Source: Candidatus Bathyarchaeota archaeon (GTDB taxonomy: Archaea > Thermoproteota > Bathyarchaeia > TCS64). From it: a DNA stretch of 57,462 bases. Positions within the stretch are counted from its first letter, which is position 1. Each line of letters begins with the position of its first letter. Below are positions 1-57,462 of the stretch, one piece after another. The stretch covers positions 1 through 57,462 of the forward strand of contig JAFGHP010000018.1 in assembly GCA_016930055.1 (NCBI GenBank). The letters run 5' to 3'. The notes below the pieces were generated by a model that saw only the letters and a program-made list of their open reading frames with translations, did not search any database and was not told where the DNA came from. A program made the position numbers and the translations under genes.

Positions 1-1
1 A

Positions 2-745
2 AATCAAAAATGGGTTGAAAAAAGGAAAGCTTACGCAGTTGATGCATATACATTATTACTAAAAATGAATAATCAAACATGGGATCCACCAAAATTTACG
101 GAAATAAGAAAACTACCTTTTTTACCAAAAGAGTCCGAAATTGATGCTTTAATCGCTGGAAGTGGATATAAAGTATCAACATATCTTCAATTACTAAAAG
201 AAACAGCAATGAGAGCTGGAGAAGCACAAAAATTAACCTGGAATGATATCGACTTTGAAACATCAACTATAAGAGTAACTCCAGAAAAAGGAAGCAATCC
301 AAGAATATTCAAGATATCAAATAAATTAATGGGAATGCTACTTGAAGTAAAGAGAAAAAATACAACCACAGATCCTAATCGAGTATTCGCTAAATCGGTA
401 CGTTCAATAAGAAGAATATTCGAGGAAACAAGAAAGAAACAAGCGATAAAACTACAGAATCCAAGACTATTGCAGATACACTTTCATACATTAAGACATT
501 GGAAAGCAACAATGTTGTATCATGAAATAAAAGATCCTCTTCGAGTTCAAGAGTTTCTTGGACATACAACATTTCAGCATACTACAAAATACATTCAACT
601 AGAAAGAGCTCTATTCGATGAATCAAAAGAAAATTACATCTGCAAAACTGCAAAAACCGTTGAAGAAGCAATCCCTCTACTAGAAGTAGGCTTTGAGTAT
701 GTTCAAGAAATCAACGGGCTCCACCTTTACAGAAAAAGAGCCTAA
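2..745 (+). CDS. Tyrosine recombinase / phage-type integrase, C-terminal catalytic part (5' truncated by window edge)
   Basis: ORF 65..745 contains Arg (MRAGEAQKLTW), HTLRH and GHTTFQHTTKYIQ motifs of tyrosine recombinases. The frame is open upstream to base 2 without a stop, so the true start lies outside the window. Confidence 0.85.
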   Translation, partial: NQKWVEKRKAYAVDAYTLLLKMNNQTWDPPKFTEIRKLPFLPKESEIDALIAGSGYKVSTYLQLLKETAMRAGEAQKLTWNDIDFETSTIRVTPEKGSNPRIFKISNKLMGMLLEVKRKNTTTDPNRVFAKSVRSIRRIFEETRKKQAIKLQNPRLLQIHFHTLRHWKATMLYHEIKDPLRVQEFLGHTTFQHTTKYIQLERALFDESKENYICKTAKTVEEAIPLLEVGFEYVQEINGLHLYRKRA

Positions 746-768
746 GGTATGCTAGGTTCAATAAAAAG

Positions 769-843
769 CGGGCCCGGTGGGATTTGAACCCACGACCCCA
801 GACTTAGGAGGCCTGTGCTCTATCCGTGCTGAGCTACGAGCCC
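769..843 (-). tRNA. tRNA-Arg (anticodon CCT)
   Basis: Reverse complement GGGCTCGTAGCTCAGCACGGATAGAGCACAGGCCTCCTAAGTCTGGGGTCGTGGGTTCAAATCCCACCGGGCCCG folds as a cloverleaf. Acceptor GGGCTCG/CGGGCCC, anticodon stem CAGGC/GTCTG, loop CTCCTAA, T arm GTGGG-TTCAAAT-CCCAC. No intron, CCA not encoded. Confidence 0.95.
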
Positions 844-893
844 CGGACCCACCTACGCTAATCATCTCCTAGATTTAAAATTAGCTAGGGATT

Positions 894-2714
894 TTATCGG
901 GCTCCTCCTCCACCGCCTCCGAAGCCACCTCCACCCCCGAATCCTCCACCAGAAGAGCCAAATCCTCCTCCACGGAACCCTCTGGAGCTTGACCTTGTGA
1001 TTGGTCGATTTGCTGTAATGAATGGATAGAAATATAATCTCATTACTGGTGCTATTGGAGCAATTTCTATTGGTACGTTTAGTTGCCTCATTGCTTCGGA
1101 TACTTTATCTCCGACTCCCAGAGCTGTACCATATACTAGCCAATCACCCCACATAGAGATGTCTTCAGGAGGATATTTTCTAAGTTGGACTAAATCTGAA
1201 AGATGTCGTTTAAAGGAATCCCATTGGAGTATTTCTTTGAAAATATTTGGTTTAAGTCTTCCAAAAAGTGTCTGTGGTGCCGTATAGGCAACAATACCTT
1301 GTATTATTATAACAACCCCCATTACTATTGAGGTTAAAATTGTCCTTGATAATAATGGTGCAAAACTAACAAAGAGTATTGAGATTAATAAAATTAGTCC
1401 ACCAATAATTAAGATAGGGATTGTGTTTTTTCTACCATTAACAGTATATTTTTCTCCTTCACGTTTATTTACTCTTGTTCTAAGATCTAAAAGTTCTGAT
1501 TGTACATAATATGCGGTCTGATTTGCTTTACCTGAAACAATGTCTTTAGCTAAAACATTTAATTTTTCAGTATCTAGAACTCCTTCAGGAGACGATTTTT
1601 TTATGAAGTTTATTACCCTTTTTTCATAATCATCATTAACATTTGAGTCAAGCACTGAAATTTTTATTCCCTCTTCTTTCTGTTCGATTAATATCTTTTT
1701 CCTTAGATGAAGATCAAGTAATGTTGCATAAAATCCGTCTTCATCAAAATCTAGTGCTTCACTTTTAAAAGCTAAATTAACGAACCATGGTTTTCGTTCT
1801 TTATTGGGTATTGCTGTAAGATAAGTTGGAACGATTACATCATCTTCTTTCCCAAATTTCAGATATAATAAAATAATTAGTATGGGAATAAAGATGACAA
1901 CGCCTTTAGTTAACCAATTTAATCCTATAGAAATATTATATTGCAATTGATACATATTGTTTGCTTGTATAGTTTTTGATTCTACATCTTGTACTAGTGA
2001 TTCTACACCTTCAATATTACTTTGATTCTTAATCATAAGTAACTCAATTTCAATAAGCTCGTCTTTACTTGAACTGCCTGTAATAATTATGTTATTAAAA
2101 TTTTTTGTAATAGTATAGTATGGAGGATGAATATAAACATCCGAAATATATCCAGAATCTTCTAAACGAATTATGACATTTTTATATGAAATATGTTCGC
2201 TAGCCAACATTAAATTAAGATGCATAACTTCACCATCAACTTCTAATGGAGGATAAATTTGTGTAAAGTAAGTTATAGAATATGTCCCAGGTGAAAAATA
2301 GTATGGGTTATAACATCCTACTTCATTATTATAAGCTAAACGATCGATTATTGGCCTATATATAGAATTGGTACCATCATATAGAATTTGAACATAAGAG
2401 TTAGAGTCTTTAATATAAGCAATCGTATTAGAAGGGTTAATTATTTGTAAAGGTAGGACATGTGGAGTGCTTATTGGATTTAATGAAACTGGGGCAGCCC
2501 ACCCTCTATAAATCATTCTATAATCATAATTACTGAAAGTATAAACAAATGTCTCCTTAAGAGTTCCATTCGAATAAAAAACTGCTGAATAATTATCAAT
2601 AGTTACTCCATTATCTTCATGAGAAGTTTTTAAAAGATCACTAACAAATATACCTCCGATTCCAATAATTAAAGCTATAAAAAAAACGAGGGCTAATTGC
2701 CTCGTCTCATTCAA
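894..2714 (-). CDS. DUF2207-like predicted membrane protein with Gly-rich C-terminal tail
   Basis: N-terminal TM, extracellular beta-rich region, central TMs, RGGGFGSSGGGFGGGGGFGGGGGGAR tail; 4-nt overlap with a LemA gene. Confidence 0.75.
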   Translation of the reverse strand: MNETRQLALVFFIALIIGIGGIFVSDLLKTSHEDNGVTIDNYSAVFYSNGTLKETFVYTFSNYDYRMIYRGWAAPVSLNPISTPHVLPLQIINPSNTIAYIKDSNSYVQILYDGTNSIYRPIIDRLAYNNEVGCYNPYYFSPGTYSITYFTQIYPPLEVDGEVMHLNLMLASEHISYKNVIIRLEDSGYISDVYIHPPYYTITKNFNNIIITGSSSKDELIEIELLMIKNQSNIEGVESLVQDVESKTIQANNMYQLQYNISIGLNWLTKGVVIFIPILIILLYLKFGKEDDVIVPTYLTAIPNKERKPWFVNLAFKSEALDFDEDGFYATLLDLHLRKKILIEQKEEGIKISVLDSNVNDDYEKRVINFIKKSSPEGVLDTEKLNVLAKDIVSGKANQTAYYVQSELLDLRTRVNKREGEKYTVNGRKNTIPILIIGGLILLISILFVSFAPLLSRTILTSIVMGVVIIIQGIVAYTAPQTLFGRLKPNIFKEILQWDSFKRHLSDLVQLRKYPPEDISMWGDWLVYGTALGVGDKVSEAMRQLNVPIEIAPIAPVMRLYFYPFITANRPITRSSSRGFRGGGFGSSGGGFGGGGGFGGGGGGAR

Positions 2715-3283
2715 CTTGGTCCAATCCCCTTTATTTCAGGTGCTTTTTCAAGACCTCCTTCAAAACGAAGGTAATCCATTTTTTTCATATTAATAGTTAC
2801 TGCTATAAAATTTGTTGGAATGGTATCAATCATTGTATTAAGTTCTTGTACCACATTATTGTATGTATATCTTTGACGAGCAATTTCATCTTCAACACTA
2901 ATAATTGCATCCATTAGTTTATTTACAGTAGTAGATGCTTTCAAATCGGGATAAGCCTCAGCAACAGCTCTAATTGAACCGAAAAGACTTCGTGACTCTG
3001 ACTCGATCTTTTCTAAATCACTGGGACCTGCTGTTAATATTTTTGACCTTAATTCAGCAACTTTTTCAAATACATCGCGTTCAAACTGAGTGTAACCTTT
3101 TACTGCTCCTAGAAGTTGCTCTATCATGTCTAATCTTTTTTTCATAGCAACACGAATCTGCCCTAATTCAGCATCAGAAGCATTTCTAAATTTATGTAAT
3201 CGATTATATCCTAAAATATAAACAATAATTATTACTAAAAATAAAACACCTAAACCTGCTAAAAAATATGTTGATATATCCAT
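2711..3283 (-). CDS. lemA: LemA family protein
   Basis: N-terminal TM then coiled-coil; YNRLHKFRNASDAELGQIRVAMKKRLDMIEQLL and AEAYPDLKAS are LemA hallmarks. Confidence 0.9.
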   Translation of the reverse strand: MDISTYFLAGLGVLFLVIIIVYILGYNRLHKFRNASDAELGQIRVAMKKRLDMIEQLLGAVKGYTQFERDVFEKVAELRSKILTAGPSDLEKIESESRSLFGSIRAVAEAYPDLKASTTVNKLMDAIISVEDEIARQRYTYNNVVQELNTMIDTIPTNFIAVTINMKKMDYLRFEGGLEKAPEIKGIGPS

Positions 3284-3448
3284 TTTCTTTCCCTATTATT
3301 TAAAAATATCAAGTTCTTTTAAAATCTATTCTATATACAAAAAATATTCTAAAGAGTTATCTACTTTTTTAGTCTATATTTTTTAAATTTCTCTGGATTT
3401 AGAAAAAAAGATTTTATAGTATGAAAAGCGTTGACCGTGGTGGTCTGA

Positions 3449-3742
3449 ATGGAGCCAACATTGAGGGGCATCATTGAAAAAGTTATAGATGAAGAGCTAA
3501 GTGAGGATAAACTTAGTAGTAATTTTGGAGTATTTACTGAGTTTAAAAATAGAGGTCTCCTTGACTCAGTTCCAAGTGCAATGTTTGGTAGAATATACAT
3601 GCGTGCTTACTCTTCATGGCTTGATTATAAAGATGAACATGGAGGGGAGATCAGCCCAGAAGAAGTAATGGAGTTTGTAAGAATTTTTGAGAAAAGAGCA
3701 ATTGAAATAAAATCAAAAATTAGTGAGATTTCGAGCTTATAA
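3449..3742 (+). CDS. Hypothetical small helical protein (97 aa)
   Basis: Complete ORF with TATA-like AT-rich upstream region; no recognised family. Confidence 0.55.
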   Translation: MEPTLRGIIEKVIDEELSEDKLSSNFGVFTEFKNRGLLDSVPSAMFGRIYMRAYSSWLDYKDEHGGEISPEEVMEFVRIFEKRAIEIKSKISEISSL

Positions 3743-3800
3743 TAATAAATTAATAGAAAAATCCTTCATATAGTACGTAAATATACTTACTTGGAATATA

Positions 3801-4574
3801 ATGGAAGAGGAATATCTTTCAGATCAAGAATACATTGATTTTTTTGTTAAATTAAATGGTTTAAGAAAAATTATAGCTTCTAAAATTCCAATGGAAAAAA
3901 GGATGAGGGTTCTTGATCTTGCTACTGGTTCTGGGTATTTTGCCATAGAAATTGCTAAACAACATCTTGAGGTTCTTATTGAAGCTATAGATATTTCTGA
4001 TGACTCTATTGAATTAGCTCGAAAAAATATTTGGGAAAGTGGATTTAGAGCAAGAATAGCTATAAAAAAAATGGATGCAACTATACTAGAATACCCGTCT
4101 CAATCATTTCATTCTGCAATTAACTTTCTTGGTTTAGAAGACATCCATATGACTAAGGGTTATGAAGGTGTTAGACGTGTATTTCATGAAGTAGCTAGAG
4201 TTTTAAAACCTCGTAGTTATTTCTCGCTAACTGTAATGTTGCCAGAAGAAGCAGATACTATACCTCAAAAGCTTGAACTTGAATTATTTGACTATATCTG
4301 TGGAGCGAAATGGCTCACTTTGTTACAATATCAAGAATTATTGAAAGAATCAGGATTAAATCTTGTTAAGAGAGAGACATTTAAAACAGGTAAAAAATTA
4401 ACTGTAAATCAAGCAAAAGAAGAAATAAATTTTGCGTGTAAAGAAGTACCAAGAATTTATAAAATTCAAACTAAACCATTTGAAGAAGTATGGAATAAAT
4501 TTGGTCATGAAATAGAAAGAAACGGTTTGGGACACTATTCAAGGTTAGTATTGTTAATTGCAAGAAAAAATTAA
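3801..4574 (+). CDS. SAM-dependent class I methyltransferase
   Basis: Motif I VLDLATGSGYFAIEIA, followed by IEAIDIS. Confidence 0.85.
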   Translation: MEEEYLSDQEYIDFFVKLNGLRKIIASKIPMEKRMRVLDLATGSGYFAIEIAKQHLEVLIEAIDISDDSIELARKNIWESGFRARIAIKKMDATILEYPSQSFHSAINFLGLEDIHMTKGYEGVRRVFHEVARVLKPRSYFSLTVMLPEEADTIPQKLELELFDYICGAKWLTLLQYQELLKESGLNLVKRETFKTGKKLTVNQAKEEINFACKEVPRIYKIQTKPFEEVWNKFGHEIERNGLGHYSRLVLLIARKN

Positions 4575-5749
4575 ATTAAATAAAGGGCTCTTTCAGTATT
4601 CGTTAAAAATTTAAAACCTTTTTTAGTTACTAAAATAGTGTCTTCGAGTTGTATACCTCCCCATCCAACATCAAGGTAAGGAATATCTACATTTATTACC
4701 ATACCTTCCTGTAATTCTGTTTTTTCGTCATTAGTAATCCATGGTTTTTCGTTGCATTCAATACCAATGCAATGTCCTAGACTTGTTGGGCAGTCTTTAA
4801 TCCCAGCTTTCGACAGTTCTTTTTTAGCTATGTTATAAATTTCCTTAATTTGGATTCCATGTTTTATACTTTCAATAGCTGAAGTTTGAGCATCAATAAC
4901 AGTTTTCCAACGTTTTTCTACTTCATTTGAAGATTTTTCAATTATTGCAGTTCTAGAAATATTACTATTATAATTATTAATAATTGAACCAAGTTGAAAC
5001 CTTATCAAATCACCTTTTACAGCAGATAGGGTAGTTGGCTCAGGATTAGGAAATGCACTTCTTTCACCAATACCAATAAATGAATTTGTAACACGCCCAC
5101 CATCTTCAGTTACACTATAGTTAAACATACTAGAGAGATTAATCTCCATTATTTCAGGATGGATTATCTCTAAAGCATCTTCCATAGCTTTTTCAGTTAT
5201 TTCGGTTGATCTTTGAATCCTAGCAATTTCTTCTGAGGTTTTTACGGATCTAATCTTCATTAAAGGACCTGTTCCATCAATAATTGTCGCATCAGGTAAA
5301 TTTTTTTGTATACTTTCATATTGTGTATAAGGAATTAATGAAAAATCTAAAGCGAGGTTTTTTGTCGCTAAACCCTGGGAGGATATAGCAATTACTAATG
5401 CGTCACATGAGGTTTCAGCTGTTGGCGATGTTATTGCTGTAATCAATTTTTTTGTTATTTCAGAAGATTTTGGGTTCTTTGTGGTTTTTACATTTAGACA
5501 ACCATAATACTGAATGTTTTTAATCCAGGTTATACTATCAATCACTAGATCAGCTTCATTAATAGGAGCAATAATGAAAGGCTCACCATCAAGAGGAAGA
5601 ACAGCATAACTTTGATAACCACAACCTAGTTGAGCACCTAAATTCATGTAATCCGAGATATAGAATACGTTTGGTACTGAAGCTGCAATTATTGCCTCAA
5701 CCCCAATGTTTTGCATTACTTTTTTAGCTAATTCTTTATTGAGGGGCAT
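4571..5749 (-). CDS. M24 (Xaa-Pro peptidase / creatinase-like) family protein with altered metal site
   Basis: Pita-bread fold signature ...SLGHCIGIE...MVINVDIPY...GGIQLEDTILVT; several canonical ligands substituted (see findings). Confidence 0.85.
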   Translation of the reverse strand: MPLNKELAKKVMQNIGVEAIIAASVPNVFYISDYMNLGAQLGCGYQSYAVLPLDGEPFIIAPINEADLVIDSITWIKNIQYYGCLNVKTTKNPKSSEITKKLITAITSPTAETSCDALVIAISSQGLATKNLALDFSLIPYTQYESIQKNLPDATIIDGTGPLMKIRSVKTSEEIARIQRSTEITEKAMEDALEIIHPEIMEINLSSMFNYSVTEDGGRVTNSFIGIGERSAFPNPEPTTLSAVKGDLIRFQLGSIINNYNSNISRTAIIEKSSNEVEKRWKTVIDAQTSAIESIKHGIQIKEIYNIAKKELSKAGIKDCPTSLGHCIGIECNEKPWITNDEKTELQEGMVINVDIPYLDVGWGGIQLEDTILVTKKGFKFLTNTERALYLI

Positions 5750-5888
5750 ATATTAACAGATAGAAATCATTAATTCTATTTTTAAAATAATTGGTTAAAA
5801 GAGAAGAATTCAATTACTAAATTATATTATCACTTAAATTTTCTTATCTAACAAATTAAAAAAATATTTTTATGTTTTTTAGTTAATA

Positions 5889-6986
5889 TCATCTCCAAAC
5901 TCTATGAAAAAGTTTTACCCAATTTTCACCAAGAATTTTTTTGATTTCATTATCACTATATCCTCTGGCAACTAAACCTTTAGTAAAGTTTGGCATATTT
6001 TCAAGCCAACCATATCCCCAACTTTTATCCATAGGAGTAAAATAAGTTACATCAATTTTTGTAGGGTTTTTCCAAATATAACATCCTCTAGTTATTGAGT
6101 TAGGAAACTCTAGATCAGATCCAAACCCTACATGATCAATACCAACAACATTAATTAAAACGTCAAGTTGATCTAGTAAATCATCGGTTATTGTGCTTTT
6201 ACCTGCTTTTTTAGCGAAAAAGGGAGTTACACCAATTACACCACCCTTTTCAGCACACATCTTTAATATATCATCTGGTTTTCCTCTCTGTTTACTATAC
6301 TTAACAAAATCTCCCCAAAGATTAGTGCTTTTATTAGCCCATTCAGCATAACCACCTGGTTGCTCTGGTGCAGATTTTCTTGGAATTATGTGAGTAAAAC
6401 TTACTGGGTCTTTAGAAAGTTCTATTGCATCCCAACAAGTTTGATCACCTGTATGACTTAAATCAATTAAAATTCCAAGTTTATTCATCTCTTTAACTAA
6501 ATTTTCACCAAATATACTTAAACCAGAATCTTTTCTTTCACGGCATCCTCCACCTGCATCATTTTGCCAATTATAGGTTAGTTGCATTACTCTTAATCCA
6601 TAATCATAAGCAATTTTTAAAAAATCAAGACTTGATTCAATAAATGCACTATCTTGAGGCCCATAAATAATCCCGTGTTTTCGTTGTTTTTTTGCATTTA
6701 TAATATCTTCAGATTTTTTAATAATTAATACTTGGTCCTTGAATTTTTCTACCCAATGAGTATAATTAATAAGTTGTTTTAAAGCATCATTAAAGTTTTT
6801 TTGCATACATACCGTGATATTTGTAGCAGTAAGTCCACCTTTAAGCACATCATCTAACCACATGTTTTCTGCAATATAATCAATAACTGCAACAACACTA
6901 CTATCAATAACTATACTTTCATTATGAAGAGTAATAGCATGATCTAACTCTTCTTTATTTAAAGACAAATAACTTCGTGAACCCAT
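5889..6986 (-). CDS. M19 (renal dipeptidase-like) family protein
   Basis: GLRVMQLTYNWQN, GLSIFGENLVKEMNKLGILIDLSH, VGFGSDLE. The track ORF extends to 7043, but its first 19 residues (MIFTFIINIFLNLILFIFT) read like translated AT-rich promoter; Met20 (6986) fits better. Confidence 0.8.
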   Translation of the reverse strand: MGSRSYLSLNKEELDHAITLHNESIVIDSSVVAVIDYIAENMWLDDVLKGGLTATNITVCMQKNFNDALKQLINYTHWVEKFKDQVLIIKKSEDIINAKKQRKHGIIYGPQDSAFIESSLDFLKIAYDYGLRVMQLTYNWQNDAGGGCRERKDSGLSIFGENLVKEMNKLGILIDLSHTGDQTCWDAIELSKDPVSFTHIIPRKSAPEQPGGYAEWANKSTNLWGDFVKYSKQRGKPDDILKMCAEKGGVIGVTPFFAKKAGKSTITDDLLDQLDVLINVVGIDHVGFGSDLEFPNSITRGCYIWKNPTKIDVTYFTPMDKSWGYGWLENMPNFTKGLVARGYSDNEIKKILGENWVKLFHRVWR

Positions 6987-7183
6987 AGTAAATATAAATA
7001 ATATCAAATTTAAAAAAATGTTGATGATAAAAGTAAAAATCAATTATTTTATATTTCATTACTTCATATTTAGAGTATCCATTATTTTTTTAATAGCGAT
7101 AAATTATTTGCTAAAAATGAATAAAATATTTTAAACAAGCTTATTTCAAATTAGGTTAAAATACTTTAAAACATCTTAGATAT

Positions 7184-7666
7184 GTGAAGGATGGTAATAA
7201 ATTGAATTTAGAAAAACCAATTAAAAACTTTATGAAAAAAAATCCTCTTCTAATAGATTTAGATGAGACTCTTGGTGGTGTAGCTAGTAAGATGAGTGCT
7301 CAAAAAAAAGACGTAGCCATCGTTACTGATCCAGAGGGTGAAGTTAGGGGTTTAGTAACAAGCCACGATCTATTTGATGCTCTACGAACATATGTACTTG
7401 GAAAAGACACTTTAGAACAAGTCCCTAAGGAAGTTAGAGAACTTAAGGTTATAACAATAATGAAAGGAACATATACTAAAGAGTTTATGGAAGCTTGTGG
7501 TTTGTCAGGTTCAAACGTTTGCATAACTCTAGGAGAAAACGATTCAATTGTAAATGCAATAAGGGTGATGGCAATTACTGGAATCGATCATATATTAATA
7601 TCAAGTGAAAAGGGAATTACTGGAACATTATCTGATGATGACATAATTCAAGTATTTATGGAATAA
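7184..7666 (+). CDS. CBS-domain pair protein
   Basis: Two CBS repeats (VAIVTDPEGEVRGLVTSHDLFDAL; ...GIDHILISSEKGITGTLSDDDIIQ); GTG start. Confidence 0.85.
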   Translation: MKDGNKLNLEKPIKNFMKKNPLLIDLDETLGGVASKMSAQKKDVAIVTDPEGEVRGLVTSHDLFDALRTYVLGKDTLEQVPKEVRELKVITIMKGTYTKEFMEACGLSGSNVCITLGENDSIVNAIRVMAITGIDHILISSEKGITGTLSDDDIIQVFME

Positions 7667-7697
7667 AATCTTAAAAAATTTTTTAAATATTAAGATT
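7667..7697. terminator. Possible bidirectional terminator (inverted repeat AATCTTAA...TTAAGATT with A/T tract)
   Basis: 8-bp inverted repeat spanning the short gap between convergent genes ending at 7666 and 7702. Confidence 0.35.
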
Positions 7698-7701
7698 AAA
7701 A

Positions 7702-8019
7702 TTAACCTCGATACCGTTCGTTTCTACCACGTTTACGTTCACTTTTTTGGTATTCTTGTTTTCTTTGACCTTCAATTCTTGCTCTTCGAAAAGATTTATT
7801 ATCATCAGTTCCTGAAATAAACTGATTTACGTTATAATAAAAATTTTGATAATCAATCTCATCTTCATATAGTTTCTGAATCAATTCATTTAATTGAAGT
7901 TGATTTTCTTCTTTTGCTTTATCGAAACCTTTAGAATAGGCTTCATACGCTGCTATAAACTTAAAATCGTCTTTTGGTTTAAAAACAAGTTTATTAGTTT
8001 TCACTTCTTTTTCAGACAC
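7702..8019 (-). CDS. Hypothetical protein with basic C-terminus
   Basis: 105 aa, tail RKQEYQKSERKRGRNERYRG; GTG start. Confidence 0.5.
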   Translation of the reverse strand: MSEKEVKTNKLVFKPKDDFKFIAAYEAYSKGFDKAKEENQLQLNELIQKLYEDEIDYQNFYYNVNQFISGTDDNKSFRRARIEGQRKQEYQKSERKRGRNERYRG

Positions 8020-8112
8020 GAACTATCTCATTCTCCATAAGGTAATTTACACTTTTAAAGTAATCCTTTTATAAGCTCTTTATTTATTATTTAGTAGGTC
8101 TTTTATTTAGTA

Positions 8113-9198
8113 ATGTCTAATATCATCAATGACTTCAGGGATAAAGATACTGCAAATAAATTATGTAAAATGATTAATAAATTATCAGATGGAAAAAGAA
8201 TAAAAATTGTTCATGTTTGTGGAACTCATGAAGATGCCATTACAAAGAATGGTATACGTAGTATGTTGCCTAAAAATGTTGAAGTACTTATGGGACCCGG
8301 ATGTCCTGTTTGTACTGTTCCACCCAATAAGATTGACTCAGTTATTAAAATTGCGGAATCTGGAGTAATTTTAACAACATTTGGTGACATGGTTAGAGTT
8401 CCTGCAAGTCATGGAAGTCTTGCTGATACTAAAGCTCGTGGAGCGGATGTACGTATTGTTTATAGTATTCATGATGCAGTTTTAATAGCTCAAAAAACAG
8501 ATCGTGAAGTAGTTCATTTTGGAATTGGATTTGAGACTACTGCACCAACAACTGCTTCAGAGTTATTATCTAAGGTGCCAGAAAATTTCAGTGTTTATAC
8601 AGCGCATCTCTTGATACCACCAGCCATGAAACATATATTAGAATCGGGAGAGACGAAAGTTGATGGATTTATAAATCCTGGACATGTTAGCGCAATAATT
8701 GGAGTCGAAGGTTATAAAGAAATTGAAAAAAAATTTAAAATACCACAAGTAATTGCAGGTTTCGAACCACTTGATATTCTCTTTTCAATTGTAATGATAT
8801 TAAAACAAATAAATGAAAATAGAGGAGAACTAGAAAATGCTTATAAAAGAATAGTAAAACAAGAAGGTAATTTAAATGCTTTAAAATTAATGCATACAGT
8901 CTTCGATATAACAGATTCTTCTTGGAGAGGAATAGGTTTAATACCAAAATCTGGACTTTCTTTAAAGAAAGATTTTGAAAAATATGATGCTTCAAAAAAA
9001 TTAGAATTAATAAAGGGTATTGATTACGATATGCCTGCAGGGTGTAGATGCGGAGATGTTTTAAAAGCAATCATCTACCCATGGGAATGTCCCTTATACA
9101 ATAAGTTATGTACGCCCCAAAACCCGATCGGACCGTGTATGGTTAGTCAAGAAGGTAGTTGTTATATCTCTGCAAAATATGGTATTGATAAAATTTGA
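8113..9198 (+). CDS. hypD: Hydrogenase expression/formation protein HypD
   Basis: HVCGTHE, LMGPGCPVC, FGIGFETTAPT, Cys-rich C-terminus CRCGDVLKAIIYPWECPLYNKLC..GPCMVSQEGSC. Confidence 0.95.
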   Translation: MSNIINDFRDKDTANKLCKMINKLSDGKRIKIVHVCGTHEDAITKNGIRSMLPKNVEVLMGPGCPVCTVPPNKIDSVIKIAESGVILTTFGDMVRVPASHGSLADTKARGADVRIVYSIHDAVLIAQKTDREVVHFGIGFETTAPTTASELLSKVPENFSVYTAHLLIPPAMKHILESGETKVDGFINPGHVSAIIGVEGYKEIEKKFKIPQVIAGFEPLDILFSIVMILKQINENRGELENAYKRIVKQEGNLNALKLMHTVFDITDSSWRGIGLIPKSGLSLKKDFEKYDASKKLELIKGIDYDMPAGCRCGDVLKAIIYPWECPLYNKLCTPQNPIGPCMVSQEGSCYISAKYGIDKI

Positions 9199-9470
9199 GA
9201 CGTGTTCATTTAATAGTTTATGGTCATGTTCAAGGAGTAGGTTATAGAAATTTTGCTGTAAATATGGCAAAAAAACTTGAAATTAATGGATGGATAAGGA
9301 ATCTACAAGATGGTTCTGTTGAAGTTATTGCTCAAGGTCAAACAGATAAAATTGATGAATTTTTATCATTATGTAAAATTGGACCATCAAAAGCAAAGGT
9401 CAATGAAATAAAACAATTAGATGAATACCGATTCGAAGATCTAAACGATTTTAAAATAAGTTATATATAA
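9195..9470 (+). CDS. acyP: Acylphosphatase
   Basis: VHLIVYGHVQGVGYRNFAVNMAKKLEINGWIRNLQDGSVEVIAQG; TTGA start/stop overlap with hypD. Confidence 0.93.
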   Translation: MRRVHLIVYGHVQGVGYRNFAVNMAKKLEINGWIRNLQDGSVEVIAQGQTDKIDEFLSLCKIGPSKAKVNEIKQLDEYRFEDLNDFKISYI

Positions 9471-9489
9471 AAAAAATATTTTTAGAAGA

Positions 9490-10593
9490 TTATATTGAAG
9501 CATATACTTCTTTTAGTGCTTCAAGCATACTAGTTAGACTTAAGCTAGGAATATATCCCATGTTTCCAATACGGTAAGTTACATCTTTTAAAGCACCATA
9601 TCCTTGAGCTAATTCATATCCTTTTAATCGCATTTCATCATAGATTTTTTTGCCGGGTACTCCTTTAGGAGCTTTAATACAATTAACAGTAGGACTTTCG
9701 TATCCACGTTTAGGATATACAGGTGTTCCAAGTTTTTTTACAGCTCGACGGATTTTTGTATTTCTCCTATTAAAAAGATCGAAATACCATTTTTTCCCAC
9801 CCTTTTCTTCAACCATATGTAAAACAGCATTTAAGGAAGCAATTTGAGGAATCACGCTTGTCACTGGTGTACCCTGTCCTCTTTGATGGTCTTTTTCCCA
9901 TAGTGTTAAATCGAAATAGTATCCTCGATTAGGCATTTTTTCCGCAATTTGGAGGCATTTTTTACTTACAGAACCGATTCCTAAGCCAGGTGGTACCCCA
10001 AAACATTTTTGGCTACTACTAAAACAGATATCAATACCCCAATCATCAACAAGTATTTCTGTTCCTCCCATACTACTTACAGCATCTACAAAAATTAGTT
10101 TTCCATGTTTTTTAGCAATTAAGCATAATTCACGGAGAGGATTTATCAAACCCACACTTGTTTCATTATGGGTTATTGCTACAGCTTCAACTTGAGGATT
10201 TTTCTTTAAAGCATCATCAAGTCCTTGAGGTGTTATAGGATCTCCTAAAGCTGGTTCTAAAATCTCTACTTGTTTACCATTACTTTTACCCACTTCAGCG
10301 AAACGTTTACCGAAATCCCCGTTTATACAAACAAGAAGTTTATCTTTAACACAGTTTCTTACAGCAGCTTCCATAAATCCAGTTCCAGTACTACTAAAAA
10401 GATAAATTGAGTTTTCAGTTTCAAGCCATTTTTTTAGAAGATCAACTGTATCGTAATGAATTTTTTTATATTCATCACTTCTATGACTATACATTTGTTG
10501 ACTCATGGTTTTAAGTACTATAGGGTAACAAGCTACTGGCCCAACAGTAAATAATTTCAATTTTAACTCACTGATGAAAGAACCGACGATCAA
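9490..10593 (-). CDS. Class V aminotransferase (serine/alanine-glyoxylate type)
   Basis: PLP lysine context CFSSSQKCFGVPPGLG; FVDAVSSMGG; TSVIPQI. Confidence 0.88.
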   Translation of the reverse strand: MIVGSFISELKLKLFTVGPVACYPIVLKTMSQQMYSHRSDEYKKIHYDTVDLLKKWLETENSIYLFSSTGTGFMEAAVRNCVKDKLLVCINGDFGKRFAEVGKSNGKQVEILEPALGDPITPQGLDDALKKNPQVEAVAITHNETSVGLINPLRELCLIAKKHGKLIFVDAVSSMGGTEILVDDWGIDICFSSSQKCFGVPPGLGIGSVSKKCLQIAEKMPNRGYYFDLTLWEKDHQRGQGTPVTSVIPQIASLNAVLHMVEEKGGKKWYFDLFNRRNTKIRRAVKKLGTPVYPKRGYESPTVNCIKAPKGVPGKKIYDEMRLKGYELAQGYGALKDVTYRIGNMGYIPSLSLTSMLEALKEVYASI

Positions 10594-10622
10594 GATAAAA
10601 GTTTAGGGTAATAGATCTAAGT

Positions 10623-10847
10623 ATGGAACCAAAAATATTGAAAGGAAGTGAGGCAGACCAATTAATAATTAAAATATTGAAAGAAGCAGGTCAGCCATTA
10701 ACAACACGCGAAATTCAGACAGAAACCGAAAAAAAAATGGTAAGGTGTCCAGACTCAACTGTAGTTTTTTTAAATAAACTTAGAGTCAAAGGAACAATAA
10801 AAGGCGAAATGTCTAAAGAAAAGAAAGCTTGGATATGGTGGATTTAA
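10623..10847 (+). CDS. Small winged-helix-like DNA-binding protein
   Basis: 74 aa; ILKEAGQPLTTREIQTET...VVFLNKLRVKGTIKGE resembles a wHTH fold. Confidence 0.55.
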   Translation: MEPKILKGSEADQLIIKILKEAGQPLTTREIQTETEKKMVRCPDSTVVFLNKLRVKGTIKGEMSKEKKAWIWWI

Positions 10848-11119
10848 CACCAATTAACAATATTTGAACATAATTCAATTAATTTTACCCAACCATCGTA
10901 ATCAATAACATTAATTTTTTCAAATTTTTTATTACACTCATCTTCAAGAATGAAAAGTTTAGCAAAGGAAAATATTTGAATGTTTTTTTTATCTTCAAGT
11001 AACTTACACCCTTCTCCAATAAAAAGAATAAAAACTTCTTTCTCCTGTATAGAAATTGCATTAACTATTTCAACTATAGAACTGGCTTCTTTTGAAGAAA
11101 TTGTAATTAATGTTGCCAT
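10844..11119 (-). CDS. DsrH/TusB-like protein
   Basis: 91 aa, Rossmann-like start, Cys38 in FIGEGCKLL; third gene of a DsrE/F/H-like triad. Confidence 0.55.
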   Translation of the reverse strand: MATLITISSKEASSIVEIVNAISIQEKEVFILFIGEGCKLLEDKKNIQIFSFAKLFILEDECNKKFEKINVIDYDGWVKLIELCSNIVNWC

Positions 11120-11129
11120 TTTTTTCCTC

Positions 11130-11474
11130 CTAAAAAGTTGTTACTACTTTTGCTTCTAAAATGGATTTTATAAATTCATTTATGGTTATTAACTGTATAT
11201 TAAGGCTAGGATCTAAATCAGTTAATTGAATATTAAATTTTTTTAGATTAGAATCTATCACAAAGAATCCTGCTAAATCAGATGAAGTTTTTAGATAATC
11301 CCAAAAAGTATCAGATCCCCATCTTCCCTTAATAATAACTTCCAGTGCGTCATCAATAAATAATATTAGCGGAAGATGATCCATACCTACAAAAGCCGCA
11401 GTAATTCTTAACCCCTCAAAAAAACGTGAATTAGGATAAATAGAACTTTTAAAAATAAAAATTGTTATAACCAT
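11130..11474 (-). CDS. DsrF/TusC-like protein
   Basis: 114 aa; FIFKSSIYPNSRFFEGLRITAAFVGMDHLPLILFIDDAL resembles DsrF/TusC; no Cys. Confidence 0.6.
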   Translation of the reverse strand: MVITIFIFKSSIYPNSRFFEGLRITAAFVGMDHLPLILFIDDALEVIIKGRWGSDTFWDYLKTSSDLAGFFVIDSNLKKFNIQLTDLDPSLNIQLITINEFIKSILEAKVVTTF

Positions 11475-11480
11475 TTGTTA

Positions 11481-11777
11481 TCACATAAAAACTATCTTTT
11501 CTGATTCTTCAAATAATTCAACAAGTTCAGTTAAACTACTCATTTTAATTTTATCGATAAAGTGGTTTTGTGAACCAATTTTAAATTGACTATAACTTGT
11601 TCTACAAATAAGAAGTTCTGCATTTATTTTTTCGAATAAACTAGGTTTCTTCAATAGCAGTATAGAATCTTCATTAAAAAATAAGGTAACTTTATGTCCC
11701 TTATTTATCGCTGAATTCGTTAATCCAATAATATGTTTCAACTTTTCTTGAGTTGAAATTATTATCAGGAGTTGCAT
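11481..11777 (-). CDS. DsrE/TusD-like protein
   Basis: 98 aa; LLIIISTQEKLKHIIGLTNSAINKGHKVTLFFNEDSILLL and LLICRTS Cys motif. Confidence 0.6.
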   Translation of the reverse strand: MQLLIIISTQEKLKHIIGLTNSAINKGHKVTLFFNEDSILLLKKPSLFEKINAELLICRTSYSQFKIGSQNHFIDKIKMSSLTELVELFEESEKIVFM

Positions 11778-11951
11778 GAAAACTGTTGATAAAACGATAA
11801 TTAATAAGTTATCTTTTTTACTTTAAAACATAAATATTTAAATTAATATATTAATAAAAAAAATAAATAATTTTTTATAATGGTTTAATGATTTTTTCTG
11901 GGATATATATGGGGAATCGTATTCCAGTTAAATGATTTAAACTATAGAGAT

Positions 11952-12680
11952 TTGAATTCTCAACATCTTTTATATAATAAACTTGCTTGGTTATACGACA
12001 AAATATATCCAAAAATCTTTTCATATCATGTAATTTTTAACATAATCGATTTACAACTCATAAATAATGGTTCAAGAAAAGTCTTAGAAGTTGCATGTGG
12101 TACAGGAAGATTAATGTCAATTTTAGAAGAAAAGTGGTACGAAGTAACAGGACTTGATTTGAGTAGCCATATGTTATCTATAGCTAGAAAAAGATGTCAA
12201 GGAAAACTGATCCAAGAAGATATGAGAAGGATGAATCTGAATGAAAAATTTGATGCAGTTTTATGTTTTGGAAACAGTTTTACATATATACAAAATGATA
12301 AGGACATAGATAATACACTTATTAAATTTAGACAACACCTAGAACCAGGCGGTATTCTTATTTTCGATAATATAGATGCTTCAAAAATTAATAAGAGAAA
12401 ATTTGAAACTTGGTTAGAAACAAAATTTAGTTTTGAGGATATGATAATTACTCGTAGAACCTTTAACTCTAATTATAATTCAGTAAATAATACTTGGGAT
12501 GTCCTTTGGAATTATATTATAGAAAAAGATGAAGAAAGCGAAGGATTAACGGATAAAACAAAAATAAGAGCTTTTCATAAAAACTATCTATTTTCAAAAC
12601 TTAAGAAACACGGATTTATATCACCAGAAGTAATAAATGAAGATGGATTTATTATTAAAACATATAAAAGGAAATACTAA
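11952..12680 (+). CDS. SAM-dependent class I methyltransferase
   Basis: VLEVACGTGRLMSILEEKWYEVTGLDLSSHMLSIARKR; TTG start. Confidence 0.88.
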   Translation: MNSQHLLYNKLAWLYDKIYPKIFSYHVIFNIIDLQLINNGSRKVLEVACGTGRLMSILEEKWYEVTGLDLSSHMLSIARKRCQGKLIQEDMRRMNLNEKFDAVLCFGNSFTYIQNDKDIDNTLIKFRQHLEPGGILIFDNIDASKINKRKFETWLETKFSFEDMIITRRTFNSNYNSVNNTWDVLWNYIIEKDEESEGLTDKTKIRAFHKNYLFSKLKKHGFISPEVINEDGFIIKTYKRKY

Positions 12681-12682
12681 AT

Positions 12683-15043
12683 TCAAAAAATTTTTTGTTC
12701 TGTCCTAGCAATAATTTCTTCTTGTAATTCTTTACCGATATCAACGAAATAATCACTATATCCAGCTACGCGTACAATTAAGTCTAAATACTTTTCAGGA
12801 TTTTTTTGGGCCTCTCTAAGAGTCTTCGAATCAATGACATTAAACTGTATGTGATGCCCATCAAGCCGGAAATAAGTACGTACCAGACTTGCCAACTTAT
12901 CCAAACTGAGATCGTCTGAAAGTACACTTGGTATAAATTTTTGATTAAGCAAAGTACCTCCAGTTAAAGCATGATCAATTTTACTCGCAGATTTAATTAC
13001 AGATGTTGGTCCTTTCTTATCAGATCCATGACTCGGGCTAATACCATCGTTTAATGGCTCACCAGACCTTCTACCATCAGGTAATGCACCGGTTACTCTA
13101 CCAAAATAAATATGCACTGTTGTTGGTAAAAGATTAGCACGATACTGTCCTCCTTTTGTATTTGGCCGACCATCAAGTGCTTCAAAATAATAATTAAAAA
13201 TTGTTTTAGCTATATTGTCTGCGTAATCTAAATCATTTCCGTATTTAGGTGTCTTTTTTAACAATAATTGTCGTATTCTTTCGTCTTCAAAATTTGTATT
13301 TAATTGTTGTAATAACTCTTCAAAACTCAGATTTTTTTGATCGAAAACGTGATATTTTATTGCGCTTAAACTGTCTGTGGTTGATGCAATTCCAACTCCT
13401 TGAATATAGGTTGAATTGTATCTAGCACCCCCTTGATGATAATCTAAACCACTTTTTATACAATCTTCTACAAATAAGCTCATCACTGGTGTAGGCATAA
13501 GTTCAGCGAATATTCTTTCGATAATGTTATTTCCCTTTATTTTTATTTCGATAAAATAATTTAGTTGTTGTCTATAGGCTTCTAAAAGCTGCTTAAAATC
13601 AGTAAAGTTACGAGGATTACCAGTTTCTAAACCAATCTTTTTTCCAGAAGCGGGATCTACTCCATTATTTAAAGTTATTTCAAGTATTTTTGGCCAATTA
13701 ATATAACCTGTTAAATTACAATTTTCTTTACCAAAAACACTAATTTCTACACACCCACTTGGACCCCCTGATCTTGCATCAAAGATTGATTTTCCTTGAC
13801 GTAGAAATTCTAGTAAAATAACATCTGTATTAAACATACTTGGTTGTCCAAAACCTGCTTGCACAACCTTGGTGGCATGTTTTAAAAAGATGTCAGGGTT
13901 TTTTTTGCTTAATTGAATACAAGCACTTGGTTGTATAAGATGCATTTCCTTAACGACATCCAATATTAAGTAACTTAATTCGTTAACAGCATCGCTCCCA
14001 TCAGATTTTAATCCACCAACATTAATTAATGCAAAATCTTGGTAAGTTCCACTTTGTTCTTCGGTTATAGCAACTTTCGGTGGTGCAGGTTGATTATTAA
14101 ATTTAACCCAGAAACACTCCAATAACTCCTTAGCAGTTTCTTTATCAAGAGAACCATCTTCTAATTCGTTTGTATAAAAACTTATTAAATGTTGATCAAG
14201 CCGCCCTGGACAATAACTATCCCAAGTATTTAATTCAGTTACTACAGCTAGATGACAAAACCAGTAACATTGTAAAGCTTCCCAAAAAGTTTGGGGAGGA
14301 TTCGAAGGAACATAACTACAGATTTCAGATATTTTTAATAATTCTGATTTGCGCTTGTCGTCTTTTTCTAAGTTAGCTAGATTTAAAGCTAATTCAGAAT
14401 ACCTTTTTGCATAATCTGAGATTGTGTCAGCAACAATCTCCATAGCTTTAAGCTCTTCTTCTTTGGCATAAGCTCTCGGATCATTAATAAAATCTAAAGA
14501 ATCAATGCTTTCTCTAATTTCTTTTTTAAAAAAATTCAACCCTTTATGATAGATCTTATCTCCAAGAACAGCATGACCTGGCGCTCTTTGTTCCATAAAT
14601 TCAGTAAAAATTCCTGCATCGAAAGATTCCAACCAGTCGTTATCCATTGAATTAAATATTTTTTCTCTAATAGTCTTACCTTTCCAAAAAGGAATTATTT
14701 CCTTTTCATAAACCTGTCTAGTTTCTTCACTTACCCTGAACGGGGTTCTTTTTCGAGAACTCATAATATCAAGATCTTCAAGAGTATGACAACATAATTC
14801 TGGAAAAGTTGGTGTTGCTTTCGGTGAAGGCCCTCTTTCACCTACAATTAATTCATCTTTACCTATTGATATTTTTTTATTTAATAATAAATGCCTTAAA
14901 GCTAGAGCTCTAAAAACAGGAACACTAAACTTCTGATTCTCTGAGTTTTTATAGAAATCAGTTAATAATTTTGCTCTTTCATAAGTAATAAATGGTTTTA
15001 TATTTACACTTTCTTCTCTTAAACGTTGTACTCTTTCGTTCAA
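12683..15043 (-). CDS. Glycyl-radical enzyme (PFL-like dehydratase; resembles trans-4-hydroxy-L-proline dehydratase group)
   Basis: Catalytic GGPSGCVE, C-terminal glycyl loop LIVRVAGYSDYFVDIG; FTEFMEQRAPGH, PGRLDQHL, WVKFNNQPAPPKV; TTG start preceded by GGAGG Shine-Dalgarno. Confidence 0.9.
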   Translation of the reverse strand: MNERVQRLREESVNIKPFITYERAKLLTDFYKNSENQKFSVPVFRALALRHLLLNKKISIGKDELIVGERGPSPKATPTFPELCCHTLEDLDIMSSRKRTPFRVSEETRQVYEKEIIPFWKGKTIREKIFNSMDNDWLESFDAGIFTEFMEQRAPGHAVLGDKIYHKGLNFFKKEIRESIDSLDFINDPRAYAKEEELKAMEIVADTISDYAKRYSELALNLANLEKDDKRKSELLKISEICSYVPSNPPQTFWEALQCYWFCHLAVVTELNTWDSYCPGRLDQHLISFYTNELEDGSLDKETAKELLECFWVKFNNQPAPPKVAITEEQSGTYQDFALINVGGLKSDGSDAVNELSYLILDVVKEMHLIQPSACIQLSKKNPDIFLKHATKVVQAGFGQPSMFNTDVILLEFLRQGKSIFDARSGGPSGCVEISVFGKENCNLTGYINWPKILEITLNNGVDPASGKKIGLETGNPRNFTDFKQLLEAYRQQLNYFIEIKIKGNNIIERIFAELMPTPVMSLFVEDCIKSGLDYHQGGARYNSTYIQGVGIASTTDSLSAIKYHVFDQKNLSFEELLQQLNTNFEDERIRQLLLKKTPKYGNDLDYADNIAKTIFNYYFEALDGRPNTKGGQYRANLLPTTVHIYFGRVTGALPDGRRSGEPLNDGISPSHGSDKKGPTSVIKSASKIDHALTGGTLLNQKFIPSVLSDDLSLDKLASLVRTYFRLDGHHIQFNVIDSKTLREAQKNPEKYLDLIVRVAGYSDYFVDIGKELQEEIIARTEQKIF

Positions 15044-15046
15044 CCC

Positions 15047-15937
15047 TTATCCTCCAATCTTAACCTTTAGATTATATTTTACTAAGAGTTCCTCAATTTT
15101 ATTTATAAGCTCTTCACTTAATGTTTTAGTAATGTGAAAAGGGGTTTTACTAATATTTAGACGTTTCAACTTTTCTATACCAGCTTTATGATAGGGTAAA
15201 ATATGAACCTCTTTAAATCCTAGATTAAAAACAAAGTCACCTAAAATTTCCATTTGTTCAAAATCATCATTAACTCCTGGAATTAATGGCACACGGATTA
15301 TGACATTTTTATCTCTTAATAATTTTAAATTTCTCAGAATAAGCTTGTTACTCACACCCGTATATGTTTCATGAAGTTTTCCATTCATAAATTTGATGTC
15401 ATATAAAAATAGATCAACGTTTTCTTTGATTGTAAGAATTGTTTCAGGGTTTGCGTAACCACATGTTTCAATAGCAGTATGAATTTTATGGTTTTTGCAT
15501 TCTTTAAGTAGATTATTTAAAAAAACTGGTTGTAAAAGAGGTTCTCCCCCACTAAATGTAACTCCACCACCAGATTCTTCATAAAAAGGTATATCTTTCT
15601 CGATTTCATTCATGACTTCATTTACTGTCATGTCTTTTCCAACAATCATTAATGCCTCAGAATAACATTCATTGATACATTTTTCACAATAATTACATTT
15701 TGCCTCGTTAATTTTTAGTCCTGGATTAAAAATTATTGCGTCGTTAGGACAAGCCATGATACAAGCTTTGCATCCAATGCACTTATCGGACCACCACATA
15801 AATTCAATCTTTGGAGATTTACTTTCTGGATTGTGGCACCAAGGGCAATCTAGTGGACATCCCTTTAAGAAAACGATTGTCCGTATTCCTGGACCATCAT
15901 GTATTGCGTAGTGTTGAATATCGAAGACTAGACCCAT
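15047..15937 (-). CDS. Glycyl-radical enzyme activating enzyme (radical SAM with two extra 4Fe-4S clusters)
   Basis: HDGPGIRTIVFLKGCPLDCPWCHNPES (CX3CX2C), ferredoxin-type CIGCKACIMACP and CNYCEKCINEC, GGVTFSGGEPLLQ. Confidence 0.95.
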   Translation of the reverse strand: MGLVFDIQHYAIHDGPGIRTIVFLKGCPLDCPWCHNPESKSPKIEFMWWSDKCIGCKACIMACPNDAIIFNPGLKINEAKCNYCEKCINECYSEALMIVGKDMTVNEVMNEIEKDIPFYEESGGGVTFSGGEPLLQPVFLNNLLKECKNHKIHTAIETCGYANPETILTIKENVDLFLYDIKFMNGKLHETYTGVSNKLILRNLKLLRDKNVIIRVPLIPGVNDDFEQMEILGDFVFNLGFKEVHILPYHKAGIEKLKRLNISKTPFHITKTLSEELINKIEELLVKYNLKVKIGG

Positions 15938-16095
15938 TTATTGCAACCATAATTAAAGGGACTATTTATCTTTTAATACTATAAAAAGAATTAAAGAACT
16001 AAAAAGGTTCAAATCTTGATAAATGCAAAGAGGAATCTTAAATTAACGAATATTAGGAATTAAATCAACTAACTAATCTTTAAAGGTGTACTTTA

Positions 16096-17412
16096 ATGGA
16101 ACCTATTAAAAATAATGGGATGCGGAAATTTGTTTTTATTTGGGTTGGACAATTTTTTTCACTTCTTGGTACTTCAATGAGTCAATTTGCTTTAGCTATT
16201 TGGGCGTGGCAAATTACTGGGCAGGCTACTGCTCTTGCATTAGTGGCGCTTTTTAATTTTGCACCATCGATAATTGTGGGACCGATTGCAGGAGCATTAG
16301 TTGATCGATGGAATAGGAAACTTGTCTTAATTTTAAGTGATACAGCTTCAGCTATTGGTACGATTACTATTTTAATACTAATTTTATTTGGTAGATTAGA
16401 AATCTGGCATCTATACATTATCGGTATATTCACAGGAACGTTTCAATCATTTAGTTTCCCAGCATACAGTTCAACAATCAGCATGGTTCTATCAAAAGAG
16501 CAGTACTCAAGGGCAAGCGGACTACTGTCCCTAGCAGATTCTATTTCGAATATATTTTCCCCAATATTAGCGGGTTTTCTAATTGGTTCTATCGGAGTAA
16601 TAGGCATACTAACAATAGATATCGTAACATTTCTTCTTGCAGTAGGAATGCTTTTATCGATTTCTCTTCCTCAACCAACAAAAAAGGTTCAAAGTACTAC
16701 AAATCTATTTGAAGACAGCGTTTTTGGTTTCAAATATATTTTAAAAAGAAAAGGGCTTCTAGGTTTACAATTATCATTTTTTATTTCAAATCTGTTGAAT
16801 GGATTAGCATTTACTCTTTTCACACCTTTAATACTTTTGAGGGCTGGAAATGATACGATCACACTAGGTACAATTCAAGCTGCTTTTGGAGTTGGTGGAG
16901 TTTTAGGAGGGCTTATGCTTAGTATTTGGGGTGGACCCAAAAAGAAGGTAAATGGGATCTTTCTAGGGGGAGCAGCAAGTTACATGCTAGGAGTATTCAC
17001 ATTAGGTATAGGTAGATCTAATATTGTTTGGTTAATAGGTGCTTTCTTTACTATGTTTTTTATACCAACTACAAATGGATCTAGCCAAGCACTATGGCAA
17101 TCTAAAGTTCCTTATGAACTGCAAGGCAGAATCTTTGCTACTCGTGCATTTATTGCACAAATATCATCACCAATAGCTATGGCGATTGCTGGACCACTTG
17201 CAGACAATTTCTTATTACCAGCAATGGAAGAAGGAGGTTTCTTAGTACCCTATTTCAATTGGTTAACAGGAACAGGTCCGGGGGCTGGAATATCGCTTCT
17301 TTATATTACAATTAGTTTTATGGGAATTCTAGTATGTTTAGGAGGATATTTATTTAAAGAAATCCGCGATGTTGAAGAATTAATTCCAGACCACGATGAA
17401 GTATCAAAATAA
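16096..17412 (+). CDS. MFS transporter
   Basis: About 12 hydrophobic helices; GALVDRWNRK between TM2 and TM3. Confidence 0.9.
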   Translation: MEPIKNNGMRKFVFIWVGQFFSLLGTSMSQFALAIWAWQITGQATALALVALFNFAPSIIVGPIAGALVDRWNRKLVLILSDTASAIGTITILILILFGRLEIWHLYIIGIFTGTFQSFSFPAYSSTISMVLSKEQYSRASGLLSLADSISNIFSPILAGFLIGSIGVIGILTIDIVTFLLAVGMLLSISLPQPTKKVQSTTNLFEDSVFGFKYILKRKGLLGLQLSFFISNLLNGLAFTLFTPLILLRAGNDTITLGTIQAAFGVGGVLGGLMLSIWGGPKKKVNGIFLGGAASYMLGVFTLGIGRSNIVWLIGAFFTMFFIPTTNGSSQALWQSKVPYELQGRIFATRAFIAQISSPIAMAIAGPLADNFLLPAMEEGGFLVPYFNWLTGTGPGAGISLLYITISFMGILVCLGGYLFKEIRDVEELIPDHDEVSK

Positions 17413-17464
17413 TGTTTTTAATATAATTATAGAAAGTTTATTCATCAACATCTTAAAAGATTAA

Positions 17465-18274
17465 TTGGATATAATGACTACTAACGAACAAAAATTACAA
17501 GAAATGCTATCATTTAAAGATAAAACAGTAATAGTAACAGGCGCCGCAGTAGGAATCGGTAAATCAATATGTGAACGTCTTGCAGAAGCAGGAGCAGATT
17601 TAATTCTAATTGATATAAACGAAAAAAAATTATTAGAAACTTCAAAAGAACTTGGATCTTATAATGTGAAAATAATTCCTAAAATAATGGATCTCTCTCA
17701 AAAAAGTCAAATTGATAATTTTTGGCTTCAAATAAAAAATATAAGTCCAGATATTCTTATAAATAATGCAGGAATTTATCCAATAAAAGATTTTTTAGAG
17801 ATAGACGAAGTTTTTTTTGATAAAGTATATTCAATCAACCTTAAAGCAGCTGTCTGGATGTCTCAAAATTTTATTAAAACCAGAATAAATAGGGGAGGAG
17901 TAATCATTAATATCAGTAGCATTGAAGCAATATTACCTTTTAAAAAAGAAATGGTTCATTACGATATATCTAAAACGGGAATAATTGGTTTAACACGTGC
18001 ACTTGCCAAAGATTACAGTGAGAAAGGCTTCCGTATTAATGCAATAATTCCAGGAGGTATAATTACACCAGGAACAAAAAATGTAGCCTTTGAACTCCTA
18101 AAAGGGAATATTGGATTAGCAAAAACTGGATTAGAATTTAGAAGCAGACTACCTATGGGAAGACCAGGTGAACCAGACGAAGTAGCAAAAGTAGCTATCT
18201 TTCTAGCATCTGAACTCTCAAGCTATTTGACTGGTACTTTTATTGTGGTTGATGGAGGTTTCCTTTCAGCTTAA
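17465..18274 (+). CDS. SDR-family oxidoreductase
   Basis: TGAAVGIGKSI cofactor motif, NNAG, YDISK catalytic motif; start may be ATG at 17474. Confidence 0.9.
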   Translation: MDIMTTNEQKLQEMLSFKDKTVIVTGAAVGIGKSICERLAEAGADLILIDINEKKLLETSKELGSYNVKIIPKIMDLSQKSQIDNFWLQIKNISPDILINNAGIYPIKDFLEIDEVFFDKVYSINLKAAVWMSQNFIKTRINRGGVIINISSIEAILPFKKEMVHYDISKTGIIGLTRALAKDYSEKGFRINAIIPGGIITPGTKNVAFELLKGNIGLAKTGLEFRSRLPMGRPGEPDEVAKVAIFLASELSSYLTGTFIVVDGGFLSA

Positions 18275-18344
18275 CCCACTTTTATTGATCTCTCCCTTCA
18301 CAATGGATGCGCTTACGTTATAAATTATGTCTAAACAATGAACA

Positions 18345-19304
18345 TTGATCACGTTGGCTGAAAACAGCGTTGTTATAGATCTTGATGGAGTATCAAGCAC
18401 AACTTTATCTAAATTAAAGAAAGCTGGACTCTTAACATACGAGTCTATCGCAGTTACACCTTCAAAAGAAATAGAAGAAATGACAGGGATGGGTTCAGAT
18501 ACCGCTTTAAAAGTAAGCCAACTTGCACGCAAAAAAGTAGATCATGGATTTGTTCCAGCTACACTAGTTTTAGAACAAAGAAAACTTATGCTCCGATGCA
18601 ATACTGGAAGCCCTGACCTTAATAGAATCCTTGGTGGAGGTATAGAAACAGGTGCAATCACGGAACTTATTGGTGAATTTGGATCAGGAAAAACTCAGAT
18701 CTGTTTTACTTTAAGTGTTTTAGCTCAATTACCTGTTGAACAGGGGGGGTTTGGAGGAAAAGTTTGTGTTATAGATACCGAAGGGACCTTTCTTCCTGAA
18801 CGTATAAAGCAAATAGCTGAAGAGAGGGGGTTAGATACAATAGAGATACTGAACGGTGTTCTAGTTGCAAGAGCTTTTAACAGCGAACATCAAACAATTT
18901 TGATAAAAAACCTTCCACAAGTTGTTCAAGAAAATAAGGTAAAGCTTGTTATTGTTGATAGTATGATTGGCCATTTTAGAGGAGAATACATTGGAAGAGG
19001 AACACTTAGCGATAGACAGCAAAAAATTGGATCATGTCTTGCATCGTTGTTACGAGTTGCTGAAGCATTCAATCTTGCAGTTGTGTTAACTAACCAAGTT
19101 CAAGCTAAACCAGATACTAATTATGGTGACCCAAACAAACCAACGGGGGGACATGTTATGGCACATGCATGTACACATAGAGTATATCTTCGTAAAGGTA
19201 AAGAAAACACTCGCATAGCTCAAGTAATAGATTCACCTTATCTTCCAGAAGAAAAAGCACGTTTTGCAGTAGAAGCAGCTGGAGTTATAGGGTGTGAACA
19301 ATAA
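18345..19304 (+). CDS. radA: DNA repair and recombination protein RadA
   Basis: HhH region, Walker A GEFGSGKTQ, LTNQVQAKPD, GGHVMAHACTHRVYLRKGK; TTG start (18345 or 18354). Confidence 0.96.
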   Translation: MITLAENSVVIDLDGVSSTTLSKLKKAGLLTYESIAVTPSKEIEEMTGMGSDTALKVSQLARKKVDHGFVPATLVLEQRKLMLRCNTGSPDLNRILGGGIETGAITELIGEFGSGKTQICFTLSVLAQLPVEQGGFGGKVCVIDTEGTFLPERIKQIAEERGLDTIEILNGVLVARAFNSEHQTILIKNLPQVVQENKVKLVIVDSMIGHFRGEYIGRGTLSDRQQKIGSCLASLLRVAEAFNLAVVLTNQVQAKPDTNYGDPNKPTGGHVMAHACTHRVYLRKGKENTRIAQVIDSPYLPEEKARFAVEAAGVIGCEQ

Positions 19305-19305
19305 A

Positions 19306-19905
19306 TTATTTTACTAATTCAAATGGATTTGTGTAACCGTGTTCAATTAATCTTTTTCGAATATCGTTTTTAAGTAGACCAATTCCATCTCCTGTTTTTG
19401 CGCTTACAGGATAAACAGGTATTGTAGGACCTAATCCTTCTTTTAGTGCTTCGAGATTTTCGTTGATTATTGATGAGCGTTCTTTATCAATTTTATTAGC
19501 TGCAACTATACAAGTTATGTTAAGATCTCTCTTTATGTAATGAACTAATTCTATGTCAAGGGGTATGAAGCCTTTTTTTGCGAGACGTGTTTCTGTTTCA
19601 AGATAAGTTGAAGTATTTATTACATGAAGTGCTAATATTATTTGGTTAGATTTATTTTTTAAAAAATCAAGAATCATGTCTTTTGTATCTTCTTCACCTT
19701 GTTTACTTAAACGTAAACTTACACCATATCCAGGCATATCTATAAGAAGTAGATTTTTAGATAAGGGATATTTTTCAATTCTGTTTGTCGTTCCAGGTTG
19801 TTTACCGACAGCTACATTGATGCCTGTAATTGCTTTAATTAAACTACTTTTACCTGAATTAGGTCTACCAGTAAATACAAAATATCCCTCAGCCATATTA
19901 TTCAC
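19306..19905 (-). CDS. engB: EngB-like TRAFAC GTPase
   Basis: GRPNSGKSS, DMPGYG, ANKID, VSAKTG. Confidence 0.88.
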   Translation of the reverse strand: MNNMAEGYFVFTGRPNSGKSSLIKAITGINVAVGKQPGTTNRIEKYPLSKNLLLIDMPGYGVSLRLSKQGEEDTKDMILDFLKNKSNQIILALHVINTSTYLETETRLAKKGFIPLDIELVHYIKRDLNITCIVAANKIDKERSSIINENLEALKEGLGPTIPVYPVSAKTGDGIGLLKNDIRKRLIEHGYTNPFELVK

Positions 19906-19940
19906 TATGGTTTAAAGATGCAAGAGAAATATAAAGAAAT

Positions 19941-20864
19941 TTAAATGGCTATGGTAAAATCTAGACGCTGAGCAAGTTCTTTATAACGATTTCTAATAGT
20001 TACTTCCGTAACTTGGGCTTCTTTAGCAATTTCACCTTGGGTTCGACGCTCATCTGTAAGCTGACTGCTAATGTATATACAGGCAGCAGCTATTCCAGAA
20101 GGCCCACGACCACTAGTAAGCTTCAAAGTCGATGCTTTTTTTAGAATATTCATAGCAAGTATTTCGGTATCTCCAGTTAAAGCTAGCTTATTTATAATTT
20201 TACTAATATAGCCATGAGGATCAACTTGAGGTACTTCAGGATTTAGCTCCCTTAGTAAGAATCTATAGTTTCTTGCAGCTTCTTTTTTTGTTATATTTGC
20301 GGCAACCGCAACATCTTCAAGTGTACGAATAATGTTGCATTGTCTACAAGCCATATATATGCTTGCAACCGCTACACTTTGTATTGTTCTACCTCTTATC
20401 AACTGTTTTTGTATAGCCCTTCTATAAATCATACTAGAAGTTTCTATGACATTTCTCGGTAAATTTAGTTTATATGCAATTTTACTCATTTCACTTAAGG
20501 CATGGGCCAGATTACGTTGAGTTGAGTCACTAACCTTACTTCTTCTATGCCATTTTCTTAGTCTGTAAAGTCTTGCTCGCTCTTCTGGACTAAGCTTACG
20601 CCCAGAAGCATCACGATCCTGCCAACCTATAGTTGTGCTGAGACCTTTATCATGTATTGTCCAAGTAACTGGTGCACCAACTCTGGGTAATTTATCTCTT
20701 TGCTCTTGATCGAAAGCACGCCACTCAGGACCTGTATCTATTATGTTCTGAGATATAACAACGCCACATTTTTCGCAAACTAATTCGCCAGTCTCATAAT
20801 CCCTTAAAAGGTTGACGCTTCCACACTCAGTACAAACCATTTTATTGCGTAGGGTTGTAACCAA
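19941..20864 (-). CDS. tfb: Transcription initiation factor B (TFB/TFIIB)
   Basis: Zn ribbon CTECGSVNLLRDYETGELVCEKCG, B-reader region, two cyclin folds. Confidence 0.97.
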   Translation of the reverse strand: MVTTLRNKMVCTECGSVNLLRDYETGELVCEKCGVVISQNIIDTGPEWRAFDQEQRDKLPRVGAPVTWTIHDKGLSTTIGWQDRDASGRKLSPEERARLYRLRKWHRRSKVSDSTQRNLAHALSEMSKIAYKLNLPRNVIETSSMIYRRAIQKQLIRGRTIQSVAVASIYMACRQCNIIRTLEDVAVAANITKKEAARNYRFLLRELNPEVPQVDPHGYISKIINKLALTGDTEILAMNILKKASTLKLTSGRGPSGIAAACIYISSQLTDERRTQGEIAKEAQVTEVTIRNRYKELAQRLDFTIAI

Positions 20865-21235
20865 AGAATCACATCTTAAGACTATGATTAAGGAAAAAAG
20901 GTTACTTATAACTCTTATCTAATTCGGTTCGCAAAAGTTTTAAAAAATAATATATAAATGTAAATTACTATATAAAAAATATTAATATTTTATATTTTTA
21001 TGCATTAATATTATTCATATAAATGTTTTATATTTAATTCTTATGTTAATAAATCAGATCTCAGGTAATTCTTTTTCAAAAAACATTTAAAATACGGATA
21101 ATTTTATGAGTTAATAAAATTCATTTAAATTTTACATTTATACAACAAAATAAAAAAAATTTTACTATTTAGGAAAAAGAGTTATCTTTAACAATAATAG
21201 TATTTAGGCATCCTACAAAATCGGGAGCTAACACT

Positions 21236-23869
21236 TTGACTAAAAAAGTATATGAATTTTCTGAAGGAAACAAAGATATGAGAGATTTGTTAGGTGGAAA
21301 AGGAGCAAATTTATCAGAGATGTTAAACATGGGGCTCAGAGTTCCACCAGGTTTCACTATCACAACCAAAACATGTATCGAATTCTTTGAATTGGGAGGA
21401 AAATTCCCCGAAGGTTTATGGGAAGAAGTAATAGAACATGTATCAAAGGTTGAGGAAAAAACTGGGAAAAAATTTGGTGATTCAAACAACCCTCTTCTAT
21501 TTAGTGTCAGAAGCGGTGCACCTGTTTCTATGCCAGGGATGATGGATACAGTACTAAATTTAGGGATGAATGATGAAGTTGCTAAAGGATTTTCAAAATT
21601 AACTAATGAAAGATTCGTATATGATGCATATCGCAGATTCATAACTATGTTTGCTGATGTTGTAATGGGTGCAGAAAGAAAGAAATTTGATGAAATTTAT
21701 GAAACAGAGAAGAAAAAAGATAATGCGAAAACTGATCCAGAAGTAAGTACCACAGCACTAAAGAAAATTGTTGATTCCCAAAAAGGTTTGTATAAAAAAG
21801 AAGTTGGTACAGATTTTCCAATGGATCCTTACCAGCAGCTAAAATTGGCTATTGCTGCAGTTTTTAATAGTTGGAACACGCCTAGAGCAATAACATATAG
21901 GAAAATTGAAGGAATACCGAACGAAGTAGGTACAGCATGTAATATCCAAACAATGGTTTTTGGTAATCTCGGACAAGATTCAGGAAGTGGAGTGCTTTTT
22001 ACACGCAATCCAAGTAACGGAGAAAAAACAGTTATTGGCGAACTTTTATTTAATGCTCAAGGAGAAGACGTTGTTGCAGGATTAAGAACTCCAGTAAGCC
22101 TAACTGACCTCAAAAACGATTATCCTAAAATTTATAATGAGTTAATAGAGAACGTTGAGAAACTTGAAAGCCATTATAAAGACTTGCAAGATGTTGAATT
22201 TACTATAGAAAAAGGAACATTATACTTACTTCAAACCCGTAGTGGAAAACGCACAGCAAGAGCTGCTGTAAAATGTGCTTATGATATGGTACAAGAAAAA
22301 CTAATTACAGAAAAAGAAGCTGTTTTGAGAATTGAACCCAGACAAATTGAATTTCTATTACATAAAAGCATTGATCCCAACAGTGGGAAAAGTCCTTTAA
22401 CTAAAGGATTACCCGCTTCTCCAGGAGCAGCTATTGGACAAGTTGTTTTTGTACCAAAGGAAGCTGAAGAATGGAAAGCTTCTGGTAAAAAAGTTATACT
22501 TGTCCGTCCTGAAACAACGCCAGAAGATATTGCGGGTATGGTAGCTGCAGAGGGTGTATTAACTAGTAGAGGTGGAATGACAAGCCATGCAGCAATAGTC
22601 GCTAGAGGTATAGGTAAACCAGCTATAGTCGGATGTGAAGCACTACACATTGATCTCGAAAAAGAAATGTTTAGTGTGGGCGACATTGTGATAAATAAAG
22701 GAGATATTCTAGCAATAGATGGATTAACAGCTGAAGTTTTTGTTGGAGAAGTACCATTAATTGAGCCTAAAATAAGTGATGAAGTTGAAATAATTCTCAG
22801 CTGGGCTGATAAATATAGAAGACTGGGAGTATGGGCTAATGCTAATGATGAGGCTGATGCAACTAAAGCTAACTTAAATGGTGCTCAAGGAATTGGTCTT
22901 GCAAGGACAGAACGGATGTTTCTGGGAGTAGAACGTGTTGCTCTAGTTCGTGAAATGATTATGGCAGATACAAGAGAAGATAGACAAAAAGCTTTAGATA
23001 AACTTCTACCATTACAAAAAGAGGATTTTAAGGGTCTTCTCAGAGCAATGAATCAGAAGCCTGTACAAATTAGATTGTTAGACCCGCCTCTCCACGAGTT
23101 TATGCCCCGTGAAGTGGACTTAGTGACAGAAATATTTGATATGGAAAAAGCTAACGAAAAACAAGAAGAAATAGAGAAAAAGAAAACAATCCTAAATAAA
23201 GTACGTAGAATTCAAGAAGCTAATCCAATGATTGGGTTACGTGCATGTCGTGTAGGTATATTATATCCAGAGATTTACGAAACTCAAGCAAAAGCAATCT
23301 TCGAAGCAGCAAGTGAACTTAAAATCAATGGATATGATCCAAAACCAGAAATAATGATACCAGGAACAATAACCTACAAAGAATTAGCATACCTTAAACC
23401 ATACATCATAAAAGCACATAAAGAAATTACACAAAAATATGGTTTCGAAATACCTTACAAATATGGCACAATGATAGAAATGCCTCGAGCTGCTTTAACC
23501 GCTGATGAAATGGCTAAAGAATGTGAATTCTTCAGTTTTGGAACAAACGATTTAACACAAACAGGACTAGGATTAAGTAGGGATGATGCTCAGGGAACAT
23601 TTTTACCACCATATGTTGAAAAGAAATTATTAGATGACGACCCATTCCAAACACTAGATAAAAAAGGAGTAGGTCAACTAGTAAAAATCTGCGTTAAACT
23701 AGCTAAATCAGCGAACCCAAATATAAAAATAGGAATATGTGGAGAACATGGAGGAGACCCAGAAAGCATCTACTTCTTCCATGAAGCAGGACTAGACTAT
23801 GTTTCATGCAGTCCCTTCCGAATACCAGTAGCAAGATTAGCAGCAGCAAGAATAGCCCTAATTTCATAA
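21236..23869 (+). CDS. ppdK: Pyruvate, phosphate dikinase
   Basis: VYEFSEGNKDMRDLLGGKGANLSEM, catalytic GGMTSHAAIVARG, FGTNDLTQ; TTG start. Confidence 0.97.
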   Translation: MTKKVYEFSEGNKDMRDLLGGKGANLSEMLNMGLRVPPGFTITTKTCIEFFELGGKFPEGLWEEVIEHVSKVEEKTGKKFGDSNNPLLFSVRSGAPVSMPGMMDTVLNLGMNDEVAKGFSKLTNERFVYDAYRRFITMFADVVMGAERKKFDEIYETEKKKDNAKTDPEVSTTALKKIVDSQKGLYKKEVGTDFPMDPYQQLKLAIAAVFNSWNTPRAITYRKIEGIPNEVGTACNIQTMVFGNLGQDSGSGVLFTRNPSNGEKTVIGELLFNAQGEDVVAGLRTPVSLTDLKNDYPKIYNELIENVEKLESHYKDLQDVEFTIEKGTLYLLQTRSGKRTARAAVKCAYDMVQEKLITEKEAVLRIEPRQIEFLLHKSIDPNSGKSPLTKGLPASPGAAIGQVVFVPKEAEEWKASGKKVILVRPETTPEDIAGMVAAEGVLTSRGGMTSHAAIVARGIGKPAIVGCEALHIDLEKEMFSVGDIVINKGDILAIDGLTAEVFVGEVPLIEPKISDEVEIILSWADKYRRLGVWANANDEADATKANLNGAQGIGLARTERMFLGVERVALVREMIMADTREDRQKALDKLLPLQKEDFKGLLRAMNQKPVQIRLLDPPLHEFMPREVDLVTEIFDMEKANEKQEEIEKKKTILNKVRRIQEANPMIGLRACRVGILYPEIYETQAKAIFEAASELKINGYDPKPEIMIPGTITYKELAYLKPYIIKAHKEITQKYGFEIPYKYGTMIEMPRAALTADEMAKECEFFSFGTNDLTQTGLGLSRDDAQGTFLPPYVEKKLLDDDPFQTLDKKGVGQLVKICVKLAKSANPNIKIGICGEHGGDPESIYFFHEAGLDYVSCSPFRIPVARLAAARIALIS

Positions 23870-23955
23870 TAATATTAATCAAATATTCTGTATTAGCTAT
23901 TCTTTCTCTAAATATCTTTTAGAAAAATAAAAACTAAAATTCTTTAAATATCATT

Positions 23956-24672
23956 TTATAGACTATATTTTCTTTTTATATCTAAATAAATGAAGAATAT
24001 TAACATGAAAATTGTTGTTATTGTAGAGGGTACTGTACTTTCTACGCTGATAAGAGTTAAAGCTAAACCAGCAGCAAAACCGGAGTTTTTTGATGTTCCT
24101 AATAAAATGTAACTTGTTATTTTATCTGAATCAAAATTTATTTTTTTAAAAAAAAGCTCAATAAAATAACCTAATAAAAAAGTTGTTAAAAAACTAATAA
24201 TGATTAAAGATCCTAAAGAAAAAGGGTTTCTTAAAAAAACTTCATTATTTAAACCAACTATTGTATAAATAATTATAAAAAAACTCCAATTAATGAATGT
24301 TCCTTTATAATTTACTATTCTTTCTTCAATATTAAAATAAATAAGGATTCTTGAAAGAATAAAAGGAATTATTATTAATTCAATTAATAATAAGTATAAT
24401 TTACTTTGAAAACTTGGTATTGATCCTAGAAATAATGAAAGAATAAAAGGCGTAAAAATAAAAGCTCCAATATAACTAGATAAAAAACCTACAATACTAT
24501 AATCTAAATTACCACCTAAAAAATTTGTAAAAGGAATAACCGCTACTGCAGGGGGAACTGAAGCTAAAATAATAAATCCAAGTAAGTATTGGTGTGGTAA
24601 TTTTAAAAAATAACTTAATATTATAATACTTCCTCCTAAGATTAAATAATTTAATATTATACTAGTTAACAT
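23956..24672 (-). CDS. BASS/AEC-like membrane transporter, C-terminal portion (probably split gene)
   Basis: Hydrophobic helices; ASVPPAVAVIPFTNFLGGNLDYSIVG resembles bile-acid:Na+ symporter-type repeats; overlaps the upstream fragment by 7 nt. Confidence 0.6.
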   Translation of the reverse strand: MLTSIILNYLILGGSIIILSYFLKLPHQYLLGFIILASVPPAVAVIPFTNFLGGNLDYSIVGFLSSYIGAFIFTPFILSLFLGSIPSFQSKLYLLLIELIIIPFILSRILIYFNIEERIVNYKGTFINWSFFIIIYTIVGLNNEVFLRNPFSLGSLIIISFLTTFLLGYFIELFFKKINFDSDKITSYILLGTSKNSGFAAGLALTLISVESTVPSTITTIFMLIFFIYLDIKRKYSL

Positions 24673-24875
24673 TGGTTTAACCCATCTCTTATAATCAAAA
24701 AAATTTCCTTAGAGATATTTGTCATAGAGATGGTCATTATAAAAATTAGAATAATTATTAGTATTTTTTCTGTCCATTGAGCTAATTGATTTAAACTTAA
24801 ACCAAGAAAGAGACTAAGTAATAAAATAAAATTTCTATCCTTTAAAAAATTTTTAAAAGAATCTAAAGTAATCAT
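24666..24875 (-). CDS. N-terminal fragment (2 TM) of the same transporter
   Basis: 69 aa, two TM helices; ATGTTAA overlap with the 238-aa ORF in the -1 frame; combined length (~307 aa) is typical for the family. Confidence 0.55.
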   Translation of the reverse strand: MITLDSFKNFLKDRNFILLLSLFLGLSLNQLAQWTEKILIIILIFIMTISMTNISKEIFLIIRDGLNQC

Positions 24876-25187
24876 CTTAATAAGATCTAAACATTATATG
24901 TAAAAAATATTGGTGTCGTTTAATTAATAATTACGATTAAAAATTATTTTTGGTATATTTTTTTATATTTATTAATTATATTTTTCATTCGATAATCAAT
25001 AAAAAGTTAGGATTTACCATAAAAATTTGATTATTTACTTATCATTATTTATAAGAATATTAAACTATTAAATTATAAACAATATCTAAATTTAACTAGT
25101 ATGTAACTTCGATCATTAAACCTTTAAGTACGAAGTTGATTCTTATCTGCAATAAAAACTATTGACCAATATGGATGCGTTAAATCA

Positions 25188-27944
25188 TTGGAGAAAAACA
25201 ATTGGCATTCCGCTGAAATTGATGAAGTAATAAAAAAACTTGAATCAAGTCGTCAAGGACTCACTAGAGAAGAAGTAGAAAATCGTTTTAATATTTATGG
25301 TCATAATGAGCTAGTTGAAGAACAGAAACGTAAATGGTATCATCTAGTTTATGAACAGTTTACTAGTATTCTAGTACTTATTCTAATTCTAGCGGCCATT
25401 GTCTCTGCATTCATAGCAGTTCAAGAAGGAGAACCCATGACAGACACTTGGGTTATTCTTTTTATTGTGGTTATGAATGGTATCCTCGGTTTTATTCAAG
25501 AATATAGAGCTGAGAAAGCAGTAGAAGCTCTAAAAGCAATGGTATCGCCTCATGTTCTGGTTTTGAGAGAGGGTAAAGAAGAATCAATTGACTCAAAAAA
25601 TCTTGTACCGGGAGATATTATTCTTTTAGAAGCAGGTAGTCGAGTACCTGCTGATTGTAGACTTATTGAAGCTGCTAACTTAGAGGTTGATGAAGCAGCA
25701 CTTACAGGTGAATCAAGACCTGTTAATAAAAAATTGTCTCCAGTTGAAGCTGAATCTAGTATCGGTGACCAAAGTAACATGGTCTTTATGGGTACAGTTA
25801 TTACAAATGGTCGAGCAGTAGCGATTGTTACAGATACTGGGATGAAAAGTCAATTCGGGAAGATTGCAGGAATGGTGCAAGCTATCGATACAGAAGACCC
25901 CCCACTTCGTCAGAAAATGGATCGTATGGGAAAACAACTGGTAAAGATTAGTATCGCTTGCACAATTTTCGTTTTCTTAGTGCTTCTCTACATTCATGAT
26001 AGGACAATAAACGAAGTATTCATGACTTGTATAAGTCTCGCAGTATCTGCAATCCCTGAAGGACTTCCGGCGGTGTTAACTATCACATTGGCTCTTGGAA
26101 CGGCTCGTATGGCTAGACAGAAAGCCATCGTTCGGAAATTAGCTAGTGTGGAAACTTTAGGAAGTACAACGGTAATATGCAGCGACAAAACTGGAACCCT
26201 AACTAAAAATGAGATGACAGTTACACGTGTCAATTCTAATGGAGTCACAATAAAGGTCATAGGTTCTGGTTATAATCCAAATGGAGAATTTAGAATAGAA
26301 GAAAAACAAATCAACCCGTTATCTGATCAAAATATAGAGCTTCTCCTTAAAATTGGAGCATTAAACAACGACTCAACTCTTCAAAATAATGATGGAACAT
26401 GGGTAGTATTCGGAGACCCAACAGAAGGCGCTTTATTAGTATCTGCTATTAAAGCAGGTATAGTATTTAAAGATCTGAAAGAAAATTATCCGCGAGTCGC
26501 GGAAATCCCATTTGATTCTACCAGAAAATGTATGACTACAATCCATAAAACCCCTGAAAATAAACTTGTAGCTTATGTTAAAGGAGCTCCAGAAATTATC
26601 TTAAACAAATCTACTAAAATATTGGGTGATGGATCACGAACCATAGATGAAAATGATCTTAAACTTACTTTTAACCAAATGAAAATCATGGCAAATGATG
26701 CTCTACGTGTTTTAGCCATGAGTTATAAGGAACTACCTAACGATTATGATTTAAAAAATCTTGAAGTAAATGACATAGAAAATGATTTAACATTTGTTGG
26801 AATGCAAGGCATGATTGATCCACCTAGAGAAGAAGTACCTCTAGCTATTCAGACTGCTCAAAATGCTGGAATAAGATCCATTATGGTAACTGGAGATCAT
26901 AGAGTTACAGCAGTAGCAATTGCTAGACAAATAGGAATAATAAAAGAAGAAACCACAAATAATGTAATTGAAGGTTTTGAATTAGAATCACTAACTGATG
27001 AACAAATTGACGAAATAATTGAAGAAGTAAGGGTCTGTGCTAGAGTAAGCCCAGCACACAAAATGAGAATTGCACAAAGCTTGAAGCGTTTAGGTCACAT
27101 TGTAGCGATGACTGGAGATGGTGTAAATGATGCTCCTGCCCTTAAAGCATCGGATATTGGAGTAGCAATGGGTATCAAAGGAACCGACGTAACAAAAGAA
27201 GCCTCCGACATGATACTGGAAGACGATAATTTTGCTACAATAGTTAACGCAGTAAGAGGAGGCAGAGAAATTTATGATAATGTAACAAAATATATTCGTC
27301 TTATGTTAGCAGCCAATTTTGATGAATTTATAGAGATTACAGCAACAGCAGCTCTAGGATTACCAGTCCCGTTTTTACCAATTCATATCCTTTGGGTAAA
27401 TTTAATTACTGACGGTTTACCTGCAGTAGCTTTGAGTATAGATCCTGCTGATCCCGATATAATGAAATATCCTCCAAGAGATCCCAAAGAAGACATCCTT
27501 AAAAGATTCTGGAAATTCATCCTTTTTGCTGCAGTAATAGATTTCATAAGTGATTTTATACCATATTTATATGCTTTCTTTACAACACTTGAAACAACAG
27601 CCGATTACGAATTAGCTGCAACAACTGCAAGAACAGTAGCTTTCACAAGCATTGTCTTATTTGAATTCTTATTAGCATATCAATGCAGAAGTGAAACTAA
27701 ACATGTTTTCGAATTAGGTTTAAAGGGTATAATAGCTAATAAAATGCTATTTATTTCAGTATTATTAGGAGTCAGTTTACAGATGATGATACTCTACATT
27801 CCTGCTTTATCAGAAATATTCCATGTAGTGCCTTTGTCTCCCTTCCTTCTAGGAATATGTGTTATAGGCAGCTTCACAGCTTTCTTAATTATACCTGAAA
27901 AATTGATACCTCAAAGAAAATACGTTGAACATAAAAAAAATTAA
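25188..27944 (+). CDS. P-type Ca2+-ATPase (type IIA-like)
   Basis: DKTGTLTKNEM, AIPEGLPAVLT (M4), AANFDE (M5), WVNLITDGLPA (M6); TTG start. Confidence 0.93.
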   Translation: MEKNNWHSAEIDEVIKKLESSRQGLTREEVENRFNIYGHNELVEEQKRKWYHLVYEQFTSILVLILILAAIVSAFIAVQEGEPMTDTWVILFIVVMNGILGFIQEYRAEKAVEALKAMVSPHVLVLREGKEESIDSKNLVPGDIILLEAGSRVPADCRLIEAANLEVDEAALTGESRPVNKKLSPVEAESSIGDQSNMVFMGTVITNGRAVAIVTDTGMKSQFGKIAGMVQAIDTEDPPLRQKMDRMGKQLVKISIACTIFVFLVLLYIHDRTINEVFMTCISLAVSAIPEGLPAVLTITLALGTARMARQKAIVRKLASVETLGSTTVICSDKTGTLTKNEMTVTRVNSNGVTIKVIGSGYNPNGEFRIEEKQINPLSDQNIELLLKIGALNNDSTLQNNDGTWVVFGDPTEGALLVSAIKAGIVFKDLKENYPRVAEIPFDSTRKCMTTIHKTPENKLVAYVKGAPEIILNKSTKILGDGSRTIDENDLKLTFNQMKIMANDALRVLAMSYKELPNDYDLKNLEVNDIENDLTFVGMQGMIDPPREEVPLAIQTAQNAGIRSIMVTGDHRVTAVAIARQIGIIKEETTNNVIEGFELESLTDEQIDEIIEEVRVCARVSPAHKMRIAQSLKRLGHIVAMTGDGVNDAPALKASDIGVAMGIKGTDVTKEASDMILEDDNFATIVNAVRGGREIYDNVTKYIRLMLAANFDEFIEITATAALGLPVPFLPIHILWVNLITDGLPAVALSIDPADPDIMKYPPRDPKEDILKRFWKFILFAAVIDFISDFIPYLYAFFTTLETTADYELAATTARTVAFTSIVLFEFLLAYQCRSETKHVFELGLKGIIANKMLFISVLLGVSLQMMILYIPALSEIFHVVPLSPFLLGICVIGSFTAFLIIPEKLIPQRKYVEHKKN

Positions 27945-28093
27945 ACACTAAATTATTTATCTTTATTTGTATAAAATCCATCAAATTATATTAATTTTTA
28001 TAGAAAATTTATTGTTGATTACTTTATAATTAATAGGAAAAATTAAGTACTAGAAAACAGTCGCAATGAGGAAGGATTAAATCTAAGGGGATT

Positions 28094-29344
28094 ATGATGA
28101 CAAATGAAGTTTATTCACAAATCATTGAAGTTCAAGGACATCTAATTGATTCACTGATTCTAACAAAAATGTTAGATGTAATTATGGATCAACAAGGTGA
28201 TTTTGAAATTCTTGAATTTCTAATAGGTAAAAGAAAAGATGAATATAGCTTTGCTCGAATTAATGTAATTGGTCATAATCCTGGACACCTAGATACTCTT
28301 TTAAGGGATCTTTTTAGGTTGGGAGCAACTGTACCGGAGACTCCTGAAATAGAATTTATTCCTGCTCCTAAGGATATGGTTCTTCCAGAAAATTTCTATT
28401 CAACAACACATCACCCCACTTCAATCTATTTTGCAAAAGAATGGATTGAAGTTCAAGACATGATGATGGATAAACAAATTGTAATAGATCCAGTCATGAA
28501 AACAGCTATATGTAAACCGATAGCTGAAATAAAGAAAGGGGATTTAATAATTGTTAAAGATAAAGGTATTAAAATAAAACCACCTGAAAGACCAAGAGGT
28601 AGTTTAGGGGTTTTTGAATTTATGTCAAGTGATATTTCTTCTGAAAAACCCTCACTGTCAATTATTCAAGGAATTGCTGATGACCTTTATAAAACAGCAA
28701 AAAATGGTGGTAAGATTATCGTTGTTGCAGGTCCAGCTGTAATACACACGAGGGCTGCTTCATATCTAGCAAGAATTATTGAATTAGGCTATGTTAATGG
28801 TCTTCTCTCTGGAAATGCACTCGCGGTACATGATATTGAATATGCACTTTATGGTACTAGTCTAGGTGTATACTTGGATCAGAGAATGAAATCAAGAGAA
28901 CCGAGAAACCATATAGCAGCCATCAATGAAGTAATTAAAGCAGGTTCAATTAAATCATTAATTAAAAACAAGAAACTGAATCAAGGGATACTTTATCAAT
29001 TGATTACTAATAATATTCCGTATTCACTTGCAGGTTCAATAAGAGATGATGGCCCACTACCTGAAGTGATTAAAGACATGACAGAAGCTCAAAGACAATA
29101 CAAAAAAATTTTAAAAAACGCTGAGTTTGTTATGATGTTTGCTACAACATTACATAGTATAGCTGTAGGGAATATGTTACCGTCTACAACTAAAGTCGTA
29201 TGTGTTGATATTAATCCTGCAGTAGTAACAAAATTAAGTGATAGAGGCACAAGTCAAGCAATAGGTATAGTAACAGACATAGGAACCTTTTTACCCCTTT
29301 TAGTGGAAGAACTAGAGAAAAAAGGGAAACCATCTATTAATTGA
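28094..29344 (+). CDS. LOR/SDH bifunctional-domain protein (TIGR00300-type, archaeal ornithine cyclodeaminase family)
   Basis: Colinear resemblance to the archaeal TIGR00300 family: EVQGHLIDSLILTKMLD, GLLSGNALAVHDIEYALYGTSLG, VCVDINPAVVTKLSDRGTSQA. Confidence 0.85.
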   Translation: MMTNEVYSQIIEVQGHLIDSLILTKMLDVIMDQQGDFEILEFLIGKRKDEYSFARINVIGHNPGHLDTLLRDLFRLGATVPETPEIEFIPAPKDMVLPENFYSTTHHPTSIYFAKEWIEVQDMMMDKQIVIDPVMKTAICKPIAEIKKGDLIIVKDKGIKIKPPERPRGSLGVFEFMSSDISSEKPSLSIIQGIADDLYKTAKNGGKIIVVAGPAVIHTRAASYLARIIELGYVNGLLSGNALAVHDIEYALYGTSLGVYLDQRMKSREPRNHIAAINEVIKAGSIKSLIKNKKLNQGILYQLITNNIPYSLAGSIRDDGPLPEVIKDMTEAQRQYKKILKNAEFVMMFATTLHSIAVGNMLPSTTKVVCVDINPAVVTKLSDRGTSQAIGIVTDIGTFLPLLVEELEKKGKPSIN

Positions 29345-29462
29345 ATTCATTATTTTTTAAAATATACATTTAATTAGTATATATTATATTTATATTACAA
29401 ATGTTTCTTTTTTATTGTTTTTTTTAGTTATTTAATGAAAATACCATAGTTTGAGTGAATAA

Positions 29463-29471
29463 GTTTATAAA
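29463..29471 (+). promoter_or_regulatory. Archaeal TATA box upstream of ppcA
   Basis: GTTTATAAA centred about 34 nt upstream of ATG 29501. Confidence 0.5.
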
Positions 29472-29500
29472 TTGAACCTTTGTTCAATGAAGAGACTTCG

Positions 29501-30961
29501 ATGCTAAAAATTCCAAAATGTATGAGTACTCAACACCCAGATAATGTAAATACGCCTTTTTTTTCTGAAAATTCAGAACTTGGAGGAGAAGACGAAATTC
29601 AAGAAGCTTACTATGCTTTCTCTCATCTTGGATGTGATGAACAGATGTGGGATTGTGAAGGAAAAGAAGTTGATAATTACGTTGTCAAGAAACTTCTAAC
29701 TAGACACGAACACTTTTTTGATAGGAACAAGCTTGGAAAAGATCTCTTTTTGACACCACGAGTACCGAACCCCAATATTGAAAAAGCTGAAGCAAAAATT
29801 TTACTTGAAACGCTTGAAAGTATTCCTCGTTCATTCGACGCCACAAAATCATTTTATGGTGATGACATCCCACCAATAATTGAAATAATTTTACCAATGA
29901 CACAATCTGCTAAATGCATTGATAGGATTTATAGATATTATTCAGATTTTATAGTTGGAAAACAGAATCATGAAGTAAGACCCCACGATATTAAAATTGC
30001 TGATTGGATAGGAGAATTTAAACCAGAGACAATTAATGTAATTCCTCTTTTTGAGGATCTAGAAAATATGCTGAACTCTCAAGATATTGTTTGGAATTAT
30101 CTTCAAGATAAAGATGTTGAGTACCAGCGTGTATTTCTAGCTAGATCAGATCCAGCAATGAATTATGGTATTATTAGTGCAGTACTTTTAAATAAAATGG
30201 CACTTCAACGATTGAATATTTTATCTGAGAAAATAGGTGTAACAATCTATCCAATAGTAGGAGTAGGATCAGCCCCTTTCAGAGGAAATCTCAGACCTGA
30301 AAACGTTAAAAATGTTTTAGAAGAATACCCCAATACACATACTTTCACTATACAATCTGCCTTTAAATATGATAACCCTCCAAACCAAGTTCAACAAGCA
30401 ATTAAAGAAATCGAAGAAAAACAGACAAAACCTCCTCAACAAATCGAAGAAATAAAATATTTAAAAATAATTGAAAAGTATTCAAAAGAGTATCAAAACC
30501 AAATTCTGGAGTTAGCACCCATTATAAATATATTAGCTAAATATATACCAAGTAGAAGAAAAAGGAAATTACATATTGGATTATTTGGTTATTCACGTAA
30601 TTTAAATGGTAATAATCTTCCTAGAGCAATAACTTTTACATCAGCATTATATTCTATTGGACTACCTCCGGAATTACTTGGTTTAAATGTTCTTGATGAA
30701 AAAGACTTACAAGATATTAGACAAGTGTACATAAATTTTGATAAAGACATTCAAGACTCTATACTATATTATAATCCTGAAACACCATACACACCAAAAC
30801 AACTCGTACAAACAATTAGTAAACTTAATAAAAAATATGAAATCGATTATCATCATAAAAAACAAACTGATCTAATTTTAGATGCTTTAAAACATGAAAA
30901 AAACGGAAATCTTATTGAACCCATACTAGAAGCTGCAAATATCAGAAAATTTCTTGGGTAA
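29501..30961 (+). CDS. ppcA: Archaeal-type phosphoenolpyruvate carboxylase
   Basis: KIPKCMSTQHPDNVNTPFF, DEQMWDCEGKEVD, VGVGSAPFRGNLRP. Track ORF starts at TTG 29480; ATG 29501 fits the TATA position better. Confidence 0.95.
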   Translation: MLKIPKCMSTQHPDNVNTPFFSENSELGGEDEIQEAYYAFSHLGCDEQMWDCEGKEVDNYVVKKLLTRHEHFFDRNKLGKDLFLTPRVPNPNIEKAEAKILLETLESIPRSFDATKSFYGDDIPPIIEIILPMTQSAKCIDRIYRYYSDFIVGKQNHEVRPHDIKIADWIGEFKPETINVIPLFEDLENMLNSQDIVWNYLQDKDVEYQRVFLARSDPAMNYGIISAVLLNKMALQRLNILSEKIGVTIYPIVGVGSAPFRGNLRPENVKNVLEEYPNTHTFTIQSAFKYDNPPNQVQQAIKEIEEKQTKPPQQIEEIKYLKIIEKYSKEYQNQILELAPIINILAKYIPSRRKRKLHIGLFGYSRNLNGNNLPRAITFTSALYSIGLPPELLGLNVLDEKDLQDIRQVYINFDKDIQDSILYYNPETPYTPKQLVQTISKLNKKYEIDYHHKKQTDLILDALKHEKNGNLIEPILEAANIRKFLG

Positions 30962-30988
30962 TAAAAATTACGTATAAAATTAATAAAA

Positions 30989-31201
30989 TTAATCTTTGTT
31001 ATTACATTCAAAATATGAAACTAAAATTTCTGCTAATGCTTCATCTAAATTTATGTATCCTTTTCCATATCTATTAATAATTTCAATCACTTTATCATCT
31101 TTTTTGCACTTATCCTTAACTAAAAGTTCTTTTAATTCATCACTAGTAAAAATTTGATTATAACATACTGTGTTTTGGTTAATTGTTTCTATACTATCCA
31201 T
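30989..31201 (-). CDS. Hypothetical small protein
   Basis: 70 aa ORF, short amphipathic helices, inverted repeat in upstream promoter region. Confidence 0.45.
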   Translation of the reverse strand: MDSIETINQNTVCYNQIFTSDELKELLVKDKCKKDDKVIEIINRYGKGYINLDEALAEILVSYFECNNKD

Positions 31202-31391
31202 TTTTCTTCACCTTTAATCCTAAACCCACATATGTTGTCCAATATATACTTTATCTATGTAGTATATAGAGAACTAAATAAATAAAAACTATAATAAAAA
31301 CGTTTAAATAAAATTTATCAAATATCTATTTCAAGGTTTAATAGATATAATTTTTAATGCTAAAATATTAGTTCATTGCATCTATAATTAT

Positions 31392-32018
31392 ATGAGGATT
31401 ATTATTGCTCCAGCAATTATTGCTAATTCACAACAAGAATTGAGTAAAATGCTTTCTTCAATTAAAAGTCATGCTTCACGAGTTATGCTTGATATTATGG
31501 ATGGTATTTTTGTGCCAACTAAATCTTTAGATTTTCCATTCATGTTACCTGAAGGATTCGAGTATGAAGCTCATTTAATGGTGCAAGAACCACTAAATTA
31601 CCTAAGAAATTTAAATCAAAAAATCAGTATTGTTAGCCTTCATTACGAGTCTTCTGGAGACTTAAAAAGTAATATTCAAAAATTTACTGATGCTGGTTTT
31701 AGGGTATTAATCGCCATCAACCCTCCCACACCTGTAAATTCAATATTAGAATATTTAGATTATATAGATGGTATAACCGTTATGACTGTTAATCCAGGTT
31801 ATTATGGATCACCTTTTCTCCCAGAAACTCTAGATAAAATAAGGGAAATTAGAAAAAATAATTCAAAAATTGAAATCGAAGTTGATGGCGGTATGAATCC
31901 TATAAATGCTAAAGCTTCAAAAGAAGCTGGTGCTACAATAATAGCTTCTGGTTCATATATTATGAAAAGTATAGATAAAAAAGCATCAATTAATGAATTA
32001 TATAAAGCAGTAAATTGA
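31392..32018 (+). CDS. Ribulose-phosphate 3-epimerase-like TIM barrel
   Basis: LDIMDGIFVP, AHLMV, MTVNPGYYG, EVDGGMN. Confidence 0.85.
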   Translation: MRIIIAPAIIANSQQELSKMLSSIKSHASRVMLDIMDGIFVPTKSLDFPFMLPEGFEYEAHLMVQEPLNYLRNLNQKISIVSLHYESSGDLKSNIQKFTDAGFRVLIAINPPTPVNSILEYLDYIDGITVMTVNPGYYGSPFLPETLDKIREIRKNNSKIEIEVDGGMNPINAKASKEAGATIIASGSYIMKSIDKKASINELYKAVN

Positions 32019-32134
32019 AGAAATAATGTTTTTTTCTAAATTTTGGGATATTTTATTGAAAAAGTTTAAATTTATCTATTGTAAAATACGTGGAGAGACG
32101 ATAAAGAGTTATTGAGAAATAAGAGGTAGGCATC

Positions 32135-32425
32135 TTGTCGGGTGCTAAAGAATGTTATCCGCGTTGTAGAGATTTTAACTGCACTAAGAGGGCTATGAGT
32201 TTTAGAGGTAAGACCACTTGGTGCACCTGGGCTGAAGAAGAATGCAATCCTAAAGGATGCATTTATGCAACATGCTATAAAAGACAGCTTTTGGAGAATG
32301 GGATTTGTGGTTTAACTATTAAAAGAAAAACACAAGAATCAATTAGTCCAGAAGATTTTATGAAAGATGAAATTAGAGCTAAAGGAAAACTTGCACGTAA
32401 GTTAGGTGACCGCTCCATTTTTTAA
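32135..32425 (+). CDS. Cys-rich small protein (8 Cys in 96 aa)
   Basis: MSGAKECYPRCRDFNCTKRAMSF...WCTWAEEECNPKGCIYATCYKRQLLENGICG; TTG start; adjacent to trm5. Confidence 0.65.
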   Translation: MSGAKECYPRCRDFNCTKRAMSFRGKTTWCTWAEEECNPKGCIYATCYKRQLLENGICGLTIKRKTQESISPEDFMKDEIRAKGKLARKLGDRSIF

Positions 32426-32449
32426 ATAAAAAAATTATTGGTATTATAA

Positions 32450-33295
32450 ATGAAGCATGACCTTAAAAGTGAACTAGAAAGCATTTTACCTAGAGAATAT
32501 TTTTCTTATATACCTAGATCTTTTGATATTATTGGATCGAAAGGTCGATCAGTTGCTATCATTGAAATACCTGAACAACTTAAAGTCTATGAACATGAAA
32601 TAGCTAAAGCTATAATTAGGGTTCATAAAAATGTGGTCAGTGTTTTATCTAAAGATACTGAACGTTTTGGTGAATACAGAATACGAGATATGAGACTACT
32701 TTATGGAGATCCCAATACGGAAGTACTACATAAAGAATCAGGGTGTATTTTTAAAATTGACCCGAAAAAAGCTTATTTTTCACCTAGAGAATCAACTGAA
32801 CGTGAAAGGTTTCGATCTACTCCTCTTGGGGATGAAGAAGTATTAGTTATGTTCAGTGGAATAGGCCCTTTAGCAATTTGTATGGCTAAAAATAATCCTA
32901 ATATAAAAGTTACAGCAATTGAACTTAATCCAGATGCATATTATTATTGCCAAGAAAATATTCGTCTTAACAAATTAAATGGAAAAATCGAAGCTATTCT
33001 TGGTGATGTTAGAGAGGTCTGTCCAAAATTAAATAAGAAATTTGATAGAATTTTAATGCCATTACCGAAAGGAGCATACAAGTTTTTGGATGTAGCTTTA
33101 GATGTATTAAAATTTTCAGGGATCCTTCATTTTTATCATTGGGCACCAAAGGAAAATCTGTGGGAAGAAGCTGAAAATATATTAACTGAAATAGCCGATG
33201 AGTTTCATAGAAAAGTAGAGATACTTAATCGAATAAAAATATCAGCTTATAGTCCAAGTTTATGGAAAATTAGAATCGATGCTAGAATAAATTAA
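32450..33295 (+). CDS. trm5: tRNA (guanine37-N1)-methyltransferase Trm5-type
   Basis: N-terminal FDIIGSKGRSVAIIEIP, HKESGCIFKIDPKKAYFSPR, VLVMFSGIGPLAI, LMPLPKGAYKFL. Confidence 0.93.
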   Translation: MKHDLKSELESILPREYFSYIPRSFDIIGSKGRSVAIIEIPEQLKVYEHEIAKAIIRVHKNVVSVLSKDTERFGEYRIRDMRLLYGDPNTEVLHKESGCIFKIDPKKAYFSPRESTERERFRSTPLGDEEVLVMFSGIGPLAICMAKNNPNIKVTAIELNPDAYYYCQENIRLNKLNGKIEAILGDVREVCPKLNKKFDRILMPLPKGAYKFLDVALDVLKFSGILHFYHWAPKENLWEEAENILTEIADEFHRKVEILNRIKISAYSPSLWKIRIDARIN

Positions 33296-33298
33296 AAT

Positions 33299-33586
33299 TT
33301 AATTATCTTCGGTTTTTTCATCATCTTCTTCGTCTTCATCTAGGTCTAAAGGATTCTCTAAGGGTATTGGTGGGGGTGTCGTTGCCATTGTATATCCTAT
33401 CCATAATACAATGATTAGAAGAAGATAAGCAGCTCCAATTACAGGTAATTTATAGGCCCATTCACTATAGGGGATTAACCATTCAAAAGTTGTTCCTAAA
33501 TATGGTGCAAAAGACCAAAAAAAGTATCCAATCATTATAATACCTGTAGTAATCATTATTAAATAACCAAGAGTTTTATCATTCAA
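33299..33586 (-). CDS. Small membrane protein with acidic tail
   Basis: 95 aa, two TM helices, DLDEDEEDDEKTEDN C-terminus. Confidence 0.6.
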   Translation of the reverse strand: MNDKTLGYLIMITTGIIMIGYFFWSFAPYLGTTFEWLIPYSEWAYKLPVIGAAYLLLIIVLWIGYTMATTPPPIPLENPLDLDEDEEDDEKTEDN

Positions 33587-33754
33587 CTTTTATTACCTCT
33601 TTGTATTAGGTTCATAACTATATTATTATCTTTTTCTCTTTTTTTATTCTTCTTTTAAGGTTATTATTATTTTTTCTATTGTTTTTATTAGTTTATTTTA
33701 TTTTAATCCTATGCGAATAAATAGAACCTTTTTTAAATTAGTTAAGGAATAAAT

Positions 33755-34996
33755 ATGAGATTAATTGCTGGTGTTTCTAGCTTGAATAACGTATTTATTG
33801 ATGAATTGAGTCAAGTTTCTCTTGAAGAACGACTTTTAGAAATTACGGAACGCAAAGGATTAGGTCACCCCGATACTATGTGTGATTATATAATGAATCA
33901 GATTAGCATAGATCTGAGTAAGGAATATTTGAAGAAGTTTGGAAACATCTATCATCACAACCTCGATAAAGGACTTCTAGCTGCTGGTGAAACGAAAACA
34001 TCTTTTAACGGAGGTAAAGTAATTAAACCAATTCGTATTATCTACGGTGATCGTGCAACTTTTAAAATAAATAATGAGATTATTGATGTTAACCAAATTG
34101 CTGAAGAAAGTACGAAAGCGTGGCTAAGAAAAAACATACGTTTTATCGATCCAGAACTTCATGTAATATATCAAAGTGAAATAAAACCAGGATCATCTGC
34201 CTTACAAGACATTTTTAGTAGAGTAAAAGAAGGAAAATATTTAGGATCTAATGATACATCTGCAGCAGTAGGTTTTGCACCACACACTGAACAAGAGAAG
34301 CTGATATTAAGTTTAGAAAAATATCTAAATTCAAAAGAATTTAAAAAAGAACACCCTGAATCAGGTGAAGATATAAAATTAATGGCTTTAAGAAAAAAAA
34401 GAGATGTAGAATTAACAGTAGCAATGGCTTTCGTTGACAGATATATAAAAAGTGAGGACGACTATTTTAAGAAAAAAACAGAGATACTTGAAGAAATAAA
34501 CTCATTTATAGATGAAAAAGGACGATTCAACAAAGTTAATGTTTCTTTAAATGCACTCGACAGTCATGGTCGTGGTCTCGATGGTTTGTATTTAACGGTT
34601 TTAGGCTCTTCAGTTGAAGCAGGAGATTCAGGACAAGTAGGTAGAGGTAACAATGTTAGGGGAGTTATAGCCCTATGTAGACCAATGTCTAGTGAAGCAG
34701 CAGCTGGTAAAAATCCTGTGAGTCATGTTGGCAAGATCTATAATATGCTATGTTATTATATTGCTGACAGAATAGTCGATGAAGTAAGTGGAGTAAAAGA
34801 GACTTATGTCTGGCTTTTAAGCCAGATTGGTAGACCAATTAATGAACCAAGTGTTGTATCCGCACAGATTATACCAGAAAAAGGTGTAAAAATTAGTACT
34901 CTTTCAACTCAAATTAATGAGATTATTGCAGATGAATTTGAGCATCTTTCCGAGTTCTGTAATAACTTAGCTAAAGGAATAATAGGTTTAAGATAA
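33755..34996 (+). CDS. mat: Archaeal S-adenosylmethionine synthetase
   Basis: ERKGLGHPDTMCDYIMN, GDRATF, SLNALDSHGRGLDGLYLTVLGSSVEAGDSGQVGRGN. Confidence 0.97.
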   Translation: MRLIAGVSSLNNVFIDELSQVSLEERLLEITERKGLGHPDTMCDYIMNQISIDLSKEYLKKFGNIYHHNLDKGLLAAGETKTSFNGGKVIKPIRIIYGDRATFKINNEIIDVNQIAEESTKAWLRKNIRFIDPELHVIYQSEIKPGSSALQDIFSRVKEGKYLGSNDTSAAVGFAPHTEQEKLILSLEKYLNSKEFKKEHPESGEDIKLMALRKKRDVELTVAMAFVDRYIKSEDDYFKKKTEILEEINSFIDEKGRFNKVNVSLNALDSHGRGLDGLYLTVLGSSVEAGDSGQVGRGNNVRGVIALCRPMSSEAAAGKNPVSHVGKIYNMLCYYIADRIVDEVSGVKETYVWLLSQIGRPINEPSVVSAQIIPEKGVKISTLSTQINEIIADEFEHLSEFCNNLAKGIIGLR

Positions 34997-35004
34997 TTTC
35001 ATGT

Positions 35005-36426
35005 TTATTTATGTTTAATATTTTTTAAATATTTTTCAATACTTAAACCTTTTCTTTTAGCTAATTTCTTAATTCCGTTCGCTAAACCAGAGGAATATTG
35101 TGCTGCTTTTTTGGGGCGTGCAGCAATTTTTTTCTCTATCCCTATTTCTTCAGCTATTTTACGTAAGATGATTTTTCTTTGGTTAAAATCTGTCTTTGAC
35201 ATTAAATAATGTAAAGGTATTGTTCTAGTGTATTCAATTAAAGATTGATCGGTATAGGGGCATCTAAGTTCTAGTCCATTATCTGCAACAATTTTCCAAT
35301 CTCTTTCGAAGTTATTTTTATAAGAATTTTTAATATCTTCATTCAATATTTTTATTGAATTTTTTTCAGATTCTATGTACTCTTTAGAATATTTAGCATA
35401 TCCTGCAAAGATTTCATCACTACCATTACCAGATACTATTATCTTATTACCTCTTATGTTGGCTTCAGCTGATGCAAAAAAAAGGGGAGCAGCAATACTC
35501 ACTTGAAGAAAATCTTCGTTCTCAATACTATTAATTATTTTAGGAAGACTTTCTTCTAAATCATCTAAGGAAATGCTTTTCATTTTTAATGGTAAATTTA
35601 GAGCTTCTGCTGATTCTTCTGCTACATTAAAATCTGATGATCCTTCCATACCCATGCAAAATAAATTTGGTTTTACTCCTAAGTCATCATATAATTTAGC
35701 TAAAAAAGTGCTATCTATGCCTCCAGAAAATGCTATTGCAGGTTGAAACATATTTTTACTTCTTTTATTCACTGCTTTTTGGAGTAAGAGTTTCACTTGG
35801 TTTTTTACATCATTATAATTCCTGTTTAAGGGAGTTAGGTCTCTAATACTTTTAATCATTGTTTCTTTTATTCCATATTTATCTAATTGAAATATTGTTC
35901 CTGGTTGGCATATTTTTGGTTCTAATCCAATTTTTTGTAACATTTTTTTATTTGTTGCTGCCCCAATGAATTCATTATTTTCAGCAACATATAGAGGAAT
36001 GTTCCCTACGAAATCAGTGCAACAAGTTAGACAATTTTTTTCTGCTACAATTAATGAATATGATCCATCAACATCTTTAATAGTTTTTTTTAATCCATCA
36101 TGTATTTTAGTATTTAATATACTAGATAACTCATTTATTTCTGAAAGGTTAGTGTCCCATAATCTACCAATAATGATAAAAGAATAATTATGTTGTTGAA
36201 CAGGTTGAGGGTTATCGAAAGGAACAATTTTCACTAATTTATAAGCCAAACCTATGCTTGAATTCAAGTTTTGAAAACTCTGTAAGTTAAGATAATCTTC
36301 AGAATAATAAGGTGAAGCTAAACCATATCTATCCGCTTTAGCTGGTGATGAATTATGAAGAACATTAAGTAAATAGGGTGTTACATCATCTCCCTTTTTA
36401 CTTAGTAATCCAGCGAATAGACTCAT
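35005..36426 (-). CDS. Asparagine synthetase B-like protein lacking Cys2
   Basis: N-terminal Ntn-like domain beginning MSLFAGL; ATP-PPi loop AFSGGIDSTFLAKL; GNGSDEIFAGY; LRCPYTDQSLIEY. Confidence 0.9.
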   Translation of the reverse strand: MSLFAGLLSKKGDDVTPYLLNVLHNSSPAKADRYGLASPYYSEDYLNLQSFQNLNSSIGLAYKLVKIVPFDNPQPVQQHNYSFIIIGRLWDTNLSEINELSSILNTKIHDGLKKTIKDVDGSYSLIVAEKNCLTCCTDFVGNIPLYVAENNEFIGAATNKKMLQKIGLEPKICQPGTIFQLDKYGIKETMIKSIRDLTPLNRNYNDVKNQVKLLLQKAVNKRSKNMFQPAIAFSGGIDSTFLAKLYDDLGVKPNLFCMGMEGSSDFNVAEESAEALNLPLKMKSISLDDLEESLPKIINSIENEDFLQVSIAAPLFFASAEANIRGNKIIVSGNGSDEIFAGYAKYSKEYIESEKNSIKILNEDIKNSYKNNFERDWKIVADNGLELRCPYTDQSLIEYTRTIPLHYLMSKTDFNQRKIILRKIAEEIGIEKKIAARPKKAAQYSSGLANGIKKLAKRKGLSIEKYLKNIKHK

Positions 36427-36463
36427 AGTGTATCTTAGTTAGTACAAGCGTTTGAATCTAACT

Positions 36464-36871
36464 CTATTTGTGTTTAGCTGCTTCTATTATATTATTTATT
36501 AGTTCTATCTTAAGCATTGCACCGTGTAATAATTTACCTTTCCGAGGATCATCTTTTAGTAGAGATTCCTTAATAGGATAAGGGGCATCGAATTTTGTTA
36601 AATTTTTTAATGATAAACAACATTTCCAATTGTTATCTCTACTATATTTTTCATCTTCCGGTGTCATCTCCCATAAATATTCTACTTTTTGGATAAAGCC
36701 ATAACCAATAAAAGAATCGCCCACTTCTGTTTTTTTAACTAAAAGTATTGGTGTTCCTTTTTCAAAGGCTCTTACTACTCCTGAATAATATTTGTTTATT
36801 TTGAATACTTGCTCTAACCAATAATCATGAGTTATTCTTAGTATATACCCATTTTTATTACCATTATGCAT
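36464..36871 (-). CDS. EVE/PUA-like domain protein
   Basis: 135 aa; YILRITHDYWLEQVF...KGTPILLVKK...GYGFIQKVEYL...GAMLKIE. Confidence 0.55.
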   Translation of the reverse strand: MHNGNKNGYILRITHDYWLEQVFKINKYYSGVVRAFEKGTPILLVKKTEVGDSFIGYGFIQKVEYLWEMTPEDEKYSRDNNWKCCLSLKNLTKFDAPYPIKESLLKDDPRKGKLLHGAMLKIELINNIIEAAKHK

Positions 36872-36903
36872 AATATATATAATGTTATGTGATAATAAAA
36901 GTT

Positions 36904-39156
36904 TTATTGTTTTTCATCAAGTTTTTTTTCTTCGACAAAGTCTTTTAGGCTTCGTTGTTCTGTTTCAATTTTGCTAAGCTGCTTCCATTCTTCTTCATCT
37001 ACTAGACCACCTACTTCTTCTTTGATGTTTTTAGCTACTCGTGGACCTATTAAAGGAATTGAAACTAATTTTTCGAGAGGGGCACGTTTTAATTCAGATA
37101 TCCCCGTGAATCCATTGTTATAAAGAACCTTTGCACGTACTCTTCCTATTCCTTTTAATCTTACTAAGGGTAGTAGTTTCTTGGTTACTCCATGTCGGAT
37201 TCTATCTTGCAGTTCTCTTAAATGACGTCGGTGTTCTGATGCTCCTATTATTTGAGATATCTCATATGCTGAATATAGAAGCCATTCAGATTTTTGAACT
37301 GCTGCAAATCTATCACCTGGCTGAACTCCATATTGTTCTAGAATGTCGTTTTCTGTTTTTTCGTTTATCCAACCTTCTAGAACCATTGCTGTTTTGACTT
37401 CACCTAAAAATTCGTCTCTGTCAATATAGTCTTCTTCTTCCATTCTATCAAAAGCTAGTTCTGTTTGATGATCCTCTAAATAATTTTCAATAACCTCCAT
37501 GTCTTGGCGACGGGGACGGAGGATAGGTTTCATGTCTGGAGTTTGACTGATTAATTGTAACCATGTAAAATCAGTAATATCAAAAATGTGGGTACGTAAC
37601 CCATCTCTTAATATAACAGCTGTAATTGGGTCAATATAGAGTTCACTTACTCTTCTTCCAAAGTCAGTTGCATAAAGGTAGTCTCCCTTTTCTTCAAGCA
37701 TCCCTTCTTTTAATAAGTATCTTATGACTCCTGTCACAATCATTTTTATGCTGGACGATGGGTAATTGAATCCATAAAAAGTGCTGCTAAAGAAGTCTAA
37801 TAATCCATTTTCGGTGTGTGCATAATCAGAAGCTATGGCTGCAAGTGTGTGTGCTCTAAGAGCAGATTCTTGTGCAAGTCTGCTGTAGAGACGTTCTGGT
37901 TCTGCTAAAACATAATTCTCTATTAATTGATCTTGTTCGTCACTATTTTGTGCTATCAGAACTGCTTCTCCATAGGGATCGTATTGAGGTCTCCCTGCAC
38001 GTCCACTCATTTGCTTATACTCTAAAACAGTTATTGGATACATACCGTAACCAGCAACAAAGCGTTTATAGTTACCGATAATTACGGTGCGTGCTGGTAG
38101 ATTTACTCCAGCTGCTAGAGTAGGAGTGGCTGTAAGAATTTTAATAATTCCTTTTTTGAAGGCATTTTCAATGATTCTCCTATGCTCCGTGTTAAGCCCT
38201 GCGTGGTGATATGATGCCCCCTTAGAGACTGCATGGCTTAATGAATCTGTTAAACTAGTTTTTTCACCATGAACTTCAATATCTGAAGCTAAACTGTCTA
38301 GTTCAGTTTGAGTTTTGCGATTTAAACTTCCTGCTAAAGCAGCTGCAGCATCTCTAGCCATACTTTCTGCTCTTCGACGTGATTCTACAAATATTAGTAC
38401 TTGACCGTTTTCCAGTACGCTGTTTAATGCAATGTTTAGTGGAACAGAATTGTTTAATGGTTTTAGCTGCTTGATTTTTCCATCTTTGAAAATTATATTA
38501 TTACTTAATGCGACCCCTTCATTTAATGGGATTGGTCTCCAGTTTGTTGTTACAACTCTAGCTTTCAACCACTCTGCAATTTCATCAGCGTTTTTAATCG
38601 TTGCACTTAATGCTAATATTTGGATATTTGGATTAAGTTGTAAAAGTCTCGCAATAGCTATCTCGAGAGTTGGTCCCCTTTCATCGCCTATAAGATGAAT
38701 TTCATCGGCAATAACTAAACTTACATTACTCATCCAGGGGCTACGATGTCTTAATAGACTATCACATTTTTCGTTTGTAGTAATAACCACATCATAAGAC
38801 TCAAGCCATGTACTTTTACTATCTAAATCACCAGTACTTAATCCAACTCTAATTTTTCCCCCAGTCGGTTTCTGAAGTTCAGAATACTGCTGAAAGCCTT
38901 CATATTTCTCCCAAGCGAGGGCTCTTAAGGGACTAAGATAAAGAACTTTACCATTTTTTTCTAGAACATGTTTAAGGGCACATAGTTCAGCAATTAATGT
39001 CTTTCCACTAGCAGTTGGACTTGCTAAGACCAGGTTATTTCCTTCTAAAACTCCTGCATTTAGGGCATCAACTTGAGGTGGATAGAGCTCATTTATTCCA
39101 TTAAGAAGTATGATGTTTTTTACTTTTTCAGAAATATTGAGCTCAACGATTTTCAT
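36904..39156 (-). CDS. hel308: Ski2-type DNA helicase Hel308
   Basis: ASPTASGKTLIAE, ADEIHLIGD, LSATI, YHHAGLN, QMSGRAGRPQYD, C-terminal HhH. Confidence 0.95.
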   Translation of the reverse strand: MKIVELNISEKVKNIILLNGINELYPPQVDALNAGVLEGNNLVLASPTASGKTLIAELCALKHVLEKNGKVLYLSPLRALAWEKYEGFQQYSELQKPTGGKIRVGLSTGDLDSKSTWLESYDVVITTNEKCDSLLRHRSPWMSNVSLVIADEIHLIGDERGPTLEIAIARLLQLNPNIQILALSATIKNADEIAEWLKARVVTTNWRPIPLNEGVALSNNIIFKDGKIKQLKPLNNSVPLNIALNSVLENGQVLIFVESRRRAESMARDAAAALAGSLNRKTQTELDSLASDIEVHGEKTSLTDSLSHAVSKGASYHHAGLNTEHRRIIENAFKKGIIKILTATPTLAAGVNLPARTVIIGNYKRFVAGYGMYPITVLEYKQMSGRAGRPQYDPYGEAVLIAQNSDEQDQLIENYVLAEPERLYSRLAQESALRAHTLAAIASDYAHTENGLLDFFSSTFYGFNYPSSSIKMIVTGVIRYLLKEGMLEEKGDYLYATDFGRRVSELYIDPITAVILRDGLRTHIFDITDFTWLQLISQTPDMKPILRPRRQDMEVIENYLEDHQTELAFDRMEEEDYIDRDEFLGEVKTAMVLEGWINEKTENDILEQYGVQPGDRFAAVQKSEWLLYSAYEISQIIGASEHRRHLRELQDRIRHGVTKKLLPLVRLKGIGRVRAKVLYNNGFTGISELKRAPLEKLVSIPLIGPRVAKNIKEEVGGLVDEEEWKQLSKIETEQRSLKDFVEEKKLDEKQ

Positions 39157-39222
39157 ATTAGAAATTAAATGATGTGTGCTAGATATAAGTGGTTACCTAA
39201 AAGTGTAAAATATTAATGAATA

Positions 39223-40023
39223 TTATAGTTTTTCTAACAAGTTTTCATTAACCAACTGTAAAAGAAGTTTTTTTGCGTTTTTTACTTTGTTTTCAACTTC
39301 AATTTTAGTTTTACCTCTTGAGGAGATCCATATTCTAATACCTGATTCTCCATAGGGTTTTACAAGAGATTTAACCCATGTTTCAGGAATTTTTTTCATT
39401 ACTTCATCTATAATAGGGGATAAGGTAGATTCATCTCTTAAAGGCAGAGATATTGTGTCTTCGAAAAAATGTCCATCTACATCATTTACTAACCCTTGTA
39501 TAACCTGATTATCAAATATCCACATTAGCTCCGATGGCACACCTGGTAAACATATTATTGTTATTTTGTCTTTAATTAATAAAACACCAGGGGCACCTCC
39601 AACTTTATTGTCTAAAGGTTTAGAGGCTGATGGTAGGTAAGCCATTTTCTCCCTTGCTGGGGTAATTAAAGGCGAATCAATTATTCCTCTTTTATGAATC
39701 TCAGCGTATTGACGTGTTACTATCTCTAATGCTTCTTGGTTTAACTCTAGAGTAACATTCAGAGCTTGTGCTATTCCTTTTAAAGTCATGTCATCGTGGG
39801 TTGGTCCTAATCCCCCAGAAGTAAATATTAGGTTGCATCCATCTTCAATCAGTTTTTTTAGGGCTTGACCGATTTCAAGTAAATCGTCTCTTACGATTAT
39901 TCTTTCTTTAACAAAGAAACCTAATGGTTTTAACCTATTGGTAAGCCATTGGCTATTAGATTCTAATACAATACCATCAAGAATCTCGTTACCAATTATT
40001 AGAAAACCTATTGTCTTTGCCAA
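39223..40023 (-). CDS. CinA-like molybdopterin-binding (MoaB/MogA-fold) protein
   Basis: IGNEILDGIVLESNSQWLTNRL, FTSGGLGPTHDDMT, GGAPGVLL, LPGVPSEL. Confidence 0.9.
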   Translation of the reverse strand: MAKTIGFLIIGNEILDGIVLESNSQWLTNRLKPLGFFVKERIIVRDDLLEIGQALKKLIEDGCNLIFTSGGLGPTHDDMTLKGIAQALNVTLELNQEALEIVTRQYAEIHKRGIIDSPLITPAREKMAYLPSASKPLDNKVGGAPGVLLIKDKITIICLPGVPSELMWIFDNQVIQGLVNDVDGHFFEDTISLPLRDESTLSPIIDEVMKKIPETWVKSLVKPYGESGIRIWISSRGKTKIEVENKVKNAKKLLLQLVNENLLEKL

Positions 40024-40231
40024 ATTTATACAGAACTTAAGTAGTATATTGATTAGTAAATCTTTGCTTACAAATAGAAGAATGTTTTCTTAATTTTCTA
40101 TGATTATACTGAACTCGATTTTATTAAAATTTAAATGAACAAGTAAACTTTGTCTTTTAAATACTTTCTCAGGCATAGGTAATATTTTATAGTTGGAAAG
40201 GGGTTTTTGAGATGGTTTTGGGTGAGTCTGT

Positions 40232-41233
40232 TTGGGCTGCACCGTGATAGTTGACGGATTCTACGGAGATACAGGGAAGGGAAAAATAGTCTCTTACCTT
40301 TCAGTAAAAGATGATATTGCTGTTTGTGCAAGGGCTGGTGTTGGTCCTAATGCTGGACATACAGTGGTTCATGAAGGAAAAACTTACAAATTAAGAATGA
40401 TCCCTTGTGGGTTTGTTAATCCTAACGCACATATGATGATTGGGGTAGGAGTATTAGTTAATCCTGAAATTGTGTTAAAAGAGATCAGAGAGACAGGGAT
40501 TGAGAAACGGTTTGGTTTAGATCCTCAATGTGCAATTATTGAACAAAAACACATTGTGTTGGATCAAACCGACGAAAATTTGAAAGATGTTGTTAAGACA
40601 ACAGGCACAGGTACAGGTCCATGTAATGCTGATCGTGTAATGCGAATAGCAAAGATGGCTAGAGATATTCCTGAATTAAAAGAATACATTATTGATGTTC
40701 CATTAATAATCAATAAAGCATTAGATGAAGGAAAGAATGTTTTAATCGAAGGAACTCAAGGAACCTACATTAGTTTGTATTTTGGTCAGTATCCATATGT
40801 TACAAGTAAAGATGTATGCGCATCAGCAGCATGTAGTGATGTAGGTGTTGGCCCCACTAGAGTTACGGATGTAGTGTTAGTTCTGAAGAGTTATGTGACA
40901 CGCGTTGGTGGCGGAGTACTTGAAGGAGAAATAAGCTCAGAAGAAGCAAAGAGGAGAAATTGGGATGAATATGGTACGGTTACAGGGAGACAAAGAAGGG
41001 CAGCGGAGTTTAATTATAATTTAGCAAAGCGTGCAGCTATGATTAATGGAGCAACTCAGATTGCATTAACGAAACTTGACATACTTTATCCTAGTTGTAA
41101 GGGTGAACAAAATTACAATAATCTAGAATCTGAAGCAAAAGCATTCATAAAAAAGATTGAAGAAAAAGTAGGTATTCCTGTTATGCTGATTGGTACAGGA
41201 CCAAGCGTTGAAGACATAATTGATAGACGATAG
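40232..41233 (+). CDS. purA: Adenylosuccinate synthetase (short archaeal form)
   Basis: VIVDGFYGDTGKGKIV, GVGPNAGHTVVHEGKTYKLRMIPCG, EGTQGTYISLYFGQYPYVTS; TTG start. Confidence 0.95.
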   Translation: MGCTVIVDGFYGDTGKGKIVSYLSVKDDIAVCARAGVGPNAGHTVVHEGKTYKLRMIPCGFVNPNAHMMIGVGVLVNPEIVLKEIRETGIEKRFGLDPQCAIIEQKHIVLDQTDENLKDVVKTTGTGTGPCNADRVMRIAKMARDIPELKEYIIDVPLIINKALDEGKNVLIEGTQGTYISLYFGQYPYVTSKDVCASAACSDVGVGPTRVTDVVLVLKSYVTRVGGGVLEGEISSEEAKRRNWDEYGTVTGRQRRAAEFNYNLAKRAAMINGATQIALTKLDILYPSCKGEQNYNNLESEAKAFIKKIEEKVGIPVMLIGTGPSVEDIIDRR

Positions 41234-41242
41234 GAAGATCAT

Positions 41243-41279
41243 TGCTTATCACTGGTAGGTGGTGATAAGCATTTTTTTT
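41243..41279. terminator. Stem-loop plus U-tract terminator between convergent purA and dnaJ
   Basis: TGCTTATCAC-(9 nt)-GTGATAAGCA perfect 10-bp stem followed by T8. Confidence 0.75.
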
Positions 41280-42390
41280 AAATTCCAAACCATCCTCTTT
41301 TTTGTTCTGTACCAAATTCTTTTCCAAGTTCTTCTAAAAGCTCTTTCTGCCTTCTACTTAATTTTTGAGGGACTTTAACACTAATATGTACTAGTTGGTC
41401 GCCTTTTCCAAAACGTGACGGCATTCCTAATCCCCTCATTCTTAAGATTGCGCCATTTTGTGTACCTGAAGGGATTTTTAATTTTGATTCACCACCAATT
41501 ATTGGTACAGTTATCTCTACTCCTAAAGCTGCTTGGGGAAAATTTATTTCAGCTTCATAAATTATGTCTTGTCCTCTTCTAATAAGTTGTGGATGAGGTT
41601 TTATTCTAACTCCAACATAGAGATTTCCTGCAGGTCCACCATATAATCCAACATCACCTTGACCTCGCAGTGTTAGGTATTCATCTTCATCTATTCCAGG
41701 GGGGATCTTAATTTTGATAGTTTTTCGTTGTTGTTCAACTCCATCTCCTCTACATTTACTACAAGGTTTCTCAGGAATTCTGCCCCTTCCTTGACATTTA
41801 TCACAGGTAGTTACTGTAATCATTCGACCAAATGGTGAAGATACACTGCGTTGCATTTGACCTGATCCACCGCATTTTGTACAAGAAATTACGTTGCTAC
41901 CTGGTTCAGCGCCTGAACCTCCACATCTACTACATTGTTCTAGTCTATTTATAGTGAGTTCAATTTCAGTTCCAGATGCTGCTTGTTCTAAAGTAATCTC
42001 TACAGCAGTCTGAAGGTCTCTTCCCGGTTGAGGCCCAGTACGAACCCTTTGAAAGCCGAAGCCCCCAAAGCCTCCACCAAAAAATCTGTTGAAGATGTCT
42101 TCAATGTTTATACCAAAATCACTGAAGTCTGCTCCTCTAAAGATGTCTTCCTGGGAATAGGCACCGCTAATTCCTGCGTGACCATACATGTCGTATTTTT
42201 CTTTTTTAGCTGGGTCACTTAACACTGCATATGCTTCACTTAGTTCTTTAAATTTTTCTTCTGCACCAGGTTCTTTATTTCTATCTGGGTGATATTGAAA
42301 AGCTAGTTTTCTGAAAGCTTTTTTAACGTCTTCAGCTGAAGCTCCTTTCTCTAATCCAAGGACTTCGTAATAATCTCTTTTACTAGCCAT
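41278..42390 (-). CDS. dnaJ: Chaperone DnaJ
   Basis: J domain with HPD, G/F region, four CXXCXGXG repeats. Confidence 0.97.
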
Positions 42391-42486
42391 TCATTTCACC
42401 AATTACTAAATTCTCTGAATTTATTATGAAGTCTTCCAAGTGAATTAACTTAAAAAGATATTTATAAATTATTAATTGAAGCTTTT

Positions 42487-44367
42487 TTATTGAGGCTTAT
42501 TTTCGTCATCAACAACTTTGAATTCAGCATCTACTGTTTTAGCACCTTGATCTTTCTGTGCATCTGGTTGAGGAGCACTAGCTTGTTCTTTTGCTTGTTG
42601 TTCTGCTGCGGTTTGTTTATAGATCTCTGCACCAGCTTCTTGTACAATTTTTGTCAGATCTTCCATTTTAGTTTTAATATCGCTAAGGTCATCGGTTTTT
42701 ACAGAGTTTTTAAGGGCATCAAGGCTTACTTGAATTTTATTTTTTAATTCTTCGGGTAATTTATCACCTACTTCAGTAAGTGTTTTTTCTGTTGTATAGA
42801 TTAATGAGTCTGCATTATTTTTTATTTCAGCTGTTTCTTTTGCTAATCTATCTGCTTCCGCATATTTTTCTGCTTCTGCCATCAACCGTTCTTTCTCTGC
42901 TTGCGTCATTTTTGTTGAAGCACTTATTGTGATTCCCATTTTCTTTCCTGTACCCAAGTCTTTTGCTGATACATTTAGTACTCCGTCTGTGTTTATGTCA
43001 AAATTTACTTCAATTTGAGGAACGCCTCTTGGAGCTGGGGGGATCCCTGTTAAATCAAATCGACCTAAACTTATGTTATCTTTTGCCATGGCTCTTTCTC
43101 CTTGTAAAACGTGAATAGTGACTGCTGTCTGCATATCTGCTGCGGTACTGAATACCTGCGTTTGTTTAGTTGGTATCGTAGCATTTTTCTCTATGATCTT
43201 AGTCATCACTCCACCAAGGGTTTCTACACCTAAACTTAGGGGTGTAACATCCAATAGTACAATATCACTAATTTCACCTGCAATGATTGCGCCCTGAATA
43301 GCTGCTCCCATAGCTACACATTCCATTGGATCTAATCCACGTTCAGGTTTTTTGCCTACTGTCTCTTCAACTATTTGTTGGACAAGGGGCATTTTAGTCA
43401 TTCCGCCAAAGAGAATAATTTTGTCTATGTTCGCAGAAGTAATTTTTGCGTCTTCAATTGTTCTTAAAATAGGTGTTCTAATTTTTTCTACGATAGAACG
43501 AGCTATTTGTTCAAGTTTTGCTCTGGTTAAAGTGATGTGCATGTTTTTGGGTCCCGAAGAATCCATAGCAATGTAGGGTAAGTCAATATCAGTTGTGAAA
43601 ACATTACTTAGCTCAATCTTTGCTTTTTCAGCAACGTCTTTTAACCTAGCCATCGCTTTAAGGTCTTTAGTTAAATCTATGCCATCAGTTCTTTTGAATT
43701 CATTAACAAGCCAATCCATTATTGCCTTATCTACATCTGCTCCACCGGTTTGAGTGTCACCACTAGTGGATAGTACTTCAAATACTCCTCCACCAAAATC
43801 CATTACAGTTGTATCATTTGTGCCCCCACCAAAGCTGAACACAAGAATCTTCATTTCTTTATCTGCTTTATCTAAGCCATATGCGAGAGCAGCGGCTGTA
43901 GGCTCGTTTATTATACGTGTAACTTTTAAACCAGCTATTTCACCTGCATCTATTGTAGCTTGCCTTTGATTATCGTTAAAGTGTGCAGGTACAGTAATTA
44001 CTGCTTTAATGACTTTCTCTCCCAGAAATGTCTCAGAATCTCTAAGAATTTTCTGAAGAATGAAAGCACTAATCTGCTGTGGTGTATAAGTCTTCCCGTG
44101 TAAGGTGATTACTTTACTGGTTCCCATCAGTCTCTTTGCTTCTCTTACTGTACCTTCTGGATTAGTGATGGCTTGCCTTCTTGCTGGTTCACCAACAAGT
44201 AATTGCCCATCAGTAGTAAAAGCTACAACACTTGGAAACATTTTACCTGCTACAGTTGGCCCTTCAGCACTGGGTATAACCACTGGTTTGCCGCCCATAA
44301 CAACTGCTGCTGCACTATTAGTTGTACCTAAATCTATTCCAATGATCTTCTCCCTTTTCTCAGACAT
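42487..44367 (-). CDS. dnaK: Chaperone DnaK (Hsp70)
   Basis: [26 protein letters not shown], substrate-binding domain and lid. Confidence 0.97.
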
Positions 44368-44370
44368 GAT

Positions 44371-44898
44371 CTAATTCTCCTTTTTACTCAGAGCCCGGGC
44401 CACCTTGACCATGCTGGCGCGGAGCACCTTATCTTTGTATGTGTAACCCTTCCTTATCTCCTCTACTATTTTACCAGAATCATAATCATCTGTTTCTACT
44501 TCTAAAACAGCCTCATGGTAATATGGATCAAACTTTTCACCGACTGCTTTGATTGGTTTTATTCCTTCTTGTTCTAAGAACTTCATCAGTTTATTGTAAA
44601 CCATTGACACTGCTTGGTGATGTTTTTCTTCGTTTCTTAGATTTGTAACAGCTATTAATAATTCGTCAGCGATTGGTAAAAGTTGACTCAAAAATCGTGT
44701 ATGAGCTCGTTCTATAGCTTCGTCTGATCGTTTTTGGCTTTGTTTTTGTATGTTTTCGAGGTCTGCTTTAACGTATTTTAATTGAGTAAGGTAAGTGTCT
44801 GCTAGTTTTTGTGTCTCTGAAAGTCTTTTCTCGAGTAGAGCTATTGTTTCTTCTGTTTTTAGTTTCTTCTTTTTAGGATTATCTGGCTCTGAGTTCAT
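44371..44898 (-). CDS. grpE: Nucleotide exchange factor GrpE
   Basis: N-terminal coiled coil, FDPYYHEAVLEVETDDYDSGKIVEEIRKGYTYKDKVLRASMVKVA. Confidence 0.95.
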   Translation of the reverse strand: MNSEPDNPKKKKLKTEETIALLEKRLSETQKLADTYLTQLKYVKADLENIQKQSQKRSDEAIERAHTRFLSQLLPIADELLIAVTNLRNEEKHHQAVSMVYNKLMKFLEQEGIKPIKAVGEKFDPYYHEAVLEVETDDYDSGKIVEEIRKGYTYKDKVLRASMVKVARALSKKEN

Positions 44899-44933
44899 TT
44901 CGTTAAATGTGAAAAATGACTTCTATTTATTTG

Positions 44934-45389
44934 TTATTGAGAAATATTAGCGATTTTTGGATTAACCAATTTAATAAAATCCTTGGTCAAAATTTCTAAC
45001 CCATAAAGATGATGCCCAGAACCAAAATTAACTTTATTAAAATTAACAATCTTTGCATCCATAATTACAGGGATATGCATTAATAATGGGCATACTGCCC
45101 CCGGTTTTACACCAGCATATTCTTCTACGTCAGAGTATTTTACTATATGAAGTTTTTCTCCAATAACTAATTCTATTTTTTTAAAATCTACTTTATCTTC
45201 TCCATATAGAAATAATGCATAGCTATGACCATAATCACTTTTAACTATGATTGTTTTACAGATCTCATGTAAATTAATGTCTCCTTTAGAATATTTTACT
45301 ACATCTTTAACAGTATAAGCTCTATCAAGTAATTCTATTAACCGATAAGGAATCGAATTCTCGACAAGTAATTTTTCAACAGTTAACAA
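44934..45389 (-). CDS. YbaK/EbsC-type aminoacyl-tRNA deacylase-like protein
   Basis: KTIIVKSDYGHSYALFLYGEDKVDFKKI...EYAGVKPGAVCPL...VIMD. Confidence 0.85.
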   Translation of the reverse strand: MLTVEKLLVENSIPYRLIELLDRAYTVKDVVKYSKGDINLHEICKTIIVKSDYGHSYALFLYGEDKVDFKKIELVIGEKLHIVKYSDVEEYAGVKPGAVCPLLMHIPVIMDAKIVNFNKVNFGSGHHLYGLEILTKDFIKLVNPKIANISQ

Positions 45390-45395
45390 AATTGG

Positions 45396-46745
45396 TTAAA
45401 GCCGCTTTTTTAGATATGATACTACTTTATCGACTTGTTCAATTGATGTACCAATATATGTATGGGGGTTTAACCAAACTTCAAGTTCATCTTTCGTTAT
45501 TAATTTCATAGCGTCGTCATCTTGTTCAATAATGTCTTTTAGATGACGTTTTTCATTCCAACTTTTTAATGCTAGTCGTCTCATAAGTTCGTGAGCTTTT
45601 TGTCTACCTATTCCTTTATTTGTTAATTCTAGCATTATTCTTTCTGTTAGTATTAAACCATAAGTCATATGAAGATTTTTTTCTATGTTATCATAATCGA
45701 AAGATAAACCTTGACTAATTTTAGTTAATTGCTTAAGAATATAGTCTGTTAGAATAAAGTCTTCAGGGATGTTGATACGTTCCATACTGCTATTGCTAAT
45801 ATCACGTTCATGCTCTAATGCTATAGTATCGAGGCTCGCATTTACACTTCCTCTAATTATTCTAGCTAATCCACAGATGCGTTCAGTATTGCTGGGATTA
45901 AGTTTCTGAGGCATAGTTGAACTAGGACTCCGTATTAACTCAGAAATTTCAGCAATTTCTGTTCTCTGAAGGTTGCGGAATTCTAAACTAACTTTATCTA
46001 GTGTTCCAGCAATTAATGCTAATAAACATAGTAATTCTGCATGCCTATCTCTTTGAATTATTTGATTACTAATTAAAACAGGTTCTAATCCTAAGCGTTC
46101 CATAGTAATTCGCTGTATTTCAAAACCTTTCTCACCGAAACTTGCCATAGTGCCTATCGCACCATTCATTTTTCCTACTAAAACTCGTTTCTTAATCTCA
46201 GCTAATCTATCTAAGTGCCTACTTATTTCTGATGCCCATAATGCAAATTTCATGCCATATGTCATTGGTAAAGCATGCTGACCATGAGTTCTACCTATAC
46301 AAACCGTAGTCCGGTGGGTCTCTGCTTTAATAATGAATTCATGTAATAATTCCTTAAGATCAGCTTCAATAAGGTTTAATGCTTTTTTCAGTTGTAATGC
46401 AAGAGCGGTGTCTTCGATATCATAACTAGTTGCTCCAAGATGGATATATCCACCAGCTTCTTTCTCACAGACTTCCTGTAAAGCATAGACCATAGCTAAT
46501 AGATCATGTTTTGTTAATTTTTCTTCAATCTCTTTAACACGTTCAACTTTCACGAGTCTTATGTTAGCTTTTTTTTCTATTTCTTCAGCAATCTCTCTTG
46601 AGAAAGAACCAACTTCAGAATGGGCCCATGCTAATGCAACCTCAACATCAAGCCAGCTTTGTAGTTTCGATTCTTCAGTAAATATTGAATACATCTCTGG
46701 ATAGCTATATCTAAATTCTATTGGATGAACAGGCATAGCAATCAA
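45396..46745 (-). CDS. purB: Adenylosuccinate lyase
   Basis: GRTHGQHALPMTYG, SPSSTMPQKLNPSNTERI. Confidence 0.96.
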   Translation of the reverse strand: MIAMPVHPIEFRYSYPEMYSIFTEESKLQSWLDVEVALAWAHSEVGSFSREIAEEIEKKANIRLVKVERVKEIEEKLTKHDLLAMVYALQEVCEKEAGGYIHLGATSYDIEDTALALQLKKALNLIEADLKELLHEFIIKAETHRTTVCIGRTHGQHALPMTYGMKFALWASEISRHLDRLAEIKKRVLVGKMNGAIGTMASFGEKGFEIQRITMERLGLEPVLISNQIIQRDRHAELLCLLALIAGTLDKVSLEFRNLQRTEIAEISELIRSPSSTMPQKLNPSNTERICGLARIIRGSVNASLDTIALEHERDISNSSMERINIPEDFILTDYILKQLTKISQGLSFDYDNIEKNLHMTYGLILTERIMLELTNKGIGRQKAHELMRRLALKSWNEKRHLKDIIEQDDDAMKLITKDELEVWLNPHTYIGTSIEQVDKVVSYLKKRL

Positions 46746-46952
46746 TTTAAGCCGATTTTAAATATATAAATATGTCCAATCCAAAACAGGTAATATTGCT
46801 AAAATTATGCAAAAAAAAACGTCATTATTAATAAAGAATATTATCCTAAAGAGTTCAATCCTATTTTTAAAAATGTTGAAATAAACCTATTTTTAAAAGT
46901 CTAATTTTTATATCAGTTTGATTAGGCTTGATATTAAAGTTGGGGATAACCG

Positions 46953-47750
46953 TTGAGTGCTGAATTAAACATTATAGTATGTATTAAACAAGTTCCAGAA
47001 ACTACTGAAGTAGAATTTGATGAAGAAACTGGTCGATTAAAACGTGAAGGGATTGCAGCAATCATCAATCCTTTTGATGAATATGCAATAGAGACAGGTC
47101 TTCAGATTAAAGAAAAGTATGGAGGAAAAGTCAAGGTTTTAACTATGGGTCCACCTGCAGCTGATCAAGCTCTTCGTGATTCTATTGCTATGGGAGCAGA
47201 GGAAGCATATTTAGCTACTGATCGGGTATTTGCTGGTGCAGATACATGGGCAACAAGTTATACCTTAGCAAAAATCATCAATAATATTGGAAAATTTGAT
47301 CTAATTATTTGTGGGTTAAAAACAACTGATGGTGACACAGGTCAAACAGGCCCAGAGATGGCTGAAACATTAGGAGTTCCATGTATATGCTATGTTAGTG
47401 AAATATTATCTATCGAAAATGGAGTAATTAAAGTAAAACGTAGTCTTGATAATGGCGTTGAATTACTTGAAGCATCTTTACCAATATTAATAACAGTTGG
47501 AAAAGATATTGCACAACCAAGACTAGCTACTTTAAGAGGAAGAATTGCAGCAAGAAAAGCGGTTATTAATCAAATTACTAACAAAGAACTAGGCCTTGAT
47601 ATCAAAACAATTGGTTTAGACGGAAGCTTTACCCGTGTGATAAAAATTTTCACTCCACCATCAACAGCAGGAGGAGAGATTCTACAAGGTACTCCAGAGG
47701 AACTTGCAGAATCAATCTTCCAAAAATTAAAGGAAAAAAAGGTGATTTGA
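46953..47750 (+). CDS. etfB: Electron transfer flavoprotein beta subunit
   Basis: IVCIKQVPETTEVEFDEETGRL, AIINPFDEYAIETGLQIKE; TTG start. Confidence 0.96.
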   Translation: MSAELNIIVCIKQVPETTEVEFDEETGRLKREGIAAIINPFDEYAIETGLQIKEKYGGKVKVLTMGPPAADQALRDSIAMGAEEAYLATDRVFAGADTWATSYTLAKIINNIGKFDLIICGLKTTDGDTGQTGPEMAETLGVPCICYVSEILSIENGVIKVKRSLDNGVELLEASLPILITVGKDIAQPRLATLRGRIAARKAVINQITNKELGLDIKTIGLDGSFTRVIKIFTPPSTAGGEILQGTPEELAESIFQKLKEKKVI

Positions 47751-47751
47751 T

Positions 47752-48942
47752 ATGAGTGAAAAATCCGTTACAATTACTGATGCTTGCATTGGGTGTGGTG
47801 AATGCACTAAAGCATGTCCTTTTGGATCCATTACTGTGGTTGATGGTTTAGCTGTTGTTAGTGATGATTGTAGAGTTTGTGGAGTATGTGTTGACGCATG
47901 CCCTGTTGATGCAATTAAAATAAAAGAGTTTGAAATAAGTACCCTTTCTGATTTCAAAGGCGTATTAGTGTATGCTGAGCAACATGAAGGAAAAATCCAT
48001 CCAGTTGTTTACGAATTATTAGGAAAAGGAAGAGAATTAGCAGACCAGCTTGGTGAAGAACTTTACACAGTTCTTATTGGGAATAACATTGGTAAACAAG
48101 GTGATCAACTAATTAGTAGAGGTGCTGATCGTGTCTATATCTATGAAGATTCTTCGCTATCTTCTTTCAGAGATGATCCATACACACAAATTCTAGCTGA
48201 ATGCGTTCAAGAATGTAGACCAAGTATCCTATTGATTGGAGCAACAGGTTTAGGAAGAGCTTTAGGTCCACGAGTAGCAGCTAGACTGAAGACAGGTTTA
48301 ACAGCTGATTGTACAGGACTAGAAATTGATCCAGAAACCAACCTACTATTACAAACACGTCCAGCTTATGGAGGAAACATTATGGCAACAATAATTACAC
48401 CAAACAGTCGACCACAAATGGCTACAGTTCGATATAAAGTAATGAATGAAGCAAAAATTGATGAAAAAAGAAATGGAGTAATAATTAATCGCAGTATACC
48501 TAAGTCCTTACAAGATAGGGTTAAAGTTCTTGGATTTGAGCCTATTAAAGAAGAAATAAACATAACTGATGCTGATATCATTGTTGCGGGTGGTAAAGGC
48601 CTAAATGATGCTAATGGTTTCAAACTGCTTGAAGAACTAGCTAAAGAGATAGGTGCAGCAGTTGGTGCAAGCAGACCTACTGTTGATGAAGGGTGGATTA
48701 CTTATAGACATCAGGTAGGATTAAGCGGGAAAACAGTTAGACCAAAACTATATATTGCATGTGGAATTAGTGGGGTAGTTCAGCATCTCGCAGGAATGAA
48801 GACTTCTGACATAATAATTTCTATAAATAAAGATAAAGAAGCACCAATATGCAGTGTATCAACAATAACAGCTATTGGAGACCTCTATGAAGTTATACCA
48901 CGTTTAATAGAAAAAATAAAGACACACAAAAAAAACCAATAA
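47752..48942 (+). CDS. etfA: Electron transfer flavoprotein alpha subunit with N-terminal 2x[4Fe-4S] ferredoxin domain
   Basis: CIGCGECTKACP and CRVCGVCVDACP, then ETF-alpha FAD motif VGASRPTVDEGWITYRHQVGLSGKTVRPKLYIACGISG. Confidence 0.96.
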   Translation: MSEKSVTITDACIGCGECTKACPFGSITVVDGLAVVSDDCRVCGVCVDACPVDAIKIKEFEISTLSDFKGVLVYAEQHEGKIHPVVYELLGKGRELADQLGEELYTVLIGNNIGKQGDQLISRGADRVYIYEDSSLSSFRDDPYTQILAECVQECRPSILLIGATGLGRALGPRVAARLKTGLTADCTGLEIDPETNLLLQTRPAYGGNIMATIITPNSRPQMATVRYKVMNEAKIDEKRNGVIINRSIPKSLQDRVKVLGFEPIKEEINITDADIIVAGGKGLNDANGFKLLEELAKEIGAAVGASRPTVDEGWITYRHQVGLSGKTVRPKLYIACGISGVVQHLAGMKTSDIIISINKDKEAPICSVSTITAIGDLYEVIPRLIEKIKTHKKNQ

Positions 48943-48971
48943 ATATTTTTACAAAAGATTAGTAAATTTTT

Positions 48972-50162
48972 TTATTCAAGCTTTCCATTTGACAGAGTAT
49001 AACCTATTAAAAAGTTTAATTTAATACCTTCAAAAATTGGCTCAATATTAGCATATTCGTTGGGATAGCTTCTATTTCCACCTCTATCTCCTCCTGTGCT
49101 GATACTTAGGATTCCTTCACTTATCCCTGCATTCATGTTGCAACTCCCTCTGTTACTTATTCTGGGTTCTTTTCCAAGAATCCGAGTTGCTTCCTCTGCT
49201 ACAAGAGTTAAAGGGCTATGCCTTGCACCAGGAATCTGCCCCCCTTTAGTATCTTCAACCATTTCAATCCATGCTTCTAACTGTTCTTCTTCAGCTATTT
49301 CTTCAGCAGTTTGTTTTATTTTTTTAAATAAACCTTCAACAAGAGGTGCTTCAGTACTTCGTAGATCAACACTATGCCAACCATCATCACTTCGGTGGTT
49401 GAAAACGGTTCCTGCATTCAACATACTGATATTTAAATAACAATTTTCAGCCAGTTCAATTTCAAAACATCTAGTTACTGATTTAGCTACACCTTTTGTG
49501 ACGTTGGGTCCAGCTCCAGTCAAAGTATGAGCTTTAGGACCTTTAAAATGAACCTTAAACCAACGAATACTTATAGCACCATAACTAACTGAACCTAAAC
49601 CACCCATAATATCAATTAAATAATCTATTTCACCTTGATGATCTTTAATGAAGCCCTTAGTTCCTGTAAACCCAGTTTCTTCTTCAGTAACACCGACAAT
49701 GTAAATTTTTCCTGTATATTCAATGCCTTTCATAGTAAACATTCTAGCTAATCCTAAAGCGTTTACACAAATTCCACCAATATTAGTACCTGGTCCAATA
49801 AGTTTACCATCTTTTTCGATAATTGGCTTTTCAGTGTTTTTAACTAATTCAGCGACTGTTTTGAGATCGTCCATTGTTGCTAGAAAAACTATTGTTGGAC
49901 CTTTTTTTCCACTGTCAAGTAGAGCCACCGCATTACCTGTAGAATCAATATAGGAATTTTTTATTCCATATTCCTGAAATTTTTTAACCAAATAACGTGC
50001 TCTCAAAATTTCGTTACCACTAGGTGAATAAATTTTAGCAATTGCTTTCCAATCATCAATTAAATCTTTCTTATAACTATCCAAAAGTAAAAATGTTTGA
50101 TTAACTAAGGGTGGTTGGTTATATTCTTCAATTATTTTTTCATAATCTTTAGAGCTAGACAT
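48972..50162 (-). CDS. M20-peptidase-like protein with substituted metal ligands
   Basis: IYSPSGNE, VTEEETGFTGTKGF, lid-domain GPKAHTLTGAGPNV; canonical HxD and DD motifs replaced. Confidence 0.8.
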   Translation of the reverse strand: MSSSKDYEKIIEEYNQPPLVNQTFLLLDSYKKDLIDDWKAIAKIYSPSGNEILRARYLVKKFQEYGIKNSYIDSTGNAVALLDSGKKGPTIVFLATMDDLKTVAELVKNTEKPIIEKDGKLIGPGTNIGGICVNALGLARMFTMKGIEYTGKIYIVGVTEEETGFTGTKGFIKDHQGEIDYLIDIMGGLGSVSYGAISIRWFKVHFKGPKAHTLTGAGPNVTKGVAKSVTRCFEIELAENCYLNISMLNAGTVFNHRSDDGWHSVDLRSTEAPLVEGLFKKIKQTAEEIAEEEQLEAWIEMVEDTKGGQIPGARHSPLTLVAEEATRILGKEPRISNRGSCNMNAGISEGILSISTGGDRGGNRSYPNEYANIEPIFEGIKLNFLIGYTLSNGKLE

Positions 50163-50285
50163 AAATTTATATTATATTACCAAGGTAATATAAAACAAGC
50201 TCTAAAATATTGTTTAAACTCAGATATAAAAAATAAAATTAAATGTTAAAATAAAACAAACGAATTTGATAAAAATTAAAATAAT

Positions 50286-50840
50286 TTATATCCATTTAAT
50301 TTTTGGTTCTTTCTTTAAAGGTATCTCCGGTTTTCCTTTTGGGTAACCTAATAATATTGGTCCATAAATCTCTTCTTTTTCATCTAGTTCTAATACATGG
50401 ACAATTTCTTGGTTATCTTTTATAAGAGACCCAAAATATACATAACAACTACCTAATCCTAAAGATTCTGCTGCAATCATCATGTTTTCGCAGCATAAAC
50501 TACAATTTACTGCACCTCTACCTAAAACAAATAGGATAATTGGGGCTTTATAGTATATAGGATCCTCCATTTTTCCATATTTTTCTGCTTCTTTAGCAGT
50601 CTCAGGTTTACTCATTAAATTATCATAAATTTTTTTCCATTTTGGGTAGGCTGTTTCAAACAATTTTTTTCTCATTGTTTCGCTTTCTACTACAACAAAC
50701 CTCCAACTTTGACTATTTCCACCACTTGGAGCCTCATTTCCAGCAGAAATAATTGTCTCGATTAGATCTTTTGGAACATTTCTATCATCATATGAACGCC
50801 AAGAGCGCCTATTTTTAATTGTTTTAAGAACAAGATTCAT
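50286..50840 (-). CDS. Nitroreductase-family protein
   Basis: IKNRRSWRSYDDRNVPKDLIETIISAGNEAPSGGNSQSWRFVVV. Confidence 0.93.
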   Translation of the reverse strand: MNLVLKTIKNRRSWRSYDDRNVPKDLIETIISAGNEAPSGGNSQSWRFVVVESETMRKKLFETAYPKWKKIYDNLMSKPETAKEAEKYGKMEDPIYYKAPIILFVLGRGAVNCSLCCENMMIAAESLGLGSCYVYFGSLIKDNQEIVHVLELDEKEEIYGPILLGYPKGKPEIPLKKEPKIKWI

Positions 50841-50905
50841 TTAATCACTTAAACGAAGATAACTTATGAAGAGTTTTTAAACATGTTCTTATTAAAAGCT
50901 GAAAA

Positions 50906-50913
50906 CTTTTAAA
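50906..50913 (+). promoter_or_regulatory. TATA box for dph6-like gene (likely leaderless transcript)
   Basis: CTTTTAAA about 26 nt upstream of ATG 50936. Confidence 0.45.
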
Positions 50914-50935
50914 CAGTCAGAAGATTGAGCTACTT

Positions 50936-51607
50936 ATGAGATTAGCATCACTTTTTTCAGGTGGAAAAGACAGCACGTATGCTACTCATTTAATGGAATC
51001 GGAAGGATATAATGTAAAATTTCTTGTAACAATTCAACCTTTACGTGAAGATAGTTGGATGTTTCATAGCATTAACAGCAATCTTACACCTCTAATAGCT
51101 GAAGCATTAGATATACAGGTCATCTCTATGTCTTCTTCAGGTGAAAAAGAAGTTGAGTTGTCTGATTTACATACTGTTCTTAAAAGTCTACCAATTGACG
51201 GGGTTGTTTCTGGTGCAATAGCTTCAAATTACCAGAAGAAAAGAATTGATGAAATTTGTAAGAATCTCAATTTAAAACATTTTTCTCCATTATGGGGTAT
51301 GCCTCCTGAAAAAGTGTTAGATGATGAGATCTCTTCTGGAATGGATATAATATTTACTGCTGTCGCAGCTGCTGGATTTAATGAGCAGTGGTTAGGAAAA
51401 AAATTGGATCAAAACGCTATAAAAGAATTGTCTGTCCTCAATTCACGTTTTGGGCTGAATATTTGTGGTGAAGGAGGAGAATACGAAACATTAGTTCTTG
51501 ATGCCCCATGGTTTAATAAAAAATTAAACATAATAAAAGCTGAAGTTGTTTGGAATGGTACTAATGGAACATATGTTGTTAAGCAAGTTTCTCTCGAAAA
51601 GAAATGA
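50936..51607 (+). CDS. dph6: Diphthine--ammonia ligase (Dph6-like ATP-PPi enzyme)
   Basis: LFSGGKDSTYATHL, GAIASNYQKKRID, GEGGEYETLVLDAPWF. Confidence 0.93.
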   Translation: MRLASLFSGGKDSTYATHLMESEGYNVKFLVTIQPLREDSWMFHSINSNLTPLIAEALDIQVISMSSSGEKEVELSDLHTVLKSLPIDGVVSGAIASNYQKKRIDEICKNLNLKHFSPLWGMPPEKVLDDEISSGMDIIFTAVAAAGFNEQWLGKKLDQNAIKELSVLNSRFGLNICGEGGEYETLVLDAPWFNKKLNIIKAEVVWNGTNGTYVVKQVSLEKK

Positions 51608-51608
51608 A

Positions 51609-51812
51609 TTAGATTCCGTGTCTCCATTTTTCGATTTGTGAAGTTTTTTTGTTTACTTTTTTGAATATTTTATAATGGGTTTCACATAAATACGCTGTAC
51701 GTCCTTCTACTTCAAGGCCTGCTGCTTGGGCTTTGCCAACATTTATTGATCTTAATGCGTCGTTTTCGCATCCCTTAACAGTACATTTCTGTCCTTTGCT
51801 TATTTTGCCCAT
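51609..51812 (-). CDS. Small putative zinc-binding protein
   Basis: 67 aa; CTVKGCENDALRSI ... AYLCETHYKIFKK (CX4C...CX2H). Confidence 0.7.
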   Translation of the reverse strand: MGKISKGQKCTVKGCENDALRSINVGKAQAAGLEVEGRTAYLCETHYKIFKKVNKKTSQIEKWRHGI

Positions 51813-51903
51813 TTCTTTTCTAATTAAGTTAAGTAGTATCTATAGTATAAGAGTAACTTTTTTTAGGTAACATTATATTCAAGCTAGTTCTCCCCTCAAC
51901 ATT

Positions 51904-52863
51904 ATGCCAAATCTTAATGTTTCAGTGATAGGAAGTCTAGGTTACTCCAAGGATCTAGGTAAGAAGAGCACTGAGACTGACATTACTTTTTATGATCTTA
52001 AGAAAGAGAATACCACTGTAACAATTATTGAGCCTAGTAAATATCCTGAAAAATTGGCTAGTTTATTTTATGCAGTATCTTTTTCTGATTATGCTATTTT
52101 GATCATTGAAAACTTAGATGCAACTTTTGGTGAGATCCTAATAATGTTAGATACTATTGGACCAAAACAAGGTTCAATAATTTTACGTAACTACATTTCA
52201 ATTGAACAAATTAAAAAATTTATCAAAAATACTGTAGTTGAAAAATATGAATTTATGAATGATAATCCCTTAACAATTCGGAGTAAACTAATCGATCTTG
52301 CTGAAATGCCAAAGAACATGGTCACTTTAAACTACGGCACCATTGTTGTTGATCATAGTTTTAATGTAAGGGGAATTGGACCAGTAGTGCTTGGCGTAGT
52401 GAAAGACGGAACAATAAAAATTCATGATTCATTAAAGATGCTACCGGACATGAAAAAAGTAGAGGTACGTAGTATTCAGAAACATGACGATAATTTTCTC
52501 TCAGCTGAATCTGGTGATCGAGTTGGTGTTGCTTTAAAAGGAGCAGAAGTTGAAGAACTTGAGAGAGGAGTGGTTTTAAGTAACGATAATAGCTTAAAAA
52601 TTTCAGGAATCATTGAAGTAACTTCTACTCTAAATCCATATTGGCAAACACCAATCAAAGAAGGAATGGTAATTAACGTTGGTCACTACATGCAATTCCA
52701 GATGGGAAAAATAATAAAATATGAACAAACAGAAAATCCATTAAAACCGAAGCTAGTAATCAAATTAAACAAACCAATAACACATATTTCTGGAAATAAA
52801 GCTGCATTGATGTACTTAGATGGTGGAAAACTCAGAGTAATGGGATCGATTATTATTCCTTAG
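51904..52863 (+). CDS. SelB/EF1A-related protein with degenerate GTPase domain
   Basis: Translation-factor domain 2 (GTIVVDHSFNVRGIGPVVLGVVKDGTIKIHDSLKMLP..KVEVRSIQKHD..AESGDRVGVALKGAEVEELERGVVL) intact; G1/G3/G4 motifs absent. Confidence 0.85.
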   Translation: MPNLNVSVIGSLGYSKDLGKKSTETDITFYDLKKENTTVTIIEPSKYPEKLASLFYAVSFSDYAILIIENLDATFGEILIMLDTIGPKQGSIILRNYISIEQIKKFIKNTVVEKYEFMNDNPLTIRSKLIDLAEMPKNMVTLNYGTIVVDHSFNVRGIGPVVLGVVKDGTIKIHDSLKMLPDMKKVEVRSIQKHDDNFLSAESGDRVGVALKGAEVEELERGVVLSNDNSLKISGIIEVTSTLNPYWQTPIKEGMVINVGHYMQFQMGKIIKYEQTENPLKPKLVIKLNKPITHISGNKAALMYLDGGKLRVMGSIIIP

Positions 52864-52933
52864 TCAAAATCGTTTATTATTCAATTAATTTTTTAACAAT
52901 GGATTAAAATATTTTGAATAATTCATACGAGGT

Positions 52934-53764
52934 ATGGGTAATAAAGGCATAACATTATCATTATCAGATTTAGCTGCTGTTACTATGTTAAAATTTTTTA
53001 AAAAGAAAGGATTCACTGAATTTGATTCAAAGAATGTTTTAAGACTTGATGATTTAATATTAATTATCTTAGAACAACCTATAGTTTGTGAAAGGAAGAA
53101 CGAATTACCTTTAACTCCAGATCCTTATCCTATTGATTATGATAGTTTAGCAAAAAAATATGACATAGATTATTATGTTGTTGCTTCACGTCATTGGGCT
53201 CAAAGTGGTAAACCCAGTTTAACGGTTCATGCAACAGGGAATTTTACTGATTCAATAACATTTGGTGGAAACCCCTACGAATTACAGTATGTTCCAGCTA
53301 ATCCTATGAGGAATGTTTTTTTAGAAATATTAGAGAATCCACCTTCAGGTTTCCAAGTTAGTTTAGAAGCAACGCATCACTCTCCCACTCAATTTAAAAC
53401 TCCCATGTTTTTTGCTGAAGTTGGAAGCAGTGAATTACAATGGGAAAACGAAGAAGTATGCAGTTATTTAGTTGACTCTATAATCAATGGTTTGGATAAT
53501 GAATCAAAAGTACAGGTAGCAGTTGGTTTTGGTGGTGGACATTATTGCCCTAAGTTTTCAGTTCTAGAAAAAGACTATGCATTCGGCCATATCGCTGCAA
53601 AATATGCCATAAGTTCTTTAACTAATGAAATGGTAGAGCAAATGATTAAAAAAAGCCTTAATAAAGTAGAGATTGCTTTCGGAGAAAAAAGCTTGAAGGG
53701 ATCAGAGAAGAAACAGATACAATCAGCCCTAGATAAAGTTGGTATACCTCTATTTTTTAAATAA
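52934..53764 (+). CDS. dtdA: D-aminoacyl-tRNA deacylase (archaeal DtdA/GEK1 type)
   Basis: SRHWAQSGKPSLTVHATGNF, EATHHSPTQF, VGFGGGHYCPKFS..DYAFGHI. Confidence 0.94.
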   Translation: MGNKGITLSLSDLAAVTMLKFFKKKGFTEFDSKNVLRLDDLILIILEQPIVCERKNELPLTPDPYPIDYDSLAKKYDIDYYVVASRHWAQSGKPSLTVHATGNFTDSITFGGNPYELQYVPANPMRNVFLEILENPPSGFQVSLEATHHSPTQFKTPMFFAEVGSSELQWENEEVCSYLVDSIINGLDNESKVQVAVGFGGGHYCPKFSVLEKDYAFGHIAAKYAISSLTNEMVEQMIKKSLNKVEIAFGEKSLKGSEKKQIQSALDKVGIPLFFK

Positions 53765-54934
53765 TTATTCTAAAAAAACCCATTCATCTTTTTCTTCCCA
53801 AATTTTGTCTAGAATCCTTTTTGACATGATTGGTTGCAATTTTAAGAATAGGAAATCTAAATGTTTACACATTCTTTTTTGATTTAATCCCTTCCGCCAA
53901 TCATCACAATTATGTTTAATAGTTTTTTTGACAAGATCTATATCTATATAATAATTTTTTATTTTAGCTCTAACCATTTTGTTTGTAGATTCATAAATTA
54001 TGATCTCGTCTGTTAATTTTTCTGCTCTAGATAATCTCCCTAGATCAGTGAAACGGATTAAACGATCAGCTATGCTTAAGTCTTCATCATCATTTTGAAA
54101 GCTTGTTAATGTCAGTATATTGGATTTTTGTTCTTTGGATTTAGTGCGACTTTCGATTATGTTTTCTAAAATATTTTCCTGTTCATCCGTTGATGAATTC
54201 ATCATTTGTAATACTTCGATAGCGTTTTTCACTGCATTAGCATTATAGTGATTATTAAAATAGCCATACGTTTTTTTTACTTTTTTTTGTGTTTCCTCAA
54301 TTTTAGGTATCCAATCTTTGAGCTGTTTTTCGTTATATTCATAATCATACCATATTTTTTTTCCGTGTCCATGCCAACGAATATATGAAAAATCTGCTGT
54401 AATAACTACTTCAGGAGGAAGAAGGGGTTCATCTACAATAGTGTAAGCAACATTATGTTTAGTCAAGAGTTGGTATGTTTCTTTTCGTAGCCAACTTGAA
54501 TGCCTAAATTCAACTGCCCACTGGTGATTTTTAGGAAGAATTTCAATAAATTTTTCTAAATCAGAAAAATTTGTTTCGAACTCAAATTTTGGTCTTAATT
54601 GGATTAGAATTGGTCCCAATTTTTCTTGTAGAGGCTGCATTAAGTGCAAGAATTTCCATAAATCATCTTCTACTCCTTCTTCGGATTTAAGCCATTTATT
54701 ATGGGTTATTAATTGAGGTAATTTAGCTGCGAAAACAAAGTTCATTGGAGCATAACGTACCCATCCTGTAACTAATCTTTCTGTTGGATAACTATAGAAA
54801 GTGCTATTGATCTCTGTTGTATTAAATACTTTAACATATTTTGTAAACATACCAGTTTTTTTCTCGTAAAAAGGTCCAATCCATTCATCGTAACTCCACC
54901 CACTTGTACCAATTAATAGACTCAGAAACGCCAC
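53765..54934 (-). CDS. DUF72 domain protein with C-terminal extension
   Basis: LIGTSGWSYDEWIGPFY, NTTEINSTFYSYP, WAVEFRHSSWL, YIRWHGHG; C-terminal HNC(X12)CKH. Confidence 0.9.
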   Translation of the reverse strand: MAFLSLLIGTSGWSYDEWIGPFYEKKTGMFTKYVKVFNTTEINSTFYSYPTERLVTGWVRYAPMNFVFAAKLPQLITHNKWLKSEEGVEDDLWKFLHLMQPLQEKLGPILIQLRPKFEFETNFSDLEKFIEILPKNHQWAVEFRHSSWLRKETYQLLTKHNVAYTIVDEPLLPPEVVITADFSYIRWHGHGKKIWYDYEYNEKQLKDWIPKIEETQKKVKKTYGYFNNHYNANAVKNAIEVLQMMNSSTDEQENILENIIESRTKSKEQKSNILTLTSFQNDDEDLSIADRLIRFTDLGRLSRAEKLTDEIIIYESTNKMVRAKIKNYYIDIDLVKKTIKHNCDDWRKGLNQKRMCKHLDFLFLKLQPIMSKRILDKIWEEKDEWVFLE

Positions 54935-55022
54935 CTACAATTATCTTCTATTAAGTTTTTACCTAAACAGTCTTAAAACTTTATTTAAAGGAACACGATG
55001 ATAGTATTGGTAGTGTAATATT

Positions 55023-55424
55023 TTGAGCGGGTCTATTATTAAGGTAAGAAAATTAAACGAAGAACCAGGGGAATTAGTAAATGAAAGCGATTCTTTATTC
55101 GTAAATTCAGTAGATGTTGTCTTAAAACGTTCAGATTTCGATTCTTTCAGTAGTAGGATTCTTAGAATTGAGCCTGGTGGTCATACTGCTTTTCATTTTC
55201 ATTTACGTGAACATATTGTGATAGTTATCAGAGGGACCTGTAGAGTTGAGACAGATGATCAAACTATTGAAGTCCAAGAAGCTCAGATTGTTACCATACC
55301 TCCAAACGTATCTCATAGGTTTTCTAATCCTAGTAACGAAAGACTTGCATTATTAATAATGAATTTTTTTGAAGAATCAAAGATCATATCTCCTCAACCT
55401 TTACCAGAGGTTAGCGAAAAATGA
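55023..55424 (+). CDS. Cupin-domain protein
   Basis: GGHTAFHFHLREHIVIVIRGTCRVETDDQTIEVQEAQIVTIPPNVSHRFSNP; TTG start. Confidence 0.9.
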   Translation: MSGSIIKVRKLNEEPGELVNESDSLFVNSVDVVLKRSDFDSFSSRILRIEPGGHTAFHFHLREHIVIVIRGTCRVETDDQTIEVQEAQIVTIPPNVSHRFSNPSNERLALLIMNFFEESKIISPQPLPEVSEK

Positions 55425-55526
55425 GACGGCTAAAATATTTAAAAAAGTTCCAGATTTTCCAATTTAATATTTTTAAAAATATATGAAATTATAGAAACAT
55501 ATATAGGTTATAACTAACTGCCCAAT

Positions 55527-56762
55527 TTGTTAAAGAGGCTGATACTATGGGGGAAGGTGATCTTGGAGAAAAGGAGAAATCTACTCTGGTCATTCCTAAG
55601 AAGTATTGGAGAAGCCTTATTCTCGTTACTATTTAATTTTGGTGGGTTATTAGCTGGGGGTCTATTAGCAGCTTATTTTAATGTTTTTCTTGAATTGCCA
55701 TGGGCAATTATTCTTTACCCTGGAATCCTAAGCATTAGGGGAGCAATAGGGGGATTAATGAGTGCTCGAATAAGCACAGCTCTTCATTTAGGAACTATGA
55801 AACCAACTTTTTTTAATAATACGAAAGAAGCGAATATTCTCTTCAATACTGTAACTGCATTAACTTTAATGAGTACTGTAGTTATGTGGGGGTTTGGTAC
55901 CCTTTTTAGTATTATTTTTGCGGGAGCAGAATTATCAGATCTTTTCAGGATTTTTTTAGTAATCATGTCAACTATGGGTATCAGTGTTATTTTTATTTCT
56001 CCTTTAACATTTCTTACAGGCATTATTGCGTATAAAAGAGGTTTTGATCCGGATGTACTTGTATACCCAGTAATTTCCACCGTTTCTGATGTAATCATTA
56101 CAGCTTTATACTTAATAGTTCTTACAATCGTAATATATTATTCATCAATAAGTTTGATGTTACTGAGTGTAATTAATATATTATTTATTCTCTACGTTTT
56201 TTTAAGTGTAAGGAAGATTTGGAAAGAAAAAGAATTTCAAAGAATTTGTAAAGAATATTTTCTCACTCTCGTAATTTGTTCTTTAATAGTAAATATCACT
56301 GGTTCTTCGTTAAGTAAAATTTCTGAAGCAATAGGTCGTAGACCAGAAATTTACATGGTGTATCCCGCATTAATTGATACTGTTGGAGATGTCGGATCAA
56401 TAACGGGATCCACTGCAACTACAAAAATGGCTATTGGTATAATTGGTACCAAATTTAGAGACATTAAAGGGCATCTTGCAGAGATAGGCAGCGCTTTCAT
56501 TGCTTCATTAATCATGTTTATTGCATATGCATATGTATCTGCTTTCTTTTATGGGGTTAAAGATATCATACAATTAATGTACATTCTATTTTCAACACAT
56601 TTGATCGTTGTTCCCATTATTGTACTGATATCTTTTGTTACAGCTATAGAGACTCGGAAACGGGGATTAGATCCTGACAATTTTATAATTCCGATTGAAA
56701 CAAGTATCTCAGATGGATTAACAACAATAGCTTTAATGTTAGTTCTTACACTTGTTGTTTAA
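55527..56762 (+). CDS. MgtE/SLC41-like divalent cation transporter (two MgtE membrane domains, no cytosolic domain)
   Basis: Repeated ILYPGILSIRGAIGGLMSARISTALHLG and VYPALIDTVGDVGSITGSTATTKMAIG; TTG start. Confidence 0.85.
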   Translation: MLKRLILWGKVILEKRRNLLWSFLRSIGEALFSLLFNFGGLLAGGLLAAYFNVFLELPWAIILYPGILSIRGAIGGLMSARISTALHLGTMKPTFFNNTKEANILFNTVTALTLMSTVVMWGFGTLFSIIFAGAELSDLFRIFLVIMSTMGISVIFISPLTFLTGIIAYKRGFDPDVLVYPVISTVSDVIITALYLIVLTIVIYYSSISLMLLSVINILFILYVFLSVRKIWKEKEFQRICKEYFLTLVICSLIVNITGSSLSKISEAIGRRPEIYMVYPALIDTVGDVGSITGSTATTKMAIGIIGTKFRDIKGHLAEIGSAFIASLIMFIAYAYVSAFFYGVKDIIQLMYILFSTHLIVVPIIVLISFVTAIETRKRGLDPDNFIIPIETSISDGLTTIALMLVLTLVV

Positions 56763-56781
56763 AAAAGGATAATAATATTTT

Positions 56782-57462
56782 TTACATTAATCCTTTAGTT
56801 TTTTCATATTCGTAAATTAATCTTGATGTTACGACCCAGGTTTCCAATGGTTCAGGGTATATACTTATCGTTTCATCTGCAATTGAAAGAACTTCTTTAT
56901 TCATTGGACCAGTTGGATAAGCTCCGATTATAAATAATGGATTTATTTCATTAACAATTTTTTTACAAACATTTTCGAGATTAGATTGAGACCCATGATT
57001 TGTTAAAACTATTTTTTTTGTTGGCTTAACAAAATCAATTATTTCTTTTAGAGTCATTTTTTCTATTCTTAAAAGAGGTTTATCTGGTTTTGGTGGAACC
57101 TGTTTTTCAATTAACAACTGTTCCATTAAGGTGTTAAATCTGTAACAGTCTCGTGGTAATCTAACTTCTGGAGAGAAAAAAATTGTTTCTTTGTTATATG
57201 TTTGAGATAGTAGATTCAATTTACCTTTTTTATTTAGAGGAGATCCTAAAGCTTCTAATAAGCAGAAATGTATGATGTCGGGGCGTCCTCTTTTCTCTGA
57301 ATCAAGTAGATTCTGCATCGCGTAATGATGTAGACTTCTGTCAAGTAAACATCTTTCTGGTTTTTTTCCCATCCTTTTTGCATTTCTTGTAACTGAAGGA
57401 TGTTTTAAAATTTCTCTTGGGACTAATTCAAGAGCTGTTTCAGCAAATAGAATGTTGATCAT
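56782..57462 (-). CDS. nep1: rRNA small-subunit pseudouridine methyltransferase Nep1/Emg1
   Basis: MINILFAETALELVP..., LDRSLHHYAM, GRPDIIHFCLLEALGSPLNKKG, LLRIEKMTLKEII; initiator Met coincides with the last base of the window. Confidence 0.93.
   Translation of the reverse strand: MINILFAETALELVPREILKHPSVTRNAKRMGKKPERCLLDRSLHHYAMQNLLDSEKRGRPDIIHFCLLEALGSPLNKKGKLNLLSQTYNKETIFFSPEVRLPRDCYRFNTLMEQLLIEKQVPPKPDKPLLRIEKMTLKEIIDFVKPTKKIVLTNHGSQSNLENVCKKIVNEINPLFIIGAYPTGPMNKEVLSIADETISIYPEPLETWVVTSRLIYEYEKTKGLM

Follow-up and report, generated by a model that had tools for sequence, protein, structure and literature searches.

Thaumarchaeal genomes harbor cryptic integrated elements, among them small ones composed of an integrase and a winged helix-turn-helix (wHTH) gene and one with a gene for a rolling-circle Rep (Krupovic et al. 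2019, PMC6563490). NitUzo-E2 is an integrase-wHTH element of 2.6 kb, and the Rep of NitAQ6f-E2 is SNJ1-like (PMC6563490). Classical archaeal integrases (pNOB8-type, non-suicidal) have their att site outside the gene and target the 3′ end of a tRNA gene, which is rebuilt upon integration (reviewed in PMC8371274). In plasmids of the Rep_1 type, CTTGATA is the conserved nick site of the dso (PMC10378824), and the pC194-type origin sequence is TCTTGATAATAAGG (PMC7072734). A limited literature search yielded no described element of such kind from Bathyarchaeia.

The window analyzed here is an entire contig (C16) of 57,462 bp from an archaeal genome (G000) of 1.79 Mb in 111 contigs. Its left edge carries, on the plus strand (positions 2 to 745, 247 aa), the catalytic and C-terminal part of a tyrosine recombinase (integrase) with its N-terminus beyond the contig end. 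A preliminary description had reported an integrase reading frame open at the left edge and, beside it, the 3′ end of a complete tRNA-Arg(CCT) on the opposite strand. Both are present; the integrase C-terminus and the tRNA 3′ end are convergent, with a spacer of 22 nt (746 to 767) between the stop codon and the tRNA. The integrase frame matched Pfam Phage_integrase with 83.5 bits (E value 1.9e-23), and an alignment with XerA (PDB 5hxy) showed a complete catalytic set: R (MRAGEA), K (PEKG), HxxR (HTLRH), H (LGH), and Y (TKYIQ). Because the window spans the whole contig and the homologue in the congeneric genome G004 continues upstream, by roughly 150 residues before the first residue in the window and including a zinc-ribbon-like N-terminus, the apparent truncation is a cut made by the assembly. 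The C-terminal extension of the integrase ends in RKRA or RKKA in the two copies seen.

The tRNA-Arg(CCT) gene (768 to 843, minus strand) is the integration target in our reading and is intact or reconstituted, with a cloverleaf fold and an intact acceptor stem. To its right lie chromosomal genes on the same strand, one for a DUF2207-domain membrane protein (894 to 2714), which adjoins tRNA-Arg(CCT) also in the congeners G004, G001, and G003, and one for a LemA family protein (2711 to 3283). The spacer, read on the minus strand, contains TTAT(T/C)GAACCTAGC, which is common to the window, G004, and a decayed copy in G003. The same genome also encodes a tRNA-Arg(TCT) with a 32-nt intron (C73:3705-3813, corresponding to L003 1440-1548), which is missed if introns are disallowed.

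We considered whether the integrase gene might be that of a resident chromosomal XerA-type resolvase located beside a tRNA gene by accident. It is the sole Pfam Phage_integrase match in G000, a 94%-complete genome, and among the named NCBIfam models XerA comes closest. However, its score against the XerA equivalog model NF040815 was 79.7 bits versus a cut-off of 220, which no protein of the 94%-complete G000 genome reached. The zinc-ribbon-like N-terminus in G004, the patchy distribution and frequent decay of relatives, their convergent position to many different tRNAs, and the att repeat described below also speak against a resolvase. This explanation, which the preliminary description had raised as a possible objection, is therefore very improbable. 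Among 27 family members, only G001 passed the XerA cut-off.

A search of the genome for the other att site returned, besides real tRNA genes, one isolated match at C93:1247-1282, where ARAGORN detected no tRNA. The identity between the window (C16:765-792) and C93:1247-1274 extends over 28 bp, TGGGTTCAAATCCCACCGGGCCCGCTTT, and covers the final 25 nt of the tRNA and 3 nt downstream; the C93 copy lacks the 5′ half of the tRNA. Of the 23-mer GGTTCAAATCCCACCGGGCCCGC within this sequence, the genome contains just two exact copies, one in tRNA-Arg(CCT) and one at C93:1249-1271, whereas the reversed 23-mer used as a control had zero matches. The tRNA 3′ repeat sought as an att site was thus found at the probable far boundary, isolated and in the correct orientation, with the two copies on separate contigs. 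As the integrase-proximal att core (765 to 792, minus strand) starts at 765 and the integrase stop codon ends at 745, att lies entirely past the integrase coding sequence. By this layout, the integrase is of the classical, non-suicidal type. An integrase of the SSV type, in which the att site lies within the gene and the gene is split on integration, was ruled out, as att lies past the stop codon.

To the left of the att copy on C93 (att′), two minus-strand frames of 84 and 264 aa are found, and to its right genes for a SAM hydroxide adenosyltransferase and a THUMP-domain methyltransferase. The element side of att′ carries a gene for a rolling-circle Rep-like protein, and the genes on the other side appear to be chromosomal. 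Followed along the tRNA from its 5′ to its 3′ end, the arrangement reads DUF2207 - tRNA-Arg - [int ... rep] - att′ - SAM hydrolase, as insertion at the 3′ end of this tRNA would produce. About 2 kb of the element is assembled; the middle is absent from the G000 assembly.

Further evidence came from the congeners, a comparison that had already been proposed. In G004, the same arrangement as in the window is found on C51, with the C-terminal part of the integrase (3 to 341), tRNA-Arg(CCT) (364 to 439, minus strand), and DUF2207 (490 to 2310, minus strand). A second contig of G004, C180 (3,380 bp), encodes the N-terminal part of the integrase, including the zinc-ribbon-like N-terminus, together with a winged-helix and a PLD-domain protein. 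It also has a rep gene with 74% DNA identity to C93:236-1022. The presence of the integrase N-part and rep on one contig means that the two genes are physically linked in one element. In G003 (C11), a decayed C-terminal integrase remnant stands alone after tRNA-Arg(CCT), and in G001 (C299), the DUF2207-tRNA-Arg(CCT) locus has no integrase at the tRNA. There, a different, Mtd-like frame (assigned by eye) follows the tRNA and the downstream gene order differs, so that the exact joined site is not seen. The dN/dS values between G000 and G004 were 0.04 to 0.05 for the integrase, 0.29 for Rep, and 0.15 for DUF2207 as a flanking chromosomal gene. The lower value of the integrase compared to the flank indicates that the integrase was kept functional.

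The integrase reading of G004 is interrupted near codon 112 (window numbering) by a sequence that is present at four other places of this genome. This short dispersed repeat lies at C180:1-121 (L054) and C73:6466-6575 and on C24, C18, and C198; no transposase frame was found in the copies that were read.

Because C16 stops at its left edge, the far end of the element is out of reach of a leftward extension as proposed in the preliminary description. The tie between C16 and C93 is given by the att repeat and the gene linkage in G004 and not by one continuous sequence. C93 might therefore represent the scar of a separate integration, or come from another strain or species binned together with G000, in which case the two ends would be parts of different copies. 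Throughout the genus, this tRNA has an identical 3′ end, so any element using tRNA-Arg(CCT) would leave the same repeat. In addition, G000 has further integrase remnants, and a search of five congeners did not recover the genes for SAM hydrolase and THUMP methyltransferase that adjoin att′. The latter counts against our reading, as C93 could be misbinned or lineage-specific. These points are opposed by the homology between the Rep at att′ and the one physically linked to the integrase in G004, by the single isolated copy of the tRNA-Arg(CCT) end in the genome, and by a similar GC content (32.5% for C16, 29.5 to 32.3% for C93). We regard separate origins of the two contigs as unlikely and infer that C16 and C93 carry the two ends of one copy.

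A tblastn comparison of the C93 Rep with the Rep of the 846-bp Thermotoga plasmid pRKU1 gave an E value of 2e-17 with 38% identity over 118 aa, and the G004 Rep matched PHROG 3419 (rolling-circle initiation) with an E value of 9.5e-5. No Pfam Rep family matched the Reps at E ≤ 1, and the assignment is accordingly based on plasmid records and PHROGs rather than on Pfam. In the alignment, the TLTSS motif, the histidine motif, and the conserved tyrosine region are kept. The archaeal proteins have a single histidine (VIHL, VIHM, VLHI, or VLHL) versus VHMHI in pRKU1, which counts against our reading. As aligned, they fall outside the HUH class in its strict sense, with two histidines and a catalytic tyrosine, while the homology to the pRKU1 Rep stands. 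A pC194-type nick sequence, CTTGATAATAA, is located at C93:870-860 on the minus strand and is the same on G004:C180. The 5′ coding part of rep contains ACTTCACTTGATAATAA on both C93 and C180, and pRKU1 has TTCACTTGATAGTAA in the same place; the nick-like CTTGATA is thus present in pRKU1 as well. Because of the Rep homology and the CTTGATA nick sequence, there is good reason to assume that the G000 element replicates by rolling circle. In a class-wide search, relatives of Rep were detected in only 10 of 257 genomes.

Just upstream of rep (C93, about 930 to 985, L005) there are two GC-rich hairpins, the second of which adjoins a Shine-Dalgarno-like sequence. A hairpin-like sequence with different letters is found at the same place upstream of rep in G004 and, less clearly, in G014. 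These hairpins are possible origin or translation-control structures.

Taken together, the window edge is almost certainly part of an integrated element. The full account that we favor, to which we assign a probability of roughly 0.8, is that of a small integrative rolling-circle plasmid, i.e., a cryptic integrated element of plasmid nature with C93 as its other end. Positions 1 to 767 would then form the integrase-bearing end of this plasmid in a Bathyarchaeia archaeon. In the circular form, a copy of the tRNA-Arg(CCT) 3′ end would lie just past the 3′ end of the integrase gene, and the integrase would recombine this site with the chromosomal tRNA gene. An intact tRNA would be rebuilt on the integrase side, in the window, and the displaced tRNA 3′ end would stay at the far side, at C93:1247-1274, beyond the gene for the rolling-circle Rep. 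With att located beyond the integrase gene, integration leaves this gene intact, and excision should remain possible. In the excised element, Rep would start replication by nicking CTTGATA within the 5′ part of its own gene. We infer that the element excises and replicates.

A virus or an integrative element had originally been proposed to the left of the window. The element is borne out by the att repeat and the linkage in G004; a small plasmid-type element is more likely than a virus. An integrase and a replication gene, and no virion or conjugation genes, are found on the C16 end, the C93 end, and G004:C180, with the middle of the G000 element absent. Structural or transfer genes could be located in this missing middle if the element at tRNA-Arg(CCT) were larger, a provirus or a conjugative element that shares the Rep-bearing end. 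Such an element would be in line with the Bathyarchaeia proviruses with integrases on record (PMC10848311) and with the difference between the G000 and G004 elements. The left end of C93 (1 to 123) encodes a Zn-finger-like frame in the position of the PLD gene of G004, a finding that counts against our reading and means that the two elements differ inside. On the other hand, integrase and Rep of G004 lie within 3.4 kb with the winged-helix and PLD-domain proteins alone between them, and no viral hallmark gene was seen on the assembled pieces. Moreover, single-sequence queries of IMG/VR with Rep and with the integrase returned no relatives, and Rep had no matches in phage records. A larger provirus or conjugative element is thus quite improbable, and a small plasmid remains our preferred explanation. 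An estimate of about 1.9 kb for the missing length, projected from G004, was dropped, as the gene at the left end of C93 differs from that of G004.

Relatives of the integrase were present in 33 of 61 related genomes, and many of them are broken. Among the relatives with both the gene C-terminus and a tRNA present, the usual layout is convergent, with the C-terminus 24 to 55 nt from the tRNA 3′ end. The neighboring tRNAs include tRNA-Pro, -Asn, -Leu/-Ser, -Glu, -Gln, and others; in a few relatives, the tRNA is on the same strand or none is detectable. Since recombinases of one family stand beside many different tRNAs and are mostly convergent to them, the arrangement is not due to chance. Exact copies of tRNA 3′ ends of at least 14 bp were not found in the flanks examined near related integrases of other genomes. 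This counts against our reading, and the att pair is therefore documented for G000 only.

G000 itself contains further traces of related integrases. A decayed C-terminal remnant at C17:1428-1586 (L098) is convergent to tRNA-Ile(GAT) (1619 to 1694, minus strand) and marks an earlier integration in this genome. More broken remnants are located at C10:34935-35253 (L097) and at C55:5229-5398 and 6785-6901 (L099), beside which the sequence read contained no detectable tRNA gene. At C60:3124-3159 (L096), an isolated sequence resembling a tRNA 3′ end, GGGTTCAAATCCCAATGGGTCCGCTTTTTACTGAAC, shows a similarity that continues beyond the tRNA end into the integrase-side spacer. No tRNA gene of the G000 genome matches it, and it is possibly an old att scar.

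The window edge thus represents a well-supported and fairly ordinary integrated mobile element. As a tentative proposal, whose chances we put at somewhat below even, it would belong to a hitherto undescribed family of Bathyarchaeia plasmids that integrate, replicate by rolling circle, and are very small (about 4 kb). These would pair a tyrosine integrase with zinc ribbons, which switches between tRNA genes, with a pRKU1-related single-histidine Rep and an origin within rep, and would have integrated repeatedly throughout the class and left decayed scars. Elements of such size readily escape notice in genomes from uncultured archaea, since assemblies are interrupted within them and standard plasmid or virus models capture neither gene well. 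For a group of Bathyarchaeia elements, actual sequences of integrase, att, and Rep are now available. If these elements excise and replicate, they would be natural starting points for vectors in Bathyarchaeia, a class without genetics.

In comparison with known systems, the element shares with the classical pNOB8-type integrases the att site outside the integrase gene and the targeting and rebuilding of a tRNA 3′ end. Unlike these, its integrase forms its own sequence group, with N-terminal zinc ribbons and the RKRA/RKKA extension at the C-terminus. With pRKU1 it shares a homologous Rep and a nick-like CTTGATA located in the 5′ part of the Rep gene. However, pRKU1 is a free bacterial plasmid with rep alone, to which the archaeal element adds an integrase, and the pRKU1 Rep has an HMH motif, whereas the archaeal Reps have one histidine. 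The thaumarchaeal cryptic integrated elements likewise carry a terminal tyrosine integrase and insert into the 3′ part of a tRNA gene, and they have direct repeats of similar length, a small size, and replication and wHTH genes with no obvious cargo. The differences are the host, here Bathyarchaeia, the assembly of just the two ends in the genome of the window, and a Rep resembling that of Thermotoga pRKU1 rather than the SNJ1-like Rep of NitAQ6f-E2. As far as it is readable, the Bathyarchaeia element operates in the manner of these thaumarchaeal elements and appears to fit the definition of a cryptic integrated element.
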